From positions 3,284,048-3,348,047 of the forward strand of contig NZ_AP017560.1 in the NCBI RefSeq assembly GCF_003967015.1: 64,000 nucleotides of DNA, in the 5' to 3' direction. This document shows, in pieces, positions 1 to 64,000 of the stretch (its first letter is position 1; every line of letters begins with the position of its first letter). Source of the DNA: Pseudanabaena sp. ABRG5-3. Its GTDB lineage: Bacteria; Cyanobacteriota; Cyanobacteriia; Pseudanabaenales; Pseudanabaenaceae. The notes below the pieces were generated by a model. It did no database searches. It was not told the origin of the DNA and was given only the letters and a program-made list of their open reading frames with translations. Both the position numbers and the translations under genes were made by a program.

Positions 1-140
1 TGCGTCACTTTGCTCTTAATCTCTTAAGTCGCGATAAGTCTTCTAGGTTCAGTATGCGGGCGAAACGTAATAAGGCGGCTTGGGATCTGCCTTATCTAAT
101 TCATCTCCTTAACCTTTGACTGTTTTATGCGGTTGCCCTA
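1..140 (+). mobile_element. Right end of an ISAs1-family insertion sequence
   Basis: The window opens inside an insertion sequence. A transposase C-terminus ends at 119, and the sequence at about 123-140 (TTTTATGCGGTTGCCCTA) reads on the other strand as TAGGGCAACCGCATAAAA, which resembles the terminal inverted repeats I know for cyanobacterial ISAs1-family elements. The left part lies outside the window, so completeness cannot be judged. Immediately to the right is half of a family E palindrome, as if the element had landed inside one. Confidence 0.7.
3..119 (+). CDS. ISAs1-family transposase, C-terminal fragment (cut by window start)
   Basis: Frame 3 is open from the window edge to a TGA at 117-119 and encodes 38 residues. 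It holds the blocks ALNLLSRDKSS and KRNKAAWDLPYLIHLL, which match the conserved C-terminal end of ISAs1-family DDE transposases (ALNLL..., KR.KA.WD..YL...L). The catalytic residues lie upstream of the window. Whether the gene is intact cannot be seen here. The terminal inverted repeat follows a few bases after the stop, which is the normal layout. Confidence 0.72.
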   Translation, partial: RHFALNLLSRDKSSRFSMRAKRNKAAWDLPYLIHLLNL

Positions 141-189
141 GTGCAACCCTTCGGGTTGCGCTTCCACAAACCATTTAGGATTGCGATAT
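140..189. repeat. Half copy of a family E palindromic repeat
   Basis: A hairpin GCAACCC-TTC-GGGTTGC is followed by CGCTTCCACAAACC and TTAGGATTGCGATAT. The same right half occurs in the complete family E copy at 39977-40069. The matching left half (GGTTTGTGGAAGCG) is absent here because the insertion-sequence end takes its place. Confidence 0.6.
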
Positions 190-222
190 GACACAATGGG
201 CTGAAATCAATTCACAAAATTT

Positions 223-777
223 ATGTCTGATCTCGTACCTGCAACAATTTTGCAAAACCGTCTCAGCTATCAAGGTCGTAAGTTCTCTTTTCATACCGAT
301 CGCATTAAGTTACCTAATGGCGTTATCGGGGAATATTCTTATATCAAACACCCCGGGGCAGGAATGGCGGTTCCTGTCAATGCCGATGGCAAGTTTGTCT
401 TAGTAAAGCAATATCGATTTGCAATTCAGCGCTACTTATTAGAATTTCCTGCGGGAACTTTAGAAGTAGGCGAAAATCATGATGTGACGATTAAGAGGGA
501 AATTGAAGAAGAGACGGGCTATAGTGCTAGTAAATGGCAATATCTCGGCGGATTCTACATTTGCCCCGGCTATTCCGATGAGATTATCCATGCTTATCTC
601 GCACAGGATCTCACCAAATTAGAACAACCTCCTGCTCAAGATGAAGATGAAGAGATAGAAGTAGTACTGCTCAGTAGGGAAGAAATCGATAATTTATTGC
701 GATCGCAGAGTGCAGATACTAGTCTTGATGCTAAATCCATCACCGCATTTCATCTAGCTTTACAAGTTTTAGGATAA
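223..777 (+). CDS. NUDIX hydrolase, ADP-ribose pyrophosphatase type
   Basis: Cytosolic 184-residue protein of the ADP-ribose pyrophosphatase (NudF-like) class of NUDIX enzymes, which hydrolyse nucleoside diphosphates linked to another moiety. The full Nudix box GX5EX7REUXEEXGU is present at residues 78-100 (GTLEVGE...KREIEEETGY), so the metal-binding glutamates are intact. The preceding EFPAG and upstream beta strands fit the ADP-ribose-hydrolase subgroup. The ATG at 223 is chosen because the domain starts close behind it. It stands alone between the IS end and a convergent gene. Exact substrate is inferred from the family only. Confidence 0.88.
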   Translation: MSDLVPATILQNRLSYQGRKFSFHTDRIKLPNGVIGEYSYIKHPGAGMAVPVNADGKFVLVKQYRFAIQRYLLEFPAGTLEVGENHDVTIKREIEEETGYSASKWQYLGGFYICPGYSDEIIHAYLAQDLTKLEQPPAQDEDEEIEVVLLSREEIDNLLRSQSADTSLDAKSITAFHLALQVLG

Positions 778-833
778 GTTTCTGAGTTGTCACCATCGCA
801 AGGAATAAAGCGACGTATCTCAAAGTTACAAAC

Positions 834-864
834 GTTATATCGCCCACAATGCGGGCGATATAAC
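834..864. repeat. Palindromic repeat, 31 bp
   Basis: Arms GTTATATCGCCC.. around the loop AAT, with one mismatch. A sister palindrome lies 32 bp downstream at 896-926. The pair sits between two convergent genes and could act as a bidirectional terminator, although there is no clear T-run. Confidence 0.7.
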
Positions 865-895
865 AAAAGCGACATAGCTCAAAGTTATAAACAAC

Positions 896-926
896 GTTAT
901 ACCGCCCGCAATGCGGGCGGTATAAC
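896..926. repeat. Palindromic repeat, 31 bp (second of pair)
   Basis: Perfect 14-bp arms GTTATACCGCCCGC around AAT. It differs from the copy at 834-864 by an A-T to G-C change that appears in both arms. The bases ahead of the two copies (CTCAAAGTTA.A.AACGTTAT.) are nearly identical too, so this is a local duplication of a longer unit. Confidence 0.75.
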
Positions 927-975
927 AAACTGGTTTTGTCTTAAGTTCCCAAAGGTCAAGACAAAATCTAAATTT

Positions 976-2160
976 TTAACCTCCACTATTCGGACGAATT
1001 AACACAATCGGCGTTTGCTCGGCGGCATTACCCGCAGGATTCATAATTAAGGCTTGATTGAGTAACTCTTCAGAAGCTCCAGAAGTTGACGCTAAAACCT
1101 TCACCCGACGCAAATCGTTCACATCGACGATCGCAGCTTCGAGTCCCGTACCAGCCTTAATCTCATCAACAACAGATTGAGGATTTTTGGGACCCAGCAC
1201 GATGAATTGATCGTAGGGTGGCAAAGTCCCAGTCACATCGTCGATTAATCTCGCCTGTTCACCAGCCAGCATATAGAATACGCCCGGAACACGGAAGATT
1301 GTCTTAGCGAGAGAACCGATGATGAAGGCGAAAGCGACGCGCCATGCCCCTGACTCATTAATTAGAGATTGCAGACCACATGCCGTGGCAAGACTGGAAG
1401 TACTCTTGAAGTAATAACAGAGTCGTTTCGCTAACCATTGGGGATAAATATCACTGGGATGATAGAAGTTACCCTGCATAATCGCGATTGGGGTTTCGGC
1501 GATCGTCACAATATCTCCCGCTTGAGCATGGCTCATTACATAGCGCTGCATCACATCCACAGGGGTATCACCCGCAGAGAGAATGTGGGTGCGAATGGGT
1601 AATACATCGGCATCAGGAGTGGGTCGCCAACGTTCCCTTTGATTGGCATCAGGAAACTGGAGGGGAATAATGCAATGCTTGACCTTTTCTTCGCGCCCCG
1701 CAGGTCCATAGATTGTGTAATGGACACGCACCCAAGCAGTTTTCAATTCTTCGAGATTTTTGCCACTGATATCAATTTGAATCTCTACACCCGTGCTTTT
1801 ATCGGGAGTAATGATATAGGATTCCCAATAGTTATCGTTACGACTTGCCACATTGGGATGGCGCGATCGCAACTGCACCTGAGTATGAATGCCATCAAGA
1901 CTATCGCTCGATAGCAGGGATAGTTCAGGATTGACTTCGACAAGAAAAACATCAAGCTTGCGAGTTTTGTTCGTCGCCGTTAGCAGCAATTCCAGTCGGT
2001 AATGATCTGGCTCATAGGTCAGAAACTGCCAAGCCCCATTATCAAATTCGAGTAAGTTGCCTTGTCTCGTTTTATATTGCCACTCAAACAGCAACCATAG
2101 TAATAAAACTATGCCACCAAGAGATGCGATCGCTATAGCCAAACCAATCAAAATATTCAT
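976..2160 (-). CDS. Membrane-anchored F420-0:gamma-glutamyl ligase-like protein
   Basis: This 394-residue protein starts with one strong membrane helix (about residues 3-25: IGLAIAIASLGGIVLLLWLL), then a beta-rich region to about residue 190. A domain resembling coenzyme F420-0:glutamate ligase (CofE family) follows from about residue 195; the segment TPVDVMQRYVMSHAQAGDIV and the ETPIAIMQG block are the recognisable parts. The same architecture is conserved in many cyanobacteria, where the actual reaction is not established to my knowledge. F420 ligation is therefore a family label, not a claim about function. Convergent with the NUDIX gene and followed upstream by trpA on the same strand. 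Confidence 0.7.
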   Translation of the reverse strand: MNILIGLAIAIASLGGIVLLLWLLFEWQYKTRQGNLLEFDNGAWQFLTYEPDHYRLELLLTATNKTRKLDVFLVEVNPELSLLSSDSLDGIHTQVQLRSRHPNVASRNDNYWESYIITPDKSTGVEIQIDISGKNLEELKTAWVRVHYTIYGPAGREEKVKHCIIPLQFPDANQRERWRPTPDADVLPIRTHILSAGDTPVDVMQRYVMSHAQAGDIVTIAETPIAIMQGNFYHPSDIYPQWLAKRLCYYFKSTSSLATACGLQSLINESGAWRVAFAFIIGSLAKTIFRVPGVFYMLAGEQARLIDDVTGTLPPYDQFIVLGPKNPQSVVDEIKAGTGLEAAIVDVNDLRRVKVLASTSGASEELLNQALIMNPAGNAAEQTPIVLIRPNSGG

Positions 2161-2187
2161 GAGCCTTAATTCTTAATTCTTACTTTT

Positions 2188-2292
2188 TATCCCAATTCAC
2201 GAAAGGATGACAACAATTTTGTGAATTAAAAGCCAAACCTAGTGAGGATTTTTAAAACTAAAAAATGGCACAGCCATTTTTTAGTTTTGGTA
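2188..2292. repeat. Family G repeat, about 105 bp
   Basis: Contains the pair TTCACGAAA...TTTTGTGAA and, at its right end, the perfect hairpin CTAAAAAATGGC-ACA-GCCATTTTTTAG. It closes with TTTGGTA, as the related copy at 35840-35940 does. It abuts the trpA stop codon exactly and fills the gap between trpA and the next gene. Confidence 0.7.
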
Positions 2293-3087
2293 TTAGTCTC
2301 TACGAATAGATTGTTTGAGAGTTTTGCAAAGCTCGGCGATCGCGTGCAAGCCACCATCTGGCTCGGCTAATTTCTTCACCATCGCACTACCGACGATCGC
2401 GCCATCAGCACTCCAGTCAATTACCTGCTTAGCATGTTCAGGTTGCGAGATCCCAAACCCAACGGCGATCGGTTTATCGGTAATCTCTCTGAGTTGTTCG
2501 ATCATCGTTTTTACACCCTTCGCCACTTCGGTACGCACACCCGTTACGCCCGTCGCACTAACCACATAGATAAAGCCCTGTGATTTCTCAGCGATCGCCG
2601 CAAAACGCTCAGGTGGACTAGTGGGTGCAATCAATAAAATTACTTCAATCCCCGCTTTTGCAGCAGGCTCTAGCAACACATGGGATTCTTCGAGGGGGAG
2701 GTCAGGTACAACTAAGCCACGAGCCCCTGCGTCATAAATTTTTTGGAGAAACTTTTCGACCCCAATATTTAAGATCGGGTTGTAATAAGTGAAAAGAATA
2801 ATTGGCGATCGCAATTCTGGCGCAACTTCACGGACAATATCTAACACCTTGTCCAATGTCGCTCCTTTTTGCAAAGCCCTTGTTGCCGCCGCCTGAATTA
2901 CAGGGCCATCTGCCAAGGGATCGGAATAGGGTACACCTAACTCGATCAAATCCGCGCCGTTTTGATCTAAGACCCGCAAAGCTTTTGCCGTTGTCTCCAA
3001 GTTTGGATCACCAGCCGTAATAAAAGGAATCAGAGCAGCTTGACCTCTAGCTCGCAGTTCTTCAAATCGAGCGGAAACGGATATCAT
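2293..3087 (-). CDS. trpA: Tryptophan synthase alpha subunit
   Basis: TrpA cleaves indole-3-glycerol phosphate to indole and glyceraldehyde-3-phosphate and channels indole to TrpB. The 264 residues match the usual TIM-barrel length. The catalytic region [17 protein letters not shown] carries the conserved Glu and Asp; YYNPI, PDLPLEE and the phosphate-binding VGFGIS and GSAMV blocks are all present. The ATG at 3087 gives the normal MISVSARF start. No other trp gene is adjacent; trpF is about 22 kb away, so the pathway genes are dispersed, as is common in cyanobacteria. Confidence 0.97.
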
Positions 3088-3185
3088 GACTTAAAAATTT
3101 CCAGAAAAAGTAGTCCCGTATTATAGTAGCGCTTCACGGTGACTTGTTACAGCTATGGGCAAAGCTAGAGTTTCACTGCAACGCA

Positions 3186-3413
3186 CTAGAGTGGTTGACA
3201 TTTGCCTGCACGGATAAGACCAACACGCTTAGCGATCGCCTCACCCTGAGAGTTAAATGCACCCCAAGTTTCTACAAAATCAGTGAGATCTTCTTGGCTA
3301 TTACCTTTGACAATTTCACAGATACCCGTATCAGCACGTTTACCGATGAACCAGCGCTCAGCAGTGATCGATTCTTGCGAATCTCTAAGACTATTCAGAC
3401 TATCAGATATCAT
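3186..3413 (-). CDS. Small conserved-looking cyanobacterial protein, function unknown
   Basis: A 75-residue acidic, soluble protein with no signal peptide or membrane helix. The middle (TAERWFIGKRADTGICEIVKG) and end (WGAFNSQGEAIAKRVGLIRAGKC) look like a compact conserved fold. I recall similar small proteins in cyanobacteria but cannot name a family. It lies about 100 bp upstream of trpA on the same strand and could share its transcript. The only other open frame here is a longer antisense one with poor composition, so this strand is preferred. Function unknown. Confidence 0.55.
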   Translation of the reverse strand: MISDSLNSLRDSQESITAERWFIGKRADTGICEIVKGNSQEDLTDFVETWGAFNSQGEAIAKRVGLIRAGKCQPL

Positions 3414-3799
3414 TTACAGCACCTTGCATAACTAAAATCCAGAGAAATTCTTAAAAGCCCTACCTCGTAAGACTTTCAAAAATTTCTTTGGATTTTAATA
3501 TAGTGCTTTTCAAGTACAAATAGTTGTTTCCTCGCCACAACCCTGAGCATAAAGTGCTGTAAGTTCCACCCTGATGGTAGGTTGCGTTGAGTCCCTAAAC
3601 ATAGTAAAAGAAATCATAGATTTGTGACTTACAGCAATTTTCGATCAACCGAACCACAAGAACTTTTTTGAAAGTGTTGCTTCGCAACACTTTCAAAAAA
3701 GTTCTTGGTTTGGGTTTGAGCGCAAAGTGCTGCAATTATTGCTTTATCGCAAAGTCCTGAACCATCCTCATAACAATTAATATAAAAAATGGCGTTAAT
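3414..3799. other. Intergenic region holding repeats of families D and C
   Basis: No gene is visible. At about 3499-3580 there is a degenerate family D repeat (TATAGTGCTTTTCAAGTAC...). At 3630-3734 lies a family C element. The last 60 bp before the gene at 3800 are AT-rich and presumably hold its promoter; I cannot assign -35/-10 boxes with confidence. Confidence 0.6.
3630..3734. repeat. Family C palindromic element, about 105 bp
   Basis: A perfect 24-bp-arm hairpin at 3657-3707 with loop TTC (inner arm GAAAGTGTTGC) sits inside ends TACAGC and GCTGCA. The same plan, with different arm sequence, occurs at 36601-36690 and, in inverted orientation, at about 18925-19025. Confidence 0.75.
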
Positions 3800-4375
3800 A
3801 TGGCGCAAATTTTTGGAGAATTCACAGAAAATTTTTCAGACCGAAGCGAATTTTTAGTTTTAGGATTTTCGCCTTCTTCATTACCAATTAAATTACGCTG
3901 GAGGACAAATGGACTATCAGCAGATTTCCTTGGTGACTATGTCCGAAACTTCTTCCCTGGTGATACAAATGCTGATATAACTAAGCAGGCTGAAATAGGA
4001 GCTGCGGTTAGTTTCATTGCCAATGAGTTATTAGAAAATGCAATGAAATATAGTGATGACAGTGCAGGTCAACCAGTTAATCTAGAGGTACATTTGTTTA
4101 GCGAGCGTCTCGTATTTCTCTCTAAAAATAGTGTGCATCAAGATGCGATCTCTAGTTTTCAGGCTTATATCCAAGAAATTACCACTGGTGATATTGGTGA
4201 GATGTATATCAATCAAGTGGAAAAAAGTGTCACTAATGAAGAAGAAGTAAACTCTGGACTTGGTTATTTTACAATGATCATGGACTATGATGCAGTTTTA
4301 GGATGGAAGTTTGAGCAGTCTCAAAATAATGGGAATGTGACAATGGTAACGACAATGGTACAGTTACCTCTTTAG
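3800..4375 (+). CDS. Histidine-kinase-like ATPase, partner-switching type (SiaB/anti-sigma-kinase-like)
   Basis: A 191-residue cytosolic protein with a GHKL ATPase N-box at about residues 75-86 (NELLENAMKYSDD), and a late GLGYFTMI segment that could be the glycine lid. It has no sensor or receiver domain. This matches small anti-sigma-factor-kinase-like proteins (DUF6272/SiaB group) that phosphorylate a STAS-type partner. A STAS-like gene follows 88 bp downstream on the same strand, which supports that pairing. The target of the switch is unknown. Start at 3800 is the first ATG in frame after the repeat. Confidence 0.7.
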   Translation: MAQIFGEFTENFSDRSEFLVLGFSPSSLPIKLRWRTNGLSADFLGDYVRNFFPGDTNADITKQAEIGAAVSFIANELLENAMKYSDDSAGQPVNLEVHLFSERLVFLSKNSVHQDAISSFQAYIQEITTGDIGEMYINQVEKSVTNEEEVNSGLGYFTMIMDYDAVLGWKFEQSQNNGNVTMVTTMVQLPL

Positions 4376-4463
4376 TAAATATTTAATAAATGATCTAGCA
4401 AATAAACAGCCCAAAACATAGATCAAATAAACAGATCAAACTTTTATCAGGAGGATTTTCAAA

Positions 4464-4808
4464 ATGGAAGTTAAAGGAGATGATTATAAAGTCTGGTATA
4501 ACGCATCAGAATCGAGTATTTATTGTCAAGGATCCTTACGATTAGCAGGAACAGAAGAATATGCTCCAATTGTAAAAATTTTAGAGCATGTAATTGAGAA
4601 ATCACCTCAACACATTATTTTAAATCTCTGTCAATTAGAATTTCTAAATAGTTCAGGCATTAATGTACTATCTAAATTTGTAATTAAAGTTCGCCAGAAA
4701 GAAAAAATTAGTATTACAGTTCAAGGTTCAGATACTGTACCTTGGCAGGGAAAGTCCCTTAAAAATTTGCAACGTTTAATGCCTGCCTTAAAATTAGAAT
4801 GGGTTTAG
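4464..4808 (+). CDS. STAS-like anti-sigma-antagonist/SiaC-type partner protein
   Basis: A 114-residue protein with the STAS pattern: a strand HIILNLCQLEFLNSSGINVL at residues 53-72, where the serine pair after LN sits at the usual phosphorylation position of SpoIIAA-like proteins, followed by a helix and a strand (ISITVQGS). A strong ribosome site AGGAGG at 4449-4454 lies 9 bp before the ATG. Together with the upstream ATPase it makes a likely phosphorylation-controlled partner-switching pair. It could also be a closely related DUF1987-like protein; function inferred from fold pattern and neighbour. Confidence 0.65.
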   Translation: MEVKGDDYKVWYNASESSIYCQGSLRLAGTEEYAPIVKILEHVIEKSPQHIILNLCQLEFLNSSGINVLSKFVIKVRQKEKISITVQGSDTVPWQGKSLKNLQRLMPALKLEWV

Positions 4809-4815
4809 TGAGAAT

Positions 4816-5307
4816 CTAGTTTATTGCGATTTCTTTTAATCTTTTAGATACGAGAAATCGAATATTATCTAAAAGATAAATAATCTCTGACGGTGAAACA
4901 TGGCTACTATCAACCTCACGTCCCGCAGCTTCTGATAAAAACCTCAAAATCTGCTTAGGTAACATTAAAGTTAAGCCATTTTTAAGGTGTAGTTCTAATT
5001 TACGAACCCCTGTATTCAGAGGATACACCCGATATTGATTTAAGCCATTGATCAGTTGTCCGCCATTATCAAAATAACTCAATTGGACAATGCGATCGCT
5101 AGGTGATTGACCACTGTAGCCCTCTAGCTCTTGTTTTACGAATTGTGCTAGGTCGTGCAAATTATGAGCTTGGGCAAATGATAAACATTTTTCTAAAGCG
5201 CGGGTCAAAGGCAATTTAGCGATCGCTTCTTCTGTTTCTAGTTGTAGTTCTAAAGCGGCTAAGATATCGTCAAGACTAAGCACAGTACAAGATTCGGAAA
5301 CTGACAT
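4816..5307 (-). CDS. Unknown protein with AbiTii-like N-terminal region
   Basis: A 163-residue soluble protein. The segment ALEKCLSFAQAHNLHDLAQF followed by VKQELEGY (about residues 37-64) resembles the AbiTii domain pattern (helical repeat ending in ELNGY), found in abortive-infection-associated proteins and also in unrelated contexts. The second half (LYFDNGG..., LTLMLPKQILRFL) shows no motif I recognise. It is convergent with the STAS-like gene, 7 bp apart, and has no defence gene beside it, so a defence role is not supported here. Confidence 0.55.
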   Translation of the reverse strand: MSVSESCTVLSLDDILAALELQLETEEAIAKLPLTRALEKCLSFAQAHNLHDLAQFVKQELEGYSGQSPSDRIVQLSYFDNGGQLINGLNQYRVYPLNTGVRKLELHLKNGLTLMLPKQILRFLSEAAGREVDSSHVSPSEIIYLLDNIRFLVSKRLKEIAIN

Positions 5308-5339
5308 AATGCTCCGTACTAGGTTGTAAGTTATGCAGA

Positions 5340-5417
5340 TATAGCGTTTTCCAGTCTAGTGAAGTACAGAGGGTTGGGGAAACAACCCTGTACCTCATTT
5401 GCTTGAAAGGCGCTATA
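5340..5417. repeat. Family D repeat, 78 bp
   Basis: Ends are TATAGCG and its complement CGCTATA. The core is GTACAGAGGGTTG...CAACCCTGTAC. Sister copies with different cores are at 26319-26386 and 54447-54533. Confidence 0.75.
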
Positions 5418-5432
5418 TACTCATCTTAAATA

Positions 5433-5471
5433 GTTTGTAGAAGTGTCTCCGAAGGGGAAGTTTCTACAAAC
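5433..5471. repeat. Family E-like hairpin
   Basis: Arms GTTTGTAGAA/TTCTACAAAC flank TCTCCGAAGGGGA, close to the core of the family E copy at 39977-40069 (CACCTCCGAAGGGGTA). The outer ends of the full element are not recognisable. Confidence 0.5.
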
Positions 5472-5533
5472 TTCAAAAAAATTTCAGCCCACAACTGAGC
5501 GATTTCTACTAGCGTATGGCGACTGTTAAGATG

Positions 5534-5551
5534 AAGAATAAAGTTATTCTT
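5534..5551. promoter_or_regulatory. Inverted repeat just upstream of the cobW-like gene
   Basis: AAGAATAA-AG-TTATTCTT, 8-bp perfect half-sites with a 2-bp centre, ends 12 bp before the ATG at 5563. Its position suits a repressor operator or a leader hairpin. It does not match a Zur box that I know, so metal control is only a guess. Confidence 0.35.
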
Positions 5552-5562
5552 GCATAAAGTCC

Positions 5563-6663
5563 ATGCTTACTTCCGATCGCAATGTTACCGAAGATCTTAC
5601 ACAGGACATTATTGATGTGGATGTACCCAAACGCGGGATGCCAGTCACAATCATCACAGGCTTTTTAGGCAGTGGTAAAACTACTCTGCTCAATCACATT
5701 TTACAAAACCAGCAGGATCTGAAAGTTGCAGTTTTAGTAAATGAATTTGGCGATATCAATATTGACAGCCAGTTGTTGGTTGCCGTGGATGAAAATATGA
5801 TGGAACTGAGCAACGGTTGCATCTGCTGCACGATCAATGATGGCTTAGTTGACGCTGTTTACAATGTTCTCGAACGAAGCGATCGCATTGATTACATGAT
5901 TGTCGAGACTACTGGTGTCGCTGATCCCCTACCCATTGCCCTTACTTTTTTAGGTACAGAGCTACAGCATTTAACTCGCCTCGACTCGATTTTGACTGTA
6001 GTTGATTCCGAAGCATTTACCTCAGAGCATTTCAATAGCGATGCTGCCTATGCCCAAATCATGTATGGCGACATTATTATTCTCAATAAGACTGATCTTG
6101 TAACCGAAGAAAAACTCCAAGAGCTAGAAGCTTTCATTAACAAGACCAAAACTAAAGCGAGAATTTTGCGATCACATTTGGGGATCGTACCATTACCCCT
6201 CATTCTTGATGTGAAGATCGACCAATCAGCGATCGCGCCTAGTCAAAAAGACGAAGATCATGCTCACCACAAACATGAACATCACGATCATGGCAGCCCA
6301 AACTCCCATGAACAATGCCACGATCCCGAATGTAACCATGAGCATCACCACCATGAGCATCATCATTCCGATCACCTAGAAAACGACGGCTTTATATCTA
6401 TATCATTTCAAAGCGATCGCACCTTTGATCTCGATAAGTTTCAAAACTTTTTAGACAAAAAATTGCCAATAGATGTCTTCCGAGCTAAGGGTATTTTGCA
6501 CTTTGCAAATATTGATAATCGCTATGTATTCCAACTGAGCGGCAAACGCTATGAGCTAAAAAATGATGATCGCGGCAAATCTCTAAATAATCAGCTAGTA
6601 ATCATCGGACGTAATTTACACCGAGAAGAGTTACTTGCCGAACTTACCGATTGTCTCGTCTAA
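5563..6663 (+). CDS. CobW/COG0523-family GTP-dependent metallochaperone
   Basis: A 366-residue G3E-family GTPase. Walker A is GFLGSGKTT (residues 33-41), the metal-binding CxCC is GCICC (85-89), and the guanine-specificity motif is NKTD. A histidine-rich linker at about 233-271 (with CHDPECNHEHHHH) precedes the C-terminal CobW_C domain. Such proteins insert or traffic metals, usually zinc or cobalt, in the cytosol. The Cys/His-rich linker suggests zinc buffering, but the client metal cannot be read from sequence. Divergent upstream region carries an inverted repeat at 5534-5551. Confidence 0.9.
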   Translation: MLTSDRNVTEDLTQDIIDVDVPKRGMPVTIITGFLGSGKTTLLNHILQNQQDLKVAVLVNEFGDINIDSQLLVAVDENMMELSNGCICCTINDGLVDAVYNVLERSDRIDYMIVETTGVADPLPIALTFLGTELQHLTRLDSILTVVDSEAFTSEHFNSDAAYAQIMYGDIIILNKTDLVTEEKLQELEAFINKTKTKARILRSHLGIVPLPLILDVKIDQSAIAPSQKDEDHAHHKHEHHDHGSPNSHEQCHDPECNHEHHHHEHHHSDHLENDGFISISFQSDRTFDLDKFQNFLDKKLPIDVFRAKGILHFANIDNRYVFQLSGKRYELKNDDRGKSLNNQLVIIGRNLHREELLAELTDCLV

Positions 6664-6670
6664 TCACCCA

Positions 6671-6695
6671 AGAGGCGGCGCAATGCGTCGCCTCT
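6671..6695. terminator. Hairpin between convergent cobW-like and trx genes
   Basis: AGAGGCGGCGC-AAT-GCGTCGCCTCT, 11-bp arms with one mismatch and a 3-nt loop, midway between two convergent stop codons. Likely a bidirectional terminator, although the T-run is weak. Confidence 0.5.
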
Positions 6696-6701
6696 CTAGG
6701 T

Positions 6702-7019
6702 TTAAGCGTGAACTGCTAAGCGATCGCATAATTGATCGGCTTGGATGACCCCCTCAACGCGATCAACGGGTGAACCGTCTTTAAATAGAACTAAAGTTGG
6801 TAAAGCGTAGACCTTATATTGAGAAGCAAGATCAGGATAGTTATCTGTATTGATTTTCACAATCTGTACCTTATCCTTCATAGTTTCACTTACCTTGTCA
6901 AGAATTCCTGTCATGAGTTGGCAGGGACCACACCAAGGTGCATAAAAATCTACAAGAACAGGCAATTCTGAACTTTCTAACAACTCGTCAAAACTACCAA
7001 ACTGCTTTGTTACTGACAT
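6702..7019 (-). CDS. Thioredoxin
   Basis: A 105-residue canonical thioredoxin. The redox site WCGPC is at residues 29-33, the cis-proline loop is ALPT (about 74-77), and the buried DFYAPW strand precedes the active site. It reduces disulfides in cytosolic targets with electrons from thioredoxin reductase. Length and motifs are those of m-type/TrxA proteins; which of the several cyanobacterial thioredoxins this is cannot be decided. A GGGGAGATCG sequence just upstream of the ATG may serve as ribosome site. Confidence 0.95.
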   Translation of the reverse strand: MSVTKQFGSFDELLESSELPVLVDFYAPWCGPCQLMTGILDKVSETMKDKVQIVKINTDNYPDLASQYKVYALPTLVLFKDGSPVDRVEGVIQADQLCDRLAVHA

Positions 7020-7048
7020 GGGGAGATCGCTCCTTTAAAAATTCAATT

Positions 7049-7200
7049 CTATAGCAATTCCCCAAAAAGTAGGAAGACGCTTCTCGCAGTTATTGAATTT
7101 GCCTATGGACATAAAACCCAAAAGATGAGTGGCGGCGCAATGCGCCGCCACTCATCTTTTGGGTTTTGATTTGTGCTAGCTCTTTCTTGCGTTGCTATAG
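7049..7200. repeat. Family A element, 152 bp, with perfect 27-bp-arm palindrome
   Basis: Ends CTATAGCAA and TTGCTATAG are perfect inverted repeats. The core at 7113-7167 has 27-bp arms around one base (equally a 3-nt AAT loop). It lies between divergent trx and efp, so it separates or carries their promoters. Confidence 0.8.
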
Positions 7201-7269
7201 GTTTAAATTTTTTGTCGCAAAGGTTACACCTCTAGGCTAGAATAAGCTCTGGCTATTACTCAATCCGCA

Positions 7270-7830
7270 ATGATCTCTAGTAACGATTTTCGACCCGGCG
7301 TAACAATTGAACTCGATGGCGAAGTCTGGCGTGTAGTTGAATTCTTACACGTAAAGCCTGGTAAAGGTTCAGCTTTTGTACGCACCACGCTAAAAAGCGC
7401 CATGACAGGTAAAAACCTAGAAAGAACCTTTAGGGCTGGGGAAATGGTTCCTCAGGCTGTGCTCGAAAAAAGCTCCATGCAGCATACCTATAAAGATGGC
7501 GAGGATTATGTCTTTATGGATATGCAGAGCTATGAAGAAGCTAATTTGACCGCTTCCCAAATTGGTAGTCGTGTCAAGTACATCAAAGAAGGCATGGAAG
7601 TCAACGTTGTCCGTTGGGGTGACAGAGTAATTGACGTGGAATTGCCTAATACCGTCGTGCTAGAAGTCATCGAAACCGACCCAGGCTTAAAAGGTGACAC
7701 TGCAACTGGTGGCAGTAAAGCCGCTAAGGTGGAAACAGGCGCATCGATCAACGTTCCTCTTTTTGTGAACATTGGCGATCGCATCAAAATTGATACTCGT
7801 GAAGACACGTATTTGGGGCGTGAAAATTAG
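7270..7830 (+). CDS. efp: Translation elongation factor P
   Basis: EF-P binds between the P and E sites and relieves stalling at proline runs. The 186 residues include the domain I loop [13 protein letters not shown], whose lysine is the usual modification site, and the C-terminal OB-fold ending [15 protein letters not shown], which is a family signature. ATG at 7270 gives the standard [10 protein letters not shown] start. The stop codon is followed without a gap by the accB start, so the two genes form an operon; this efp-accB order is well known in cyanobacteria. Confidence 0.97.
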
Positions 7831-8316
7831 GTGGAATTTAGCTTAGAGCAATTACGTGAACTAGTCACGATTCTAAACAAGACGGATATTACCGAACTCA
7901 CTCTAGAATCAGGTGATTTACGTCTGAGCATCCGCAAAAGCGAAACTAAAGTTGCGCCTGTGGTACATGCTGCACCTGCTGTTGTGTCCACAGTTCATTC
8001 TGTAGCGATCGATAATGCACAGAGTAATCCTGTAGTGCATGCCACCACGATCGCTGATGCTATTCCAGCGAAGAAGCTAATCGAAATTACATCGCCAATG
8101 GTTGGTACTTTCTATCGCTCACCTGCACCCGATGAAGCACCATTCGTCGAAATTGGCGATACCGTCAAGAAGGGCAGTACTGTTTGCATCATCGAGGCAA
8201 TGAAGCTAATGAATGAGATCGAAGCTGAGTCTGGTGGCAAAATTGTAGAGATTTTGGTTGAGAATACTCAACCAGTTGAATATGGTCAAGTTTTAATGCG
8301 CGTTGAACCTAACTAA
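7831..8316 (+). CDS. accB: Acetyl-CoA carboxylase biotin carboxyl carrier protein
   Basis: AccB carries biotin between biotin carboxylase and carboxyltransferase in the first step of fatty acid synthesis. The 161 residues hold a conserved N-terminal helix ([16 protein letters not shown]), a Pro/Ala/Val-rich linker, and the biotinyl domain with EAMKLMNE, biotinylated lysine at residue 125. The start is GTG, directly after the efp TAG, which fits translational coupling. AccC, AccA and AccD are not in the window. Confidence 0.96.
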
Positions 8317-8346
8317 AAAAGTAGTTCAAAGCGCTACTTTTTGCTT

Positions 8347-8379
8347 AAAGACAAGGGACTTCCACCCCTTGTCTTTTTT
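8347..8379 (+). terminator. Rho-independent terminator after efp-accB
   Basis: AAAGACAAGGG-8 nt-CCCTTGTCTTT followed by a T-run, 31 bp after the accB stop. It has the classical stem plus T-tract form. Confidence 0.75.
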
Positions 8380-8383
8380 AGTT

Positions 8384-8430
8384 AACAGAAGATGGGTGGC
8401 GGCGCGAAGCGCCGCCACCCATCTTCTGTT
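8384..8430. repeat. Family A palindrome, 47 bp
   Basis: Perfect 22-bp arms around GAA. The inner arm GATGGGTGGCGGCGC differs by one base pair from the 7113-7167 copy (GATGAGTGGCGGCGC) and the change is present on both arms. Confidence 0.8.
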
Positions 8431-8583
8431 TTTGTGTCATAGCAAGTCTAGCAACAGCTATAACTTTGGGAATGTATCGAGATCGCCTCAAACATCCCCT
8501 CAGAAGGATTGCCTTTAATTGTAAATAATTATTAAGATATCTACATCAAACATCAAGTAAATTCACATATTAAGGGGAAACCA

Positions 8584-8820
8584 ATGGAAACCAAATTTGA
8601 CTTTAGCGGCAAAGATCTATTCACTCCGATTGCTTTTCGTGAAGACTTTAATCAATTTGCACGGTTGAGTGAAACCCAAGCTTGGTCTTTATTTTTTACT
8701 GCAAGCCGTGAAGACAATGCCCTGGGCTTTAGTCGCGCCGCAGGAAGATTCTGGACTGGTTTACTAGTGGCTACAGTTCTTGAATCAATTCTTGGCGTTA
8801 TTATTTTTCACGTTTCCTAA
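8584..8820 (+). CDS. Small single-helix membrane protein, possibly HLIP-like
   Basis: A 78-residue protein with a soluble N-terminal half and one membrane helix near the C-terminus (about residues 56-76). The helix reads GRFWTGLLVATVLESILG. Its G-x3-A-x3-E spacing equals that of the chlorophyll-binding helix in high-light-inducible proteins (GFxxAxxxE), but the NGRxAM part is degenerate. A distant single-helix LHC-superfamily protein is possible, not shown. An AAGGGG ribosome site lies 6-10 bp before the ATG. The AT-rich 60 bp upstream should contain its promoter. Confidence 0.6.
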   Translation: METKFDFSGKDLFTPIAFREDFNQFARLSETQAWSLFFTASREDNALGFSRAAGRFWTGLLVATVLESILGVIIFHVS

Positions 8821-8867
8821 ATCAATTCGGTGCATCAATCCTATGAGGTACATCTCAATTCCTAAGC

Positions 8868-8902
8868 GTAAGGGGCTGAAGCCCCTTGCCTGTACCTCGC
8901 CA
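8868..8902. repeat. Family H-like palindrome
   Basis: AAGGGGCTGAAGCCCCTT followed by GCCTGTACCTC. It lies between convergent genes and resembles the 20-bp palindrome CAAGGGGCTTAAGCCCCTTG found at 33317, 33683 and 47705. Confidence 0.6.
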
Positions 8903-8904
8903 GA

Positions 8905-9447
8905 TTAAGAACCGCGTACATTTTTAATTAACCAATTAAATTTTGCTTCAGCTAGTTCTAGATTACTAATCATTGATTGCCCGAATTCTCCAAAATGTAA
9001 CGCTAAATCATCACCGTCATAACCATACCCAAGGCGATTGACAGTGCCACGCAGGCGATCAGAAAGACAAAGACAGATAGCTCGATAAAATCGTGATGAA
9101 AACCCAACGTCCTGTTGAAGCTTCGATAAAAGTTGCATTCTGGGGATTGATAAGACAACACTTTCCTCTAGCGATCGCACACTAGCAAGTGGCGGGCGAG
9201 TATCAATAAAGGAAACTTCACCAACAATTTCACCTGCGGAGATCGTTGCCAATTCTTTGTGATCCTGCGACTCAATCACGACACTAAATGAACCGCTTAC
9301 AACAATATACAAAGCTTCACTCACCTGCCCCTCTCGCATTAATAAGCGATTGGGCTGGATTGTTTCCTTTTTACCTTTTTGGACAAACCAGTCAAGGTCG
9401 CCATTGTTAAGTTCACTAAAGAAAAGTAAAATTTTCTTCACTTTCAA
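8905..9447 (-). CDS. Cyclic-nucleotide-binding-domain protein without DNA-binding domain
   Basis: A 180-residue cytosolic protein. Residues about 8-130 form a Crp/cNMP-binding beta-roll: LLMREGQVSEALYIVVSGSF and the phosphate-cassette-like region GEIVGEVSFIDTRPPLASV, in which E and R are in the places used for cyclic nucleotide binding. The last 50 residues lack a helix-turn-helix, so it is not a CRP transcription factor. It may act as a stand-alone sensor or adaptor. No neighbour explains its role. Ligand binding is inferred from the motif. Confidence 0.75.
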   Translation of the reverse strand: MKVKKILLFFSELNNGDLDWFVQKGKKETIQPNRLLMREGQVSEALYIVVSGSFSVVIESQDHKELATISAGEIVGEVSFIDTRPPLASVRSLEESVVLSIPRMQLLSKLQQDVGFSSRFYRAICLCLSDRLRGTVNRLGYGYDGDDLALHFGEFGQSMISNLELAEAKFNWLIKNVRGS

Positions 9448-9853
9448 CCTCTATAACTGGATTACATATAAGAAACCATATTCTTGCAGATCCTTTTATA
9501 AAAAGGACAAGGATAATTAAAAAATTTAAGAAATTTTGATTTCAAGATTTGGTATCACACAAGAAATCATACAGAATAATTTTGGATGCGTTGATAAAAT
9601 GTACTTTTTAGTTACTTTTAGCTGCATCATCACATCTTTAAGAATTGCTCAATAGTGTTCTATTAAGTAAATCCATATAACTAGAACTCGAATCTAAAAC
9701 CTGCGTTGCAAGTTGGCATATACCGCAGGTTTTAGGATTTTATATTTAATTAAGCCTAGTTACTTAAAGCAATTACAACATCAATAATAACTAATTTAAC
9801 GCAATCCTCAAAAACAAAGATCAATCTTCACTTTTAATTTTAAAAAATACAAT
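9448..9853. other. AT-rich intergenic region with one decayed family B repeat
   Basis: Apart from a degenerate family B copy (9664-9766) I see no gene, RNA or clear regulatory motif. Nothing longer than about 30 codons is open with good composition. Confidence 0.55.
9664..9766. repeat. Decayed family B element, 103 bp
   Basis: Flanked by TA on both sides and ending ..CCTAGTTACT|TA, like the copies at 28638 and 39208. The inner palindrome is eroded: AAAACCTGCG...CGCAGGTTTT remains, the centre no longer pairs. Length matches the intact copies (104-106 bp). Confidence 0.65.
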
Positions 9854-11443
9854 TTACTCAATTAGCATCAGTTTTAGGGTTATCGGTTTAGCGAGATCTC
9901 CTTCTAATAAAACTTTGCAGTTCGCATGAAGATGACGGGCAATGTGGTACAGCGACTCAATCTCATCCAGTGCATCTATTCTTGTGGCAATCTCTTCTAA
10001 AGAAAGGGACACAGTGGAAGACTTCAAGACCGCAACCAATTTCTTTTGTAATGCTAATACCTTGGCTCCTGCCTTTTTACCCGCTTCAACCCCTGGCTGA
10101 TGGTAAGCATTAATATTTACTAGCGAAGCATAGAAACTAACCGCTCGTTCGTACAGAGCAATTAATGCACCGATAGTGAGTTCAGAAACAACGGGAATTG
10201 TCACCGTAATCGAGTCTCGCCCATTTTCGTAAAGAGCGCTGCGAGTACCTTGGAGAAAACCTAGCAAATAGTCACCTGTGACAACTCCTTCTTCTACTTC
10301 AGGATGTGGTTTGGCGGAGTCTTGAAGAACTTCGATAAAAGTAGCAAAGAAATTAGGCACACCTTCGCGAAGTTGCTGCACATAGGCATGTTGGTCGGTA
10401 GAACCTTTATTGCCATAAACGGCGATTCCCTGATAGACCAAATTACCATCAAGATCCTGCTCTTTGCCTAGGGATTCCATTACTAACTGTTGCAAATAGC
10501 GGCTGAAGAGGAGAAGGCGATCTTTATAAGGCAAAATCACCATATCTTTTTCGCCCTTGCCATTGCAGGCAAAGTACCATGACATCGCTAGCAGTACCGC
10601 AGGATTTTGGCGCAGATTTTCCTCACGGGTAGCAGCATCCATTAAATTCGCGCCCCGTAGCATTTCGCGGATATTGACTCCCTGTAAAGCCGCAGGTACT
10701 AAACCAACTGCTGATAGTTCTGAGGTGCGACCACCAATCCAGTCATACATCGGGAAAGTATCAAGCCAGCCATTACCGATCGCATATTTCTCTAATGCAC
10801 TGCCGACACCCGTAATCGCGATCGCTTGTTTCGCAAAATCTAAACCTGCTTTTTGAAAGGCAAACTCTGCTTCCTTCATGCCATTAGCAGCTTCAGGTGT
10901 ACCACCAGATTTAGAAATCACTAGTACTAAAGTACTGCTGAGGCGATCGCCTAATAGGTCAAGTACTAGGTCAATACCATCGGGATCAGAGTTGTCAATA
11001 AAGCTAATTTTGAGGGGGACATCAGCTTTAGCCAAAGCCTGCGCGACAAACTGAGGTCCTAATGCCGATCCACCAATGCCAATGGACAAAATATCCGTAA
11101 ATCTTGCTGCATTAGGCGGATGAATGAGCCCTGCATGGATTTTTTGAGTGAATTCTTCAATGCGATCAAGGGTTTCCGTAATATCTTTACGCAATTCCTC
11201 AGTAGGAGCAATTTCTGGTGATCGTAGCCAATAATGTCCAACCATGCGTTGTTCATCAGGATTAGCGATCGCACCAGACTCTAAAGCTTTCATATCTGAA
11301 AAAGCCTTAGTAAACTTAGGTTGTATCTGTGTTACGAAGTCTGGCGTAAACCTGATCCGACTGATATCCAAGTATATACCTAGCTCTGAATGGTAATATA
11401 GCCAGTCTTGGTAACGTTGCCATAGTTCCACAGCCGAATTCAT
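9854..11443 (-). CDS. pgi: Glucose-6-phosphate isomerase
   Basis: Interconverts glucose-6-phosphate and fructose-6-phosphate in glycolysis, gluconeogenesis and the pentose phosphate routes. The 529 residues contain the sugar-isomerase phosphate-binding motif [10 protein letters not shown], the [11 protein letters not shown] block, and the catalytic-region sequences [11 protein letters not shown] and [14 protein letters not shown]. Length and motifs agree with the cyanobacterial/plant-type enzyme. ATG at 11443 gives the expected N-terminal helix. It stands alone, divergent from lrtA. Confidence 0.96.
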
Positions 11444-11787
11444 ACGAACCTCACATGCTTAAAACAGACGATGCACAATGCCAATCGTAAGCGATAAATA
11501 GCAACCTTGTTTGATCTTATTCATACAAAAAGTAGCAGGGTCATCTTGTATGTTTTCTAGCACTGAGGCTAAAAACGCCTAAAAAACAGCGATCGCTGTA
11601 AATCTAGGTTAAATCGCTGTAAATCTACATTAAGAAGTGCATCAAACCTTACTTCATAACACCAGCAAAGTGTTATGGTGATCTCATAGCCAAATCAGCT
11701 ATTCGGCGCAATGGGGTAATAAAAAACAAGATTGCGCGTGTCAATTTTAAATTAACTGATTTGGAACTCAGAATCGAGGTCATAGAG
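11444..11787. other. Divergent pgi-lrtA intergenic region
   Basis: No gene. It contains the 21-bp-spaced direct repeats at 11592-11627, a small inverted repeat ATAACACCAGCAAAGTGTTAT at about 11658, and the lrtA leader. A long untranslated leader is known for lrtA in other cyanobacteria (established for Synechococcus); here the distance is compatible with one. Confidence 0.5.
11592..11627. promoter_or_regulatory. Two 15-bp direct repeats upstream of lrtA
   Basis: ATCGCTGTAAATCTA occurs at 11592-11606 and again at 11613-11627. The 21-bp period is two helical turns, so a protein could contact both on the same DNA face. A candidate operator for lrtA or pgi; no known regulator assigned. Confidence 0.45.
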
Positions 11788-12366
11788 ATGAAACTTGTAA
11801 TTCAAGGCAAGAATATTGAAGTCACGGAAGCTATCCGCGAATATGTCGAACAAAAGATTGACAAAGCGGTGAGCCATTTCCAAGCATTAACCACCGAAGT
11901 GGATGTCCATCTATCGGTGGCTCGAAATCCTCGCATCGCTTCTAGTCAATCGGCTGAAGTAACTGTGTATGCGAATGGATCTGTGATCCGCGCCGAGGAA
12001 AAGAGCGAGAATTTGTATGCAAGTATCGACCTAGTTGCTGACAAAATTGCCCGCAAGTTGCGGAAATTCAAGGAGCGCAAGAACGATCGCGCTGCCGCTA
12101 AAACCAGTGTTGCCGTTGTTGAGCAGCCTCCTGTACCTGTACCCAACGGTAATCGTGTGGTTGAACTGCCCACTCAGGTGGTACGAAACAAATACTTCGC
12201 CATGCCTGCCCTGTCTGTGGATGAGGCTCTTGAGCGGTTGGAGTTAATCGATCATGATTTTTACGTTTTTCGCAATGCTGATACAGGGGAAATCAACGTT
12301 GTCTATGAACGCAATCATGGTGGCTATGGTGTAATTCAACCCCATGATGTCAATAAAAAACATTAA
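11788..12366 (+). CDS. lrtA: Ribosome hibernation promoting factor (LrtA, long HPF type)
   Basis: Long-form HPF stabilises inactive 70S/100S ribosomes in dark or stationary conditions. The N-terminal domain (residues 1-100: [20 protein letters not shown], then the conserved basic stretch [10 protein letters not shown]) is the ribosome-binding S30AE fold. A variable linker is followed by the C-terminal dimerisation domain (residues about 133-185: [36 protein letters not shown]). I start at the ATG at 11788, with GAGG 8 bp upstream; an in-frame TTG at 11761 would add nine unconserved residues. LrtA is the light-repressed-transcript product in cyanobacteria. Confidence 0.92.
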
Positions 12367-12377
12367 TCTCAATCTGT

Positions 12378-12409
12378 AAAGAAGGGGCGCAAAGCGCCCC
12401 TTCTTTTTT
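12378..12409 (+). terminator. Rho-independent terminator after lrtA
   Basis: AAAGAAGGGGCGC-AAA-GCGCCCCTTCTTT, 13-bp perfect arms with a 3-nt loop and a T-tract, 12 bp after the lrtA stop. Confidence 0.85.
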
Positions 12410-12450
12410 ATGGGTCAAATCTTGCCCTTTTTTAGTCTGTATTTGTTACG

Positions 12451-12567
12451 CTATAGCTATAGCCAGTCTTGTTAGTACAAAAAACCAGAATACGAGTGGC
12501 GGTGCTTTGCACCGCCACTCGCTTCTTAGTTTTTGATTTGTCCTAATGCAAGTGACTACAGCTATAG
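12451..12567. repeat. Family A element, 117 bp
   Basis: Ends CTATAGC and GCTATAG; palindrome core GAGTGGCGGTGC-TTT-GCACCGCCACTC at 12494-12520. Same length and flank text (CCAGTC.TGTTAG.ACAAAA) as the copy at 18424-18540. It lies just upstream of queF. Confidence 0.8.
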
Positions 12568-12628
12568 AAGACTAGACCTCATCTTGTGTTTAATCTTTTC
12601 ACTTTTATTTTTTATCTTTAGAGCAGAC

Positions 12629-13012
12629 ATGACTGTTAAGTACGGCGAACAAGCGATCGCAGAATCAACCCTCACCACTTTTCCTAACCCCAGAATTGGC
12701 AGAGACTATAGCGTTCAAATCACACTTCCTGAATTTACTTGCAAATGTCCATTTTCAGGTTATCCAGACTTTGCGACCATTTATATTACCTATACGCCCA
12801 ATAAAGTATTGGTTGAACTTAAAGCAATTAAGCTTTATATCAATAGCTATCGCGATCGCTTTATTTCGCATGAGGAGTCAGTCAACCAAATTTTGGATGA
12901 TTTTGTCAAAGCAGGTGATCCTATCAGAATCAATGTCAAAGGAGATTTTAGCCCTCGCGGTAATGTGCATACAGTGGTAGAAGTCAATTACACCAAGCCA
13001 ATATCTGACTAA
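12629..13012 (+). CDS. queF: NADPH-dependent 7-cyano-7-deazaguanine reductase (QueF)
   Basis: Reduces preQ0 to preQ1 in queuosine tRNA modification. Of the 127 residues, FTCKCPFSGYPDFATI holds the catalytic cysteine (C40) and aspartate (D47) with the family's Cys-x6-Asp spacing; the substrate-binding ELKAIKLYINSYRDRFISHE follows. Length is that of the short unimodular QueF. I take the ATG at 12629 (MTVKYGEQ), because the 32 codons upstream are hydrophobic, unconserved and partly inside the family A repeat. No other queuosine gene is nearby. Confidence 0.95.
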   Translation: MTVKYGEQAIAESTLTTFPNPRIGRDYSVQITLPEFTCKCPFSGYPDFATIYITYTPNKVLVELKAIKLYINSYRDRFISHEESVNQILDDFVKAGDPIRINVKGDFSPRGNVHTVVEVNYTKPISD

Positions 13013-13018
13013 TTTTTC

Positions 13019-13060
13019 CTTAAGATTGTCAAAAGGATTTAGCCTCTTGGCAATCTTAAA
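13019..13060 (+). terminator. Imperfect hairpin after queF
   Basis: TTAAGATTGTCAA...TTGGCAATCTTAA brackets a 15-nt loop, directly after the queF stop. There is no T-tract, so termination is uncertain. Confidence 0.4.
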
Positions 13061-13127
13061 AGCAAGGGCTGCGATCAAGGAACAATAATGTTTATGAATA
13101 CGTCACATATAGTCTGGATGTTAATTT

Positions 13128-13565
13128 ATGAAAATTCGCAAGAAGTACCAATCATCAGCTAACGCAGAAATAAATCTGACAGCTTTGTTGGATGTGGTGT
13201 TTTCAATTTTGGCGTTTTTCATTTTGCTATCATCAGCTCTAATCGTGCCTAGCCGTATTGGTATTGATTTACCAATTAGCGATCGCAACAGCAATGTTGA
13301 CCAAAACTCAGGCGATCTCAAACCTGAAGATGTTTTTGTAATTACCCTTGATCCTAATGGGCAAATGCTATCCAATGGCAAATCTATTGCACCTCAACAG
13401 CTAGAGCAAGATATTCGTAAGTTTTTGGCAGCTTCATCACGGGGAGTAGTTGTATTGAGCGCCGATAATACTAACGTCTCCTATCAACTAGTAATCAATC
13501 GTCTTGCCGAGCTAAGAGGCATTGCTGGTAATCGTGTCGCGATCGCCACATCTAGATCTTCGTAA
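13128..13565 (+). CDS. ExbD/TolR-type biopolymer transport protein
   Basis: A 145-residue inner-membrane protein of the ExbB-ExbD/TolQ-TolR motor. One membrane helix (about residues 15-37) contains LTALLDVVFSILAFFILLSS with the conserved proton-path aspartate in LLDVVF. A periplasmic domain follows (VITLDPNGQMLSNGKSI, VVVLSADNTNVSYQLVINRL). It is 41 bp upstream of a TonB-like gene, so the two probably work together. The usual ExbB partner is not encoded in the neighbourhood. Confidence 0.9.
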   Translation: MKIRKKYQSSANAEINLTALLDVVFSILAFFILLSSALIVPSRIGIDLPISDRNSNVDQNSGDLKPEDVFVITLDPNGQMLSNGKSIAPQQLEQDIRKFLAASSRGVVVLSADNTNVSYQLVINRLAELRGIAGNRVAIATSRSS

Positions 13566-13606
13566 TTAGCAAATTGTAAAATAAATTAAAAACTTACTAG
13601 AAAACA

Positions 13607-14695
13607 ATGTTGCCGACCAAACCTAAAAGCCAACTAATTGTAAGTCCATCGGAGCAACCTGTGGCAGATGCCACTCATACAGCTTTGAACAAGGAAGCAA
13701 TGCGTCAGGTTGCTAGAAAAGTAGGCAATTTCGTTGGTAAGCATCCTTTTTGGGTACTAGTAGTTGGTTCTATTGGAGTCCATACGGCGTTTGTATTGCT
13801 TACACCAAATCCCATCAAAAAAACAGAAACGCCTCCTGAAGTTATAGTTCCAACCATAAAGTTGCCACCTGCACAACTAAGTACTCCTCCCAAAGCTAAT
13901 AAATCGATTTTTGACAATTTATTTGTCAAATCAGCAAATAATAAACTCGATCTATCTACAAATTCCTTGCCAAGTTCCTCAAGCCTATTAGATCGTGTAG
14001 ATAACTTCCCCCTAGCAGACAACAACACTACCTTTGACGATTCGCTATTTTTAAATTCACAATCTACTACCACTCCTACAGAGGTTAATAAAACCCAAAC
14101 TCAAGATCCTCCTATCACAAAAACGCAGCCTTCCCCCCCATCGCGCTTTACTGAATCTGGAAAGATTGATAATACTACCCCTAGAAAAACAGCTAGCAGC
14201 AATATAAAACCTGAATTGCAGGGTAATGGCGTAAAAAATGTACCTCCTAATGGCAACCAAAATGGTAAGACGACTCAAAACAAGCAAGGAGCAGTAACCT
14301 CTAAAACTGGCAATGACGAAAAAATCATTGACTTTGCATCGTTTATGTTGACTGATCCAGATATTCTCAAATTAAGGCAACAAGGTTTACTCAAAGAGAC
14401 CCAAATTGCTGCCAAGGATGTATTAATTCCCTATCCCGATGAAAGAAGAGAAAAAGGTGTGGAGTGGATTCCAGCAAAAGCAACAAATATTTCAGGTAAG
14501 AGTGGTACTGTCACGTATGCTTGGCTTGTCGCTCCTGATGGCAAAGTGGAAAAGAAATTTGTAGAGTTTAAGAACACCGTTGATCAAGAACTAGTTAATA
14601 TTGTTAGAGAGACAGTTAAAGACTATAAATTCAAGCCTATTGATAATCCTCAAAGTGGCAAGTATCGTCTCGTCTCAGCTAAGTACGTGTTTTAG
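13607..14695 (+). CDS. TonB-like energy transducer
   Basis: A 362-residue protein with an N-terminal cytoplasmic part, one membrane helix (about residues 48-64: FWVLVVGSIGVHTAFVLL), a long low-complexity Ser/Thr/Asn/Pro periplasmic linker (about 75-245), and a C-terminal domain (about 290-362) of the TonB-C type: VTYAWLVAPDGKVEKKFVE...VRETVKDYKFKP. It probably links the ExbD motor encoded just upstream to outer-membrane transport. The linker is unusually long and not the classic PE/PK repeat. Annotated from architecture and context. Confidence 0.78.
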   Translation: MLPTKPKSQLIVSPSEQPVADATHTALNKEAMRQVARKVGNFVGKHPFWVLVVGSIGVHTAFVLLTPNPIKKTETPPEVIVPTIKLPPAQLSTPPKANKSIFDNLFVKSANNKLDLSTNSLPSSSSLLDRVDNFPLADNNTTFDDSLFLNSQSTTTPTEVNKTQTQDPPITKTQPSPPSRFTESGKIDNTTPRKTASSNIKPELQGNGVKNVPPNGNQNGKTTQNKQGAVTSKTGNDEKIIDFASFMLTDPDILKLRQQGLLKETQIAAKDVLIPYPDERREKGVEWIPAKATNISGKSGTVTYAWLVAPDGKVEKKFVEFKNTVDQELVNIVRETVKDYKFKPIDNPQSGKYRLVSAKYVF

Positions 14696-14748
14696 CAAAA
14701 AACTTATTAATTTATTAATTTCTATTACCTCGACTGGTAAAACTACCC

Positions 14749-15564
14749 TTGAATTATTTTCCTGCAAATCGTTACTTTGCTTATTTAACATCACCTGCGA
14801 TCGCCTCAATGCCCAACAAGGAAAATGTGGTGATTATCCAACCGATGGGAGCGATCGAGCAGCATGGCGCACATTTACCATTGATTGTTGATGCGGCAAT
14901 TAGTATTGGCGTATTAGGAAGAGCTTTAGAAAAGCTAGATTCTGCAATTCCTGCCTATGCTTTGCCGCCTCTGTACTATGGTAAATCCAATGAGCATAGT
15001 ACCTTTGCGGGAACGATTACGATGAGTACGCAAACGATGCTAGCAGTATTGACGGATATTGCCGAAAGTGTTTATCGAGCAGGATTTCGGAAATTAGCTT
15101 TGATGAACTCCCACGGGGGACAGCCGCAGATCCTCGAAATAGTTGCTCGCGATCTGCATGAGAAATATCCAGACTTGATGATTTTCCCTCTCTTTACTTG
15201 GCGCGTTCCTAATGTGGCAAAGGATTTATTAACCTCAAAGGAATTGGAATTGGGAATTCATGGAGGGGATGCGGAAACTAGCTTGATGTTGGCGCTTTTG
15301 CCCGAACAGGTGGATATGGACAAAGCCGTAACAGAATATCCCTATGGCTTACCTGAGCAAAGTATGCTGAGTATGGAAGGGGCAAATCCCTTTGCATGGG
15401 TAACGCGAGATTTGACTCAGAGTGGAGTTTTGGGTGATGCTAGGGTAGCAACTAAGGAAAAAGGCGAAAAGATTTTGGCTTCTTTGGTTGATGGTTGGAC
15501 AGAATTGATCAAAGATATCTATAAATTTGAGCAACCTAAGGCGTATGGCAATCATCTCCTCTAA
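14749..15564 (+). CDS. Creatininase-family metal-dependent amidohydrolase
   Basis: A 271-residue cytosolic enzyme. Metal ligands of the family are visible: [16 protein letters not shown] (E, H, D) near residue 37, [18 protein letters not shown], and [11 protein letters not shown]. Family members include creatinine amidohydrolase and enzymes of riboflavin/F420-like and mycofactocin pathways, so the substrate is open. The start is TTG at 14749; it gives [13 protein letters not shown], which matches my memory of cyanobacterial relatives better than any later ATG. Its 3' end overlaps the ruvB start by 20 bp, indicating coupling. Confidence 0.85.
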
Positions 15565-16789
15565 ACCAAATCCAAATCCCGATGGCGATCGCAATGGTGA
15601 TCAGGTTATCGATCAAACTGCTCAAAATTCTGCGTCAGCTTCTGAAAAATCTCTGGGCAAAACTCCTAGCAAAAAATCACCCCGTCGCGCCAAGAAAGAT
15701 CAGCCATCGCCCGAAATGCAACAGGCGCTAGATTTATTGCAAGCGGAGGCAACTCCAGAGGAGAAGTTAGAGGATCAATTAGCGAAAGATAATGCGGTAG
15801 CGGCTGCTCAAGTCGGGGCTGATATTAATATCCGTCCTAAAAATCTGGAAGATTATATTGGACAAAAAGATTTAAAAGAACTTCTCCATATTGCGATCGC
15901 AGCAGCAAAATCGCGATCGTCTGCCCTCGATCATTTGTTGTTATATGGCCCCCCCGGATTAGGTAAAACTTCCCTTGCTTTAATCATTGCGCAGGAAATG
16001 GGTGTGCAATGCAAAATCACCTCTGCACCTGCCCTTGAACGTCCCCGTGATGTGGCTGGTTTATTAGTTTCTCTGCAACAGGGAGACATTCTCTTTATTG
16101 ATGAAATCCATCGTTTACCGAGTGTGACCGAAGAGATTCTCTATCCTGCGATGGAAGATTATCGCCTTGATATTACGATTGGGAAAGGGCAAGGGGCAAG
16201 AATTCGCAGTGTGCAGTTAAATAAATTTACGCTGATCGGCGCAACTACGAGAATTGGAGCTTTATCTTCACCATTACGCGATCGCTTTGGCTTTGTGCAA
16301 CACTTCCGTTTCTATGAGCAGGATGAACTAACCCAAATTGTCTCTCGCAGTGCCAAAATTCTAGAGACCCCAATCCATGATGATGGAGCGATCGCGATCG
16401 CTGCCAGATCAAGGGGTACGCCTCGGATTGCCAATCGCTTATTAAAGAGGGTGCGGGACTATGCCGAGGTCAAGGCAAAGGGTGAACAAATTACAGGTGC
16501 GATCGCCGAATCGGCGCTGGAATTATTTAATGTCGATCCTAAAGGATTAGATTGGATTGATCGCAAACTGTTAACGGTATTAATCGAGAACTTTAATGGA
16601 GGTCCCGCAGGTTTGGATACCTTAGCGGCGGCGACGGGAGAGGATGCTCACACAATTGAAGAAGTATATGAGCCATATTTATTGCAAATTGGCTATATCA
16701 ATCGCACACCACGCGGACGGGTAGCTACAGCAGCAGCATGGAAGCATTTGGGCTATTCTGTGCAAACAGCGATCGCGGGTTTGTTGTAG
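15545..16789 (+). CDS. ruvB: Holliday junction branch-migration helicase RuvB
   Basis: AAA+ ATPase that drives branch migration with RuvA in recombination repair. Walker A is GPPGLGKTS, Walker B is LFIDEIHR, sensor 1 is LIGATTR and the arginine-finger region is [10 protein letters not shown]. The C-terminal winged-helix domain ends with [17 protein letters not shown]. About 90 residues of charged, Ala-rich extension precede the core, as in other cyanobacteria. ATG at 15545 is preferred to the TTG at 15527 because TAAGG lies 3 bp upstream. The gene overlaps the creatininase-family gene; ruvA is not here. Confidence 0.96.
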
Positions 16790-16861
16790 CCGTATCCCTG
16801 CTCATAAAATGTCAGTTCGATATAGACATTTACGCCCTGCTTTGCACAGAGTAAATGGCTT

Positions 16862-18403
16862 TTAGGACGAGCATCGATAGAAGGTTGTCACTATTTTTTC
16901 TAAATTCTTGCTGGTCGGATCTCGCAATAAAAATGGAAAATGACCAACAGGTGGAGATTTGAAGTTAGGTTGACGACCTTCAATATATTCCCAGCGAGAG
17001 GTTTGACGATTGTAGGCAGTTTCGATTAGAAGTTCGTCCGATGAGTTAAACCAGCCAATATTTTCGTAGGTTCTGCGAATATCTTTCGCAGTTCCATCAT
17101 AGATTCTTTTCTGTGCAGTCAATCCTTGCTTTCCATTACTTGCATTTGTCCATAGCTGATCAATTAAGACCAAATCCGCACAGGTAATTCGATTAAATTC
17201 ATCAGGATGAAAGGTTCCATCATTATAGGATTGGTTTCCTGCGGCTTTTAGCAGCAAGAGATAGGTTTCATTGTCCGCCGCTTTCCAATTCTTTGCCGTG
17301 AGATAGTTACTAAGCTGATCATAACTAGTTTTGCGGTCTGGAGAGATACTCGACAATGTCTGAGGAGTCGTGGCTGCTGGAGAGAGGCTCGGCGAGGGAA
17401 TAGGGCTAGAAGTAGAATTAATATTAAGAGAAATATCACTTCTAAAAGGATTCCAAACCGTAGATAATAAATAACTTCCCGTTGCTAATAATAACAAGGC
17501 GATCGCCGATGGCAAGAATAATGATGATAGAGTGTCAGGCTTAACTTCGCGATCATCAGTAATTCTAGGGGAAGCGGTACTTAACTTAGGAAGTTTAGTG
17601 ATATCCTTGAGAACTTCTTCCACAGTTTGATAGCGATCGCGAGGATTACAACGGATCATCCGATCTAAAACCAAGGCAAATTCGCGGCTAACCTTGGCAT
17701 AGCTACGCCAAATAATCTCATTGTCACGATCTCTAGGAAATTGGCTCGGATGCTTACCTGTCAGTGCTTGCAGAGCCACCATTCCTAAAGAATAAATATC
17801 GCTACAGGATACAGATTGTCCACGTTCTTGTTCGTAGGACATATATCCGGGAGTACCGATCGGCAATGTCACCCTTGCTTTGTTATGGGCGTTAGCAACT
17901 TCCATCTGCACTTGTTTGACAGTACCAAAGTCAATGAGAACTAACTTGCCATCGCTATGACGACGAATTAAGTTACTAGGCTTGATATCGCGATGAATGA
18001 CATTGTATTGATGGACAAACTGCAAAATTACTAGGATTTCTTTGACAATTTGAGCTACTCTCGCCTCTGCCATTTGGCTTCCGGGGGACATTTCCGTACT
18101 GAGGGGATGTCCTGCAATATATTCTTGAACCAGATAAAATTCTTTATTCTCTTGGAAATAGGCATATAGTTGAGGAATGCGATCATGTCTTCCCAATTCC
18201 TGCAAGGTTTCTGCTTCCGCTTTAAATAGTTCAAGCGCCTTTTGCGTAAAAACAGGATCATCAATGGTGGGATTGAGATGCTTGACGACACATTTAGGAT
18301 TTTTAGGTAAACGGGTGTCTTCAGCAAGGTAAGTTTGCGAAAATCCACCTTCTGCGAGTTCTCTAATAATGCGATATCGTCGATCAAGGAGCTTGCCTAA
18401 CAT
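16862..18403 (-). CDS. Serine/threonine protein kinase with C-terminal GUN4 domain
   Basis: A 513-residue membrane-tethered kinase. Catalytic domain residues about 1-270: LAEGGFSQTYLAED loop, CVVKHL lysine, HRDIKPSNL catalytic loop, IDFGTVKQ, GTPGYMSYEQ. One membrane helix lies at about 300-320 (LFLPSAIALLLLATGSYLL). The last 150 residues are a GUN4 domain (LSNYLTAKNWKAADNETYLL, CADLVLIDQLW, VGHFPFL), which in GUN4 binds protoporphyrin or Mg-protoporphyrin. Kinase-GUN4 fusions are known in cyanobacteria. I start at the ATG giving MLGKLLDRRYRII; ten upstream codons run into the adjacent repeat. Confidence 0.9.
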   Translation of the reverse strand: MLGKLLDRRYRIIRELAEGGFSQTYLAEDTRLPKNPKCVVKHLNPTIDDPVFTQKALELFKAEAETLQELGRHDRIPQLYAYFQENKEFYLVQEYIAGHPLSTEMSPGSQMAEARVAQIVKEILVILQFVHQYNVIHRDIKPSNLIRRHSDGKLVLIDFGTVKQVQMEVANAHNKARVTLPIGTPGYMSYEQERGQSVSCSDIYSLGMVALQALTGKHPSQFPRDRDNEIIWRSYAKVSREFALVLDRMIRCNPRDRYQTVEEVLKDITKLPKLSTASPRITDDREVKPDTLSSLFLPSAIALLLLATGSYLLSTVWNPFRSDISLNINSTSSPIPSPSLSPAATTPQTLSSISPDRKTSYDQLSNYLTAKNWKAADNETYLLLLKAAGNQSYNDGTFHPDEFNRITCADLVLIDQLWTNASNGKQGLTAQKRIYDGTAKDIRRTYENIGWFNSSDELLIETAYNRQTSRWEYIEGRQPNFKSPPVGHFPFLLRDPTSKNLEKIVTTFYRCSS

Positions 18404-18423
18404 AGTGGCATTATACCCGATTG

Positions 18424-18540
18424 ATATAGCCATCGCCAGTCATGTTAGGACAAAATCAAAACCCAAAAGAGAGTTGCGGTGCTTCGCACCGCAACTCTCT
18501 TTTGGGTTTTACGTCCTGATACACTTGGCGGCAGCTATAT
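18424..18540. repeat. Family A element, 117 bp
   Basis: Ends ATATAGC/GCTATAT, core 18458-18510 with perfect 25-bp arms around TTC. Its right end supplies the last codons and stop of the gene at 18509-18919; its left end abuts the kinase start. Confidence 0.82.
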
Positions 18541-18919
18541 AACCTCTCCAACCACCATAGGACGTTATTTCCGTTTGACTCTCACAGAGGAATGGCTCTC
18601 CTAAAACCCCTAAGACCTCCTGACCATTTGCAAGAACGATTTTGCCAATACATAAGCCCGCAGGTTCTGACAAGAGGATTTCCCCAAGGGCAGCAGGAGT
18701 AATTGACCAGATTTCTAAGGCGATCGCTTGTCCATTTTCGCTAACTCTGAGCATAGCGGGATGGCGATCGCTAATTGACCAAAGCCGATAAATGGGAGCA
18801 GTTATGTCTTCTCTGACAAAGGTAGCACCAACTTTCTGTAAGTTCCCATTTAATTCCAAACCTCGCATCAAAGTACCATTAACTGCAAATTCAATCATAT
18901 TTACTCGATTCTCATCCAT
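18509..18919 (-). CDS. Stand-alone allophanate-hydrolase C-terminal-like (AtzF-C) domain protein
   Basis: A 137-residue protein resembling the C-terminal domain of allophanate hydrolase (a gamma-glutamylcyclotransferase-like fold): FAVNGTLMRGLELNGNL, GATFVREDITAPIYRLWSI, LEIWSITPAALGEIL, LCIGKIVLANGQEVLGVLGE, ITSYGGWRGYIA. In full enzymes this domain completes urea-carboxylate breakdown; as a lone protein its role is unproven. Start taken at 18919 (MDENRVNMIEF); 18898 is equally possible, and the longer frame reads into a family C repeat. The end (AAAKCIRT) is encoded by the family A repeat. Confidence 0.72.
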   Translation of the reverse strand: MDENRVNMIEFAVNGTLMRGLELNGNLQKVGATFVREDITAPIYRLWSISDRHPAMLRVSENGQAIALEIWSITPAALGEILLSEPAGLCIGKIVLANGQEVLGVLGEPFLCESQTEITSYGGWRGYIAAAKCIRT

Positions 18920-18924
18920 TATAT

Positions 18925-19028
18925 TAAAGCGCTTTGCGCTCAACCCTAAACCAAGAAATTTTTTAAAAGTGTTGCTGAGCAACACTTTTAAAAAATTTCT
19001 TGGTTCGTTTAGTCAGAAAATTGCTTTA
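18925..19028. repeat. Family C element, inverted orientation
   Basis: Core 18950-19004: 26-bp arms ACCAAGAAATTTTTTAAAAG.. meeting at GCTGAGC. Left end TAAAGCGCTTTGCGCTCAA matches the complement of the right end of the copy at 36601-36690, so this copy is reversed. Confidence 0.72.
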
Positions 19029-19029
19029 G

Positions 19030-21238
<2,209 letters not shown>

Positions 21239-21312
21239 CTAATCCTAGCAAGTTTTGCTAGTGCTAAGATGTTATCGGCTTAGGTTTTATGTCAATTTAA
21301 TTTTAGTGAGTT

Positions 21313-21476
21313 ATGGCTCAACGATTACCCATATTGATACCTAAAGAAGCGATCGCAAGTTTTTGTCAGCGTCATCATAATTAAGTCATTACTTCCGTCA
21401 ACAGGTTTTACAAGAGGCAGTTGTGCAATATGATAGAGAATCTATAAACTGCACAGATCCCCGACTTTTTTTGTAA
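21313..21476 (+). pseudogene. MNT-type nucleotidyltransferase antitoxin remnant with internal deletion
   Basis: From ATG 21313 the frame reads MAQRLPILIPKEAIASFCQRHHN then stop, matching the N-terminus of small cyanobacterial nucleotidyltransferases (the MNT partner of HEPN toxins). Shortly after, in another frame (from 21387), it reads HYFRQQVLQEAVVQYD, matching the C-terminus of the same family. The catalytic centre (GSxxR..D.D) is missing, so the middle of the gene has been deleted. No HEPN partner gene is adjacent. Confidence 0.6.
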
Positions 21477-21522
21477 TTGATAAAGGTGATCTCTAATTGC
21501 ACAGAAAAAGTCGGGGATCTTA
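21455..21522. repeat. Inverted repeat (AGATCCCCGACTTTTT arms)
   Basis: 16-bp arms around about 34 bp. It overlaps the end of the antitoxin remnant. Similar text (CCCCGATTTTTTAG) appears at 58457. Confidence 0.6.
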
Positions 21523-21614
21523 ATCTTCGCTACCCCAAAAAATCCTGATATATTTACTGAAATCTCAATGCTTGCAAAGCAAATCTTTAACTTCAGTCAG
21601 TTAACTCAAACTTC

Positions 21615-24095
21615 ATGGCTCATTCCTTTGTCGGTCAAGACTTGCGTAATCAATCCTTTCGTGGGCGGAAGGACTTAGCAGGTGCAGATTTTACAGATGC
21701 AGATCTGCGCGGTTGCGATTTTCGATGGGCAGATTTAACAAATGCCAAATTTACAGGTGTAAAAACTGGGAAGAGTCGTAAGCAATTAATTACTCTTATT
21801 GCAGTTTCGCTAGCAATTTTAATTACGGGTATGGCATTTACAATTACTGGCAACAGCATAAGTGCATTTGCAATTGTCGGGGCAATTGTCGGGGCAATTG
21901 TCGGGGCAATTGAGGAAAAAATAATTGTAAGAAAAGAGGAGGCAGGGTCGCTGTTATTCTCGTGGTTCTTTATAAGTTTTGCAGTAGGAGGAACTCTCGG
22001 TATCATTCTAGTTTCAATTGAAGTCTTTACATCTCTGTGTATAATTCTTGTTGTTTATGTACTATATGTGTGTGCATTTGTATACGATAAAACTACTGAT
22101 ATATTTAGATTTGTTGGGGTTAATGCTACTATTTTAAGGCTAAAGAAGCTTTATTCTGAGATTACCAATGTCAAAGCAGATAATTTATTAGTAGATGCAA
22201 TCTTCAGAGCTTTATCATATGCATTATCTGAGAAATTAAGAGACACAAAACTGATAGCACTATTTGTAGGAATACCTTTGGGAGTTGGGGAATTAGTGTG
22301 TGTTTATATAGGTCTATTTTTGGGAGAAGCTTCATTTCGATCCTACGGTGCATTTATTACTGGAAAAACTTTTGAAGGAATTTGGTTCGGTTTATCAATA
22401 TTGTTTTTTATCTTTTTGGAATGGAGATTACTATGGGGATTAATTGTTATCACTAAAGGATCGATAGGCACATATTTTCAACGTGCAGATCTAACTATGG
22501 CAAATTTTTCAAATACTGAGTTTCAATCTACTAGTTTTCAACATACTCAGTGTAAATTAACCAACTGGCAATCTACTAGTTTTTGGTGTTGCTATTTACC
22601 TGCGACTCTTGAGGACAAAAAAGCTTTTTCTCTAAGTTGTGAGCCTAATAAAAATAGAGCAAAGGATTTTTCATCAATTGATTTAAGTGAGTATTTTTTG
22701 CAAAATGCTGATTTGGTTGATGCAAACTTGCAAAATGCAAAATTCAATGAATCAGATTTATGTAGTGCAAAGCTCATAAATGCAAATTTACAAAATGCAA
22801 GCTTAACAGAAACAAGCTTGCGTGATGCAAATCTAGATTACGCAAATCTACAAAATGCTAACTTGAACAAAAGTAATTTTGAAAATGCATCACTTAAAGA
22901 TACAGATCTACAAAATGTGAGTTTGACAGAAGCAAACTTATATAGCGCAAATCTAGATTATGCAAATCTGCAAGATGCAATTTTAAATAGAAGTGATTTC
23001 CGAAATACCTCACTTGTCAACGCAAATTTAAGTAACACTCAAGTTCGAGGAACTGACTTTTCTGGAGCAGATTTTACAGGCGCTTGTATTGAAGATTGGT
23101 GGATGACTCCTAGTACTAAGCTTGATGGTGTGGTTTGTGATTATGTCTTCTTAAGTCAAAAACGTGATGACAATGGAAATTTGATACCCGATCCTGAAAG
23201 TCGTAAGCCATCAGTTGGAACTTTTCAGCAAGGAGACTTTGCTAAACTGATGCGCCGATATCAAGACAGCTTAGATTTAATTTTTCGTGACGGTGAAGAT
23301 CCTAGAGCCTTCGCTTTTGCTTTGCAAGAATTAATGGATAAGTATGAAGAAGCTCAACTGCAATTTGATGGTTTACAAAATTTAGGCGATGGAGATATAG
23401 TTCTACGTCTCACAGTTGGGAACTCTCAAGTACCTAAATCAAAATTGCAATCCTTCTTTAATGAAACCAAAAAAATTGCTCAATCATTTTTCTCGCAAGG
23501 CTCAAATCAAAACTTACAAAAGCTAGAAAGTGAAATTAAGCAACTTAAGAAAGAACTAGCAGATAAAGATAGACAATTAGAAAGCAGTTTAGTAAGGACA
23601 AAACAGTCCCCATCAGATAATGCTAAAGTAGGAAATAGCTTCTTACAAGTTAACTTTATTGTGCAAGATATTATGTTTGGGAAAAAGACTGATATTAAAG
23701 CAGGCGGCGATGTTTCAGGTGTTGCAGATGGAAACATCTCAGGTGTTGCAGGTAAAGACTTAAAAGGAGTTGCTGGTAGAGATATTAGCGGACAAGTTAC
23801 TATCACAATTCAAGAACTCCGCGATAGCGATACCCCCGAAGCGCCAAAACTCGCCGATCTCCTGACTGACTTACAAAAAGCAATTAGTGAATCTACCGAA
23901 TTAGCAGAACCAGACAAAGAAAAAGCTCTGAAATATCTCGATAAGATTGGTCAACTTGCCAACGCCAAAGAAGCCGATCGCGACATGATTAGCATGGCGA
24001 TCGATGGCATTCTCAACGTTGTTAGCAAAGCTGCAAAATTACTTACCCCCGTCCAAGCGATCGCCGATGGGTTGCGAAAGATTCTACAGCTATGA
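21615..24095 (+). CDS. Large pentapeptide-repeat membrane protein with GVAG-repeat C-terminal region
   Basis: An 826-residue protein. A short pentapeptide-repeat block (ADFTDADLRGCDF, residues about 15-50) is followed by several membrane helices (about 55-185 and 210-285). A second, long pentapeptide block (about 286-492; NANLQNAxLxxxxL pattern) forms a right-handed quadrilateral helix. Then come a helical part, a coiled coil (about 629-662) and three glycine-rich units (GDVSGVADG, NISGVAGKD, DLKGVAGRD; about 696-720) before a helical tail. The tail resembles C-termini of some cyanobacterial multidomain regulatory proteins. Function unknown. A 12-bp tandem repeat at 21869-21913 encodes AIVG units in a helix. 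Confidence 0.78.
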   Translation: MAHSFVGQDLRNQSFRGRKDLAGADFTDADLRGCDFRWADLTNAKFTGVKTGKSRKQLITLIAVSLAILITGMAFTITGNSISAFAIVGAIVGAIVGAIEEKIIVRKEEAGSLLFSWFFISFAVGGTLGIILVSIEVFTSLCIILVVYVLYVCAFVYDKTTDIFRFVGVNATILRLKKLYSEITNVKADNLLVDAIFRALSYALSEKLRDTKLIALFVGIPLGVGELVCVYIGLFLGEASFRSYGAFITGKTFEGIWFGLSILFFIFLEWRLLWGLIVITKGSIGTYFQRADLTMANFSNTEFQSTSFQHTQCKLTNWQSTSFWCCYLPATLEDKKAFSLSCEPNKNRAKDFSSIDLSEYFLQNADLVDANLQNAKFNESDLCSAKLINANLQNASLTETSLRDANLDYANLQNANLNKSNFENASLKDTDLQNVSLTEANLYSANLDYANLQDAILNRSDFRNTSLVNANLSNTQVRGTDFSGADFTGACIEDWWMTPSTKLDGVVCDYVFLSQKRDDNGNLIPDPESRKPSVGTFQQGDFAKLMRRYQDSLDLIFRDGEDPRAFAFALQELMDKYEEAQLQFDGLQNLGDGDIVLRLTVGNSQVPKSKLQSFFNETKKIAQSFFSQGSNQNLQKLESEIKQLKKELADKDRQLESSLVRTKQSPSDNAKVGNSFLQVNFIVQDIMFGKKTDIKAGGDVSGVADGNISGVAGKDLKGVAGRDISGQVTITIQELRDSDTPEAPKLADLLTDLQKAISESTELAEPDKEKALKYLDKIGQLANAKEADRDMISMAIDGILNVVSKAAKLLTPVQAIADGLRKILQL
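21869..21913 (+). repeat. 12-bp tandem repeat inside the pentapeptide gene
   Basis: GCAATTGTCGGG is repeated three times plus a partial copy, encoding AIVG repeats within a membrane helix. Because the unit is a multiple of three, copy-number change would keep the frame. Confidence 0.85.
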
Positions 24096-24130
24096 GGGCG
24101 AGAGACTGACAGTGAGTTGTTATAGGATCA

Positions 24131-24754
24131 CTAGCCTCTGCTTTTGATTTCGTTTTTGATCGCCTGCAAAGTATCATTCAGAGCCTCCTTAAAAATGCCA
24201 TAAAAAGCATCCGCAGGAGTAGAATCACTGGGCTGAGCATTGACAGTGTAAGTAATCAAAACCTGATTGGCAGGACGATTTGGTACAGCAGAGACAGGTT
24301 CCATTTTCCAATAGCCTTCCATTTTCGATAGATCACCATCAATGAGACGGAAATCAATCTGTTTGCGATCGGTTTCCTCAATCGCCAGTTTAGTACGAGA
24401 AACGATGGAAACAATAAAGACTTGGCGCGTATCTACCTGCTCAATTACCTTGCGATTGCCATAGCTCTCAAGGACTTTGCTAGAGGTCATATTCGGAATA
24501 AATTTAGAGAGATTGGCATAGTCAGTCAAAACTCGCCAAACTGCATCAGGGGAAGCGGTGACTAGTACCTTTGCTACATATTTTCCTTTTTCACCTGTAA
24601 CTACTGTTTGTCCATTACGCAAAGAATCACGCTCGATCGCAGGCAAACGATCAACTGGCCCATCAAAGAGAGCCGCACGGACGGGCATGGTCGGTGTGCA
24701 ACAGGCGATTGCGATCGCCATCACCACCGCCGAACCAGTAGAAAATTTCGTCAT
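24131..24754 (-). CDS. Exported SRPBCC/START-like (polyketide cyclase-type) protein
   Basis: After a signal peptide (MTKFSTGSAVVMAIAIAC...VRA, residues 1-27) the mature part is a helix-grip fold: VTASPDAVWRVLTDYANLSKFIPNM is the hallmark N-terminal segment of the COQ10/cyclase family, and the C-terminal helix FKEALNDTLQAIKNEI closes the pocket. Such proteins bind lipids or other hydrophobic ligands; here location would be periplasm or thylakoid lumen. I start at ATG 24754 because it gives a standard signal peptide; ATGs at 24790 and 24817 would lengthen it and leave little room for the divergent trpF promoter. Confidence 0.78.
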   Translation of the reverse strand: MTKFSTGSAVVMAIAIACCTPTMPVRAALFDGPVDRLPAIERDSLRNGQTVVTGEKGKYVAKVLVTASPDAVWRVLTDYANLSKFIPNMTSSKVLESYGNRKVIEQVDTRQVFIVSIVSRTKLAIEETDRKQIDFRLIDGDLSKMEGYWKMEPVSAVPNRPANQVLITYTVNAQPSDSTPADAFYGIFKEALNDTLQAIKNEIKSRG

Positions 24755-24833
24755 AAACTTTGAGACTAAATTCTGAGAGGACTGCATGGAATTTGGATAG
24801 GATGAGTACTTTGTCATGAAAGATTGTGCTTGT

Positions 24834-25541
24834 ATGTATATCAAAATTTGCGGGCTTACGAAAATCGATCAGGCTCAGGCGATCGCCCAAATGGGAGTTA
24901 ACGCAATTGGTTTTATATGTGTCTCGTCCTCACCACGATATATCACTACCTCCGCGATCGCCCAGATTACAACTAGCCTAATACCTGATTATCCTACGCT
25001 TGATCTGATTGGGGTATTTCTCAACGCTAGCGCCGAAGAAATTTGCCAAACCGTAGAGCAGGGGGGACTTAATGGCGTACAACTCCATGGCGATGAATCA
25101 CCAGAGTTTTGTCGTGAGGTGCGATCGCATCTCGATCAACTGAAGCCAAATATCAAATCAAACATAAAACTTATCAAAGCCCTCCGAGTTAAAGATCAAG
25201 CAGGCTTAGAGCAGGCTCAACGGTATAGTGATGTGGTTGATGTGATTTTACTCGATGCCTACGATCCACAAATGGCGGGAGGCACGGGTAAAACCATTGA
25301 TTGGCAAATGTTGCGCGATTTTCGTCCCCAATGTGACTGGTGGTTAGCGGGAGGGCTATCTCCAGAAAATGTCGAACAAGCGATCGCGCTGGTATGCCCA
25401 AGTGGTTTAGACGTATCAAGTGGGGTAGAACGTTCCGCAGGAGACAAAGATCTATCTAAAGTTCAGGAATTTGTGCGGAAGTTGGTAAGACCCTCACCCC
25501 TAGCCCCTCTCCCAAAAGGGGAGAAGGGAACAAAAAATTAG
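24834..25541 (+). CDS. trpF: Phosphoribosylanthranilate isomerase, C-terminus extended by a repeat
   Basis: Third step of tryptophan synthesis. TIM-barrel motifs: KICGLT with the catalytic cysteine, GVNAIGFICVSSSPRYI, GVQLHGDE, LLDAYDP...GGTGKTIDW with the catalytic aspartate, LAGGLSPENV and DVSSGVERSAGDKD. The last 17 residues (RPSPLAPLPKGEKGTKN) are encoded by a family F repeat and are not part of the enzyme. ATG at 24834 (MYIKICGL) is the normal start; an ATG at 24816 adds six residues. Not linked to other trp genes. Confidence 0.95.
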   Translation: MYIKICGLTKIDQAQAIAQMGVNAIGFICVSSSPRYITTSAIAQITTSLIPDYPTLDLIGVFLNASAEEICQTVEQGGLNGVQLHGDESPEFCREVRSHLDQLKPNIKSNIKLIKALRVKDQAGLEQAQRYSDVVDVILLDAYDPQMAGGTGKTIDWQMLRDFRPQCDWWLAGGLSPENVEQAIALVCPSGLDVSSGVERSAGDKDLSKVQEFVRKLVRPSPLAPLPKGEKGTKN

Positions 25542-25606
25542 CTTTACTCCTCTTCTCCCTTAATGGGAGAGGGGGCTGGGGGGTGAGGGTTCCGTAACAT
25601 CAGTTA
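25490..25606. repeat. Family F element, about 117 bp
   Basis: Outer arms GACCCTCACCCCTAGCCCC and GGGGCTGGGGGGTGAGGGT; each arm also holds a smaller hairpin (TCTCCC..GGGAGA type). It ends TTCCGTAACATCAGTTA like the copy at 41991-42130. The first half is translated as the tail of trpF. Confidence 0.8.
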
Positions 25607-25697
25607 GAATTAAGATAGATTAAGGAGCTAATTCATGTTTGCTTACGTCACATAATTCCATTGGCAAACTTAATCAACAGCGTTGAGGAGCAAAATT

Positions 25698-26294
25698 ATG
25701 AAAATGCCAGTTTTAAGTAAAGGTACTTGGTTAGGGCTAGTTGGGGCAGCGCTAGTTGGTGGTTCGGCAACAGCAGTATTACTCAATGGTCATTTTAATA
25801 ACCAACCCAATCCTCAGATATCTGCTCCCGCATCTGTAAACCAAATTAGCCAGTCCCCACCTGCACAGCGAGCCGTAGATGGCGAATTGGCTGTTTACTG
25901 GATTGAAGCTAGCAAAAATAAATTAAAGGCTGTACCGATCGCTATCAAAGCCAAAAGTAATGATGAGGCGATCGCTTCAGGGCTAAATACTTTGATATCT
26001 GAGAAACCATCGGAATCGAGCCTCTATAGTGCCATTCCCGCCAATACAAAAGTCCTAAAAGTACAGGCTAAGGGCAAAGAAATTCGGATTGACCTATCCA
26101 AGGACTTTACCAAGGGTGGCGGTTCTGCTTCGATGCAGGGCAGGATTATTCAGGTACTTTACACAGCAACTAGCTTAGAACCTGAGGCAAAGGTTTATTT
26201 ATCCGTTGAAGGTAAAGCTTTAAAATATATCGGCGGCGAAGGTTTAGAAGTACCACAACCGATGACACGCAAAGATTTTGCGCTAGAGTTTTAG
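25698..26294 (+). CDS. GerMN-domain protein, exported
   Basis: A 198-residue protein with an N-terminal membrane helix or signal anchor (residues about 12-32: TWLGLVGAALVGGSATAVLL), a short linker and a GerMN domain (about 65-185: LAVYWIEASKNKLKAVPIAI, IDLSKDFTKGGGSASMQGRI, VYLSVEGKALKYIGGEG). GerMN domains occur in spore-germination and cell-envelope proteins and probably bind a surface ligand. The ATG at 25698 has GAGGAG 7 bp upstream; the in-frame ATG-less extension to 25683 is disregarded. It stands between trpF and a GH3 gene. Confidence 0.85.
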   Translation: MKMPVLSKGTWLGLVGAALVGGSATAVLLNGHFNNQPNPQISAPASVNQISQSPPAQRAVDGELAVYWIEASKNKLKAVPIAIKAKSNDEAIASGLNTLISEKPSESSLYSAIPANTKVLKVQAKGKEIRIDLSKDFTKGGGSASMQGRIIQVLYTATSLEPEAKVYLSVEGKALKYIGGEGLEVPQPMTRKDFALEF

Positions 26295-26318
26295 GGATGT
26301 GCGGTGCTTAGCGCCGCA

Positions 26319-26386
26319 TATAGCGTTTTTCAAGTAAGCGGTTTGTTTCCCCGCCTTCGGCGGGGAAACAAACCTGAAGCGCTATA
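26319..26386. repeat. Family D element, 68 bp
   Basis: Ends TATAGCG/CGCTATA; core GTTTGTTTCCCCGCC-TTC-GGCGGGGAAACAAAC, perfect 15-bp arms, at 26341-26373. Confidence 0.85.
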
Positions 26387-26409
26387 TTGTTGTTTATTTT
26401 TTAGTAACT

Positions 26410-27969
26410 ATGCCGATCCACTTGCCTGATATTGATACGTTGAGCCTCGTTGAGCAAGTCTCGCAAATGTTGGTTGTTCGCACCTGTGGAATGCTGTATG
26501 ACCATCAGATTCAATATCCACAGTGGGAATTAACAAGTAAACAACTGCAAACCCTAATCAGTGATTATGGCGTTGGTGGCGTAATTTTGTTGGGTGGCAG
26601 TGCGGCAGAAATTGCTCTTAAAACGCAGCAAATGCAGTCATCGGCAAAAGTACCTTTATTGATGGCAGCCGACATCGAAGAAGGCGTAGGACAGAGATTT
26701 AGTGGCGCGACATGGTTCCCACCACCGATGGCTTTGCAAGATGTCGGTATTGACTATGCCGAAGCAATGGGGCGTGTTACTGCCGAAGAAGCTTTGGCGA
26801 TCGGGCTAAATTGGGTACTTGCGCCAATTGTCGATGTCAATAATAATCCGAGCAATCCTGTAATTAATGTGCGAGCCTTTGGCGTTACCGTTGGCGAGGT
26901 GATGGGGGCAACGAGAGGATTTATTGCGGGGGCAAAGCAATATCCTGTACTGACAACCGCAAAGCATTTCCCCGGTCATGGTGATACTGCCGTGGATTCG
27001 CATTTACAAACACCGACCTTGACTCACGATCGCGCCAGATTTGAGAATTTAGAATTTCTACCCTTTAGCAATGCGATCGCCGCAGGCGTAGATACGATCA
27101 TGAGCGCCCATGTCTTCGCCCCAAATTTAGATCCGCAAAACATAGCTACCTTATCGCCGCATATTCTCACGGAGATTTTGCGCGACCAATTGGGCTTTGA
27201 GGGGATTATTACCACCGATGCCCTGATCATGTCGGGAGTTGCCAATCTAAATAGCCCTGAAGCGATCGCTGTGCAAGCAGTGAAGGCAGGCGCAGATATT
27301 TTATTGATGCCCGTCGATCCGATCGCTACGATTGAGGCAGTATGTGCCGCCGTGGAGTCTGGGGAAATTAGTCGCGATCGCATTAAGCAATCGGTGCAAA
27401 GGATCTGGAAAGCGAAACAAAAAGTATGTGGGATACCCACAGATTTAACGCAACTTGGTAAGCCTGAAAATCTGGAAATTGCCAAGGAGATTGCCACCAA
27501 ATCAATTAGTGTCCATTCTGCAATTCCCCATTTGCAATCTGGTGATACTTCAAAACCAAAAGCCAATTATCTCAACCTGATCATCGTCGATGATCCGCTC
27601 ACCTGTGGCGAATTTCTCAACTCGCGATCGCCTGCGGTGTTATTCCCCAAAAATAGTGGCTACCATAGAATTATTACCGATGGTCAGATGATAGAGCATC
27701 TGCAACTGAAACAATTTACCGATATATTTATCCAAATGTTTAGTCGTGGCAATCCATTTCGCGGCAACACCAATCTACACACCAAAACACAGACCTTAGC
27801 CAATGCACTCCTAGCAAGCGAAAGATTAGAAGCAATGGTTGTCTATGGTAGTCCCTATGCCCTCGATCCATTTCTGCAAATTTTGCCAGCCAATATTCCT
27901 TGGGGTTTTGCCTATAGCCAACAGCCAGAGGCTCAGACAGCAGTTTTACAAAAATTAGGGTTTGGATAA
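26410..27969 (+). CDS. Glycoside hydrolase family 3 protein (beta-N-acetylhexosaminidase, NagZ type)
   Basis: A 519-residue enzyme; the N-terminal 330 residues form the GH3 barrel. Signature segments are LLMAADIEEGVGQRF, NPVINVRAFG, TTAKHFPGHGDTAVDSH (the histidine-aspartate of NagZ-type enzymes) and GIITTDALIMSGV, whose aspartate is the likely nucleophile. A C-terminal alpha/beta domain follows. NagZ-type enzymes remove N-acetylglucosamine from muropeptides in peptidoglycan recycling. No signal peptide is visible, so it is probably cytosolic. The next gene starts 8 bp downstream. Confidence 0.9.
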   Translation: MPIHLPDIDTLSLVEQVSQMLVVRTCGMLYDHQIQYPQWELTSKQLQTLISDYGVGGVILLGGSAAEIALKTQQMQSSAKVPLLMAADIEEGVGQRFSGATWFPPPMALQDVGIDYAEAMGRVTAEEALAIGLNWVLAPIVDVNNNPSNPVINVRAFGVTVGEVMGATRGFIAGAKQYPVLTTAKHFPGHGDTAVDSHLQTPTLTHDRARFENLEFLPFSNAIAAGVDTIMSAHVFAPNLDPQNIATLSPHILTEILRDQLGFEGIITTDALIMSGVANLNSPEAIAVQAVKAGADILLMPVDPIATIEAVCAAVESGEISRDRIKQSVQRIWKAKQKVCGIPTDLTQLGKPENLEIAKEIATKSISVHSAIPHLQSGDTSKPKANYLNLIIVDDPLTCGEFLNSRSPAVLFPKNSGYHRIITDGQMIEHLQLKQFTDIFIQMFSRGNPFRGNTNLHTKTQTLANALLASERLEAMVVYGSPYALDPFLQILPANIPWGFAYSQQPEAQTAVLQKLGFG

Positions 27970-27977
27970 ATCCCCAT

Positions 27978-28622
27978 ATGGCAAATTTATTTCGGTTGCT
28001 TCTGATGGCTACAATTACTGTCTCAACCTTAGCCGCTTGCAGTCTTTGGGAAGAGCGCAAACCATTGCTAAATAATTCATTAGAGAATACCCCACTGCCA
28101 TCCGTTCCTAATGTTAATCCTAAAACTATTGCTCCAGAAAATCTTCCCGATGCACCCTATCTCCAATCTCCCCGTCAAGTTGTGATCAAAATGCTAGAGA
28201 TAGCAAAGGTGAAGCCCAATGATGTCGTTTACGATCTCGGTAGTGGTGATGGCAGAATTGTGATTACTGCCGCGCAAAAATTTGGAGCAAAGGCGATCGG
28301 GATTGAGATTGATCCTGAGCTAATTCGGGAATCTGATAGGGCAACCAAAGCAGCGCTTGAGGAAACACCACAAATTCGCAATCAAATTAAATTCGTTAAG
28401 CAAGATCTCTTCAAAACTGATTTACGTGATGCTACGGTGATTACGCTATATCTCAGCGAAAAAGCCAATCTAAGAGTAAGGTCAGAAATCTTACCTAAAT
28501 TAAGGTCGGGAACGAGAATTGTATCGTATCAATATACTCTGGGAGATTTACCCCCTACTCTTACTGAAAAAATTAAAGTAGGTGATCAAGAACATATGAT
28601 TTATCTATGGATTTTGGATTAG
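27978..28622 (+). CDS. Class I SAM-dependent methyltransferase with lipoprotein-like N-terminus
   Basis: Residues about 1-21 form a hydrophobic signal ending in a lipobox-like LAAC. A Rossmann methyltransferase domain follows: VVYDLGSGDGRIVITAA (motif I), AIGIEIDPELI (motif II), LYLSEKANLRVR. The domain resembles bacterial relatives of the ATPSC-lysine methyltransferase group. A SAM-dependent fold behind an export signal is odd because SAM is cytosolic; it may be an uncleaved anchor. Starts 8 bp after the GH3 gene, so likely co-transcribed. Confidence 0.78.
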   Translation: MANLFRLLLMATITVSTLAACSLWEERKPLLNNSLENTPLPSVPNVNPKTIAPENLPDAPYLQSPRQVVIKMLEIAKVKPNDVVYDLGSGDGRIVITAAQKFGAKAIGIEIDPELIRESDRATKAALEETPQIRNQIKFVKQDLFKTDLRDATVITLYLSEKANLRVRSEILPKLRSGTRIVSYQYTLGDLPPTLTEKIKVGDQEHMIYLWILD

Positions 28623-28637
28623 TATTGTCAAATTCTG

Positions 28638-28743
28638 ATAAGTAGCTAGGCATAATTAAAAACCAAAGTCAAAACCTGTGGCGCACGCTGCGCGTGCGCC
28701 ACAGGTTTTGGGGTTTTATATTTAATTGTACCCACCTACTTAT
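28638..28743. repeat. Family B element, 106 bp
   Basis: TA on each side, ends AGTAGCTAGGCATAATTAAA and the partly matching complement of ATTGTACCCACCTACT. Core 28670-28710 has perfect 19-bp arms CAAAACCTGTGGCGCACGC around TGC. The copy at 39208 has identical arms but loop GCA, i.e. it is inserted in the opposite orientation. Confidence 0.85.
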
Positions 28744-28790
28744 CACCTATCTGAGATTCATACATATTTTCTAGCGGCTTTATCGACTCA

Positions 28791-30398
28791 ATGCAACTTC
28801 TGTCCAACTCATCTATTTGCTCACGCCTTATTTGTCAGTTTATGAGGCGAAATTACCAAGATTCCTTCAATTCATTATTTGTAGCGATCGCCCTTACAAT
28901 TCCCTTAACAACAACGCTTCCTGCCCCCGCCAATGCCCAGTTAAATTCTCAATCAGCGCCAGACCGAATTTGTCCTGCTCAATTGCAACAGGAAGTGGAA
29001 AAAATTGTCCAAACGCCCAGATTAAAACCATCTCGCGTAGGAGTATTTGTCCAAACCAGTGAGGCTAAGCCGCAAATATTAGCTGATCTTGATGGCGATC
29101 GCTATTTTATTCCCGCCTCTAACGCTAAATTATTTACCACCGCGATCGCGCTAAAAGTTCTGGGAGCAGACTACCACTTTGCGACCAAGTTGATGTCCAG
29201 CAATTTGCCCAATCCTCAAGGAACTCTAGACAATGGATTATGGCTAGTGGGATCGGGCGATCCCAGCTTTAACTCAGAGACAGGACTAAAATCCCTCGTT
29301 ACCCAACTCAAAGACAAAGGGGTAAAGCAGATCAATGGTGGAATTTGGACAAAAACTTCTCGCAAGGGTGATGAACTTGTAGGTAGTTGGGAATGGAAAG
29401 ATCTCCAAGAATATTACGCCGCCAAGGTATCTCCCTTCACGATTAATGAAAATGCCTTAAATTGGTCAATCCGTCCTAACAAAATTGGTCAACCCGCCAT
29501 CTTTGAATGGGAAAATCCTGCATTGGCTAAAGATTGGCTGGTGGAGAACAAATCCTACACAGCCAGTGATGACTCTACTTTATACATACTGCCTGATAAT
29601 GTTTTGAGCGTTGTCCGACCCTATGGGCAAAAAACACTGATCATTAGTGGTGCAGTTTCTGACAAGGCTGAGCCAGAAGAGGGTAGTGTGGCAATCCCTG
29701 ATCCTGAAGCTAATTTTTTACGACTATTGCGTAAAGAACTGAACACGCAAGGAATTAAAGTCAACCCATTTACGCATAGTTCCCCAAAGCTTCTACCGAC
29801 CCAAGACTTAGCGATCGCCTATTCACCAAAACTCTCAGAACTCGTCACCACAACCAATAAGGACAGCAATAATCTCTATGCCGAATTATTACTCAGAGCC
29901 TTAGGTGAAAAATTCTATGCCAACTTATTACAAAAAAACTTAGGCGATCGCTTCCATGAAGCTGTGGACTTAAACGGTGTAAGTGGGGGAATTGCTGCCA
30001 TCAGGGAATATTTGGCTTCTGTGCATATCGATCCTAGTGCGGTAATGCTAGCGGATGGATCGGGACTATCACGGCACAATCTGACCACTCCTAGAGCGAT
30101 CGCCCAGATCTTACAGCTCGTTGCCAGCGATCGTGATTTTCGGAAATCCTTACCCATTGCCAATGTCGATGGTACATTAGCAAATCGCTTTAAAAATACT
30201 GTGGGTAAGGGGGTGATCCAAGCTAAAACTGGCACATTTACAGGGGCGATCGCTTTATCAGGATATGTGCATCCGCAAAATTATCGCGAAGTAATTTTCA
30301 GTATTATGATCAATAACAGTACCCTTTCTACCAAAGAATTACAGCAATCCACCGATGCGATCGCCCAGCTATTACCACGACTTGAAAATTGTCAATAA
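28791..30398 (+). CDS. dacB: D-alanyl-D-alanine carboxypeptidase/endopeptidase, PBP4 (S13) type
   Basis: Periplasmic peptidoglycan peptidase. Signal peptide ending PANA at about residue 49; the three penicillin-binding motifs are SNAK (S110, K113), SNN in KDSNNLYAELLLRAL, and KTGT in VIQAKTGTF. LADGSGLSRHNLTTPRAI is typical of the S13 family. The 535-residue length is normal. An ATG at 28842 (MRRNYQDS) is an alternative start that still leaves a good signal peptide. Confidence 0.94.
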   Translation: MQLLSNSSICSRLICQFMRRNYQDSFNSLFVAIALTIPLTTTLPAPANAQLNSQSAPDRICPAQLQQEVEKIVQTPRLKPSRVGVFVQTSEAKPQILADLDGDRYFIPASNAKLFTTAIALKVLGADYHFATKLMSSNLPNPQGTLDNGLWLVGSGDPSFNSETGLKSLVTQLKDKGVKQINGGIWTKTSRKGDELVGSWEWKDLQEYYAAKVSPFTINENALNWSIRPNKIGQPAIFEWENPALAKDWLVENKSYTASDDSTLYILPDNVLSVVRPYGQKTLIISGAVSDKAEPEEGSVAIPDPEANFLRLLRKELNTQGIKVNPFTHSSPKLLPTQDLAIAYSPKLSELVTTTNKDSNNLYAELLLRALGEKFYANLLQKNLGDRFHEAVDLNGVSGGIAAIREYLASVHIDPSAVMLADGSGLSRHNLTTPRAIAQILQLVASDRDFRKSLPIANVDGTLANRFKNTVGKGVIQAKTGTFTGAIALSGYVHPQNYREVIFSIMINNSTLSTKELQQSTDAIAQLLPRLENCQ

Positions 30399-30433
30399 TG
30401 TAATCAGTCCCAATTAAGAGAGTTAATGAAAAC

Positions 30434-30895
30434 ATGGTCTCTCTTCATCAAAAATTCCTGATTACAACGATTGGAATTTTGGCATTAATTACTATATTTC
30501 TACTTACAACAAGTTCTGTACCTGATTCGTCAAACAAAACTTTTCCTCTATGTCCAGTAATGACAGAGCCAGCAAACAATTCCAATAGCCTCCAGTTTCA
30601 TCCCATTAAAATTGTGGCTGAACCTTGGCGCGGTGAGCATAATGTTTATGCCATATTTGCCCTACCTTTAAAATATAAAGACATTTACTATCGCTCCAAA
30701 TTGCGAGTTAAAGGTAGTGATATTGATTGGTATATCACCATCACCGATGGCAAGAAGTTTGGGGCATCCGCGCCCGAAGGTCATTATTTAGTGATTGGCT
30801 TCTTTCGGACTCGTCTCGCCTTGTGGTATTGGCTCCGTGGTAGATTTGCCGACCTGCAACAGCCCTGTAACTGGACACTGTATTTTTTTCCATAA
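30434..30895 (+). CDS. Membrane-anchored protein of unknown function
   Basis: A 153-residue protein with one N-terminal helix (about residues 8-26: FLITTIGILALITIFLL), then a predicted extracytoplasmic domain rich in beta strands (AEPWRGEHNVYAIFALPL, YYRSKLRVKGSDIDWYITIT). Two cysteines (in LCPV and PCNW) could pair outside the cell. I do not recognise the family. It follows dacB by 35 bp on the same strand, which weakly suggests a cell-envelope role. Confidence 0.65.
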   Translation: MVSLHQKFLITTIGILALITIFLLTTSSVPDSSNKTFPLCPVMTEPANNSNSLQFHPIKIVAEPWRGEHNVYAIFALPLKYKDIYYRSKLRVKGSDIDWYITITDGKKFGASAPEGHYLVIGFFRTRLALWYWLRGRFADLQQPCNWTLYFFP

Positions 30896-30896
30896 A

Positions 30897-30945
30897 TATT
30901 TGGTGACGCGGCGAAGCCGCACCACCAAATATCGGTTTCTTGATT
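30897..30945. repeat. Imperfect palindrome after the 30434 gene
   Basis: ATATTTGGTG..GCGGCGAAGCCGC..CACCAAATAT. The stop of the upstream gene lies at its left edge; likely terminator as well as repeat. Confidence 0.5.
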
Positions 30946-31093
30946 AAATCGTAGAACCCTAAGCACAATGTCGCAGTTTCTACTAAAGTTACATTAGAGC
31001 GGCTATATGCAAGTAGCGACAGCTAATAAGAGGAGAAAGCCCAAGTTTTTCCTCTGACAACTTCCTGCTACAGATTAAATTTTTTGGTAAAAC

Positions 31094-32305
31094 GTGGAAA
31101 TTTTATGTATTAGTAACGGACATGGTGAAGATATCATCGCTGCCCGTATTTGCATTGAACTAGAAAAATTAGGATTTTCAGCGATCGCCTTGCCGCTTGT
31201 GGGGGTAGGTCATGCTTATACCAAAAACAATATCCCAATTGTTGATCAAGTCACACAGGCAATGCCTTCGGGGGGATTTGTCCGCATGGATAGTCGCCAA
31301 CTCGCCCGTGATGTCAAAAGTGGATTGGTGGGACTAACTCGCAAACAATTAGGCTTTGTGTGGAAGTGGTCGCGGGAATCACGCAGGGGGAAAAGGTTAA
31401 TTTTGGCAGTGGGCGATATTGTGCCATTGCTATTTGCATGGCTGCCCGCCAAATTTGGTGGTTGTGATTTTGTCTTTGTTGCCACGGCAAAATCAGAATA
31501 TTTTTGGCGCGATCGCCGAGGTTATTTACCCCATGTCAAAAAACCCTTTGGGGGATCAAACTTTTTCCCTTGGGAACGCACTTTGATGAGCAGCAGTCAT
31601 TGCAAAGCCATCTTTGTGCGCGACTTGCTCACTGCGGAAATTTTGAATAAGGATTTTAAATTACCTGCCATTTATCTCGGTAATTCGATGATGGATGGGC
31701 TAGAGCCAAAGGGTATTGATTTTGGTATTGACGAAAATGATTGGGCAGTGGCGATCTTACCAGGTTCGCGATCGCCCGAAGCCTACGACAACTGGATGAC
31801 TCTAATGCTCTGCGCCCAAGTCGTTGCGCGGACAATTCCCCATAATGTCCATTTTTTAGTAGCGATCGCCCCAGATTTAGATCTAGAAGTGATTGGACAA
31901 AGCATCATTCAAAAAGGTTGGCTCCGCATTGATGAAACCACCTTTAAAGTCCAGAATGCACGGTTGGTTCTATTACGGGACGGATTTAGTGATTGTCTAC
32001 ACCAATGTCATTTGGGCTTGGCGATGGCAGGCACAGCAACGGAGCAGCTAGTCGGCTTAGGCAAGCCTGTAATTACGATCGCAGGAAATGGTCCCCAATT
32101 TACGCGCAAGTTTGCCGAGGAACAAGCAGATTTATTAGGCTGCTCTGTAAACTTGATCGATAAACCTGCACAGGTTGCCGATGTCCTCAATCGTATTTTG
32201 CAGGATCCTGACTATTTTCAAGAGGTGGGTCGCAATGGCGCAGAACGCATGGGTGCATCAGGTGCATCAGCAAGTATCGCCAAATATATTGCCACCAATA
32301 TTTAG
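31094..32305 (+). CDS. Lipid-A-disaccharide-synthase-related glycosyltransferase
   Basis: A 403-residue GT-B-type protein of the cyanobacterial LpxB-related family: MEILCISNGHGEDIIAARI at the N-terminus, AVAILPGSRSPEAYDNW and LGLAMAGTATEQLVGLGKPV in the nucleotide-sugar half. It is related to but distinct from true LpxB, so the acceptor is unknown. The start is GTG at 31094, which places SNGHGED where expected. The stop codon TAG at 32303-32305 is inside a perfect palindrome. Confidence 0.85.
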   Translation: MEILCISNGHGEDIIAARICIELEKLGFSAIALPLVGVGHAYTKNNIPIVDQVTQAMPSGGFVRMDSRQLARDVKSGLVGLTRKQLGFVWKWSRESRRGKRLILAVGDIVPLLFAWLPAKFGGCDFVFVATAKSEYFWRDRRGYLPHVKKPFGGSNFFPWERTLMSSSHCKAIFVRDLLTAEILNKDFKLPAIYLGNSMMDGLEPKGIDFGIDENDWAVAILPGSRSPEAYDNWMTLMLCAQVVARTIPHNVHFLVAIAPDLDLEVIGQSIIQKGWLRIDETTFKVQNARLVLLRDGFSDCLHQCHLGLAMAGTATEQLVGLGKPVITIAGNGPQFTRKFAEEQADLLGCSVNLIDKPAQVADVLNRILQDPDYFQEVGRNGAERMGASGASASIAKYIATNI

Positions 32306-32344
32306 CCAAATGTGCCGCTTCGCGGCACATTTGGCTAAATATTG
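32296..32344. repeat. Perfect palindrome over the stop of the LpxB-like gene
   Basis: 23-bp arms beginning CAATATTTAGCC around TTC. It provides the stop codon (TAG) and probably terminates transcription. A fragment of family A flank text (CGCCAGTCTCGTTAG) follows. Confidence 0.8.
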
Positions 32345-32427
32345 TCGCCAGTCTCGTTAGCAAAGTGGCGGCGCAAAGCGGTGTAGTTACGGTATAGTAC
32401 AGATCATTAGCTTCACCAAAATTCAAG

Positions 32428-33276
32428 ATGCTGAATTTAAACGAAATTATGTCACTGGCTCGTCCGATCGCTTGGGGTGCAGGGGACATTCTGATGAAGT
32501 ATTATCAAGCGCCACAGGATTTAAAGATCACGTTTAAGGGCGTTGAAGATGGTAATGTCACCTCCGCCGATTTAGCCGCCAATGATTTCATCTTGGGGCA
32601 GTTAAAGCAAACCTTCGGTACAGAAAATTTTGCCTATCTCAGCGAAGAAACCGAAGATAGTACCGATCGCCTCGAACATGAATGGGTATGGATCATCGAT
32701 CCGATGGATGGCACGAGTGACTTTATTCGTCGGACTAATGAGTTTGCCGTACATATTGGTCTGAGCTATCGTCAGCGTCCTGTACTCGGACTAGTGGCAA
32801 CTCCTGCCCAAGATCGACTCTTTCAAGGTTTTCTGGGCAATGGAGCCTATGTAGAAACTAGGGACGGCACACAGCAACGCATTCATGTCTCTGACAAAAT
32901 TGATCTCGACAAAATGGTCGTGGTGGCTAGTCGTAGCCATCGAAATTACCAGTTAGAAAGTATTCTCCATCAATTGCCCAAAGCAGCCGAGATCGCTGTC
33001 GGTAGTATTGGCGGTAAATTTGCGGCGATCGCTTCAGGTAAGGCGGATGTCTATATCTCTGTATCTGGTAAATCTGCCCCTAAGGACTGGGACTATTGCG
33101 CTCCTGAAATCATCTTGACTGAGGCAGGGGGACAACTTACGCACGCAGACCTATCACCACTGTCTTACAACAATCTCGAATTGCGTCAATGGGGAACCAT
33201 CGTGGCTAGCAATGGACATTGTCATGATCAGATTTGTCAAATTAGCCAAGATGCGATCGCGCCAATCAAAAAGTAG
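32428..33276 (+). CDS. Inositol-monophosphatase-family enzyme, 3'(2'),5'-bisphosphate nucleotidase (CysQ)-like
   Basis: A 282-residue metal-dependent phosphatase. Motif 1 is VWIIDPMDGTSDFI (metal ligands D-x-x-D) preceded by YLSEETED; motif 2 is APKDWDYCAPEIILTEAGG. This GTSDF variant and the KDWDYCAPEIIL motif fit CysQ-type enzymes, which remove the 3'-phosphate from PAP formed in sulfate assimilation; inositol phosphatase activity is an alternative. ATG at 32428 starts directly before the first helix. Confidence 0.87.
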   Translation: MLNLNEIMSLARPIAWGAGDILMKYYQAPQDLKITFKGVEDGNVTSADLAANDFILGQLKQTFGTENFAYLSEETEDSTDRLEHEWVWIIDPMDGTSDFIRRTNEFAVHIGLSYRQRPVLGLVATPAQDRLFQGFLGNGAYVETRDGTQQRIHVSDKIDLDKMVVVASRSHRNYQLESILHQLPKAAEIAVGSIGGKFAAIASGKADVYISVSGKSAPKDWDYCAPEIILTEAGGQLTHADLSPLSYNNLELRQWGTIVASNGHCHDQICQISQDAIAPIKK

Positions 33277-33316
33277 CAATTGTCAGTAAAGTTAAGACAT
33301 CTATAAATTTAAGGAA

Positions 33317-33337
33317 CAAGGGGGCTTAAGCCCCTTG
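33317..33337. repeat. Family H palindrome
   Basis: CAAGGGGGCTTAAGCCCCTTG, one extra G relative to the 20-bp unit. It lies right upstream of the DUF4359 gene; a second copy follows that gene. Confidence 0.75.
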
Positions 33338-33349
33338 TCTATTTTTACT

Positions 33350-33679
33350 ATGAAATTACAAGCAATTTTAATTGGTGCTGCTGTTGTTGTTGGCGTAATG
33401 GCTATCACCAATCCCAGTAAAGAGAGCTACATCACATATGCCACTGAGCAATTTTCGGAAACAGGGAAAACATCTATTTGTGCTGGTGAGAATATACCTC
33501 TCGCAGCTCAGCAATCCTGTAAATTTGTGATTGCTCAAGGCAAAGGCGTAATCAAGTCAATTGTTGAGAACTCCACAAAGCAGCAAAATTATGTATTGTT
33601 CAGCCTTTACGAAACAGATCTACCGAATAAAAAAGTAACGACGATCGCTGCCTTTGGTAATTTCGTCATGCTCAAATAA
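33350..33679 (+). CDS. DUF4359-family small exported or membrane-anchored protein
   Basis: A 109-residue protein with an N-terminal hydrophobic segment (about residues 4-20: AILIGAAVVVGVMAI) and a conserved SYITYATEQFSE block that identifies DUF4359, common in cyanobacteria with no known function. Two cysteines (ICAG, SCKF) may form a disulfide. ATG 33350 is preferred to the TTG at 33335, which lies in a family H repeat. The gene is bracketed by two family H palindromes. Confidence 0.75.
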   Translation: MKLQAILIGAAVVVGVMAITNPSKESYITYATEQFSETGKTSICAGENIPLAAQQSCKFVIAQGKGVIKSIVENSTKQQNYVLFSLYETDLPNKKVTTIAAFGNFVMLK

Positions 33680-33682
33680 AGA

Positions 33683-33702
33683 CAAGGGGCTTAAGCCCCT
33701 TG
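33683..33702. repeat. Family H palindrome
   Basis: CAAGGGGCTTAAGCCCCTTG, perfect 20-bp palindrome between the convergent stops of the DUF4359 gene and obgE. Confidence 0.8.
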
Positions 33703-33706
33703 TTTC

Positions 33707-34702
33707 CTAAGGATTGTCTTGATCGAATTGCTCCAACAGTTTCCAGACTGATTGCAAGAGCTTGTCTAGTCCTTTTTTTGAGGCAGCCGAAATCGCAAGA
33801 ATCGGGATATCAAACTGTGACGCAATTTCCTCCACATCTTCAGGCAACATTGCATCAATTTTATTGAGAGCCAGAATCTGGGGCTTTTCATCTAAGCCAT
33901 GACCATAGGCAGCTAACTCTTCTTGGATTGTGTGATAAGCAGTAAGGGGATCATCTTGAGTCACATCAATAAGATGAATCAACAGCTTAGTACGTTCCAC
34001 ATGGCGTAGGAAATCATGTCCTAAACCAATGCCCTCGGCAGCTCCTTCAATAAGTCCGGGAATATCCGCAAAGACGATGCCATCACCTGACGGCTTGGAC
34101 ACTACGCCCAAATTGGGGACTAATGTAGTGAAAGGATAATCGGCAATTTTGGGACGTGCTGCTGAGACGACTGAGATCAGAGTCGATTTACCTGCATTGG
34201 GTAAGCCAATGATCCCCACTTCGGCAATAAGTTTTAGTTCTAAATACAGTGTCAGCTCTTCCCCTGGTAAGCCGGGGAGAGCATAGTCAGGGGCGCGATT
34301 TTGATTGCTCAAGAAATATTTATTACCTAAGCCCCCCTTACCACCTCTAGCTACTACCAAGGTTTGCTCAGTATCCGTGAGATCACCCAAAACCTCACCT
34401 GTTTCCTCATTCATCACCACCGTACCCAATGGCACTTTGATAATGCGATCGCTGCCGCGTTTGCCCGTCATGTTACTAGGTCCGCCACGTTCGCCATCTT
34501 CCGCTTTAAAAATATTCTCGAAGCGAAAGTCTAGAAGGGTTTGCAGATCGGTAGTTGCCTGTAAAATCACCGAGCCACCATTGCCACCATTACCACCCGC
34601 AGGACCACCCGCAGGTACATATTTCTCACGGCGAAAGGCAACTAGTCCATCTCCACCATTTCCTGACTTTACTTGTATCGTAACGCGATCGATAAAATGC
34701 AT
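33707..34702 (-). CDS. obgE: Obg-family GTPase
   Basis: Ribosome-associated GTPase needed for 50S maturation and stress response. The glycine-rich Obg fold spans residues 1-158 (GGPAGGNGGNGGS); the G domain follows with G1 GLPNAGKST, G3 DIPGLI, G4 NKID and G5 SAASKKG. The variable C-terminal OCT domain is absent, as usual in cyanobacteria; the 331-residue length fits. Start MHFIDRVTIQV is the family's normal N-terminus. Confidence 0.97.
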   Translation of the reverse strand: MHFIDRVTIQVKSGNGGDGLVAFRREKYVPAGGPAGGNGGNGGSVILQATTDLQTLLDFRFENIFKAEDGERGGPSNMTGKRGSDRIIKVPLGTVVMNEETGEVLGDLTDTEQTLVVARGGKGGLGNKYFLSNQNRAPDYALPGLPGEELTLYLELKLIAEVGIIGLPNAGKSTLISVVSAARPKIADYPFTTLVPNLGVVSKPSGDGIVFADIPGLIEGAAEGIGLGHDFLRHVERTKLLIHLIDVTQDDPLTAYHTIQEELAAYGHGLDEKPQILALNKIDAMLPEDVEEIASQFDIPILAISAASKKGLDKLLQSVWKLLEQFDQDNP

Positions 34703-34804
34703 TGCTAATCCGATTAATTGCTCTGAGGAGATAACGCAATTTACTTGCAGCGTTATCTTTAATTTAGTTTTATCTCTATTATGCAGTGCTAAAGGTATTC
34801 ATCA

Positions 34805-34841
34805 CAATATTTAGGCGATGCTAAGCATCGCCTAAATATTG
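34805..34841. repeat. Perfect palindrome between obgE and the CDF gene
   Basis: 17-bp arms CAATATTTAGGCGATGC around TAA. It lies just after the stop of the upstream CDF gene on the minus strand and before the obgE leader; likely terminator. Confidence 0.75.
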
Positions 34842-34843
34842 TT

Positions 34844-35809
34844 TTATGGAGCTTGACATTTGGTTTCTAGAACACAAGGATGATTGCGATCGCCTGTTTC
34901 AATTTGCAAAGTGCTATGGGCGATCGCAAAATGCTGTTGTAACTCTCGACTGATCTGAGCAAGAAATTCATCACTATGTCCAGTGGGCATCACCAAATGT
35001 GCAGTTAGAGCCGTTTCCACCGTACTCATATTCCAGATGTGCAAATCATGGACTCCAGTTACGCCATCCAGTTCTGATAAATAAGTCCGCACGGCTCGCT
35101 CATCGACATCATTCGGCACACCGTCGATCGCTAAGTTAAATGAGTCTTTTAATAGCTCCCAAGTACTGAAAATAATCAGAGCGCTAATCACTAAACTAAA
35201 AATAGGATCGAGCCAGAACCATTTGGTAAATATAATCGCAATCCCCGCAAGGACTACCCCCAGCGAAACTAAGGCATCGGCTGCCATATGCAGAAATACA
35301 GCCCTGATGTTCAAATCGCCTTTACTGCCAGAAGCAAACAATAGAGCCGTTGCCGTATTAATCACAATACCGATCGCCGCCACAACGATAATCACGCCAC
35401 CTTCGACTTTGCTTGATGGCTCCAACAATCGCTGAATTGCTTCCCAGACAATCCCCCCAGTGGTGACTAGTAAAAAAATGGCATTGAGAAAAGTCGCTAA
35501 AATCGATGACTTGCGCCAGCCATAGGTATAGCGGCTAGAGGGTTTTCGCCGCGATACTAAAATTGCTACCCATGAAATAACTAGCCCTAATACATCACTG
35601 AGATTATGGGCAGCATCAGCAATTAGTGATACGGAGTTAGAAAAGAAACCAAATCCAAACTCCGTGACCACAAACCCCACATTCAAAATAAAGCCGATGA
35701 TGAAGGCTTGACTATAGTTAGCGGGGGCAGGATGAGCGTGCCCATGATGGGAGTGACTATGCCCACTATGCGAATGATCGTGGTGTTTATGGGAATGCTG
35801 ATGCGGCAT
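34844..35809 (-). CDS. Cation diffusion facilitator, zinc-exporter type
   Basis: A 321-residue inner-membrane metal/proton antiporter. An extreme His-rich N-terminus (residues 2-30) precedes six membrane helices. The metal site is read from DAAHNLSDV (helix 2) and HMAADALVS (helix 5), the H/D pattern of ZitB/CzcD-like zinc transporters. The cytosolic C-terminal domain (VHDLHIWNMSTVETALTAH) is the regulatory dimerisation fold. Substrate zinc is inferred from family and His-rich tail. Confidence 0.93.
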   Translation of the reverse strand: MPHQHSHKHHDHSHSGHSHSHHGHAHPAPANYSQAFIIGFILNVGFVVTEFGFGFFSNSVSLIADAAHNLSDVLGLVISWVAILVSRRKPSSRYTYGWRKSSILATFLNAIFLLVTTGGIVWEAIQRLLEPSSKVEGGVIIVVAAIGIVINTATALLFASGSKGDLNIRAVFLHMAADALVSLGVVLAGIAIIFTKWFWLDPIFSLVISALIIFSTWELLKDSFNLAIDGVPNDVDERAVRTYLSELDGVTGVHDLHIWNMSTVETALTAHLVMPTGHSDEFLAQISRELQQHFAIAHSTLQIETGDRNHPCVLETKCQAP

Positions 35810-35839
35810 TGTGGCAAAACCTCAAATATTCAACTTTTA

Positions 35840-35940
35840 TACCAAATCACGAAAGTGTGCCAACACTTTTGTGATTTGAAAACCAAACCCCATAAGTTGT
35901 TTTAAATGAAGAAATGGCTACGCCATTTCTTCATTTGGTA
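35840..35940. repeat. Family G element, 101 bp
   Basis: Ends TACCAAA/TTTGGTA. Contains ATCACGAAAGTGT...ACACTTTTGTGAT and the hairpin AATGAAGAAATGGC-TAC-GCCATTTCTTCATT. Its right end supplies the last two codons and the stop of the Uma2 gene. Confidence 0.8.
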
Positions 35941-36551
35941 AAAGTCTTGAGAACTGCTGCCATATCATTGCTTAAAATTGCGTTGACATCTAGCCACAAA
36001 CCTACAAACTCTTGGCTACGGATAATTCCTGATTCATCAGGCTCTAATTTCTCATATTTGCCATTTTCGAGAATAAACCAATCGATTTGACGGTCTAAGG
36101 TGCGCCATACAATGTATTCCTTTACGCCATTACGTTCATAGATACGTTTTTTGCTATGCAGATCGTAGGAGACGGTGCTGGCGGCAATTTCGGCGATGAG
36201 TTCGGGTGCGCCTGAGATATAGCCATCGGCATCAATTTTTGCATTGCCATCGACACGGAATAGTACAGCATCAGGTTGAGGTTCGTTATCATCATCAAGG
36301 CGAACGGTTGGCTCAATACCAACTTCTAAACCAGCGACCATCGATTGATATGTACCAAGCCAAGTGATGATATTGCTGTGGGGTTTACCATGGGGAATAA
36401 AGCGGAGGGGAGATGCCACGTGTACGATGCCTTCGATGAGTTCTGCTTTTTTGATGTTAGATGCTGTATAACGGCGCTCAAATTCGTCTCGATTGAGGCG
36501 ATCGCCATTTTCGAGGATGGTTAGTGGTGATGAAGAGTTGGCAATAACCAT
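35931..36551 (-). CDS. Uma2-family (DUF820) putative PD-(D/E)XK endonuclease
   Basis: A 206-residue protein of the expanded cyanobacterial Uma2 family. The fold's conserved points are visible: AELIEGIVHVASP, PQPDAVLF (Asp), PELIAEIAASTVSYDLHSKKRIYERNGVKEYIVW (Glu and Lys of the nuclease-like core). The biological role of these proteins is uncertain. I start at ATG 36551 (MVIANSSSP); the longer frame to 36608 lies mostly in a family C repeat. The final TK and stop are encoded by a family G element. Confidence 0.85.
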   Translation of the reverse strand: MVIANSSSPLTILENGDRLNRDEFERRYTASNIKKAELIEGIVHVASPLRFIPHGKPHSNIITWLGTYQSMVAGLEVGIEPTVRLDDDNEPQPDAVLFRVDGNAKIDADGYISGAPELIAEIAASTVSYDLHSKKRIYERNGVKEYIVWRTLDRQIDWFILENGKYEKLEPDESGIIRSQEFVGLWLDVNAILSNDMAAVLKTFTK

Positions 36552-36600
36552 AGCTTTTAGAGGTTGTGCTTTTATTGATCTTAGCAGTCTTGACTTTTGA

Positions 36601-36690
36601 TACAGCAATTACCGACCGCAAAAAGAATTTTGAGAGCGTTGCCAAGCAACGCTCTCAAAATTCTTTTTGGTTTGAGCGCAAAGCGCTGTA
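36601..36690. repeat. Family C element, 90 bp
   Basis: Ends TACAGC/GCTGTA; core 36619-36669 with perfect 24-bp arms (inner part GAGAGCGTTGC) around CAA. Confidence 0.82.
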
Positions 36691-36694
36691 ATTA

Positions 36695-37018
36695 CTATGA
36701 TCTTGGTGCATACATCATTACTAATACCCCCAAGAAGGCGATCGCAGCCCCAAGTAAATCAAACTTATCAGGGACAACTCGATCAACTAACCATCCCCAA
36801 GCGATCGATAACACAATGAAAATGCCTCCGTAAGCGGCATAAGCTCTGCCAAAGTTAACTGTTTGCAGGGTCGGTAGCACACCATATAGCCCCAAGATCA
36901 CCATCCCAATAATTGCTAACCAAAAGCTTTTGCCTTCTCGCAACCATAGCCAAAACAAATAGCCACCACCAATTTCACAGAGTCCTGCTAAGAAGAATAA
37001 CAATAGTGACCGAATCAT
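36695..37018 (-). CDS. YnfA/UPF0060-family membrane protein
   Basis: A 107-residue protein with four membrane helices, resembling small multidrug-resistance-like transporters. Diagnostic segments: [56 protein letters not shown]. The helix-1 glutamate typical of the SMR fold is present. Function in cyanobacteria unknown. Confidence 0.92.
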
Positions 37019-37065
37019 GAGTTTTCTTGTTTACATGGAATATGTGCAGCTTAAAAGCCGCACAT

Positions 37066-37114
37066 ATCACCAAAGAATAAAAAATGGCTACGCCATTTTT
37101 TATTCTTTGGTGAT
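37066..37114. repeat. Perfect palindrome over the SH3 gene stop
   Basis: 23-bp arms beginning ATCACCAAAGAATAAA around TAC. It encodes the last residues (NITKE) and stop of the SH3-domain gene. Inner arm AAAAAATGGC is shared with family G. Confidence 0.8.
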
Positions 37115-37543
37115 ATTGCCAGATCTAACCCAACCTTCTTCTTTGGTGTTTTCATTGCGAACATATACCCATTCGCGATCGGGGGCTTCTCGAATTACAG
37201 AAACTTTGGTATTAAAGTCCGCACCACCAACGCTCTTAGAGGCTTGGCTTGGATCAGCACGAAATACTAGTCCAATGCTAGCGTTAACCTTGCCTTGATA
37301 CTTAGCATCATTAGTTTTAGGCTTTGCCTTGACCGTAGGTTGGGGCATTGGTGCAACTTTAATTGCCGCGATCGGTGGGGCTGGGGCTGGAACCGACTTT
37401 AGATCATTAGAAAATACAGGTTTTTGGGGATGTTTCTGAAATGGCAAAATGACGTAATACCAGCCTGTCGCCACGATCGCCACAATTATCCCTAGGCTAA
37501 AAGCTAAACTTGTACTCGATTTTGCAGTTTCGGGAAATCTCAT
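37100..37543 (-). CDS. SH3-domain protein, membrane anchored
   Basis: A 147-residue protein with one N-terminal helix (about residues 12-32), a Pro/Ala/Lys-rich linker (about 38-80), and a C-terminal bacterial SH3 domain (about 85-147: ASIGLVFRADPSQASKSVGG, REWVYVRNENTKEEGWVRSG). Such domains usually bind cell-wall or protein ligands outside the membrane. No enzymatic domain is attached. Confidence 0.8.
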   Translation of the reverse strand: MRFPETAKSSTSLAFSLGIIVAIVATGWYYVILPFQKHPQKPVFSNDLKSVPAPAPPIAAIKVAPMPQPTVKAKPKTNDAKYQGKVNASIGLVFRADPSQASKSVGGADFNTKVSVIREAPDREWVYVRNENTKEEGWVRSGNITKE

Positions 37544-37703
37544 TCAGGCACACCTAATCTCTATCAAAAATCACTAGCAAAATGGATGAGAGGTTTACTA
37601 AACGAAGATTACTTAGTGATCTTTATTTAGTAAATCTCTATCTACGCAAAATTGATGATTGGTTGAATAGATTACCTTAAGTTCTCCAAATTTGACCAAT
37701 ATT

Positions 37704-37757
37704 TTTAAATAAAAAAGAGGCGCTGCTAAGCAGCGCCTCTCTTTTTTATTTAAATAG
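37704..37757. terminator. Hairpin over the hisZ stop
   Basis: TATTTAAATAAAAAAGAGGCGCTGC-TAA-GCAGCGCCTCTCTTTTTTATTTAAATA, a near-perfect stem with a GC-rich top and AT-rich base and T-runs on both strands. It also encodes the last hisZ residues. Confidence 0.7.
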
Positions 37758-38952
37758 CTATTGTTTCTGAATCGATCGCCCCATCGCTACTGACCCATGC
37801 AATCTGGGGAATACCTCGCGATCGCGCATGGTCGCGCACTACATCAGCATCACGAAACTCTAGCTCTAACTCGATCGCCTCTATTTGAGGTTCTTGACGC
37901 AATTTTGCAGCATGGGCAAAGGCGGCTTGCATTGCGTCTGAGGTCTTGGCGACAACTAGCCAGCTTGAAGTAGTGAGAGTTTGTGGTAATTGCTTTTGCA
38001 GTGCTTGTTGCAGATCTTCGAGATTAATGCAAAAGCCGATACTGGGATAGCTGACATTTTGAGGATGATACACACCGAGCAAGCGATCGTAGCGTCCGCC
38101 TTGAGCTACGACATAGTTATTACAGGCAACATCAAACACAATCCCTGTGTAATAGTCGAAGGTTTGCATGAAGCTAAGATCGAGAATTAGGCGATCGCTA
38201 GCATTTTGATTGGTACTTTCCCAGAGATCGATCAAAGATTTGAGGTAACTAATTTCGCCTGTCAGTCCCGATGTCCATTTGCTCGTGGAGAGACGACTTA
38301 AGACATCCTTGGGCTTGCCACGCAGGTCAACTAATTCGAGGGCATAGCCTTTAACATCTTCGGGTAAGTCCATTTCGGTAATGGCAATACGATCGAGCTT
38401 AGCAAGGCTTTGGCGGACTTTAGCGCGATATTGTTCTGGTAATAGATCGAGCAATGCGCCTGTGAGTCTGGCATCGCCGAGGATGATTTGCCAATCTGGT
38501 AGTTCTACGCGATCGAGGCTTTCGGCTAAAAGCAATAAAATTTCGCCGTCGGCTAGCAGTCCTGATGCTCCCAGTAATTCTACGCCAGCCTGAAAGGATT
38601 CCTCCGAGGTGTTATTGGCTCTCCGCCGAAATACATTGGCGTTGTAATAAAGTCGCTGCGGACAGGTTGCCACATGACTACCCAAACGCGCAGCATAGGC
38701 ACGGGCGATCGAGGCGGTAAATTCGGGACGTAATCCTAAAATATCGATGCTGTTGCTATGCAGTTGGATCACTGCTTCAGGATCGACGGCTCCGCCTGCG
38801 GTGAGCGATCGCAAATGTTCTACAGTTGGGGTAATGATGCGTTGATAGCCCCATGACTGAAAAACTTGTTGAATGCGGCTCTCGATCCAACGCTTTTGAG
38901 CAACGTCTAGGGGAAGTAAGTCTTTTGCGCCAGTCGGCAGTTGATGCACCAT
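37750..38952 (-). CDS. hisZ: ATP phosphoribosyltransferase regulatory subunit HisZ
   Basis: Class II aaRS-like paralog of HisRS that activates short HisG in histidine synthesis. The 400 residues contain the HisRS-like GAKDLLPLDVAQKRWIESRI start, YYNANVFR (motif 2 region) and YYTGIVFDVACNNYVVAQGGRYDRLL. It lacks the full anticodon-binding domain, as expected for HisZ. hisG is not in the window. Confidence 0.94.
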   Translation of the reverse strand: MVHQLPTGAKDLLPLDVAQKRWIESRIQQVFQSWGYQRIITPTVEHLRSLTAGGAVDPEAVIQLHSNSIDILGLRPEFTASIARAYAARLGSHVATCPQRLYYNANVFRRRANNTSEESFQAGVELLGASGLLADGEILLLLAESLDRVELPDWQIILGDARLTGALLDLLPEQYRAKVRQSLAKLDRIAITEMDLPEDVKGYALELVDLRGKPKDVLSRLSTSKWTSGLTGEISYLKSLIDLWESTNQNASDRLILDLSFMQTFDYYTGIVFDVACNNYVVAQGGRYDRLLGVYHPQNVSYPSIGFCINLEDLQQALQKQLPQTLTTSSWLVVAKTSDAMQAAFAHAAKLRQEPQIEAIELELEFRDADVVRDHARSRGIPQIAWVSSDGAIDSETIAI

Positions 38953-38997
38953 ACAATTCTCTCAGTCTTCACCTTTTATCCTATCGCGAATGCTTGC

Positions 38998-39064
38998 AGA
39001 AACAAAAATATAGAGATTTTCATTTTGTTGCAGACAAAATGAAAATCTCTATATTTTTGTTTCT
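38998..39064. repeat. Long perfect palindrome, 67 bp
   Basis: 31-bp arms starting AGAAACAAAAATATAGAG and ending ATTTTGT, loop TGCAG. AT-rich; no matching copy elsewhere in the window. Confidence 0.85.
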
Positions 39065-39084
39065 ATGTTTTAGTATTTAGTAAT

Positions 39085-39421
39085 ATGGAGATCGATCCTG
39101 ATATACCTATACAAACTCAACTTGCGGGTTTAGGACAGTTACGAGATTTACGGACTAATCCAAATCTCAAAAGTGCCAATATCAATATTTTTGCTTCAAC
39201 AAACACCTAAGTAGCTGGGTGCAATTAAATATAAAATCCCAAAACCTGTGGCGCACGCGCAGCGTGCGCCACAGGTTTTGGTTCTGTTTTTTAATTACGC
39301 CTAGCTACTTAGAGAGTTAGAGAAATTGCCCCGCATTGGTGAGATTGAGTCAAAGACTTATAAGCAGATTATGAAAGCGTTTGAAGGACGCGATCTCGGA
39401 AAAAGAGGTAAAAGAAAATGA
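39085..39421 (+). pseudogene. Small gene disrupted by a family B element and a 1-bp frameshift
   Basis: Frame from ATG 39085 reads MEIDPDIPIQTQLAGLGQLR...KSANINI and then goes out of frame in a run of five T at 39188-39192. After the repeat, another frame reads ELEKLPRIGEIESKTYKQIM...GKRGKRK and stops at TGA 39419-39421. If one T is removed and the element plus one TA is excised, the join reads NINILLQQTPRELEKLPRIG in a single frame, giving a 77-residue protein. Its stop overlaps the next start (ATGA), so it was the first gene of a coupled pair. Family not recognised. Confidence 0.7.
39208..39311. repeat. Family B element, 104 bp, inserted in a gene
   Basis: TA|AGTAGCTGGGTGCAATTAAA ... TTTAATTACGCCTAGCTACT|TA, core arms CAAAACCTGTGGCGCACGC around GCA. 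The TA on both sides behaves as a target duplication: removing the element and one TA restores the host gene's reading frame at this point. Confidence 0.88.
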
Positions 39422-39933
39422 TTAATTTATCAATTATTCGGATTAATATCGGCTACAAGTTGCTTGATTCTCAAGAATGGAAATCTATTGATCTTTTACC
39501 TGAAAGCTATTTTGATTTGGAGTCAGATGAGATAGCAAGTTTAGACTCAACTCCCTTCTATAATCACGCGACTGAGTATCTTATAGAAGATTTGGAAATT
39601 CAGAAAGAGTCTATTCTGATGACAAAACTACATCTTCATGATGAATCAACTCAAAATGAGCGTTTCATTACAGAAAGCTTTTGGAACTACGGTCGTAATC
39701 GGTTAATTGAACGTCAAGATATTGGTGATAAACCATATTCAGAAATTATTTTAGAAATGTTAGTGAGTGAAGTGCCTGAAGTGTGGGAGGTGTTACGATG
39801 CGATCGCTTGTCGGGGGTTCTCAGTCCTTCGTATCATGCAAAGATCCAAGAACATGATGATGGTTCGCAAACAGAGCATCATGTAAGCTTAGCGATCAAG
39901 TCCGAGTCTAGCTCTCTCAGTCAAGTTGCATAA
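39418..39933 (+). CDS. Unknown protein, second gene of a disrupted pair
   Basis: A 171-residue acidic soluble protein (MINLSIIRINIGYKLLDSQE, WEVLRCDRLSGVLSPSYHAK). No membrane segment, signal or catalytic motif is recognised. Its ATG overlaps the TGA of the broken upstream gene, so translation was originally coupled; expression now may be reduced. HIP1 sites are few in this gene. Function unknown. Confidence 0.6.
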   Translation: MINLSIIRINIGYKLLDSQEWKSIDLLPESYFDLESDEIASLDSTPFYNHATEYLIEDLEIQKESILMTKLHLHDESTQNERFITESFWNYGRNRLIERQDIGDKPYSEIILEMLVSEVPEVWEVLRCDRLSGVLSPSYHAKIQEHDDGSQTEHHVSLAIKSESSSLSQVA

Positions 39934-39976
39934 AGGCGATCGCTAAATTGTTACATCTAGCAATCACTGAAAAACA

Positions 39977-40069
39977 TATAGCAGTCCTAAATCATTTGTA
40001 GATTTTTTGGGTTTGTGGAAGCGCACCTCCGAAGGGGTACGCTTCCACAAACCAGTTAGGATTGCTATA
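39977..40069. repeat. Family E element, 93 bp
   Basis: Ends TATAGC AGTCCTAA and TTAGGATTGCTATA. Core arms GGTTTGTGGAAGCG / CGCTTCCACAAACC around CACCTCCGAAGGGGTA. Confidence 0.85.
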
Positions 40070-40125
40070 TTAATCCTGTTCTATCGCCGACGTGCTGAAG
40101 CGATCAATTTTGGACTACATACTCG

Positions 40126-41970
40126 TTATTTGTAGCCTGCTGCTTGCAGAGAAAAAAGATGGGCATAGCGTCCATCGTTGGACAATAACTGTTCATGACT
40201 GCCCTGCTCGATAATTCTGCCATCAGCCATCACGATGATTTGATCTGCCATGCGTACAGTGGAAAATCGATGGGAAATGAGAACTACCATCTGATCCTTG
40301 GTGAGTGAGCGGAAATGATTAAAAATATTCATCTCCGCCTCTGCATCCATTGCGGCAGTTGGTTCATCAAGGACAAGAATATCTGCTTGCGATCGCATAA
40401 AAGCTCTAGACAAAGCAATCTTTTGCCATTGACCACCCGATAGCTCTTGACCGCCCTTAAACCATTTGCCTAGCTGGGTACTAAACCCTTTGGGCATATT
40501 GTTAATAAAAGGTTTTGCCATCCCTTTTTCGGTGGCAACTTCCCATTCTTGATACTCATTTAAGCGTTCCACATCGCCAACACCGACATTCTCGCCGACC
40601 GTAAATTGATACTGCACAAAGTTCTGAAAAATTACGCCGATTCTCTTTCGCAAAACATCAATATCCCAATCATTGAGGTCCACGCCATCTAATAAAATCT
40701 TGCCACTCGTAGGAACATATAACCTCGTCAGGAGCTTAATTAAAGTGGTTTTGCCAGAGCCATTTTCACCAACGATCGCTAGTTTCTCGCCATGCTTGAG
40801 ATGTAGGGAAATATCCTTTAAAACTGGCTCTGTACTTTCGGGATAGCAAAAAGAAACATTTTCAAACCTAATCCCATCAGGCTCAATACCTCTAGTGATA
40901 TAACCTTCTGATTTAGGAATTGGTTGTTCGAGAAATTCGTAAAGATTCGCTAAATAGAGATTATCTTCATACATACCACCGATGGAAGTTAGCGCCGCCG
41001 CAAAAGTAGCTTGACCTTGGCGGAAGACAACTAGATACATCGTCATTTCCCCTAAGCTGATTGTGCCTGCGATCGCCTCGATTACAATCCATGCATATGC
41101 CCCATAAAATGCGCCCGTACTCAGCAATCCTAGCAGATAGCCCCAAATCCCTTTTTGAATCGTGAGATTGCGATCTTCGTCATACAAGCGATCAAAAATA
41201 TCGCGATAGCGCCGCAATAGCATTCCACCCAATTGATAAAGCTGCACTTCCTTCGCGTAGTCTTCTCGCGCCAGTAAGGTTTCCAGATAATGCTGCTGTC
41301 GAGTTTCAGGCGATCGCCATTTGAAGAGACGGAATGAATGCTCGGAGAACTTAGTTTCGGCAATAAAAGAAGGAATAGCAGCTAATACCAAGACAATTAC
41401 TGCCCAAACCGAAAATTGTAATAGCAATCCGCTAAAGGTTAAGAGCGTTAGCGCCGACTGACCTAAACCAAAAATGCGACTGATTAAGGATAATGGACGG
41501 CTAGAAGCTTGCGATCGCGCCTGCGTCATCTTGTCATAAAATTCTGAATCCTCGAAATGGGCTAGTTCTAAAGTGAGCGCCTTCTCCAAAATCAAGACAT
41601 TCACCTGCTGCCCTAATAGCACTCTGAGTAAAGATTGCGATACATTCAATCCCTTTTGTGCCGCCGCCAAAATCACAATTAATAGCGCCTCAAATCCTAC
41701 ATAACTAAGTGCCAAATTACGATCGCTAATTACCCCACTCCGCGAAGCTAGCACCACGCCATCCACGATCAGCTTACCCACATAGGCGATCGCCGCAGGG
41801 AGCAGTCCACTCATGAGTGTGAAAATGGCGATCGCCACAGTTAATACGGCGCTGGTTTGCCACACTAGTCCTAAAGCTTTAATGCCATAGCGGAAGATCG
41901 ACAAAGACTTTCGCATCGTCTTGCCAATCGATTTCCATCCCTTCAATTCACTTTTTTTCTTTTTTGCCAT
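40126..41970 (-). CDS. ABC transporter, fused permease-ATPase (exporter type)
   Basis: A 614-residue half-transporter expected to work as a dimer. Six membrane helices occupy about residues 30-320; the ATPase domain has Walker A GENGSGKTT, Q-loop FQNF, signature LSGGQ, Walker B ILVLDEPTAAMD and the H-loop histidine in VLISHR. The substrate is unknown: lipid, peptide and drug exporters share this layout. It stands alone downstream of a family F repeat. Confidence 0.93.
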   Translation of the reverse strand: MAKKKKSELKGWKSIGKTMRKSLSIFRYGIKALGLVWQTSAVLTVAIAIFTLMSGLLPAAIAYVGKLIVDGVVLASRSGVISDRNLALSYVGFEALLIVILAAAQKGLNVSQSLLRVLLGQQVNVLILEKALTLELAHFEDSEFYDKMTQARSQASSRPLSLISRIFGLGQSALTLLTFSGLLLQFSVWAVIVLVLAAIPSFIAETKFSEHSFRLFKWRSPETRQQHYLETLLAREDYAKEVQLYQLGGMLLRRYRDIFDRLYDEDRNLTIQKGIWGYLLGLLSTGAFYGAYAWIVIEAIAGTISLGEMTMYLVVFRQGQATFAAALTSIGGMYEDNLYLANLYEFLEQPIPKSEGYITRGIEPDGIRFENVSFCYPESTEPVLKDISLHLKHGEKLAIVGENGSGKTTLIKLLTRLYVPTSGKILLDGVDLNDWDIDVLRKRIGVIFQNFVQYQFTVGENVGVGDVERLNEYQEWEVATEKGMAKPFINNMPKGFSTQLGKWFKGGQELSGGQWQKIALSRAFMRSQADILVLDEPTAAMDAEAEMNIFNHFRSLTKDQMVVLISHRFSTVRMADQIIVMADGRIIEQGSHEQLLSNDGRYAHLFSLQAAGYK

Positions 41971-41990
41971 GCAATCTATGTTATCTCACA

Positions 41991-42130
41991 GATGTTACGT
42001 GGAACCCTCATCCCCCCAACCCCTTCTCCCGCAGGAGAAGGAGAGCAAAATCCCTATTATTTTCTTGTTCCCCTCTCCTGCGGGAGAGGGGCTAGGGGTG
42101 AGGGCTTTGCAAACTTTCCCGTAACACCAG
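41991..42130. repeat. Family F element, about 140 bp
   Basis: Ends GATGTTACG.GG and CCCGTAAC.CC; outer arms AACCCTCATCCCCCCAACCCC / GGGGCTAGGGGTGAGGGC with nested hairpins around GCAGGAGAAGG and CTCTCCTGCGGGAGAGG. Same layout as 25490-25606. Confidence 0.8.
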
Positions 42131-42161
42131 TTAATTAAAAACAATACCCAGTCAAGCTTTT

Positions 42162-42196
42162 GGATTTTTAAAATGGCTTTGCCATTTTAAAAATCG
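42162..42196. repeat. Hairpin at the end of the zinc-ribbon gene
   Basis: GATTTTTAAAATGGC-TTT-GCCATTTTAAAAATC, perfect 15-bp arms. Related in its inner part (AAATGGC.GCCATTT) to family G. Confidence 0.75.
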
Positions 42197-42668
42197 TTGT
42201 TATTCTTCGCCAATAGGCTGAAAACGGGAACTGGACATAATCTTGGGTAATTGATAACAACACAAATAGATGACCGAAAAATGTCGCGATCGCCCAAAAC
42301 TTTGGGAACCATGCCAAAGGAACATCAGGTTCGGGGGGAAACAAATAAACAGCAAGTGAAGCGATCGCTGTTGGTACTAACACTAATAAAATTCCCACTA
42401 CGACTAACCAACGACTGGTATATACCTGAACTTCATTGGCATTTTCCCAACACTTACCATTCCAAACCCAGCGCAATGTCGAGATAGTATCCGCCATTCG
42501 CAAAATTTGGCGCATCGAGTTTAGCTCTTTTTCGATGACGAAAATGTGATTACAAAAATTGCAGCCCAGTGAGTCCATCATGGGCATTTCAGCGATCGCT
42601 CCATGCCTACAGATAGGGCAAGGGGCAGACATAAAGGAAATAGGCGATCGCGAACTAAAGTAATCCAT
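42168..42668 (-). CDS. Zinc-ribbon membrane protein of unknown function
   Basis: A 166-residue protein with two CxxC knuckles near the N-terminus (CPIC and CNFC, residues about 17-41), likely binding zinc, then two membrane helices (about 86-108 and 122-144). The family is unknown to me. An inner ATG at 42632 (MSAPCPICRHG) is an equally good start. The last residues (IFKMAKPF) and stop are encoded by the hairpin TTTTTAAAATGGC-TTT-GCC... at about 42162-42196, so the true C-terminus has been replaced or extended by a repeat. Confidence 0.65.
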   Translation of the reverse strand: MDYFSSRSPISFMSAPCPICRHGAIAEMPMMDSLGCNFCNHIFVIEKELNSMRQILRMADTISTLRWVWNGKCWENANEVQVYTSRWLVVVGILLVLVPTAIASLAVYLFPPEPDVPLAWFPKFWAIATFFGHLFVLLSITQDYVQFPFSAYWRRITTIFKMAKPF

Positions 42669-42861
42669 TATTTTAAGTCATCTTACAAAATTGGTATATG
42701 TTATTGGCAGTTAACATGAAAGCGCCTATGATGCGATTTACAGATTGTTTATCCCAAACTTAGAAATTATGTAAAGATACGTACCCCAATCTAAACTTGT
42801 GGGTATAAACTCTTTTCCTAATCGCCTGAGTATTCATAAAATTTGTGGTGTAAGGAATATC

Positions 42862-44685
42862 ATGCTCAATCGAATCACAAGGCTATCATTAACATCTACA
42901 TTTTTAGCTGCTAATGTTGCTCTATTATCCGCTACATGGGTTAGAGACTCTGCTCAGGCAGAAACATCTAAAAAAGCTAATGAATCTAACGCATCATCTT
43001 TAGTAAAAGCGATCGCTAACGATCCAATATTATCGCGATCGCAAACACAAGTTCTCCCTACCACTACATCCGAGGAATCCGCGCTGGTTCAGAGACTCAA
43101 CCAAGATCTAAATGAAACTCTATCCTCGGACAAATCCGCTCAAAATAATGTTACCTCTGTCTCGCAACTGCGAGATGTACGCCCTACTGATTGGGCCTTT
43201 ACCGCATTGCAGTCTTTAGTTGAGCGTTATGGTTGTATCGCAGGTTATCCTGATCGCACTTTTCGAGGCAATCAAGCAACTAGTCGCTATGAGTTTGCGG
43301 CGGGCTTAAATGCTTGTCTTGATAAGATTAACGAAATTATTTCTACGGGCTTAGCTGATAAAGTCAGCAAGGATGACCTCGCTACTTTACAAAAATTGCA
43401 AGAAGAGTTTGCCGCAGAGTTAGCGACTTTGCGAGGTCGTGTTGATGCTCTAGAGGCAAAAACTGCCAAGCTTGAATCGCAACAGTTTTCGACTACAACG
43501 AAGTTGTTTGGACAAGCGATCTTTGGATTGCAAGGGCGTTTCAATAACTCTCCAAGCGTCTTTGGGGTAAAAACTCCTGACACAGGTACAAATCTTACCT
43601 TTGGAGGAAATGTTCAACTCAGTTTACTGACTGAATTTACCCCTCGCAGTGTATTGCTTACAGGTATTAGTATTGGCAATATCTCTACAGCCGCAACTGG
43701 CAACAGTGGTTTTAACAACACTTTCACCCGCTTAGGCTATGAGTCCTTAACAGGAGAAACGGGCAATACCGTTGTGATTAGTGATCTCACCTATCGCGCT
43801 CTTGTAGCTGATAATTTTGCAGTTATTGCGGGGCCTGTAGGTGTTAGTCCAGTTTCCGTTTTTCGTGGTCCTGATCGCTATCAGAGTGCAGGGCAAGGCG
43901 CAATTTCCCTATTTGCTCAGCGCAATCCGATTTTAAATCTTGGCAGCACCACAGGTGGCGTGGGATTTGACTGGCAAATTGCCAAAAGAACCAGTTTACA
44001 AGGTGTCTATTCCGCAGGGACACCACAGACGGCTACTGGTAATGGCGGTTTGTTTGGTGGCAACTATACCCTAGGCGCACAATTTCTCTTTGCACCCGTC
44101 GAGCCTGTAGATGTTGCTTTGTATTATCTACGCTCCTATACAAACAACTCAACTGTCCCACAATATGGTAGATTACTGACGGGGGTTGGGGATGATATTG
44201 TGGCAATTAACGCATTGGGAGGTCCTCTACCTGTTAACACCGATGCTTTTGGCAGCACAGTTAACTGGCGGATTACACCTAAGCTAAATTTGGGTGGATG
44301 GGTTGGTTTTACAACTTCGACAGTGAGTGGATTGACAGGTAGTGTTCAGACTTTTAACTGGATGTCCTATCTCACTTTCCCAGATTTATTTAAGGATGGT
44401 AATTTGGGCGGTATCTATGTTGGACAACTTCCTCGGATTACAGGTAGTGACTTGAGTAATAATAGTAATGTCCCTGATTATCTCAACAACCCAGTAGCGT
44501 TAACATCTGGCTCTGCTTCAGGTAGTCAGACTGCTGCTACAACCCATGTGGAACTATTCTATCGCCATCGTCTTTCTAACAATATTAGTATCACCCCTGG
44601 CTTAATTTTCTTATTTAATACAGGGAATCGAGTTGGTAGTGATACAGTTACGATTGGTGTGCTGAGAACGACTTTTACTTTCTAA
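42862..44685 (+). CDS. SLH-domain outer-membrane porin (SomA/iron-uptake porin type)
   Basis: A 608-residue outer-membrane protein. Signal peptide residues 1-33 (ends SAQA); SLH domain at about 98-158 (QLRDVRPTDWAFTALQSLVE, GYPDRTFRGNQATSRYEFAA) that ties the porin to pyruvylated cell-wall polymer; a coiled coil (about 170-213, LRGRVDALEAKTAKLESQ); and a C-terminal OprB-like beta barrel ending in TFTF. ATG 42862 is chosen: AAGGA lies 6-10 bp upstream and it gives a clean signal peptide; a GTG at 42799 would precede it. Major outer-membrane protein of cyanobacteria by family. Confidence 0.92.
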   Translation: MLNRITRLSLTSTFLAANVALLSATWVRDSAQAETSKKANESNASSLVKAIANDPILSRSQTQVLPTTTSEESALVQRLNQDLNETLSSDKSAQNNVTSVSQLRDVRPTDWAFTALQSLVERYGCIAGYPDRTFRGNQATSRYEFAAGLNACLDKINEIISTGLADKVSKDDLATLQKLQEEFAAELATLRGRVDALEAKTAKLESQQFSTTTKLFGQAIFGLQGRFNNSPSVFGVKTPDTGTNLTFGGNVQLSLLTEFTPRSVLLTGISIGNISTAATGNSGFNNTFTRLGYESLTGETGNTVVISDLTYRALVADNFAVIAGPVGVSPVSVFRGPDRYQSAGQGAISLFAQRNPILNLGSTTGGVGFDWQIAKRTSLQGVYSAGTPQTATGNGGLFGGNYTLGAQFLFAPVEPVDVALYYLRSYTNNSTVPQYGRLLTGVGDDIVAINALGGPLPVNTDAFGSTVNWRITPKLNLGGWVGFTTSTVSGLTGSVQTFNWMSYLTFPDLFKDGNLGGIYVGQLPRITGSDLSNNSNVPDYLNNPVALTSGSASGSQTAATTHVELFYRHRLSNNISITPGLIFLFNTGNRVGSDTVTIGVLRTTFTF

Positions 44686-44709
44686 ACACTGTCATGGAGA
44701 TCCCTAGTC

Positions 44710-45033
44710 ATGTTTAAAAAATTATTTATAGCTATTCCCATTTTTGGAGTTAGCCTTTCCTCTGCACTTTTAACGGTAGCCACACCCGCTAAAGCAGATT
44801 CATATTCTGTTGTATTTTCAACTGATATTTATTCCGAAATTAGTTCTCCAATCATTAATATGATCACTAATGATCAAGGGAATGAAAATATTGAAGTCTT
44901 AACCACAAGTATCAACTCTCCTATTAGTTTGCCTGAATTGCCACCAGCACCGCCACCACCACCAGCACCAACTCCACCACCACCACCAGCGCCAACTCCA
45001 CCACCACCACCGCCAGAGCCTTGCAACAAGTAA
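44710..45033 (+). CDS. Small secreted protein with proline-rich tail
   Basis: A 107-residue protein with a signal peptide (residues about 1-29, ending TPAKA), a short polar region, and a C-terminal tail of PPAPTPPPPP-type repeats ending EPCNK. It begins 25 bp after the porin stop, so both may share a transcript. The proline tail could bind cell-wall or act as spacer. DNA in the tail is a CCA/CCG tandem array, prone to length change. Family unknown. Confidence 0.65.
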   Translation: MFKKLFIAIPIFGVSLSSALLTVATPAKADSYSVVFSTDIYSEISSPIINMITNDQGNENIEVLTTSINSPISLPELPPAPPPPPAPTPPPPPAPTPPPPPPEPCNK

Positions 45034-45043
45034 ATCTAGTCAA

Positions 45044-45230
45044 TACCAATTCACGAAAGTGTGATCATACCTTCGTGAGTTCAAAACTAAACCCAGTTAG
45101 GGTTTACAAAATAGCTACAGCCTGTTGAGGCTTAAAGTAGTACAGGGAAATTGTTGAAAGTGCAGCGAACCCGTGCTTTCAACAATTTTTCTGGTTTTCA
45201 AATCAGTGCAAAGCGCTGGATGCCATGTTG
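45044..45230. repeat. Decayed family G and family C-like repeats
   Basis: TACCAATTCACGAAAGTGTG... at 45044 matches the left half of family G; its right hairpin is eroded. At about 45139-45225 AAATTGTTGAAAG...CTTTCAACAATTT followed by GTGCAAAGCGCTGG resembles family C. Confidence 0.55.
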
Positions 45231-45304
45231 CGATTGGGGATGAGACTATTTAGCTAACAAGAAAGAAATCTTTATCATAATCATGCAATAACGCAATATT
45301 TATA

Positions 45305-46039
45305 GTGTTGTCACCAAAGCAAAATCACTCTTTCTACTTTAAACAGTTTGCGATCTGCCAAGATCAATGTGCGATGAAAGTGGGGACGGATGGGATTTTG
45401 TTGGGGGCTTGGGTAAATGTTCCTGACAATGCTCAAATCTTAGATATCGGCACTGGTACAGGATTACTCGCTTTGATGTTGGCTCAGCGATCGCAAACTT
45501 CGGAGATCGCCCAAATTGATGCTGTCGAAATTGACCATGAAGCCTATGAGCAGGCTCAGGATAATATTCAAAATTCACCTTGGGGCGATCGCATCAAGAT
45601 CTATCACGGGAGAATTCAGGACTTTGCGGTTACTTGTCCTCAGCAATACGATCTGATTATTTCTAATCCGCCATTTTTTGAAAAAGCCTATAAAGCATCA
45701 GAAACATCGCGAACCTTAGCAAGACATAGCGACAGTCTGTTACAAACTGATATTCTCCACATCGCCAGTCGCTTACTTAAAATGGATGGTCATCTAGCAG
45801 TAATTTACCCAACAGATTTAGCACATAAGTTTTTGAATAAGGCTAGAGATTTTGGCTTGTGGTGCGATCGCCAAGTAAATATCAAACCAAGGCTACATAG
45901 TCCTATCAAACGGATTGCCTTAGAACTAAGCAAAACAAAATTTCCTCTGCAAGAAACTACGCTTACAATTGAGGAAAGCAAACATCTTTATACAGAAGAT
46001 TACGTTGCTTTAGTTAAAGACTTCTATCTAAATTTGTAG
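45305..46039 (+). CDS. tRNA1(Val) (adenine37-N6)-methyltransferase-like (TrmN6)
   Basis: A 244-residue class I methyltransferase. SAM motif LDIGTGTGLLALMLAQR; acidic EIDHEAYEQA; catalytic motif IISNPPFF (N-P-P-F, amino-methylating). The N-terminal FKQFAICQDQCAMKVGTDGI is diagnostic of TrmN6/YfiC proteins that methylate A37 of tRNA-Val. The start is GTG at 45305 or TTG at 45308; no ATG fits. Exact tRNA target is inferred by family. Confidence 0.88.
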   Translation: MLSPKQNHSFYFKQFAICQDQCAMKVGTDGILLGAWVNVPDNAQILDIGTGTGLLALMLAQRSQTSEIAQIDAVEIDHEAYEQAQDNIQNSPWGDRIKIYHGRIQDFAVTCPQQYDLIISNPPFFEKAYKASETSRTLARHSDSLLQTDILHIASRLLKMDGHLAVIYPTDLAHKFLNKARDFGLWCDRQVNIKPRLHSPIKRIALELSKTKFPLQETTLTIEESKHLYTEDYVALVKDFYLNL

Positions 46040-46105
46040 CTAAGATGAACAGCCCAAAGTGTTGCTCATCTTAGCCTATTGGTAAACCTAGCTAGAACTA
46101 ATCTC

Positions 46106-46576
46106 ATGCCATCTAATAGTTCAACTATGCCATCTACGCAACCTGCGATCGCAAATGGAGCTTTACGCCGAGTGCATCACATTGCTTTGAATGTGCGGGA
46201 TATGCAGGCTTCCTGTGATTTTTATGGCAATATTTTGGGACTGCATCAACTTGTTGGGGATGATGTTCCCAGTACGCTGATTGATCTAGTCGCAGCAGGC
46301 AAAGTGGCGAATTTTAGAACTCCTGATGGCACGATTCTCGATTTGTTTTGGGAACCAGAACTTACACCGCCCGATCCCAATCCACAGCGACAATTTACTC
46401 GCGCTAATCATCTCGCCTTTGATATTGCGCCTGAACTGTTTGATCAAGCTGTAGCAGTATTGCGATCGCATCAAGTCCAAATTGAGGGTGAGCCTGTTAC
46501 TCGTCCCACTGGCAGAGGCATTTATTTCTATGACCCCGATGGATTTCTGATTGAAATACGCTGCGATCCTTCTTGA
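46106..46576 (+). CDS. VOC-family (glyoxalase/bleomycin-resistance-like) protein
   Basis: A 156-residue protein with two beta-alpha-beta-beta-beta modules: VHHIALNVRDMQASCDFYGN, and RANHLAFDIAPELFDQAVAV with GRGIYFYDPDGFLIEIRC. His and Glu metal ligands are at their usual positions, so a metal-dependent lyase, isomerase or dioxygenase is possible. Substrate unknown. Start chosen at ATG 46106; ATG 46127 is also possible and the TTG at 46079 less so. Its stop and that of the convergent phosphatase share one hairpin. Confidence 0.82.
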   Translation: MPSNSSTMPSTQPAIANGALRRVHHIALNVRDMQASCDFYGNILGLHQLVGDDVPSTLIDLVAAGKVANFRTPDGTILDLFWEPELTPPDPNPQRQFTRANHLAFDIAPELFDQAVAVLRSHQVQIEGEPVTRPTGRGIYFYDPDGFLIEIRCDPS

Positions 46577-46607
46577 TACAAAACTCACTTCGTGAGTTTT
46601 GTATCAA
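46573..46607. terminator. Bidirectional hairpin shared by two convergent stops
   Basis: TTGATACAAAACTCAC-TTC-GTGAGTTTTGTATCAA, perfect 16-bp arms. The VOC stop (TGA) is in the left arm and the phosphatase stop (TCA on plus) also lies within it. Confidence 0.75.
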
Positions 46608-47151
46608 TGAAATTTTGCCAAGTCTCGTTAGGCTTCCAAATTTTATGTAAATCAGCGATCGCCTGTTCATGGTCACAATTTAAGTGCAGGCGGCGATAGA
46701 GATAGATAAAAGCAGAAACGCGCATATTCTTAGCACAATGGACAAAGATTTTTTGATTTTGGCGTTGCTCCATTGCTTGCAGGAATGAGTCCAAATCCGC
46801 CATCGTGGGACTTTCCCAATTCACAGGAATAGCAATATATTCCATCCCCAAGGATTGCACTAGTTGTGCTTCATTAGCGATCGCACCTTCAGAAGTTGGT
46901 AGTGCCAGATTAATCACAGTTTCATAACCAGCATCAGCAATTGCACGTAACTGCTCGACAGTGGGCTGTCCTGCTGTAGCGAGTTTGTCTGAAATTTGCA
47001 GGAAGTTAATAATTTCTGCTAGGCGATCGCCATTTTGATTCATAAATCGGTTCATAAACAACTTAGTTCCCATTTCGGTCTTAGCTGAGAAGATCAGGTA
47101 TAGAATCAACAATGTGATTCCTCCCAAAAGTTGAAGCCAACCATTATCCAT
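46585..47151 (-). CDS. Protein-tyrosine-phosphatase-like protein with C-x4-R motif
   Basis: A 188-residue protein with an N-terminal membrane helix (residues about 7-23: LLGGITLLILYLIFSA) and a dual-specificity-phosphatase-like domain: QISDKLATAGQPTVEQLRAI, then FVHCAKNMRVSAFIYLY. The catalytic loop has only four residues between Cys and Arg (C-AKNM-R), not the canonical five; I believe this HCxxNxRVSAF variant recurs in a bacterial subfamily. Its ATG overlaps the purE stop by one base (TAATG), so it is coupled to purE. Activity is uncertain. Confidence 0.78.
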   Translation of the reverse strand: MDNGWLQLLGGITLLILYLIFSAKTEMGTKLFMNRFMNQNGDRLAEIINFLQISDKLATAGQPTVEQLRAIADAGYETVINLALPTSEGAIANEAQLVQSLGMEYIAIPVNWESPTMADLDSFLQAMEQRQNQKIFVHCAKNMRVSAFIYLYRRLHLNCDHEQAIADLHKIWKPNETWQNFIDTKLTK

Positions 47152-47678
47152 TACATCTGTTGTAAATATTTTTCGCTACCCAATTCTTCAAGTTTCTCTT
47201 GCTTTTCCATCACCATATCTTTTAGGGATGTGCGATAGGCAATCACCTGTTCGAGCAGTTCAGGATTTTGACTGGCTAGGATTTGGACGGCTAGCAGTCC
47301 CGCATTATCCGCATTACCGATCGCCACAGTCGCCACAGGAATTCCCTTGGGCATCTGGACGATTGAATAGAGAGAATCTACGCCACTCAATTGACGAGTG
47401 GAAACTGGTACGCCAATTACGGGCAAAGGTGATAGCGCGGCAACCATCCCTGGTAAATGGGCGGCTCCACCAGCGCCTGCAATAATCACGCGAATACCAC
47501 GAGTATGGGCAGTTTTGGCAAATTCCACCATCCGTTCTGGTGTGCGATGGGCGGAGATAATTGCAACTTCGTGGGGAATATTAAACTGTTGGCAAATGGC
47601 GATCGCGCCTTGCATGGTGGGTAAGTCGGAATCGCTACCCATAATGATGCTGACTTGGGGTTGATTGTTCATTATCAT
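47151..47678 (-). CDS. purE: N5-carboxyaminoimidazole ribonucleotide mutase
   Basis: Class I PurE converts N5-CAIR to CAIR in purine synthesis. Motifs: [12 protein letters not shown] (substrate-binding serine/aspartate), SAHRTPERM with the catalytic histidine, [15 protein letters not shown] and [21 protein letters not shown]. The 175-residue length fits. Translationally coupled to the downstream phosphatase-like gene. An ATG at 47672 is an alternative start. Confidence 0.97.
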
Positions 47679-47704
47679 GATGTGATTGTTGTCGTGATTT
47701 GAGG

Positions 47705-47724
47705 CAAGGGGCTTAAGCCCCTTG
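47705..47724. repeat. Family H palindrome over the hydrolase stop
   Basis: CAAGGGGCTTAAGCCCCTTG, perfect. Read on the minus strand it encodes Q-G-A-stop, the end of the alpha/beta hydrolase. Confidence 0.82.
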
Positions 47725-48621
47725 TTCTAAAAAGTTGAGGATTTCTTGCGCTGTAATTGCAGGACGTTCTAGATGGGGAACGTGACCACTGTTATCAACC
47801 CAAACTAGTTTGTTATTGGGAATGATGGATTGGAACTTGGCGGCATCTTTTGTGCCGAGAATGCGATCGCGATCGCCCCAGAGAATTAGTGTTTCTTGCT
47901 GTAAGTAGACTAATTGATCGGCAAAGGAACCATAGCCGCCACTCTTGGTAAAAGAGATGAGCGCTTCATTCCAGCGTGGCATCGCTAAATGGAGTGCGGC
48001 GCATACCTCGGCATCACTAGTGACAAAGCTAGGATCAGCATAGGCTTTGAGGCTGACTTCTCGCCGAACTTTAGGACTACGGAGAAAGTCGGTTGCCATG
48101 CGATCTAAGGGGGGCACAAGAAATTTACCCGCCGCCGTTCCCTTTCGCATTCCTGCACTACCGATGAGAACTAGCTTCTTGACGACTTCGGGATAGGTGA
48201 GCGCAAAGTCAATGGCGGCGGCTCCACCCATCGATGCCCCCACAAGAATGATCGGCTTAGCGATCGCAGTTTTCCAGAAATAATAGAGATGATCTTTGAT
48301 CGTTTCAGGGCTGACTTGACCATCGACAAGGCGCTCGGTTAAGCCGAAGCCAAATAAATCCATCGCAAAGGTTTGATGAGTTGGCGCAAGCCTTGGAATG
48401 AGACGACGAAACTCAAATAGAGAGCTATCAAAACCATGTAATAGCAAAATTGGCGCTTGCTCATCTCTTGGCTGACCATCACAAACATAGCTCGTCAAAA
48501 TCACTTCACTTGTAAAGGAGGTTGAGACTAAGCAAAATTGGATTTGGTCCGCAAGGGCGATCGAAGTCGATTCGGTAAGTTGCGATCGCAGTTGGATCAC
48601 TTCAGGCGGTAAATTGGACAT
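47713..48621 (-). CDS. Alpha/beta-fold hydrolase
   Basis: A 302-residue hydrolase. Oxyanion-hole HG is in LLLHGFDSS; nucleophile elbow GASMGGA; acid in [10 protein letters not shown]; catalytic histidine in [12 protein letters not shown]. No signal peptide, so cytosolic. The substrate cannot be predicted. The terminal QGA is encoded by a family H palindrome. It is followed upstream by a membrane protein gene 12 bp away, same strand. Confidence 0.9.
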
Positions 48622-48633
48622 TAACTATCTAAA

Positions 48634-49410
48634 CTACAATGATTCCGAAATCTCACTACTTTCATTATTTAAAGTGAGAGCAGGTTGGGCTTCCTCTACT
48701 TTAGCTTGGCGATGTAAGCGCATTTTCGCAAGGGTTGCTCCTGTAATCGTGGCATAAAAAGGGGTAAATCCTAGGAAAAACAATAGAATCCCTCTCAAAC
48801 TGCCCATGCCTCGAAAAATTAACATAATAGCGATCGCGCTAAAGAAGACTAAAGCGACATTAACGACAATCCACCAAAATAATCGCCGCTTCGCAACTGT
48901 ATTACCTACACCATTCCACAAAATCAGCCATTGCAAAACCCCTAATAAAAGTCCTGCTAAAACTAACCATAGGGAATTGGTGATTAATACGGGAAGGCGA
49001 TCAATGATATTGCTCTCTGCGAAAGACCCATCGGCACTGATCACAAACCCAAATTGGGCAGTATAAGCCAAACTGGTTGCCGCAAAGCCAATCCAAGTCC
49101 AACCAAAGGTACTTGCCATAATCCACCATGCAGGCGATCGCAAAAAGCGGCGCAACACCAAATATTGCATTAAGCCCACAAATGCACCGACAACCAAAGC
49201 ACCACTGATAAGGCCAGTGGTGACGGGACAGGTAAGACTGCCAAAGCCTGTATGACAAATTTTTAAATCGATGAGGCGATCGCTTAGGTAAAGGACTCCT
49301 AAGATACAAGCAGGTATTCCTAAAATATTACCGATCGCAGTACCGACAAAGGTTGCAAGTACCCAGCGCCACCATAGACCTACAGCAGATAAAGGACGTT
49401 GTTTTTGCAT
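48634..49410 (-). CDS. Polytopic membrane protein of unknown function
   Basis: A 258-residue protein with about six membrane helices (e.g. TFVGTAIGNILGIPACILGV, LWLVLAGLLLGVLQWLIL, VVNVALVFFSAIAIMLIF) and a charged C-terminal tail (about residues 230-258). The repeated LxxGVLQWLIL/GLMQYLVL pattern suggests an internal duplication. I recognise no transporter motif. It is 12 bp upstream of the hydrolase gene, so they probably form an operon. Confidence 0.7.
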   Translation of the reverse strand: MQKQRPLSAVGLWWRWVLATFVGTAIGNILGIPACILGVLYLSDRLIDLKICHTGFGSLTCPVTTGLISGALVVGAFVGLMQYLVLRRFLRSPAWWIMASTFGWTWIGFAATSLAYTAQFGFVISADGSFAESNIIDRLPVLITNSLWLVLAGLLLGVLQWLILWNGVGNTVAKRRLFWWIVVNVALVFFSAIAIMLIFRGMGSLRGILLFFLGFTPFYATITGATLAKMRLHRQAKVEEAQPALTLNNESSEISESL

Positions 49411-49468
49411 TGTGTATTCTCATTCCGCCTTGATTTTGCTTTAGACAAAATTAAACTCACGATGATTC

Positions 49469-50986
49469 CTAGATTAGCTCTTCCGTTACAATCCTACGCA
49501 AAATTTCCGTAACTGTAGCAGCCATGCGGGAATCAATTTCTAAAGCTTCGCGATCGGGATCTTTGAGATCAAGTGCGGCTCTAAGGGTCATATTCACGGA
49601 ACGAAACTTCGGTAAGGGCTGATCGTGGGATGTCGCAAGGCGATCCACAAATTGAACACAAGCAGTATAGGTCAGTTCTGAGCGTTTCCGTTGATCGCTA
49701 TAGCCAAAGCCCATCTTCGAGATCACAACGGGATCGCTAATAAAATATTGCAAGCCTAAAGCTGCGATCGCTGCATCCACATATCTGGCCGTATCTTGCC
49801 CCATCGCATTGATTAAATTACTGAGGCTATGCCATTGAGCATAGGGTAAACGATTGGTTGGTGGAATATGCCGATGCCATGCGATTTGCGAAACGATGCG
49901 GGTGAGATCGTAGGCAGAAATCAAATTTTCCCCACGATGCGCTTCGGTAGAAGCATCAACAAAATCTCGACCTGTGGCATCTAGCAAAATCGGTTGTTCG
50001 ATATAGGGCTTTTCGCCATAGCGTCCTTGAAAAGATAATTTGGAGTTACCCGTGATTGCCTTGAGCCAACCCTCTAGTTCTAGGGGTGTGGCAAACTGCT
50101 TAAACATGGCAGCTAAGGCATTGGAGGTCATGCCATCGGACTCATCGTAGTTGCAAATGCGTTGCGCCATTTCCGCAAAGGATCGGGGTTGCTGTTGATT
50201 CTTGGGATCCGCGATCGCACAGCTCGCGATCGCTTGATTGGGTTCTGCTTGATTTGCTTTACCGATGGTATATAGCAGGGGCAAAATTTTTGTCGAACTC
50301 CAAAACTGGGCATTTCTGAGAGGATTTTTGCCGATCCAACGAGCCAGCATCTGACCATTGACGACACTACCGATGCAGATACATGCCTCTTGAATGCTTT
50401 CATGGAGAAACTCTAAGCCAATATTTTCGATATTCGGGATTTGTCCAAGGTTAGGATAGGGACGAAAGCGCACCCTGATTTGAGTTCCCGCCAGCATTGC
50501 TATTTCACCATAGGAAACTACATTCACACCGTCAGGCAAAGTCGAGAGACGGGTGGGATAGGCAGGAATATGACCTAATAAAGGCGATGGGGCAAAGTTA
50601 CGATTGGGTAGACTTTTCATCGATCCCGCCGCACAACCATTCACTCCGCGATCGAGAAAGCCAAGGTGATTGGAGTCAGCTTGTCCCATATTGACGAAAA
50701 TGCGCTGGGAGTTGGTAAATTTTTGTAAGAGGCGATCGCCATCCCCTAAAATTTCTAGCAAATGCCTGACTACCGCAGGAATTTGCAACAGGCTATTGGT
50801 AATTGCTTGGGAATTGGCATCTAAAATTGTGTCGATACTGAGGGCATTGGCAAACTGCACAAATGCAGCTTCGGTTAACTTGCCATAGATGCCATCCACT
50901 TCGCCATCGTATAACCCTAACTGGAGCAACCCTACTTGAGCCTTGGTTAGTTCGTCCAGCGAAAGCTTGATATCTGTCACCGCCAT
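49469..50986 (-). CDS. Peptidoglycan-binding-like protein with a possible serine-transferase (PBP-like) domain
   Basis: A 505-residue protein without signal peptide. Residues about 12-49 match a PG_binding_1 helix bundle (GLLQLGLYDGEVDGIYG). The larger part contains FWSSTKILPLLYT (residues 228-240), which looks like the SxxK active-site motif of beta-lactamase/PBP folds (S230, K233), with DESDGMTSNALAAMFKQF about 60 residues later as a candidate second motif. I cannot find a clear KTG. Function is inferred from these motifs only. Confidence 0.6.
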   Translation of the reverse strand: MAVTDIKLSLDELTKAQVGLLQLGLYDGEVDGIYGKLTEAAFVQFANALSIDTILDANSQAITNSLLQIPAVVRHLLEILGDGDRLLQKFTNSQRIFVNMGQADSNHLGFLDRGVNGCAAGSMKSLPNRNFAPSPLLGHIPAYPTRLSTLPDGVNVVSYGEIAMLAGTQIRVRFRPYPNLGQIPNIENIGLEFLHESIQEACICIGSVVNGQMLARWIGKNPLRNAQFWSSTKILPLLYTIGKANQAEPNQAIASCAIADPKNQQQPRSFAEMAQRICNYDESDGMTSNALAAMFKQFATPLELEGWLKAITGNSKLSFQGRYGEKPYIEQPILLDATGRDFVDASTEAHRGENLISAYDLTRIVSQIAWHRHIPPTNRLPYAQWHSLSNLINAMGQDTARYVDAAIAALGLQYFISDPVVISKMGFGYSDQRKRSELTYTACVQFVDRLATSHDQPLPKFRSVNMTLRAALDLKDPDREALEIDSRMAATVTEILRRIVTEELI

Positions 50987-51039
50987 TAAATTCCTCTACA
51001 AAAAAGCCTTAATTTGATCGCAATAAATAATCGTTGTAA

Positions 51040-51170
51040 TAGCAGGACTTGATGCAGCTAAAGCAATGAAAGCCATAAAGCCCAAGAGGTGAGTTGCGGC
51101 GCGAAGCGCCGCAACTCACCTCTTGGGCTTTGATTTGTCCTAGCTATCTCTTTCATGGCTATATTACCTA
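51040..51170. repeat. Family A element, about 130 bp
   Basis: Core 51077-51131: perfect 26-bp arms AAAGCCCAAGAGGTGAG.. around GAA. Flanks include AATGAAAGCCAT and ATGGCTATATTAC and the family text GATTTGTCCTAGCTAT. Confidence 0.82.
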
Positions 51171-51233
51171 TTACTATTACTAGTTTATCGAGAAGCTTGA
51201 CGATTTCAATGTGTTCCCAGACTCATTTGGGAA

Positions 51234-52898
51234 TTAGGACTCAGGGGCAGGTTTGCCGAAATTACCCACACCTAAATATAATTCGGCAACTTCAGGATCG
51301 TTTAACAAATCATTTCCCTTGCCTGTAAATTCATCTTTGCCCAAGTGCATCACATATCCGCGATCAGCGATCGCTAGAGCCTTACGTGCATTCTGCTCCA
51401 CCAAAATAATCGATGTCCCCGTTTGATTAATTTTTTGAATCAAATTAAAAATGTCCTGTACCAAAATGGGTGATAAAGCCGCCGAAGGTTCATCCAAAAT
51501 CAATAGCTTGGGTTCTAGCATCATCGCTCGCCCCATCGCCAACATTTGCCTTTCCCCACCTGAGAGCGTTCCTGCCCTTTGATTGCACCGCTTCGCTAAT
51601 ACTGGAAATGTTTCATAGATTTTGTCCTTGAGATCCTTGATATTGCCATCACGGGTATAAGCCCCCATATCCAAATTGTCAGAAATACTCAGCGATGGAA
51701 ACACATTGGCAATTTGAGGGACATAGCTAATCCCTAGACGCACGATTTGCTCTGGCTTCAGCCCAATTAAGTTGCGATCGCCAAATAATATTTCCCCAGA
51801 TCGCACTGGTACTAGCCCAAATATTGCCTTGGCGAAGGTGGATTTCCCTGCACCATTGGAGCCAATCACCGTTACCAGTTCGCCTTCATAGACCGATAGA
51901 TTTGCCCCTTGCAAAATATCTACGCCTTCCACATATCCCGCCACAACATTACGGGCTGCAAGGATCAGGTTTTGGGAAATTGGTCTTTCAAAATTTTTAG
52001 TAGCAATATTAGACTTAATGATATCGTGAATGGATAGCTCATTCGATTTCACAGATTTAAGAGGCTCCTGTGAACTCCTCAATTTTACTTTGCTATCATT
52101 AATCACATTAAGTGATTTTAGAGCGTCTAAAGATATTTTTGCATTGGGATATCGATCTCCAATTCTAGGTGCAGTCATCTTCTCTAACCACTCGATAAAC
52201 TGTGGATCAAGTCTTGAGACAAGATGCTTAAATACAATTCTGCCATCTTCATCTGTAAGCCTATTCATATCTCTTGATTTAGTATTTGTTAGTAAGCAAA
52301 TCAAAGTTGCTCCTAAACCGTAGAGATCAGTTGCTTCGGTAAGTTCTTTGTAATAAATTTGTTCTGGAGCCATGAATCCAAACGTACCAGATGCTACGCT
52401 GCTCATTGCACCCTCACCACTACCTATTCTTGCAAATCCGAAATCAATTAGATAAATATTAAAATGCTCATCCACCAAAATATTTTCTGGCTTGATATCG
52501 CGATGAAAAACTGGCGGAATAAGATTTTGTAGATATATCAAAATCTCTAGAATCTGAACTGCAATTTCTTTAACTTGATATGGCTCGAAACTACGAGGTA
52601 TTGATAGTGGCTTTGCTTCTTTGTATTCCTGCACAATACAAAAACCATCATCAGTTTCAAATGAATCTAAATAGGTTGGAATCCTTTCATGCTTTAGAGA
52701 CCTAAGAATATCCCGTTCTCGTTCAGTTTGTTTAAATCCAGACCAAGTAGTTTGACTTTTTGCAAACTGAAATTGCTTGATTACTACCAAAGCACCACTA
52801 TGGATGTTTTTTGCTAAATAAACAACCCTACCCCCTTGAAGATTGCTTCCTAACTCCTTGATCACTTGATATGACTGAAAATTGGGTAAATTGCTCAT
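51234..52898 (-). CDS. Ser/Thr protein kinase fused to LivF-type ABC ATPase
   Basis: A 554-residue two-domain fusion. Residues 1-265 are a complete Hanks-type kinase: K41 in VVIKQF, the alpha-C glutamate in TERERDI, HRDIKPEN (132-139), IDFGFA (151-156), and MAPEQ (176-180). After a linker (about 265-312) residues 313-554 form a LivF-like ABC ATPase: Walker A GSNGAGKS (347-354), Q-loop YVPQ, signature LSGGE (445-449), Walker B LLILDEP (465-471), H-loop region LVEQNARKAL. LivF normally is a separate protein of about 235 residues. With LivG (57632) and LivM (60218) nearby it probably energises a branched-chain amino acid or urea importer and may phosphorylate it. No stop or frameshift separates the halves. 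Confidence 0.9.
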   Translation of the reverse strand: MSNLPNFQSYQVIKELGSNLQGGRVVYLAKNIHSGALVVIKQFQFAKSQTTWSGFKQTERERDILRSLKHERIPTYLDSFETDDGFCIVQEYKEAKPLSIPRSFEPYQVKEIAVQILEILIYLQNLIPPVFHRDIKPENILVDEHFNIYLIDFGFARIGSGEGAMSSVASGTFGFMAPEQIYYKELTEATDLYGLGATLICLLTNTKSRDMNRLTDEDGRIVFKHLVSRLDPQFIEWLEKMTAPRIGDRYPNAKISLDALKSLNVINDSKVKLRSSQEPLKSVKSNELSIHDIIKSNIATKNFERPISQNLILAARNVVAGYVEGVDILQGANLSVYEGELVTVIGSNGAGKSTFAKAIFGLVPVRSGEILFGDRNLIGLKPEQIVRLGISYVPQIANVFPSLSISDNLDMGAYTRDGNIKDLKDKIYETFPVLAKRCNQRAGTLSGGERQMLAMGRAMMLEPKLLILDEPSAALSPILVQDIFNLIQKINQTGTSIILVEQNARKALAIADRGYVMHLGKDEFTGKGNDLLNDPEVAELYLGVGNFGKPAPES

Positions 52899-53040
52899 GG
52901 TTGCTCAAATAAATACTCAAGCTAGTGAATGTTTTAAGTTTAGTGTACCGTAGCTTTTTAGTAAGACTACGGTAGTATCTTGTATAAAATCAAATAAAAA
53001 TGTAGTATCTAAGAAATTTACAGTATCACTTAATTCATCC

Positions 53041-54399
53041 TCATATTGTTGAGATTGCTACTCGGAAACCGATGTCATTGTAGCGATCACCTTGCCAATG
53101 CCAATCACGACTTGCTGAGCGACATAATTTTGCCTCGTTACTCCATGAGCCGCCCTTCCGCACGCGCCGCCCCGAATTTCCCTCAAGCCAAGCTGAACCA
53201 TCCGCAGGCGCACCCTTAAAACTATCGTGCCAAGCATCCTCGCACCATTCCCATATACCGCCGTGCATTTCGTAGAGTCCCCAAGGATTAGGAACTTTCT
53301 GCCCAACGGGTTGCGATCGCTTATTAGAGTTATCGACAAACCATGCATAATCTGCGAGTTCCGTAGGGCTATCACCGAAATGGTAAGCCGTATTTGTGCC
53401 AGCACGACAGGCATATTCCCATTCTGCCTCACTGGGTAAACGGTAAGCATAGGCATGGAGCGATCGCGCAGTTAACCGACGACAAAAATCCTGTGCTTCG
53501 ATCCAAGAAATATTTTCCATCGGCGCTTGCAAACTTTCGCGAAAATTGGCAGGATTATTGCCCATAAGTACTAGCCATTGCTCCTGTGTGACTATAAATT
53601 TGGCGATATAAAAGGCTGGTATATTGACTTCCACTAGAGGAGATTCATTGTCCCTTCTACCAATTTCGTTTAGTGGCGAACCGAGGGTGAATTTCCCCGA
53701 TGGAATCCGTACCATTTCCATATAGATTCCATTCCCTAAATCGTCTCGAAATGCTTTATCACCTCTCTTAATTGGATCGCGGGGTATTTCTGGAAGTTTC
53801 GGAGATTCAGCTATGACGATTGGTTGAGGCTGAGGTTTGAGTTTTTCTAAAAAAAGAGCTATAGCAAACCCTGCGATCGCAGTACTTGTATGGGTCAACA
53901 ATTGACGACGATTGAATTTAATTGGTATTTTCTCTAAGGATTTCACCAATGATTGCGCGATCGCCACTGCCTTGATCGTTGAAATCTCTGAACGCTTTGG
54001 AGATTCCCCCTCAGTTTCAATGGTTTCACTCAAATTAGCATTATTCTCAATTTGACCAAATTCGTTGCGAAATTCTTCTAAATATGCGTAACCTTCCAAA
54101 TATTCACGCACTAAACAATAATAATTATCTTCATTAAAAAAAGACTGCACTCTCGGCGCAAGGGTATAGTTCTGTCCAATTTCATAAAGCCTAGTGGCGA
54201 TCGCCCCATGATCAAAGTCATTCTCGATATACTCTTGGGCAACGATTTGCCAGCAATAAATTACACATAGCGGCTTAGGTGTGGTGGGTATCTCTAAATT
54301 TTCAGCGAGATAAATTGATATAGCGATCGCCCCAATTTGCTCACTATCGATGCCTTGCTGAATGTGGTAACGATTGCTGAGAATGGTATCTAAATCCAT
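53041..54399 (-). CDS. Formylglycine-generating-enzyme-like protein with degenerate kinase N-lobe
   Basis: A 452-residue protein. Residues 1-105 align with the N-lobe of cyanobacterial kinases (LSNRYHIQQGI, IYLAENLE, ATRLYEIGQN, YYCLVREYLEGY) but the catalytic lobe is missing. At 161-186 lies NRRQLLTHTSTAIAGFAIAL, a Tat-like twin-arginine motif with a hydrophobic stretch. Residues about 213-452 are an FGE-sulfatase domain (YRLPSEAEWEYACRAG, LYEMHGGIWEWCEDAW, RVRKGGSW...CRSASRD). The first of the two copper-binding cysteines of true FGE appears to be Asn, the second is kept, so sulfatase activation is unlikely. Same strand and upstream of the kinase-LivF gene. Confidence 0.85.
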   Translation of the reverse strand: MDLDTILSNRYHIQQGIDSEQIGAIAISIYLAENLEIPTTPKPLCVIYCWQIVAQEYIENDFDHGAIATRLYEIGQNYTLAPRVQSFFNEDNYYCLVREYLEGYAYLEEFRNEFGQIENNANLSETIETEGESPKRSEISTIKAVAIAQSLVKSLEKIPIKFNRRQLLTHTSTAIAGFAIALFLEKLKPQPQPIVIAESPKLPEIPRDPIKRGDKAFRDDLGNGIYMEMVRIPSGKFTLGSPLNEIGRRDNESPLVEVNIPAFYIAKFIVTQEQWLVLMGNNPANFRESLQAPMENISWIEAQDFCRRLTARSLHAYAYRLPSEAEWEYACRAGTNTAYHFGDSPTELADYAWFVDNSNKRSQPVGQKVPNPWGLYEMHGGIWEWCEDAWHDSFKGAPADGSAWLEGNSGRRVRKGGSWSNEAKLCRSASRDWHWQGDRYNDIGFRVAISTI

Positions 54400-54446
54400 G
54401 ATTTAACATTGATCATTTTTCAGACTACTTGTTATTACTCAAGGTC

Positions 54447-54533
54447 TATAGCGCTTTTCAAGCAAGCGAGGTACATAGGGTTGTGTCCCCGCCTTCGGCG
54501 GGGACACAACCCTGTACTTTGATATACGCTATA
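54447..54533. repeat. Family D element, 87 bp
   Basis: Ends TATAGCG/CGCTATA; core 54478-54512 GGGTTGTGTCCCCGCC-TTC- and complement, perfect 16-bp arms. It separates two divergent genes. Confidence 0.85.
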
Positions 54534-54563
54534 TAACTATAATCAGTTAAAAATGGCTAAATA

Positions 54564-55418
54564 ATGCTTCCTCCTTTTATTGTTTTAGATCCGATCCTTG
54601 AAGAATGGCTGCGTGAAGATATTGGACGTGGCGATCGCAGCACTAGTGGCTTATTCCCAGATGGTAATGCGCCCATCGGCAAAGCGGTATGGATTGCCAA
54701 GGCTGATGGCGTAATTGCAGGCTTACCGATTGCGGCTAGAGTCTTTCAGTTATTAGATCGTTCCGTAAACTTTGTGGCGATCACACAGGATGGTAAGCCC
54801 GTAAAATCTGGCGAACTGATTGCTGAGATTACGGGTAGTCTTGCCACATTGTTAATGGGGGAAAGGGTTGCACTCAATCTGGTCATGCGTTTATCAGGAA
54901 TTGCCAGTACTACGGCAGAATATGTTAAGGCGATCGCTAGTTCTCAAACTCGTTTAGTCGATACGCGCAAAACGATTCCAGGAATGCGATTGTTAGAGAA
55001 ATATGCCACATTTATTGGTGGCGCGATCAATCATCGTTATGGTTTAGATGATGCAGTGATGCTCAAGGATAATCACATTGCGGCGGCGGGAGGCATTACG
55101 GAGGCAGTGCAGCGAGTGCGCGGGAATATTCCTTTTACGACATCGATTGAAGTGGAAACGGAGTCAATCGTCCAAGTAAAGGAAGCCATGCAGCTAAATC
55201 TCGATGTGATTATGCTAGACAATATGCCATTATCGATGATGCGCGAGGCGATCGCTCTCATTCGTCAACATAGCCAACACACCAAAATCGAAGCTTCAGG
55301 GAATATTACTCTGACTACTATCGCTCAAGTTGCAGAACTAGGTGTAGATTATATTTCCACTTCGGCAATGGTGACGCGATCGCCTTGGCTAGACATTAGT
55401 ATGCGGATCAAAACATAA
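54564..55418 (+). CDS. nadC: Nicotinate-nucleotide pyrophosphorylase (carboxylating)
   Basis: Converts quinolinate and PRPP to nicotinate mononucleotide in NAD synthesis. The 284 residues include EDIGRGDRST, LMGERVALNLVMRLSGIAS, DTRKTIPGMRLLEKYA, NHRYGLDDAVMLKDNHI and the phosphate-binding EASGNITL. Length and motifs are standard. It is followed 37 bp later by the Hsp70-like gene on the same strand. Confidence 0.96.
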   Translation: MLPPFIVLDPILEEWLREDIGRGDRSTSGLFPDGNAPIGKAVWIAKADGVIAGLPIAARVFQLLDRSVNFVAITQDGKPVKSGELIAEITGSLATLLMGERVALNLVMRLSGIASTTAEYVKAIASSQTRLVDTRKTIPGMRLLEKYATFIGGAINHRYGLDDAVMLKDNHIAAAGGITEAVQRVRGNIPFTTSIEVETESIVQVKEAMQLNLDVIMLDNMPLSMMREAIALIRQHSQHTKIEASGNITLTTIAQVAELGVDYISTSAMVTRSPWLDISMRIKT

Positions 55419-55454
55419 TAATTCGCATTTTGCTAAAGAGAAAGATCAATAATT

Positions 55455-57056
55455 ATGGAATATGCAATCGATTTTGGAACGAGTAATACTGTTGTTGCAA
55501 GAATCAATGAGAACGTAGAAATAGAAACTGTCAAATTAGCTGATTACAGTAGCCTCATCGCTGATAATCCACCGTTAATTCCTAGCTTTGTCTATGTACA
55601 GGATGCTGTCAAAGAGCAGGTGCTAATCGGTCAAGAAGTTAGCGATCGCGGCTTAGACAACAAAAACACCAAAGGCGAACCGCGATTTTTCAAAGCTTTT
55701 AAACGAGCGATCGGTTCTAATGTGTCAATGTTTGTGCCAGAAATTGATGGGCGCGAAGTAGAATTTGAACTAGTCGGAGAATGGTTTTTAAAGAGAATCA
55801 TCGATCGCCTACCTGATGTGGACTCGCTGATTTTCACGGTTCCTGTCGATAGCTTTGAGTCCTATCGGAATTGGCTAGGTGGAGTCTGCGAGAAACTAAC
55901 CATCAATCAAGTGCGAATCATCGACGAACCAACCGCCGCCGCCCTTGGCTATGGCATTAGTGGAGGTGGTGAAACTCTGTTAGTCGTGGACTTTGGTGGC
56001 GGAACCTTAGATTTATCTTTAGTGAAATTGTCCTTTGCTCCAGCTCAGGCAGAATCCAGTCAGCCGAAATCCCCCCTTGGCTTTTTATTGAAATGGGGCG
56101 ATCGCACTGTTAAGAATTCCTCCTCGGCAAATAGTCAAAACGCACAAACCGCTAAAGTTCTTGCGAAAACAGGTCAAAATCTTGGCGGGATTGATATCGA
56201 TAATTGGATTATTGATTATTTCCATAAAGAATTAGGAGTACCTAAAAATTCTCTCGTAACTCGCTTAGCGGAACGGATAAAGATCTCTCTTTCTAGTGCC
56301 GAATCTGTTACAGAAGTTTATTTTAATGATGAAACATTTGAATCTTATGAGTTAAGTTTGACGCGATCGCAGTTAAATCAAATTCTGGAACAGCAGAAAT
56401 TTTTTGTTAATCTCGATAGCGCCCTTGATCGCATTCGGCAACAAGCAACTCGCCAAAATCTTGACCTAGATCAAATTGATGCGATTCTATTAGTGGGTGG
56501 AACTTCCCAAATCCCTGCTGTGAAAGAATGGGCATTAAAACATTTCCCTAGCGAGAAAGTAAAAGCAGATAAGCCCTTTGAAGCGATCGCCCATGGTGCA
56601 ATTTCCCAAGGCTGGGAACTCAAAGACTTTCTCTATCACAGCTATGGGATTCGCTACTGGGATAAAAGATATAAAAAGCATAACTGGCACACCATCGTTA
56701 AATCTGGTGCAACCTATCCCTTAGAAAAACCAGTAGAACTAACTCTTGGGGCATCGGTTCCCAATCAACCAAGTATTGAGCTAGTCATCGGTGAACTAGG
56801 CGAGACTAATGTGGAAGTTTATTTTGAAGATCAACGCCTTGTCACCCGTGTACTAGAGGGCAAGCAAGTTGCAGTCCAAATTCTCAATGAGAATAGCAAA
56901 GTGATTGCCAATCTCGATCCTCTGGGGCAAACAGGTAGCGATCGCATTAAGGTGTTCTTCCAAGTTGATGAAAAACGGACTTTACGAATTACGGTTCTAG
57001 ATTTATTAACAAAGCAAAATTTGCTAAATAATATGCCTGTTGCACAACTAATGTAA
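55455..57056 (+). CDS. Hsp70-family (DnaK-like) protein, divergent
   Basis: A 533-residue protein shorter than DnaK (about 640). The actin-like ATPase core is intact: IDFGTSNTVVARI (phosphate 1), IIDEPTAAALGYG, LLVVDFGGGTLDLSL (phosphate 2), LLVGGTSQIPAVKEW (adenosine). Residues 400-533 are a reduced substrate-like domain ending without the helical lid and the EEVD-type tail. Similar truncated Hsp70 proteins are frequent in cyanobacteria; clients unknown. Confidence 0.9.
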   Translation: MEYAIDFGTSNTVVARINENVEIETVKLADYSSLIADNPPLIPSFVYVQDAVKEQVLIGQEVSDRGLDNKNTKGEPRFFKAFKRAIGSNVSMFVPEIDGREVEFELVGEWFLKRIIDRLPDVDSLIFTVPVDSFESYRNWLGGVCEKLTINQVRIIDEPTAAALGYGISGGGETLLVVDFGGGTLDLSLVKLSFAPAQAESSQPKSPLGFLLKWGDRTVKNSSSANSQNAQTAKVLAKTGQNLGGIDIDNWIIDYFHKELGVPKNSLVTRLAERIKISLSSAESVTEVYFNDETFESYELSLTRSQLNQILEQQKFFVNLDSALDRIRQQATRQNLDLDQIDAILLVGGTSQIPAVKEWALKHFPSEKVKADKPFEAIAHGAISQGWELKDFLYHSYGIRYWDKRYKKHNWHTIVKSGATYPLEKPVELTLGASVPNQPSIELVIGELGETNVEVYFEDQRLVTRVLEGKQVAVQILNENSKVIANLDPLGQTGSDRIKVFFQVDEKRTLRITVLDLLTKQNLLNNMPVAQLM

Positions 57057-57070
57057 AAAGGTAAAACCCA

Positions 57071-57109
57071 TATCCCTGTATTGCCCGCGTAGCGGGCAAT
57101 ACAGGGATA
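57071..57109. repeat. Perfect palindrome between convergent genes
   Basis: TATCCCTGTATTGCCCGC-GTA-GCGGGCAATACAGGGATA, 18-bp arms; likely bidirectional terminator for the Hsp70-like and DUF29 genes. Confidence 0.8.
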
Positions 57110-57110
57110 G

Positions 57111-57584
57111 TTACTTAATTCCACTTGGAAATGTAGAGTCAAAGATTTGTTCAATTGAGTAGGGGCATTCCTGCGGCAGATCTTTTTCATCTAGGGGTGT
57201 TTCTTTTAAAACTAGATCAATTCCATCTTGAAATGCTTCTAAAATTGCTTGATTGAGATATGACTTCAAACTAGGATTTTCGAGTAGGTGTTCCTTGATA
57301 CGACGGCGCTGTTCTCGAATAGTGACTCTCCAACTTTTACTCCGAAAATCTGGCTGATATTCCCATTTCAGCAAATGTCCAATGAGAACTCCCAATCGAT
57401 TTCTGAGTTCCTGTTTTTGCTGCTTTCCCAAAGACCGAATCTCCTCCACTAAATTGGCAATATCTAGAGCATTTAGCTTCCCAAGTTGCAATAACTCGGC
57501 TTGCTCCTGTGTCCAAGCATAAAAATCAGTTTCATATAAAACTGACTGGTTATTTATGGGTTCTGTAGCGATCGCTTCTAACAT
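57111..57584 (-). CDS. DUF29-family protein
   Basis: A 157-residue helical protein with the DUF29 signature: YETDFYAWTQEQAELLQLGK, LDIANLVEEIRSLGKQQKQE, LRNRLGVLIGHLLKWEYQPD. The family is abundant in cyanobacteria and without known function; some members accompany toxin-antitoxin or mobile regions, but nothing here supports that. It lies 47 bp downstream of livG on the same strand and may be in its transcript. Confidence 0.88.
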   Translation of the reverse strand: MLEAIATEPINNQSVLYETDFYAWTQEQAELLQLGKLNALDIANLVEEIRSLGKQQKQELRNRLGVLIGHLLKWEYQPDFRSKSWRVTIREQRRRIKEHLLENPSLKSYLNQAILEAFQDGIDLVLKETPLDEKDLPQECPYSIEQIFDSTFPSGIK

Positions 57585-57631
57585 AAATAAAATTTAGAAA
57601 ATGTAAGAGTTAAGAGCCACTTTTATTAATT

Positions 57632-58411
57632 TTAACCTTCATCTCCAAGGTATGCTTCAATCACCGCTTGATCATTCTTCACAATTTCAGGCTGACCGAT
57701 CGCAATTAGCTGTCCAAAATCTAACACGGCAATGCGATCGCAAAGTCCCATCACCAAAGGTACATGATGCTCGATTAAGAGAATTGTCAAGGCTAAGCGA
57801 TCGCGCAAGCTCCGAATGAAGTCACTTAATTGTCCTTTTTCATTGGGGTTCATCCCTGCGGCAGGTTCATCTAGTAATAATAATTTGGGCTGCAAAGCAA
57901 GGGCTCGGCCAATCTCAAGACGACGCTGATCGCCATAGGAGAAGTTTTTGGCTTTAACATCAGTGCGATCGCTTAAGCCCACTAGTTCTAATAGTTCATA
58001 GGCGCGATCATAGGTTTGTTTTTCTTCTTTATGGGTGGGTGGTAAACCTAAAATTCCATTCCAAATACCTGTGGTGGTACTTAAGTGTCTAGCGATCGCC
58101 ACATTCTCTAATGCTGAAAGCTCACCAAATAAGCGGATATTTTGAAATGTTCGGGCAATGCCACATTTAGCAATTTGATGAGGACGACGATTAGTAATTT
58201 CTGTCCCATCGTAGAGAACTTTGCCACTACTAGGTGCAATTAAACCTGTAATCGTATTAAATAGAGTCGTTTTGCCTGCCCCATTGGGACCAATCACACC
58301 AAAGATCTCATTTTCCTGCACTTCAAAGGACACCTCATTTACTGCCACTAATCCACCAAAGCGACGGGTTACTTGTTGAATGGCTAGGGTTGTTTTACTG
58401 CTCTTGTCCAT
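57632..58411 (-). CDS. livG: LivG-type ABC transporter ATPase (branched-chain amino acid family)
   Basis: A 259-residue ATPase. Walker A GPNGAGKTT, Q-loop TFQN, signature FSYGDQRRLEIGRAL, Walker B LLLLDEPAAGMNP and H-loop LLIEHHV are typical of LivG, the second ATPase of the LivHMFG importer (also UrtD in urea transporters). Its partners are the LivF domain of the kinase fusion at 51234-52898 and LivM at 60218. LivH and the periplasmic binding protein are not in the window, so substrate is unresolved. Confidence 0.9.
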   Translation of the reverse strand: MDKSSKTTLAIQQVTRRFGGLVAVNEVSFEVQENEIFGVIGPNGAGKTTLFNTITGLIAPSSGKVLYDGTEITNRRPHQIAKCGIARTFQNIRLFGELSALENVAIARHLSTTTGIWNGILGLPPTHKEEKQTYDRAYELLELVGLSDRTDVKAKNFSYGDQRRLEIGRALALQPKLLLLDEPAAGMNPNEKGQLSDFIRSLRDRLALTILLIEHHVPLVMGLCDRIAVLDFGQLIAIGQPEIVKNDQAVIEAYLGDEG

Positions 58412-58794
58412 AGAAAATTGCTAATGCTCAATCTGGGTTGATCTAGTTTGTGGAAACCCCGATTTTTTAGGGATATTTTAGATCGATTATTTATTAAGCA
58501 TAACCATAACAGTTAGCCGTCATCTATACCAGCGTTGAGGAACTAAAGCTCTTGCAAATTTCCTTCAAGACAAGGTTAGTAAAGGATGGGCGGCGCGTTG
58601 CGCCGCCCATCCTTTACTTGACTAGATTGGTATACGCTATAAGCAAAATATAAAAAGTAAGTAGAATATAACTTTTGTATAACTAGTAATTACTATTGGC
58701 TAACTTTATGGAGACATTTGACCTACTTTAGCCTGCGATAATAATGATAATAAAAAAAATTTCATTCTCATAGACTAAAAGGGGGTTTATCAAA
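58412..58794. other. Intergenic region with family A palindrome
   Basis: Contains a family A-type palindrome at 58578-58618 and AT-rich sequence before the PEP-CTERM-like gene; AAAGGGGG at 58779-58786 could be its ribosome site. No gene seen. Confidence 0.55.
58578..58618. repeat. Family A-type palindrome, 41 bp
   Basis: AGTAAAGGATGGGCGGCGC-GTT-GCGCCGCCCATCCTTTACT, perfect 19-bp arms. Confidence 0.82.
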
Positions 58795-59469
58795 ATGAAG
58801 ATTTCTCATTTAATCGGTAGTGCTTTAATTGCCTCAAGTGTTGCAGCTTTATCCGTAGTTGCATCTCCGCTCACCGCAAATGCTGCCAATTTCAACAACA
58901 TAATTGGAGGAGACTCAGGTGGCGATAGTGTTGTTAGTCAGTTCTCTTTTAGCGTGACCGATAATGGTGCTGGCAAAACATTGTGGAAGTTCAAGAATGC
59001 CGCTACTCCTACAAGTAATAGTGCATCTGTTATTGCTCAAATTTATTTTGAGTGGGCTAAACCAGTATATGCACTAAGTGTTTCTCAACTTAATTCTGGT
59101 AACGTCGGAACTGTGAATTTCAGCACTTCTTTCAACGGGCCAAATGCCCTCCCACAAAATAACAGCATTAATGATCTCGCAATTGGGGCTACAAATCCAG
59201 CACCTACTAAGGGTGTGAATTTGGGCGAAACCCTTGGTGTTATTTTTAATAGTGCCAGTGCTAACGATATTGAAACTGCTATTAATGAAGGCAATCTGAC
59301 TGTTGGCATCCATGTCATAGGGATTGCTGCTTATAGTGGCAAGAGCGATTCCTACATTACTACTCCTTCTACTAAGCCAGTTCCCGTACCAGGATTGGTT
59401 CTTGGTGTAATGGCAGCAGGTGTATTTGGTGGTACACGTTTACTCAAGAATAAAAAGAAAGTTGCTTAA
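58795..59469 (+). CDS. Exported protein with PEP-CTERM-like sorting tail
   Basis: A 224-residue secreted protein. Signal peptide residues 1-30 (ends TANA); a beta-rich, Asn/Ser-rich mature domain (about 31-195); and a C-terminal tail VPVPGLVLGVMAAGVFGG, then TRLLKNKKKVA: short proline motif, hydrophobic helix and basic end, the layout of PEP-CTERM exosortase substrates. The motif is VPVPG rather than the common VPEP. Surface or extracellular location is likely; function unknown. Upstream repeats separate it from livG. Confidence 0.78.
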   Translation: MKISHLIGSALIASSVAALSVVASPLTANAANFNNIIGGDSGGDSVVSQFSFSVTDNGAGKTLWKFKNAATPTSNSASVIAQIYFEWAKPVYALSVSQLNSGNVGTVNFSTSFNGPNALPQNNSINDLAIGATNPAPTKGVNLGETLGVIFNSASANDIETAINEGNLTVGIHVIGIAAYSGKSDSYITTPSTKPVPVPGLVLGVMAAGVFGGTRLLKNKKKVA

Positions 59470-59487
59470 ACCATCTAGATTTGGTTT

Positions 59488-59538
59488 TTAATTCCCAAAA
59501 GTAGGCTGCACTTAGTGCAGCCTACTTTTGGGAATTAA
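59488..59538. terminator. Perfect palindrome over the L,D-transpeptidase stop
   Basis: 24-bp arms TTAATTCCCAAAAG... around TTA, between convergent genes. It supplies the L,D-transpeptidase stop codon. Likely bidirectional terminator. Confidence 0.78.
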
Positions 59539-60188
59539 TGCAAAATTTGAATGATTGTGCCGCGTTGTAATAAGGGATAGATTTCATCTACATCTTTATT
59601 TTTTAGGGATATACATCCCCAAGTCCAGTTGATTCTGCGATCAATCAGCCAATCTTGACCTTTCTCCACACCATGAATGCCGATTTCTCCACCAATGTCA
59701 TCATTTACTTTTACTTCTCCCCTAGCCTTTGCCTGTGAGAATTTGCGCCAAGAGTCTTGATTGGGATAATCTAGCAAAATAAACTTTGACCATTCCGAAT
59801 GGTAATAAAGTTCTTTAACTCGAAATATGCCCTCTGGTGTCCGCTTATCACCTTGGCGTAATTTATCATCCTTGGGATTTGCTCCCAACACGATCGCATA
59901 GGATTTAATCGGCTTTTTTTGATAATAAACCGTGAGCTTATATTTAGATTTTTCGATCACAAGGGAGATTGCTTTTTTATCAAGCTTTTTGAGATTAATT
60001 AAACTCGCGATCTCCTGATTTTGATTGAGTAATTCATTGGCTGCCACCACCTCGCAATTAATTAAGCAAGGTAGATAGCCGTTGATTGCAGGATTGGCGA
60101 TCGCATAAATTCCTAATAGACTCGCTACCAATGTAAGGGAGCTAAAAATTTGTAGCGATCGGCGATGGTTTATGTTGGGTTGTGACAT
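59535..60188 (-). CDS. L,D-transpeptidase (YkuD family)
   Basis: A 217-residue peptidoglycan cross-linking or envelope enzyme. N-terminal signal or anchor helix (about residues 13-33: IFSSLTLVASLLGIYAIANP), then the YkuD domain with YAIVLGANP, KRTPEGIFRVKE, GIHG and the catalytic WGCISL (cysteine and preceding H-x-G). Start taken at ATG 60188; a TTG at 60212 would add eight residues. The stop lies in a palindrome. Confidence 0.88.
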   Translation of the reverse strand: MSQPNINHRRSLQIFSSLTLVASLLGIYAIANPAINGYLPCLINCEVVAANELLNQNQEIASLINLKKLDKKAISLVIEKSKYKLTVYYQKKPIKSYAIVLGANPKDDKLRQGDKRTPEGIFRVKELYYHSEWSKFILLDYPNQDSWRKFSQAKARGEVKVNDDIGGEIGIHGVEKGQDWLIDRRINWTWGCISLKNKDVDEIYPLLQRGTIIQILH

Positions 60189-60217
60189 ATTCGCTTCATA
60201 TCCCAGAGGCAATCGGG

Positions 60218-61171
60218 TTAAGCCCCTTGTTTACGTTTGATGAATATCTTTTGAGTTGTGCGCTTACACCAATCTAAAAATTCGGGGGTAATAATTCCTT
60301 TAGGATAAAAAATCGTACCAACCACGATCAGCACTCCAAAAATAATTAAACGCCCATCCTTCAGGAATTGACCTAACCATGCGGGAACCCCAGTACTCGC
60401 AATCCCTCGCAAAGCTTCAGGCAAAGCCGTGAGGAGAATGCCACCAACTACGGGTCCCCAAAAAGTACGTGAGCCACCAATCAAGACAAAGGATAAGAAG
60501 ATAATACTGGCATCAAAAGTTCCCTGACGAGAATTCCATGTATTCAGGAAATGCGCACTCACGGCTCCAACCATACCCGCCAAAATTGCTGCTAGGGTAA
60601 AAGCTAACACTTTGTAATAAGTAGGATTGATCCCCATCGAATCGGCAGCTAGTTCATCCTCTCGAATCGCGATTAATGCTCGTCCGACCCGAATTTTTTC
60701 GAGGCGATACATAAATGCCATACTCAAGCCCAAAAGTGGCAAAGCTAACCAAAGGTATTCTAAGGCTGATTGAAAGGGTTGAGGAATGCCAAAAATCCCG
60801 ATCGCACCACCAGTGATCTCCAAATTCAGAGCAACCACTCGCAAAATTTCTACAAAGGCAATGGTAGCGATCGCAAGATAAATTCCGCGTAGCCGTAATA
60901 CAGGAATCCCTAAAATGACAGCAAATAGCCCTGATATTACGCCCGCCACCAGCATTTCGAGCAATACCCACCAGATTGGCAAAGTTCCTGTAGTCGCGGG
61001 TAAAATCTTAGTAGAGGCGATCGCCGCAATATATCCACCCAAGGCATAAAACCCAGGTGTCGCCAGTGACAACTGACCTGCCATCAATGGTAAATAGACG
61101 GAAATCCCTAGAATAGCCCCAAAAATTGCCGATACAATTAAAAAGCCATAGGTATTAAAAAATTCAGCCAT
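60218..61171 (-). CDS. livM: LivM-type ABC transporter permease (branched-chain amino acid family)
   Basis: A 317-residue inner-membrane permease with about eight helices. LivM signatures are GFYALGGYIAAIAS, LRLRGIYLAIATIAFVEILR, LIAIREDELAADSMGI and VLIGGSRTFWGPVVGG. It should pair with LivH (not in the window) and the ATPases LivG (57632) and the kinase-LivF fusion (51234). Its last residues QGA and stop are encoded by a family H half-palindrome. Confidence 0.92.
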   Translation of the reverse strand: MAEFFNTYGFLIVSAIFGAILGISVYLPLMAGQLSLATPGFYALGGYIAAIASTKILPATTGTLPIWWVLLEMLVAGVISGLFAVILGIPVLRLRGIYLAIATIAFVEILRVVALNLEITGGAIGIFGIPQPFQSALEYLWLALPLLGLSMAFMYRLEKIRVGRALIAIREDELAADSMGINPTYYKVLAFTLAAILAGMVGAVSAHFLNTWNSRQGTFDASIIFLSFVLIGGSRTFWGPVVGGILLTALPEALRGIASTGVPAWLGQFLKDGRLIIFGVLIVVGTIFYPKGIITPEFLDWCKRTTQKIFIKRKQGA

Positions 61172-61497
61172 CGGTTAGATTTGTTATTTTTGAAGAGAGG
61201 ATGATTAAGCACTCCTCTTAAAAAATAACCTCCCATCGCACTAATTAGCTATCATTAGTCAATAAGCAACAGTATCTTAAGAAAGTATTAAGATTTTCTG
61301 TAAACCTAAGCACAAATCAAGCAGCAATCATCCTGCGATCGCAGCTTAAAACATCAAACCTTCGCGTAAATCTTTCAAGCAAGATTTTTACGTCAACCTT
61401 CGCAAATGGTGAATTTATGATTGGGTCGCATTTTGCACCACCTAAATCATAAATAGCACTACCCAAACCTTAAATTCTAGAGAAGAGAGTATACACA
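61172..61497. other. Upstream region of guaB3
   Basis: AT-rich, with an inverted repeat CTTAAGAAAGTATTAAG at about 61276-61292 and one HIP1 site. It must carry the divergent promoters of livM and guaB3. No gene or repeat of the other families is seen. Confidence 0.45.
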
Positions 61498-62661
61498 GTG
61501 GACATTCAAATTGGGCGCGGTAAAACTGCACGCAGAGCCTATGGCATCGACGAAATTGCACTAGTACCAGGGGGAAGAACCCTCGATCCCAACGTTGCCG
61601 ATACATTTTGGGAAATTGGGGGAATTCGTCGCGAAATTCCGATTATTGCCAGCGCTATGGACGGCGTTGTCGATGTCGATGCAGCAGTGAGACTGTCGGA
61701 GCTAGGTGCATTAGGTGTTATCAACCTCGACGGTATCCAAACCCGCTATGACGATCCCAAGCCAATCTTAGAAAAGATTGCATCAGTGGGTGTTACTGAG
61801 TTTGTCTCACTTATGCAACAACTCTATGCTGAACCAGTTAAACCTGAGTTAATCAAAAAACGGATCCGTGAAATCAAAGAAAAGGGTGGCATCGCCTGTG
61901 CCAGCAGCATTCCCGTTAATGCTTTTAAATATGGTTTAATCGCTGCTGAAGCAGGTTGTGATTTATTCTTCTTGCAATCTACCGTAGTCTCTACCACTCA
62001 CATTGCTGCTGAAGGACTAGTTTCCCTCGATCTCGCTAAATTCTGTCAAGAAATGCCGATCCCTGTCCTCATGGGTAACTGTGTCACCTATGATGTCACC
62101 TTAGAATTGCTCAGAGCAGGAGCCGCAGGTGTACTTGTGGGTATTGGTCCTGGAGCCGCCTGTACATCTAGAGGTGTACTCGGTGTAGGAATTCCCCAAG
62201 CTACAGCCGTTGCAGACTGTGCTGCGGCCCGTGAAGACTTCTTCAAGGAAACTGGTAAATATGTACCTATCATTGCTGATGGTGGCTTGATTACAGGTGG
62301 TGATATCTGTAAATCGATCGCCTGTGGTGCAGATGCTGTGATGATTGGCTCCCCCTTTGCGAGAGCTGCCGAAGCTCCTGGACGTGGTTTCCACTGGGGT
62401 ATGGCAACACCTAGCCCTGTATTGCCACGCGGAACTAGAATCAAGGTTGGTACAACAGGTTCTCTCGAACAAATTTTGCGTGGGCCAGCAGGGCTTGATG
62501 ATGGTACGCATAATCTCTTGGGCGCACTCAAAACTAGCATGGGAACTCTTGGTGCAGCCAATATTCGTGAAATGCAGCAGGTAGAAGTGGTAATTGCTCC
62601 TTCACTCTTAACTGAAGGTAAGGTTTACCAAAAAGCACAGCAATTGGGTATGGGTAAATAA
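61498..62661 (+). CDS. guaB3: GuaB3-family IMP dehydrogenase-related protein
   Basis: A 387-residue TIM barrel of the IMPDH/GMPR superfamily without the CBS pair of true IMPDH. Motifs: GRGKTARRAYGIDEIALVPG, SAMDGVVDVDAAVRLSELGA, GIGPGAACTSRGVLGVGIPQ with the catalytic-loop cysteine, ADGGLITGGDICKSIACGAD. This GuaB3 group is widespread in cyanobacteria and actinobacteria; the exact reaction (IMP oxidation or GMP reduction) is debated. The start is GTG at 61498. Confidence 0.92.
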   Translation: MDIQIGRGKTARRAYGIDEIALVPGGRTLDPNVADTFWEIGGIRREIPIIASAMDGVVDVDAAVRLSELGALGVINLDGIQTRYDDPKPILEKIASVGVTEFVSLMQQLYAEPVKPELIKKRIREIKEKGGIACASSIPVNAFKYGLIAAEAGCDLFFLQSTVVSTTHIAAEGLVSLDLAKFCQEMPIPVLMGNCVTYDVTLELLRAGAAGVLVGIGPGAACTSRGVLGVGIPQATAVADCAAAREDFFKETGKYVPIIADGGLITGGDICKSIACGADAVMIGSPFARAAEAPGRGFHWGMATPSPVLPRGTRIKVGTTGSLEQILRGPAGLDDGTHNLLGALKTSMGTLGAANIREMQQVEVVIAPSLLTEGKVYQKAQQLGMGK

Positions 62662-62998
62662 GATAAGCAGAAGGGCTAGCATTGTGAGCCTTTCTGTTCC
62701 CCAAAATGCGAGATGCAGTACGAAGTTGCTGCAATCATATTTTTGACGAAAATGGCTATCGAAAATGGCTATATTTAACTCACGTTAAATATAGCCATTT
62801 GTGCCTTGCAAAGCACGGCACGGATTTTGCAAGTACATAAGAAGAATTACACAACAATTCTTCTTATGTACTTGCGCCAAACTAGCGTTATATTACTGAA
62901 GAGATGAGGGTAATATATAAGTTATTGCTAGTGTAGAGAGACGTAATTTTTAGAGCTGATTTTCTGGGGGCGCACAACGGGGAATTACCTAAATCAAT
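62662..62998. other. Intergenic region with two hairpins and a short tandem repeat
   Basis: CGAAAATGGCTAT is repeated in tandem at 62747-62772, and its second copy enters the palindrome 62763-62800 (17-bp arms, loop TCAC). A second palindrome at 62829-62875 has 20-bp arms GCAAGTACATAAGAAGAATT. No gene seen; the promoter of the response-regulator genes is presumably downstream of these. Confidence 0.7.
62829..62875. repeat. Perfect palindrome, 47 bp
   Basis: 20-bp arms with loop ACACAAC. No sister copy in the window. Confidence 0.75.
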
Positions 62999-63376
62999 AT
63001 GGCAAAAATTCTACTAGTTGAAGATAATGAAATGAACCGCGATATGTTATCGCGACGATTGATGCGTAGGGGATTTGAAGTAATAGTTGCCGTTGATGGG
63101 GAATTGGGGGTAATCACTGCTGAATCAGAACTTCCTGATTTGATTGTGATGGATATGAGTTTGCCAGTTTTAGATGGTTGGGAAGCGACAAAACGCTTAA
63201 AGCAAATACCTGCTACTTGCAATATTCCGATAATTGGTTGCTCGGCTCATGCGATGGTTGGCGATCGCGAAAGGGGAATTGAGGCGGGCTGTGATGATTA
63301 CGACACTAAGCCGATTGAATTTGCCAGATTATTAGGAAAAATAGAGAGGTTGTTGGAAAAGTATGCCAGAAATTAG
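62999..63376 (+). CDS. Single-domain response regulator (DivK/CheY-like)
   Basis: A 125-residue receiver domain: acidic pair EDN near residue 8, phospho-acceptor aspartate in [13 protein letters not shown] (D52), and conserved T/S and Lys in GCSAHA and TKPIEF. No output domain, so it acts through protein contact, as DivK or CheY do. Its end overlaps the start of the next regulator by 14 bp, so the two form a coupled pair; the sensor kinase is not in the window. Confidence 0.93.
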
Positions 63377-64000
63377 TGAATCTAGTTTGCTGATTGTTGA
63401 CGATGATCAGATGAATCGCGAGCTTCTCTATCGCCATTTAAAAAATTTAGGGTATGACAATATCACTTTAGCCGATAGTGGCAAACGAGGACTGGAGATA
63501 GTTGATTCACAGGCGATCGATCTGATCTTGCTAGATATGATGATGCCAGTGATGAATGGATTAGAAATGCTCGATCATCTCAAATCCCACCAAGAATGGC
63601 GAGTTATTCCTGTAATTATCATCTCAGCATTAGATGAAAAAGAGATGATGCTTTCCTGTATTCAAAAGGGCGCTGAGGACTATTTAATCAAGCCCTATGA
63701 TCGGGTTCTTCTCAAAGCGAGGGTCAGAGCTTGTCTAGATAAGAAAATGCTGCACGATCGCGAAATTTTACATAATCAAAAACTCGAAGCCGCCTATAAA
63801 GAACTGGCGATCGCCTACTATGAGTTAGAAATTGTCAAAAATGAGCTAGAGGCGCTATCCCATCGTGATGGTTTGACAGGAATTGCTAACCGCCGCTATT
63901 TTGATACAGTGTTGGAAAGAGAATGGAATTCGGCGAAAAGAGAACAGAAATTTCTATCCCTAATATTATTTGATGTAGACTATTTTAAGAAATATAATGA
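63363..64000 (+). CDS. Response regulator with GGDEF domain (diguanylate cyclase), cut by window end
   Basis: Open from ATG 63363 to the window edge (212 residues visible). Residues about 7-125 are a receiver: VDDDQMN acidic cluster, [15 protein letters not shown] phospho-aspartate, and LIKPYD lysine. After a coiled-coil linker ([19 protein letters not shown]) the start of a GGDEF domain is seen ([27 protein letters not shown]). The catalytic GGDEF itself lies beyond the window. Likely makes cyclic di-GMP when phosphorylated. Overlaps the preceding receiver gene. Confidence 0.9.

What the first reader, a model, noticed from the sequence alone, without database searches (positions are those of the whole stretch)
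51234..52898. Ser/Thr kinase fused in one frame to the LivF ATPase of an ABC importer
Seen: one uninterrupted 554-codon frame with all Hanks-kinase landmarks (K41, HRD, DFG, APE) followed by a full-length LivF ATPase (Walker A/B, LSGGE). Known: LivF is normally a free subunit and cyanobacterial kinases usually end in TPR, WD40, GUN4 or FGE domains; I know of no described kinase-LivF fusion. Inference: transport energisation may be controlled by, or coupled to, phosphorylation, perhaps of LivG, LivM or the ATPase itself, giving a signalling importer.
Basis: partly seen in the sequence, partly recalled or inferred. Interest (0 to 1): 0.8.

Follow-up and report, generated by a model that had tools for sequence, protein, structure and literature searches.

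The report
Kinase fused to importer motor protein
In one cyanobacterium, apparently a Pseudanabaena, DNA coding for a protein kinase sits directly in front of the gene for the ATP-burning subunit of an importer and the two read as one gene, a fusion seen in none of the relatives compared and whose function has not been tested.

Summary
Minus-strand frame 51234-52898 encodes 554 aa: a Hanks-type kinase with its catalytic residues, a linker of about 43 residues, and a complete LivF-type ABC ATPase. It is a gene fusion seen only in this genome in what I searched. All 25 congeneric genomes searched carry the same ATPase as a separate gene. Five relatives compared in detail lack a 1,061-bp AT-rich segment (51982-53042); where it lies, they have 77-127 bp that include the start codon. 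Colinear flanks and the absence of a second copy of either part make an assembly artefact unlikely; reads were not available. The ATPase part is as constrained as neighbouring genes (dN/dS about 0.04), so it probably still works. Which importer it serves is unsettled: a separate paralogue in the genome is the better match to LivF. Kinase relatives mostly carry hydrophobic segments behind the kinase; here the ATPase stands in their place. This is a new domain architecture from known parts, in one genome.

The parts
51234..52898 (-). Fused kinase-ATPase open frame, 554 aa
   Evidence: Pfam
52113..52898 (-). Hanks-type Ser/Thr kinase part (residues 1-262), catalytic residues present
   Evidence: AlphaFold pLDDT mostly 70-97 to residue 266, lower at about 41-60 and 154-170
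51984..52112 (-). Linker (about residues 263-305), no detected similarity to the C-terminal region of kinase relatives
   Evidence: 581 of 1000 shuffles score at least as high as the real stretch (residues 263-311)
51234..51983 (-). LivF-type ABC ATPase part (about residues 306-554); the first codons of the relatives' gene are replaced or unrecognisable
51982..53042 (-). Segment absent from five relatives (77-127 bp there); GC 34.7% against 42.8% for the window
52050..52052 (-). Possible internal GTG start (codon 283) that would give a free 272-aa ATPase; AGGAG at 52065-52069
53041..54399 (-). FGE-sulfatase-domain gene just upstream, also upstream of the ATPase gene in many relatives
57632..58411 (-). 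LivG-type ATPase, possible partner subunit
   Evidence: 297.1 bits, below the LivG equivalog cut-off of 362
60218..61171 (-). LivM-type permease, possible partner subunit
   Evidence: ORF; BPD_transp_2 match

Best explanation
A lineage-specific, probably recent gene fusion. About 1 kb of AT-rich DNA carrying the catalytic N-terminal part of a cyanobacterial kinase lies between the FGE gene and the ATPase gene, in place of the ATPase's start codon and first, unconserved codons, and joins the two in frame (shown by comparison). The product is most likely one polypeptide: an active kinase tethered by a linker of about 43 residues to a LivF-type ATPase that still pairs with a LivG-type partner and drives an importer (inferred). 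In most relatives of the kinase hydrophobic segments follow the kinase domain; here an importer subunit takes that place and could keep the kinase at the membrane (inferred). Whether kinase and transport act on each other is left open: this reading is compatible with either the 'signalling importer' or the 'tolerated accident' rival, so the odds given do not add to one.
For: Open frame and both domains. Flanks of the insert match G002 at 94.5% and 94.7%; G021, G023, G025 and G014 also lack it. Separate gene in 25 of 25 congeners. dN/dS of the ATPase part 0.042 to G002 and 0.032 to G021 (0.061 G023, 0.057 G025, 0.026 G014), against 0.026 (livG), 0.046 (livM), 0.055 (hydrolase), 0.059 (nadC), 0.062 (purE) to G002. 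The fusion keeps 176 of 177 columns invariant in 15 congeneric ATPases; the one it lacks is the start Met. K41, E61, H132, G154, P178 and E179 are invariant in 67 of 67 kinase relatives and kept here. One full copy of the insert in the genome, one orthologous ATPase gene, and the displaced 5' sequence not found. 65 of 67 kinase relatives have at least one hydrophobic segment behind the kinase, the fusion none.
Against: Only one genome has it, so nothing shows that the junction is under selection. dN/dS averages over time before and after the fusion. Nonsynonymous changes in the ATPase part between G000 and G002 (6) exceed those between G002 and G021 (1); too few to judge. A separate paralogue matches LivF better, so the fused ATPase may serve a minor or different importer. 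The linker has no recognised origin. An internal start could separate the functions. Neither AlphaFold job modelled the ATPase part well, so the arrangement of the domains is untested.
Confidence: 0.55

Rival explanations
1. Signalling importer: the kinase domain controls transport (phosphorylating the ATPase, LivG or LivM), or its activity is set by the ATPase cycle.
For: Physical tethering. In Mycobacterium tuberculosis the operon-linked kinase PknF phosphorylates the ABC transporter Rv1747 in vitro and modulates it (PMC3908365, passages). Kinase catalytic residues are intact.
Against: One genome only and no phosphosite known. No other fetched locus with the ATPase gene holds the kinase. 25 of 25 congeners have the ATPase without it.
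Confidence: 0.2
2. One gene, two products: an internal start at GTG codon 283 (AGGAG 12 nt upstream) makes a free 272-aa ATPase close to native size, so the fusion is partly or largely bypassed.
For: In-frame GTG with a 5-nt Shine-Dalgarno-like core in the linker; such sites occur 7 times in 6182 codons of 14 window genes, about 0.05 expected in the linker.
Against: The spacing is near the edge of the range searched (4-13 nt). Over the whole fused gene there are 2 such sites against about 0.6 expected. A consensus match is no proof.
Confidence: 0.2
3. Tolerated accident: the kinase fragment works on its own or not at all, the ATPase works as before, and the link has no biological meaning.
For: Compositionally foreign kinase part (GC3 0.256 against 0.334-0.462 in 14 window genes); seen in one genome; the linker resembles nothing tested.
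Against: No visible decay: a 554-codon open frame with the kinase catalytic residues kept.
Confidence: 0.4
4. Assembly or sequencing artefact at the junction.
For: Reads were not available; only this assembly shows it.
Against: Flanks colinear with relatives; no other copy of the insert or of the orthologous gene from which a misjoin could arise; displaced native sequence not found; 4.8-Mb contig in an assembly scored 99.81% complete.
Confidence: 0.03

Closest known systems
LivF/UrtE-type ATPases of hydrophobic amino-acid importers (Nat systems N-I and N-III of Anabaena, TCDB 3.A.1.4)
   Same: Complete ABC ATPase of this group; separate orthologues at 60% identity or more in many cyanobacteria; outside the genus no LivG or LivM found beside it in 8 of 8 genomes, a scattered gene like natE of N-I (PMC4500139, passages and section 3.1)
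   Different: Here it is the C-terminal half of a kinase fusion without its own start codon; below the curated LivF and UrtE cut-offs, and the genome's separate paralogue L010 fits LivF better
Cyanobacterial Hanks-type kinases with additional C-terminal domains
   Same: N-terminal kinase with an extra C-terminal module
   Different: None of the 14 additional domain types in the survey of 21 species is an ABC ATPase (PMC2176072, abstract and section 'Structure and function')
Kinase subfamily with the glycine loop GxNxxGGR (relatives L055, L099, L100, L057)
   Same: Same kinase domain, 47-62% identical in 24 aligned relatives; groups with L055, L099 and L100
   Different: Relatives are 327-711 aa, median 589, and 65 of 67 have hydrophobic segments behind the kinase; here a linker and the ATPase stand there
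PknF-Rv1747 of Mycobacterium tuberculosis
   Same: Ser/Thr kinase dedicated to an ABC transporter (PMC3908365, passages)
   Different: Two proteins from one operon, a presumed exporter with FHA domains, not a fusion to an importer ATPase

Membership tests
Hanks-type Ser/Thr kinase | Pkinase profile above cut-off | tested here: met
   125 bits against cut-off 31.7
Hanks-type Ser/Thr kinase | Catalytic Lys, alpha-C Glu, HRD, DFG, APE | tested here: met
   K41, E61, HRD 132, DFG 152, APE 177
Hanks-type Ser/Thr kinase | Kinase activity | not testable with these tools
   needs an assay
ABC ATPase | ABC_tran profile, Walker A, signature, Walker B | tested here: met
   101.2 bits against 25; motifs at 346, 445, 465
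LivF equivalog as curated by NCBIfam (NF008626) | Score above the curated cut-off | tested here: not met
   193.9 bits against 441; the separate orthologue of G021 199.2, the paralogue L010 273.6, also below. 'LivF-type' is therefore by group, not by this equivalog
UrtE (TIGR03410) | Score above the curated cut-off | tested here: not met
   196.9 bits against 285.8; the genome's real UrtE, L012, scores 325.3
N-I importer subunit NatE | Orthology to Anabaena NatE; gene apart from its partners | tested here: inconclusive
   No LivG or LivM (over 40% identity, E<=1e-15) in the 12-17 kb fetched around the orthologue in 8 of 8 genomes outside the genus, but paralogue L010 fits LivF better; Anabaena NatE itself was not compared
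GxNxxGGR kinase subfamily | Glycine-loop motif | tested here: met
   N19 and G23 in 67 of 67, R24 in 66, G17 in 65, G22 in 64 relatives; all present here
GxNxxGGR kinase subfamily | C-terminal region of the relatives | tested here: not met
   linker scores no better than shuffles against a profile of 63 of 67 relatives' tails; no hydrophobic segment

The most novel reading that the evidence does not exclude
A membrane kinase has exchanged its own C-terminal region for the motor subunit of an importer, so that kinase output follows the transporter's ATP cycle: a nutrient-sensing importer in one polypeptide.
Probability: 0.15. Interest if true: 0.7.

Novelty: new variant of a known kind. Interest (0 to 1): 0.4.

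Why it matters
It is a clean natural experiment: the empty site, the donor kinase subfamily and the unfused orthologue are all known, so one can ask directly whether an importer ATPase tolerates, or uses, a kinase on its N-terminus. If coupled, it would be a direct physical link between nutrient uptake and Ser/Thr phosphorylation in a bacterium.

Tried and rejected
First alignment of fusion, kinases and ATPases together (A1; 40 rows) split the kinase rows over both halves and was dropped. Idea that the linker is a remnant of the kinase relatives' C-terminal region: not supported, 581 of 1000 shuffles score as high (63 of 67 tails, the short ones left out). Idea that the native first codons survive in diverged form: undecided; 19 of 42 nt upstream of the conserved part match G002 (31 of 5000 shuffles as good, one of five lengths tried), so the inner edge of the insert may lie up to about 40 nt further out. 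Promoter/terminator scan upstream of the kinase: 1 promoter-like site against 0.8 expected, no terminator. Viral contigs: no relative. Plasmids: no place covering 80% of the fusion among the 5000 best records, a limit that was reached. Structure: A2 models the kinase only; A3 is too shallow, mean pLDDT 48.9; no fold search was run. The 450-codon frame at the orthologue of G017 is a 419-aa ORF overlapping the FGE gene, no kinase. Frames of 362 (G303), 328 (G185), 321 (G084) and 304 (G159) were not inspected. In one search the livG comparisons with G021, G023 and G025 hit a 33%-identical paralogue and were left out. In one search, 14 of the 25 congeneric loci were read on the right strand; one search covered all 25. 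A search centred on another phylum did not run, so fusions outside cyanobacteria were looked for only in the plasmid and viral collections and, through short peptide patterns, in genome contigs.

Full report
What is there. The minus strand holds one uninterrupted frame, 52898 down to 51234, of 554 codons; the plus-strand frame translated over the same stretch is closed. Pfam finds a protein kinase (residues 11-208, 125 bits) and an ABC transporter ATPase (329-472, 101.2 bits). NCBIfam places the second half nearest to UrtE and LivF, below the curated cut-offs of both (196.9 against 285.8; 193.9 against 441), so 'LivF-type' is the fair name. The closest solved structure by sequence is chain 1ji0_A, titled only 'ABC transporter'.

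Both halves look functional. In 67 aligned kinase relatives K41, E61, H132, G154, P178 and E179 are invariant and R133, D134, N139, D152 and F153 nearly so (65-66 of 67); the fusion keeps them all. The relatives share an unusual glycine loop, G-x-N-x-x-G-G-R (N19 and G23 in 67 of 67), which the fusion also has. The 67 were chosen by identity over 45% and coverage of the whole kinase domain, which left out four congeneric loci (L063, L064 and L066, truncated; L067, 37% identical); near-identical entries are included (66 distinct of 68 rows with the fusion). The ATPase keeps Walker A, signature and Walker B and 176 of 177 columns invariant in 15 congeneric ATPases, the exception being the start Met.

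It is a fusion and not an old gene. All 25 other genomes of the genus that were searched carry the same ATPase at 83-96% identity; in each the ORF has no kinase match. Of the 20 named loci with the orthologue in the GTDB collection 16 are titled Pseudanabaena, so the window is very probably from that genus. Among 122 loci (several places held twice; ORFs running off a 3' end not read; 6 loci gave no ORF match) no ORF matches both halves. Of 338 cyanobacterial genomes 185 have an orthologue-level match; 150 matches were listed, and only this genome has a frame over 500 codons, the next being 450.

How it arose. Compared with G002 the window is colinear: 51170-51981 and 53043-55423 match at 94.5% and 94.7%, but the window has 1,061 bp between them where G002 has 91. 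G021 (91 bp), G023 (77), G025 (77) and G014 (127) also lack the insert; in G021, G023 and G025 colinearity on the upstream side reaches only through the FGE gene, at 80-82%. In relatives the FGE gene is followed by an ATPase gene beginning MNASQSADLSDRQISQNLI or similar. Here recognisable similarity begins at about residue 304-307, so the start and first codons are gone or unrecognisable; a faint match over 42 nt leaves the exact edge open. The insert is 34.7% GC against 42.8% for the window; the kinase part has GC3 0.256, the ATPase part 0.447, fourteen window genes 0.334-0.462, and eight other kinase segments of this genome (two of them overlapping; 34 Pkinase matches exist) 0.277-0.452. In the tree the kinase groups with one from another genus of the family (L055), a Chamaesiphon (L099) and an Okeania one (L100), beside, not within, the kinases of its own genus (its branch is long, so its place is unsure). 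Acquisition from elsewhere followed by in-frame joining fits; an old paralogue lost in the other congeners would fit the tree too. The linker has no detectable relation to the C-terminal region of kinase relatives.

Is it an artefact? Unlikely. The flanks are in the order of the relatives. The genome holds one full copy of the insert and one orthologous ATPase gene; the displaced native 5' sequence was not found, the best match being 18 nt at E=0.04. The contig is 4.8 Mb in an assembly scored 99.81% complete. Reads could not be inspected.

Does the ATPase still work? Probably. dN/dS of this part is 0.042 to G002, 0.032 to G021, 0.061 to G023, 0.057 to G025 and 0.026 to G014; neighbouring genes compared with G002 give livG 0.026, livM 0.046, hydrolase 0.055, nadC 0.059, purE 0.062, hsp70 0.091, FGE 0.134. 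This cannot separate the time before the fusion from the time after. Against G002 there are 6 nonsynonymous changes, between G002 and G021 only 1, too few to call a relaxation.

Which importer? Unsettled. LivG-type (57632-58411) and LivM-type (60218-61171) genes lie a few kilobases away, and eight permease-family matches are in the genome. Outside the genus no LivG or LivM was found around the orthologue in 8 of 8 genomes (12-17 kb each); within the genus G002 and G014 have them nearby, G021 not in the 20 kb fetched. In Anabaena the N-I system is scattered (natE alone at all2912) while N-III is a cluster, and N-I does about 98% of AIB uptake (PMC4500139; passages and section 3.1). Position thus hints at NatE of N-I. 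Against it, the genome's separate paralogue L010 (47% identical) scores 273.6 bits with the LivF model, the fused one 193.9 and its separate orthologue in G021 199.2, so L010 may be the true NatE. L012 is UrtE (325.3 bits, over the cut-off).

Mechanism. Shown: one open frame, catalytic residues kept in both halves, start codon lost, conserved ATPase. Inferred: one polypeptide, an active kinase, a working ATPase, membrane location through the importer. In 65 of 67 kinase relatives at least one hydrophobic segment (Kyte-Doolittle mean of 1.6 or more over 19 residues) follows the kinase, in 46 at least two; the fusion has none. No dedicated transmembrane predictor was run, and Pfam gives only weak hits there. 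Unknown: whether either half affects the other. A competing possibility is an internal start, GTG at codon 283 with AGGAG 12 nt upstream; such sites occur 7 times in 6182 control codons, about 0.05 expected in the linker, but the fused gene as a whole has 2 where about 0.6 are expected.

Comparison with the literature. A survey of 286 kinases in 21 cyanobacteria lists 14 types of additional domains, none an ABC ATPase (PMC2176072, abstract and section 'Structure and function'). The nearest functional parallel seen is PknF and the ABC transporter Rv1747 of M. tuberculosis, two proteins from one operon (PMC3908365, passages). Searches of the open-licence library listed no paper whose title or abstract start reports a kinase-LivF or kinase-ABC fusion; subscription papers are mostly not held. 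Of PMC6213207 I saw passages only.

Verdict. The signalling-importer idea is testable and not supported by conservation.

Noticed in passing
53041-54399: The FGE-domain gene upstream starts with about 110 residues that resemble a kinase N-lobe by eye, though Pfam reports only FGE; it directly precedes the ATPase gene in many congeners.
   Followed up: partly
52946-52974: Inverted repeat TACCGTAG...CTACGGTA in the AT-rich stretch upstream of the kinase start, inside the insert; no terminator-like site was reported there.
   Followed up: no
L061 (G016): A kinase relative in the same genus with a different-looking C-terminal region (weak SLATT_6 hit), a hint that this kinase subfamily changes its C-terminal module.
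   Followed up: no
L101, L102, L103, L112 (Okeania and relatives): Two to four ORFs of the same kinase subfamily stand in tandem.
   Followed up: no
55455-57056: Short DnaK-like gene (533 aa) next to nadC, conserved in G002 and G014.
   Followed up: no
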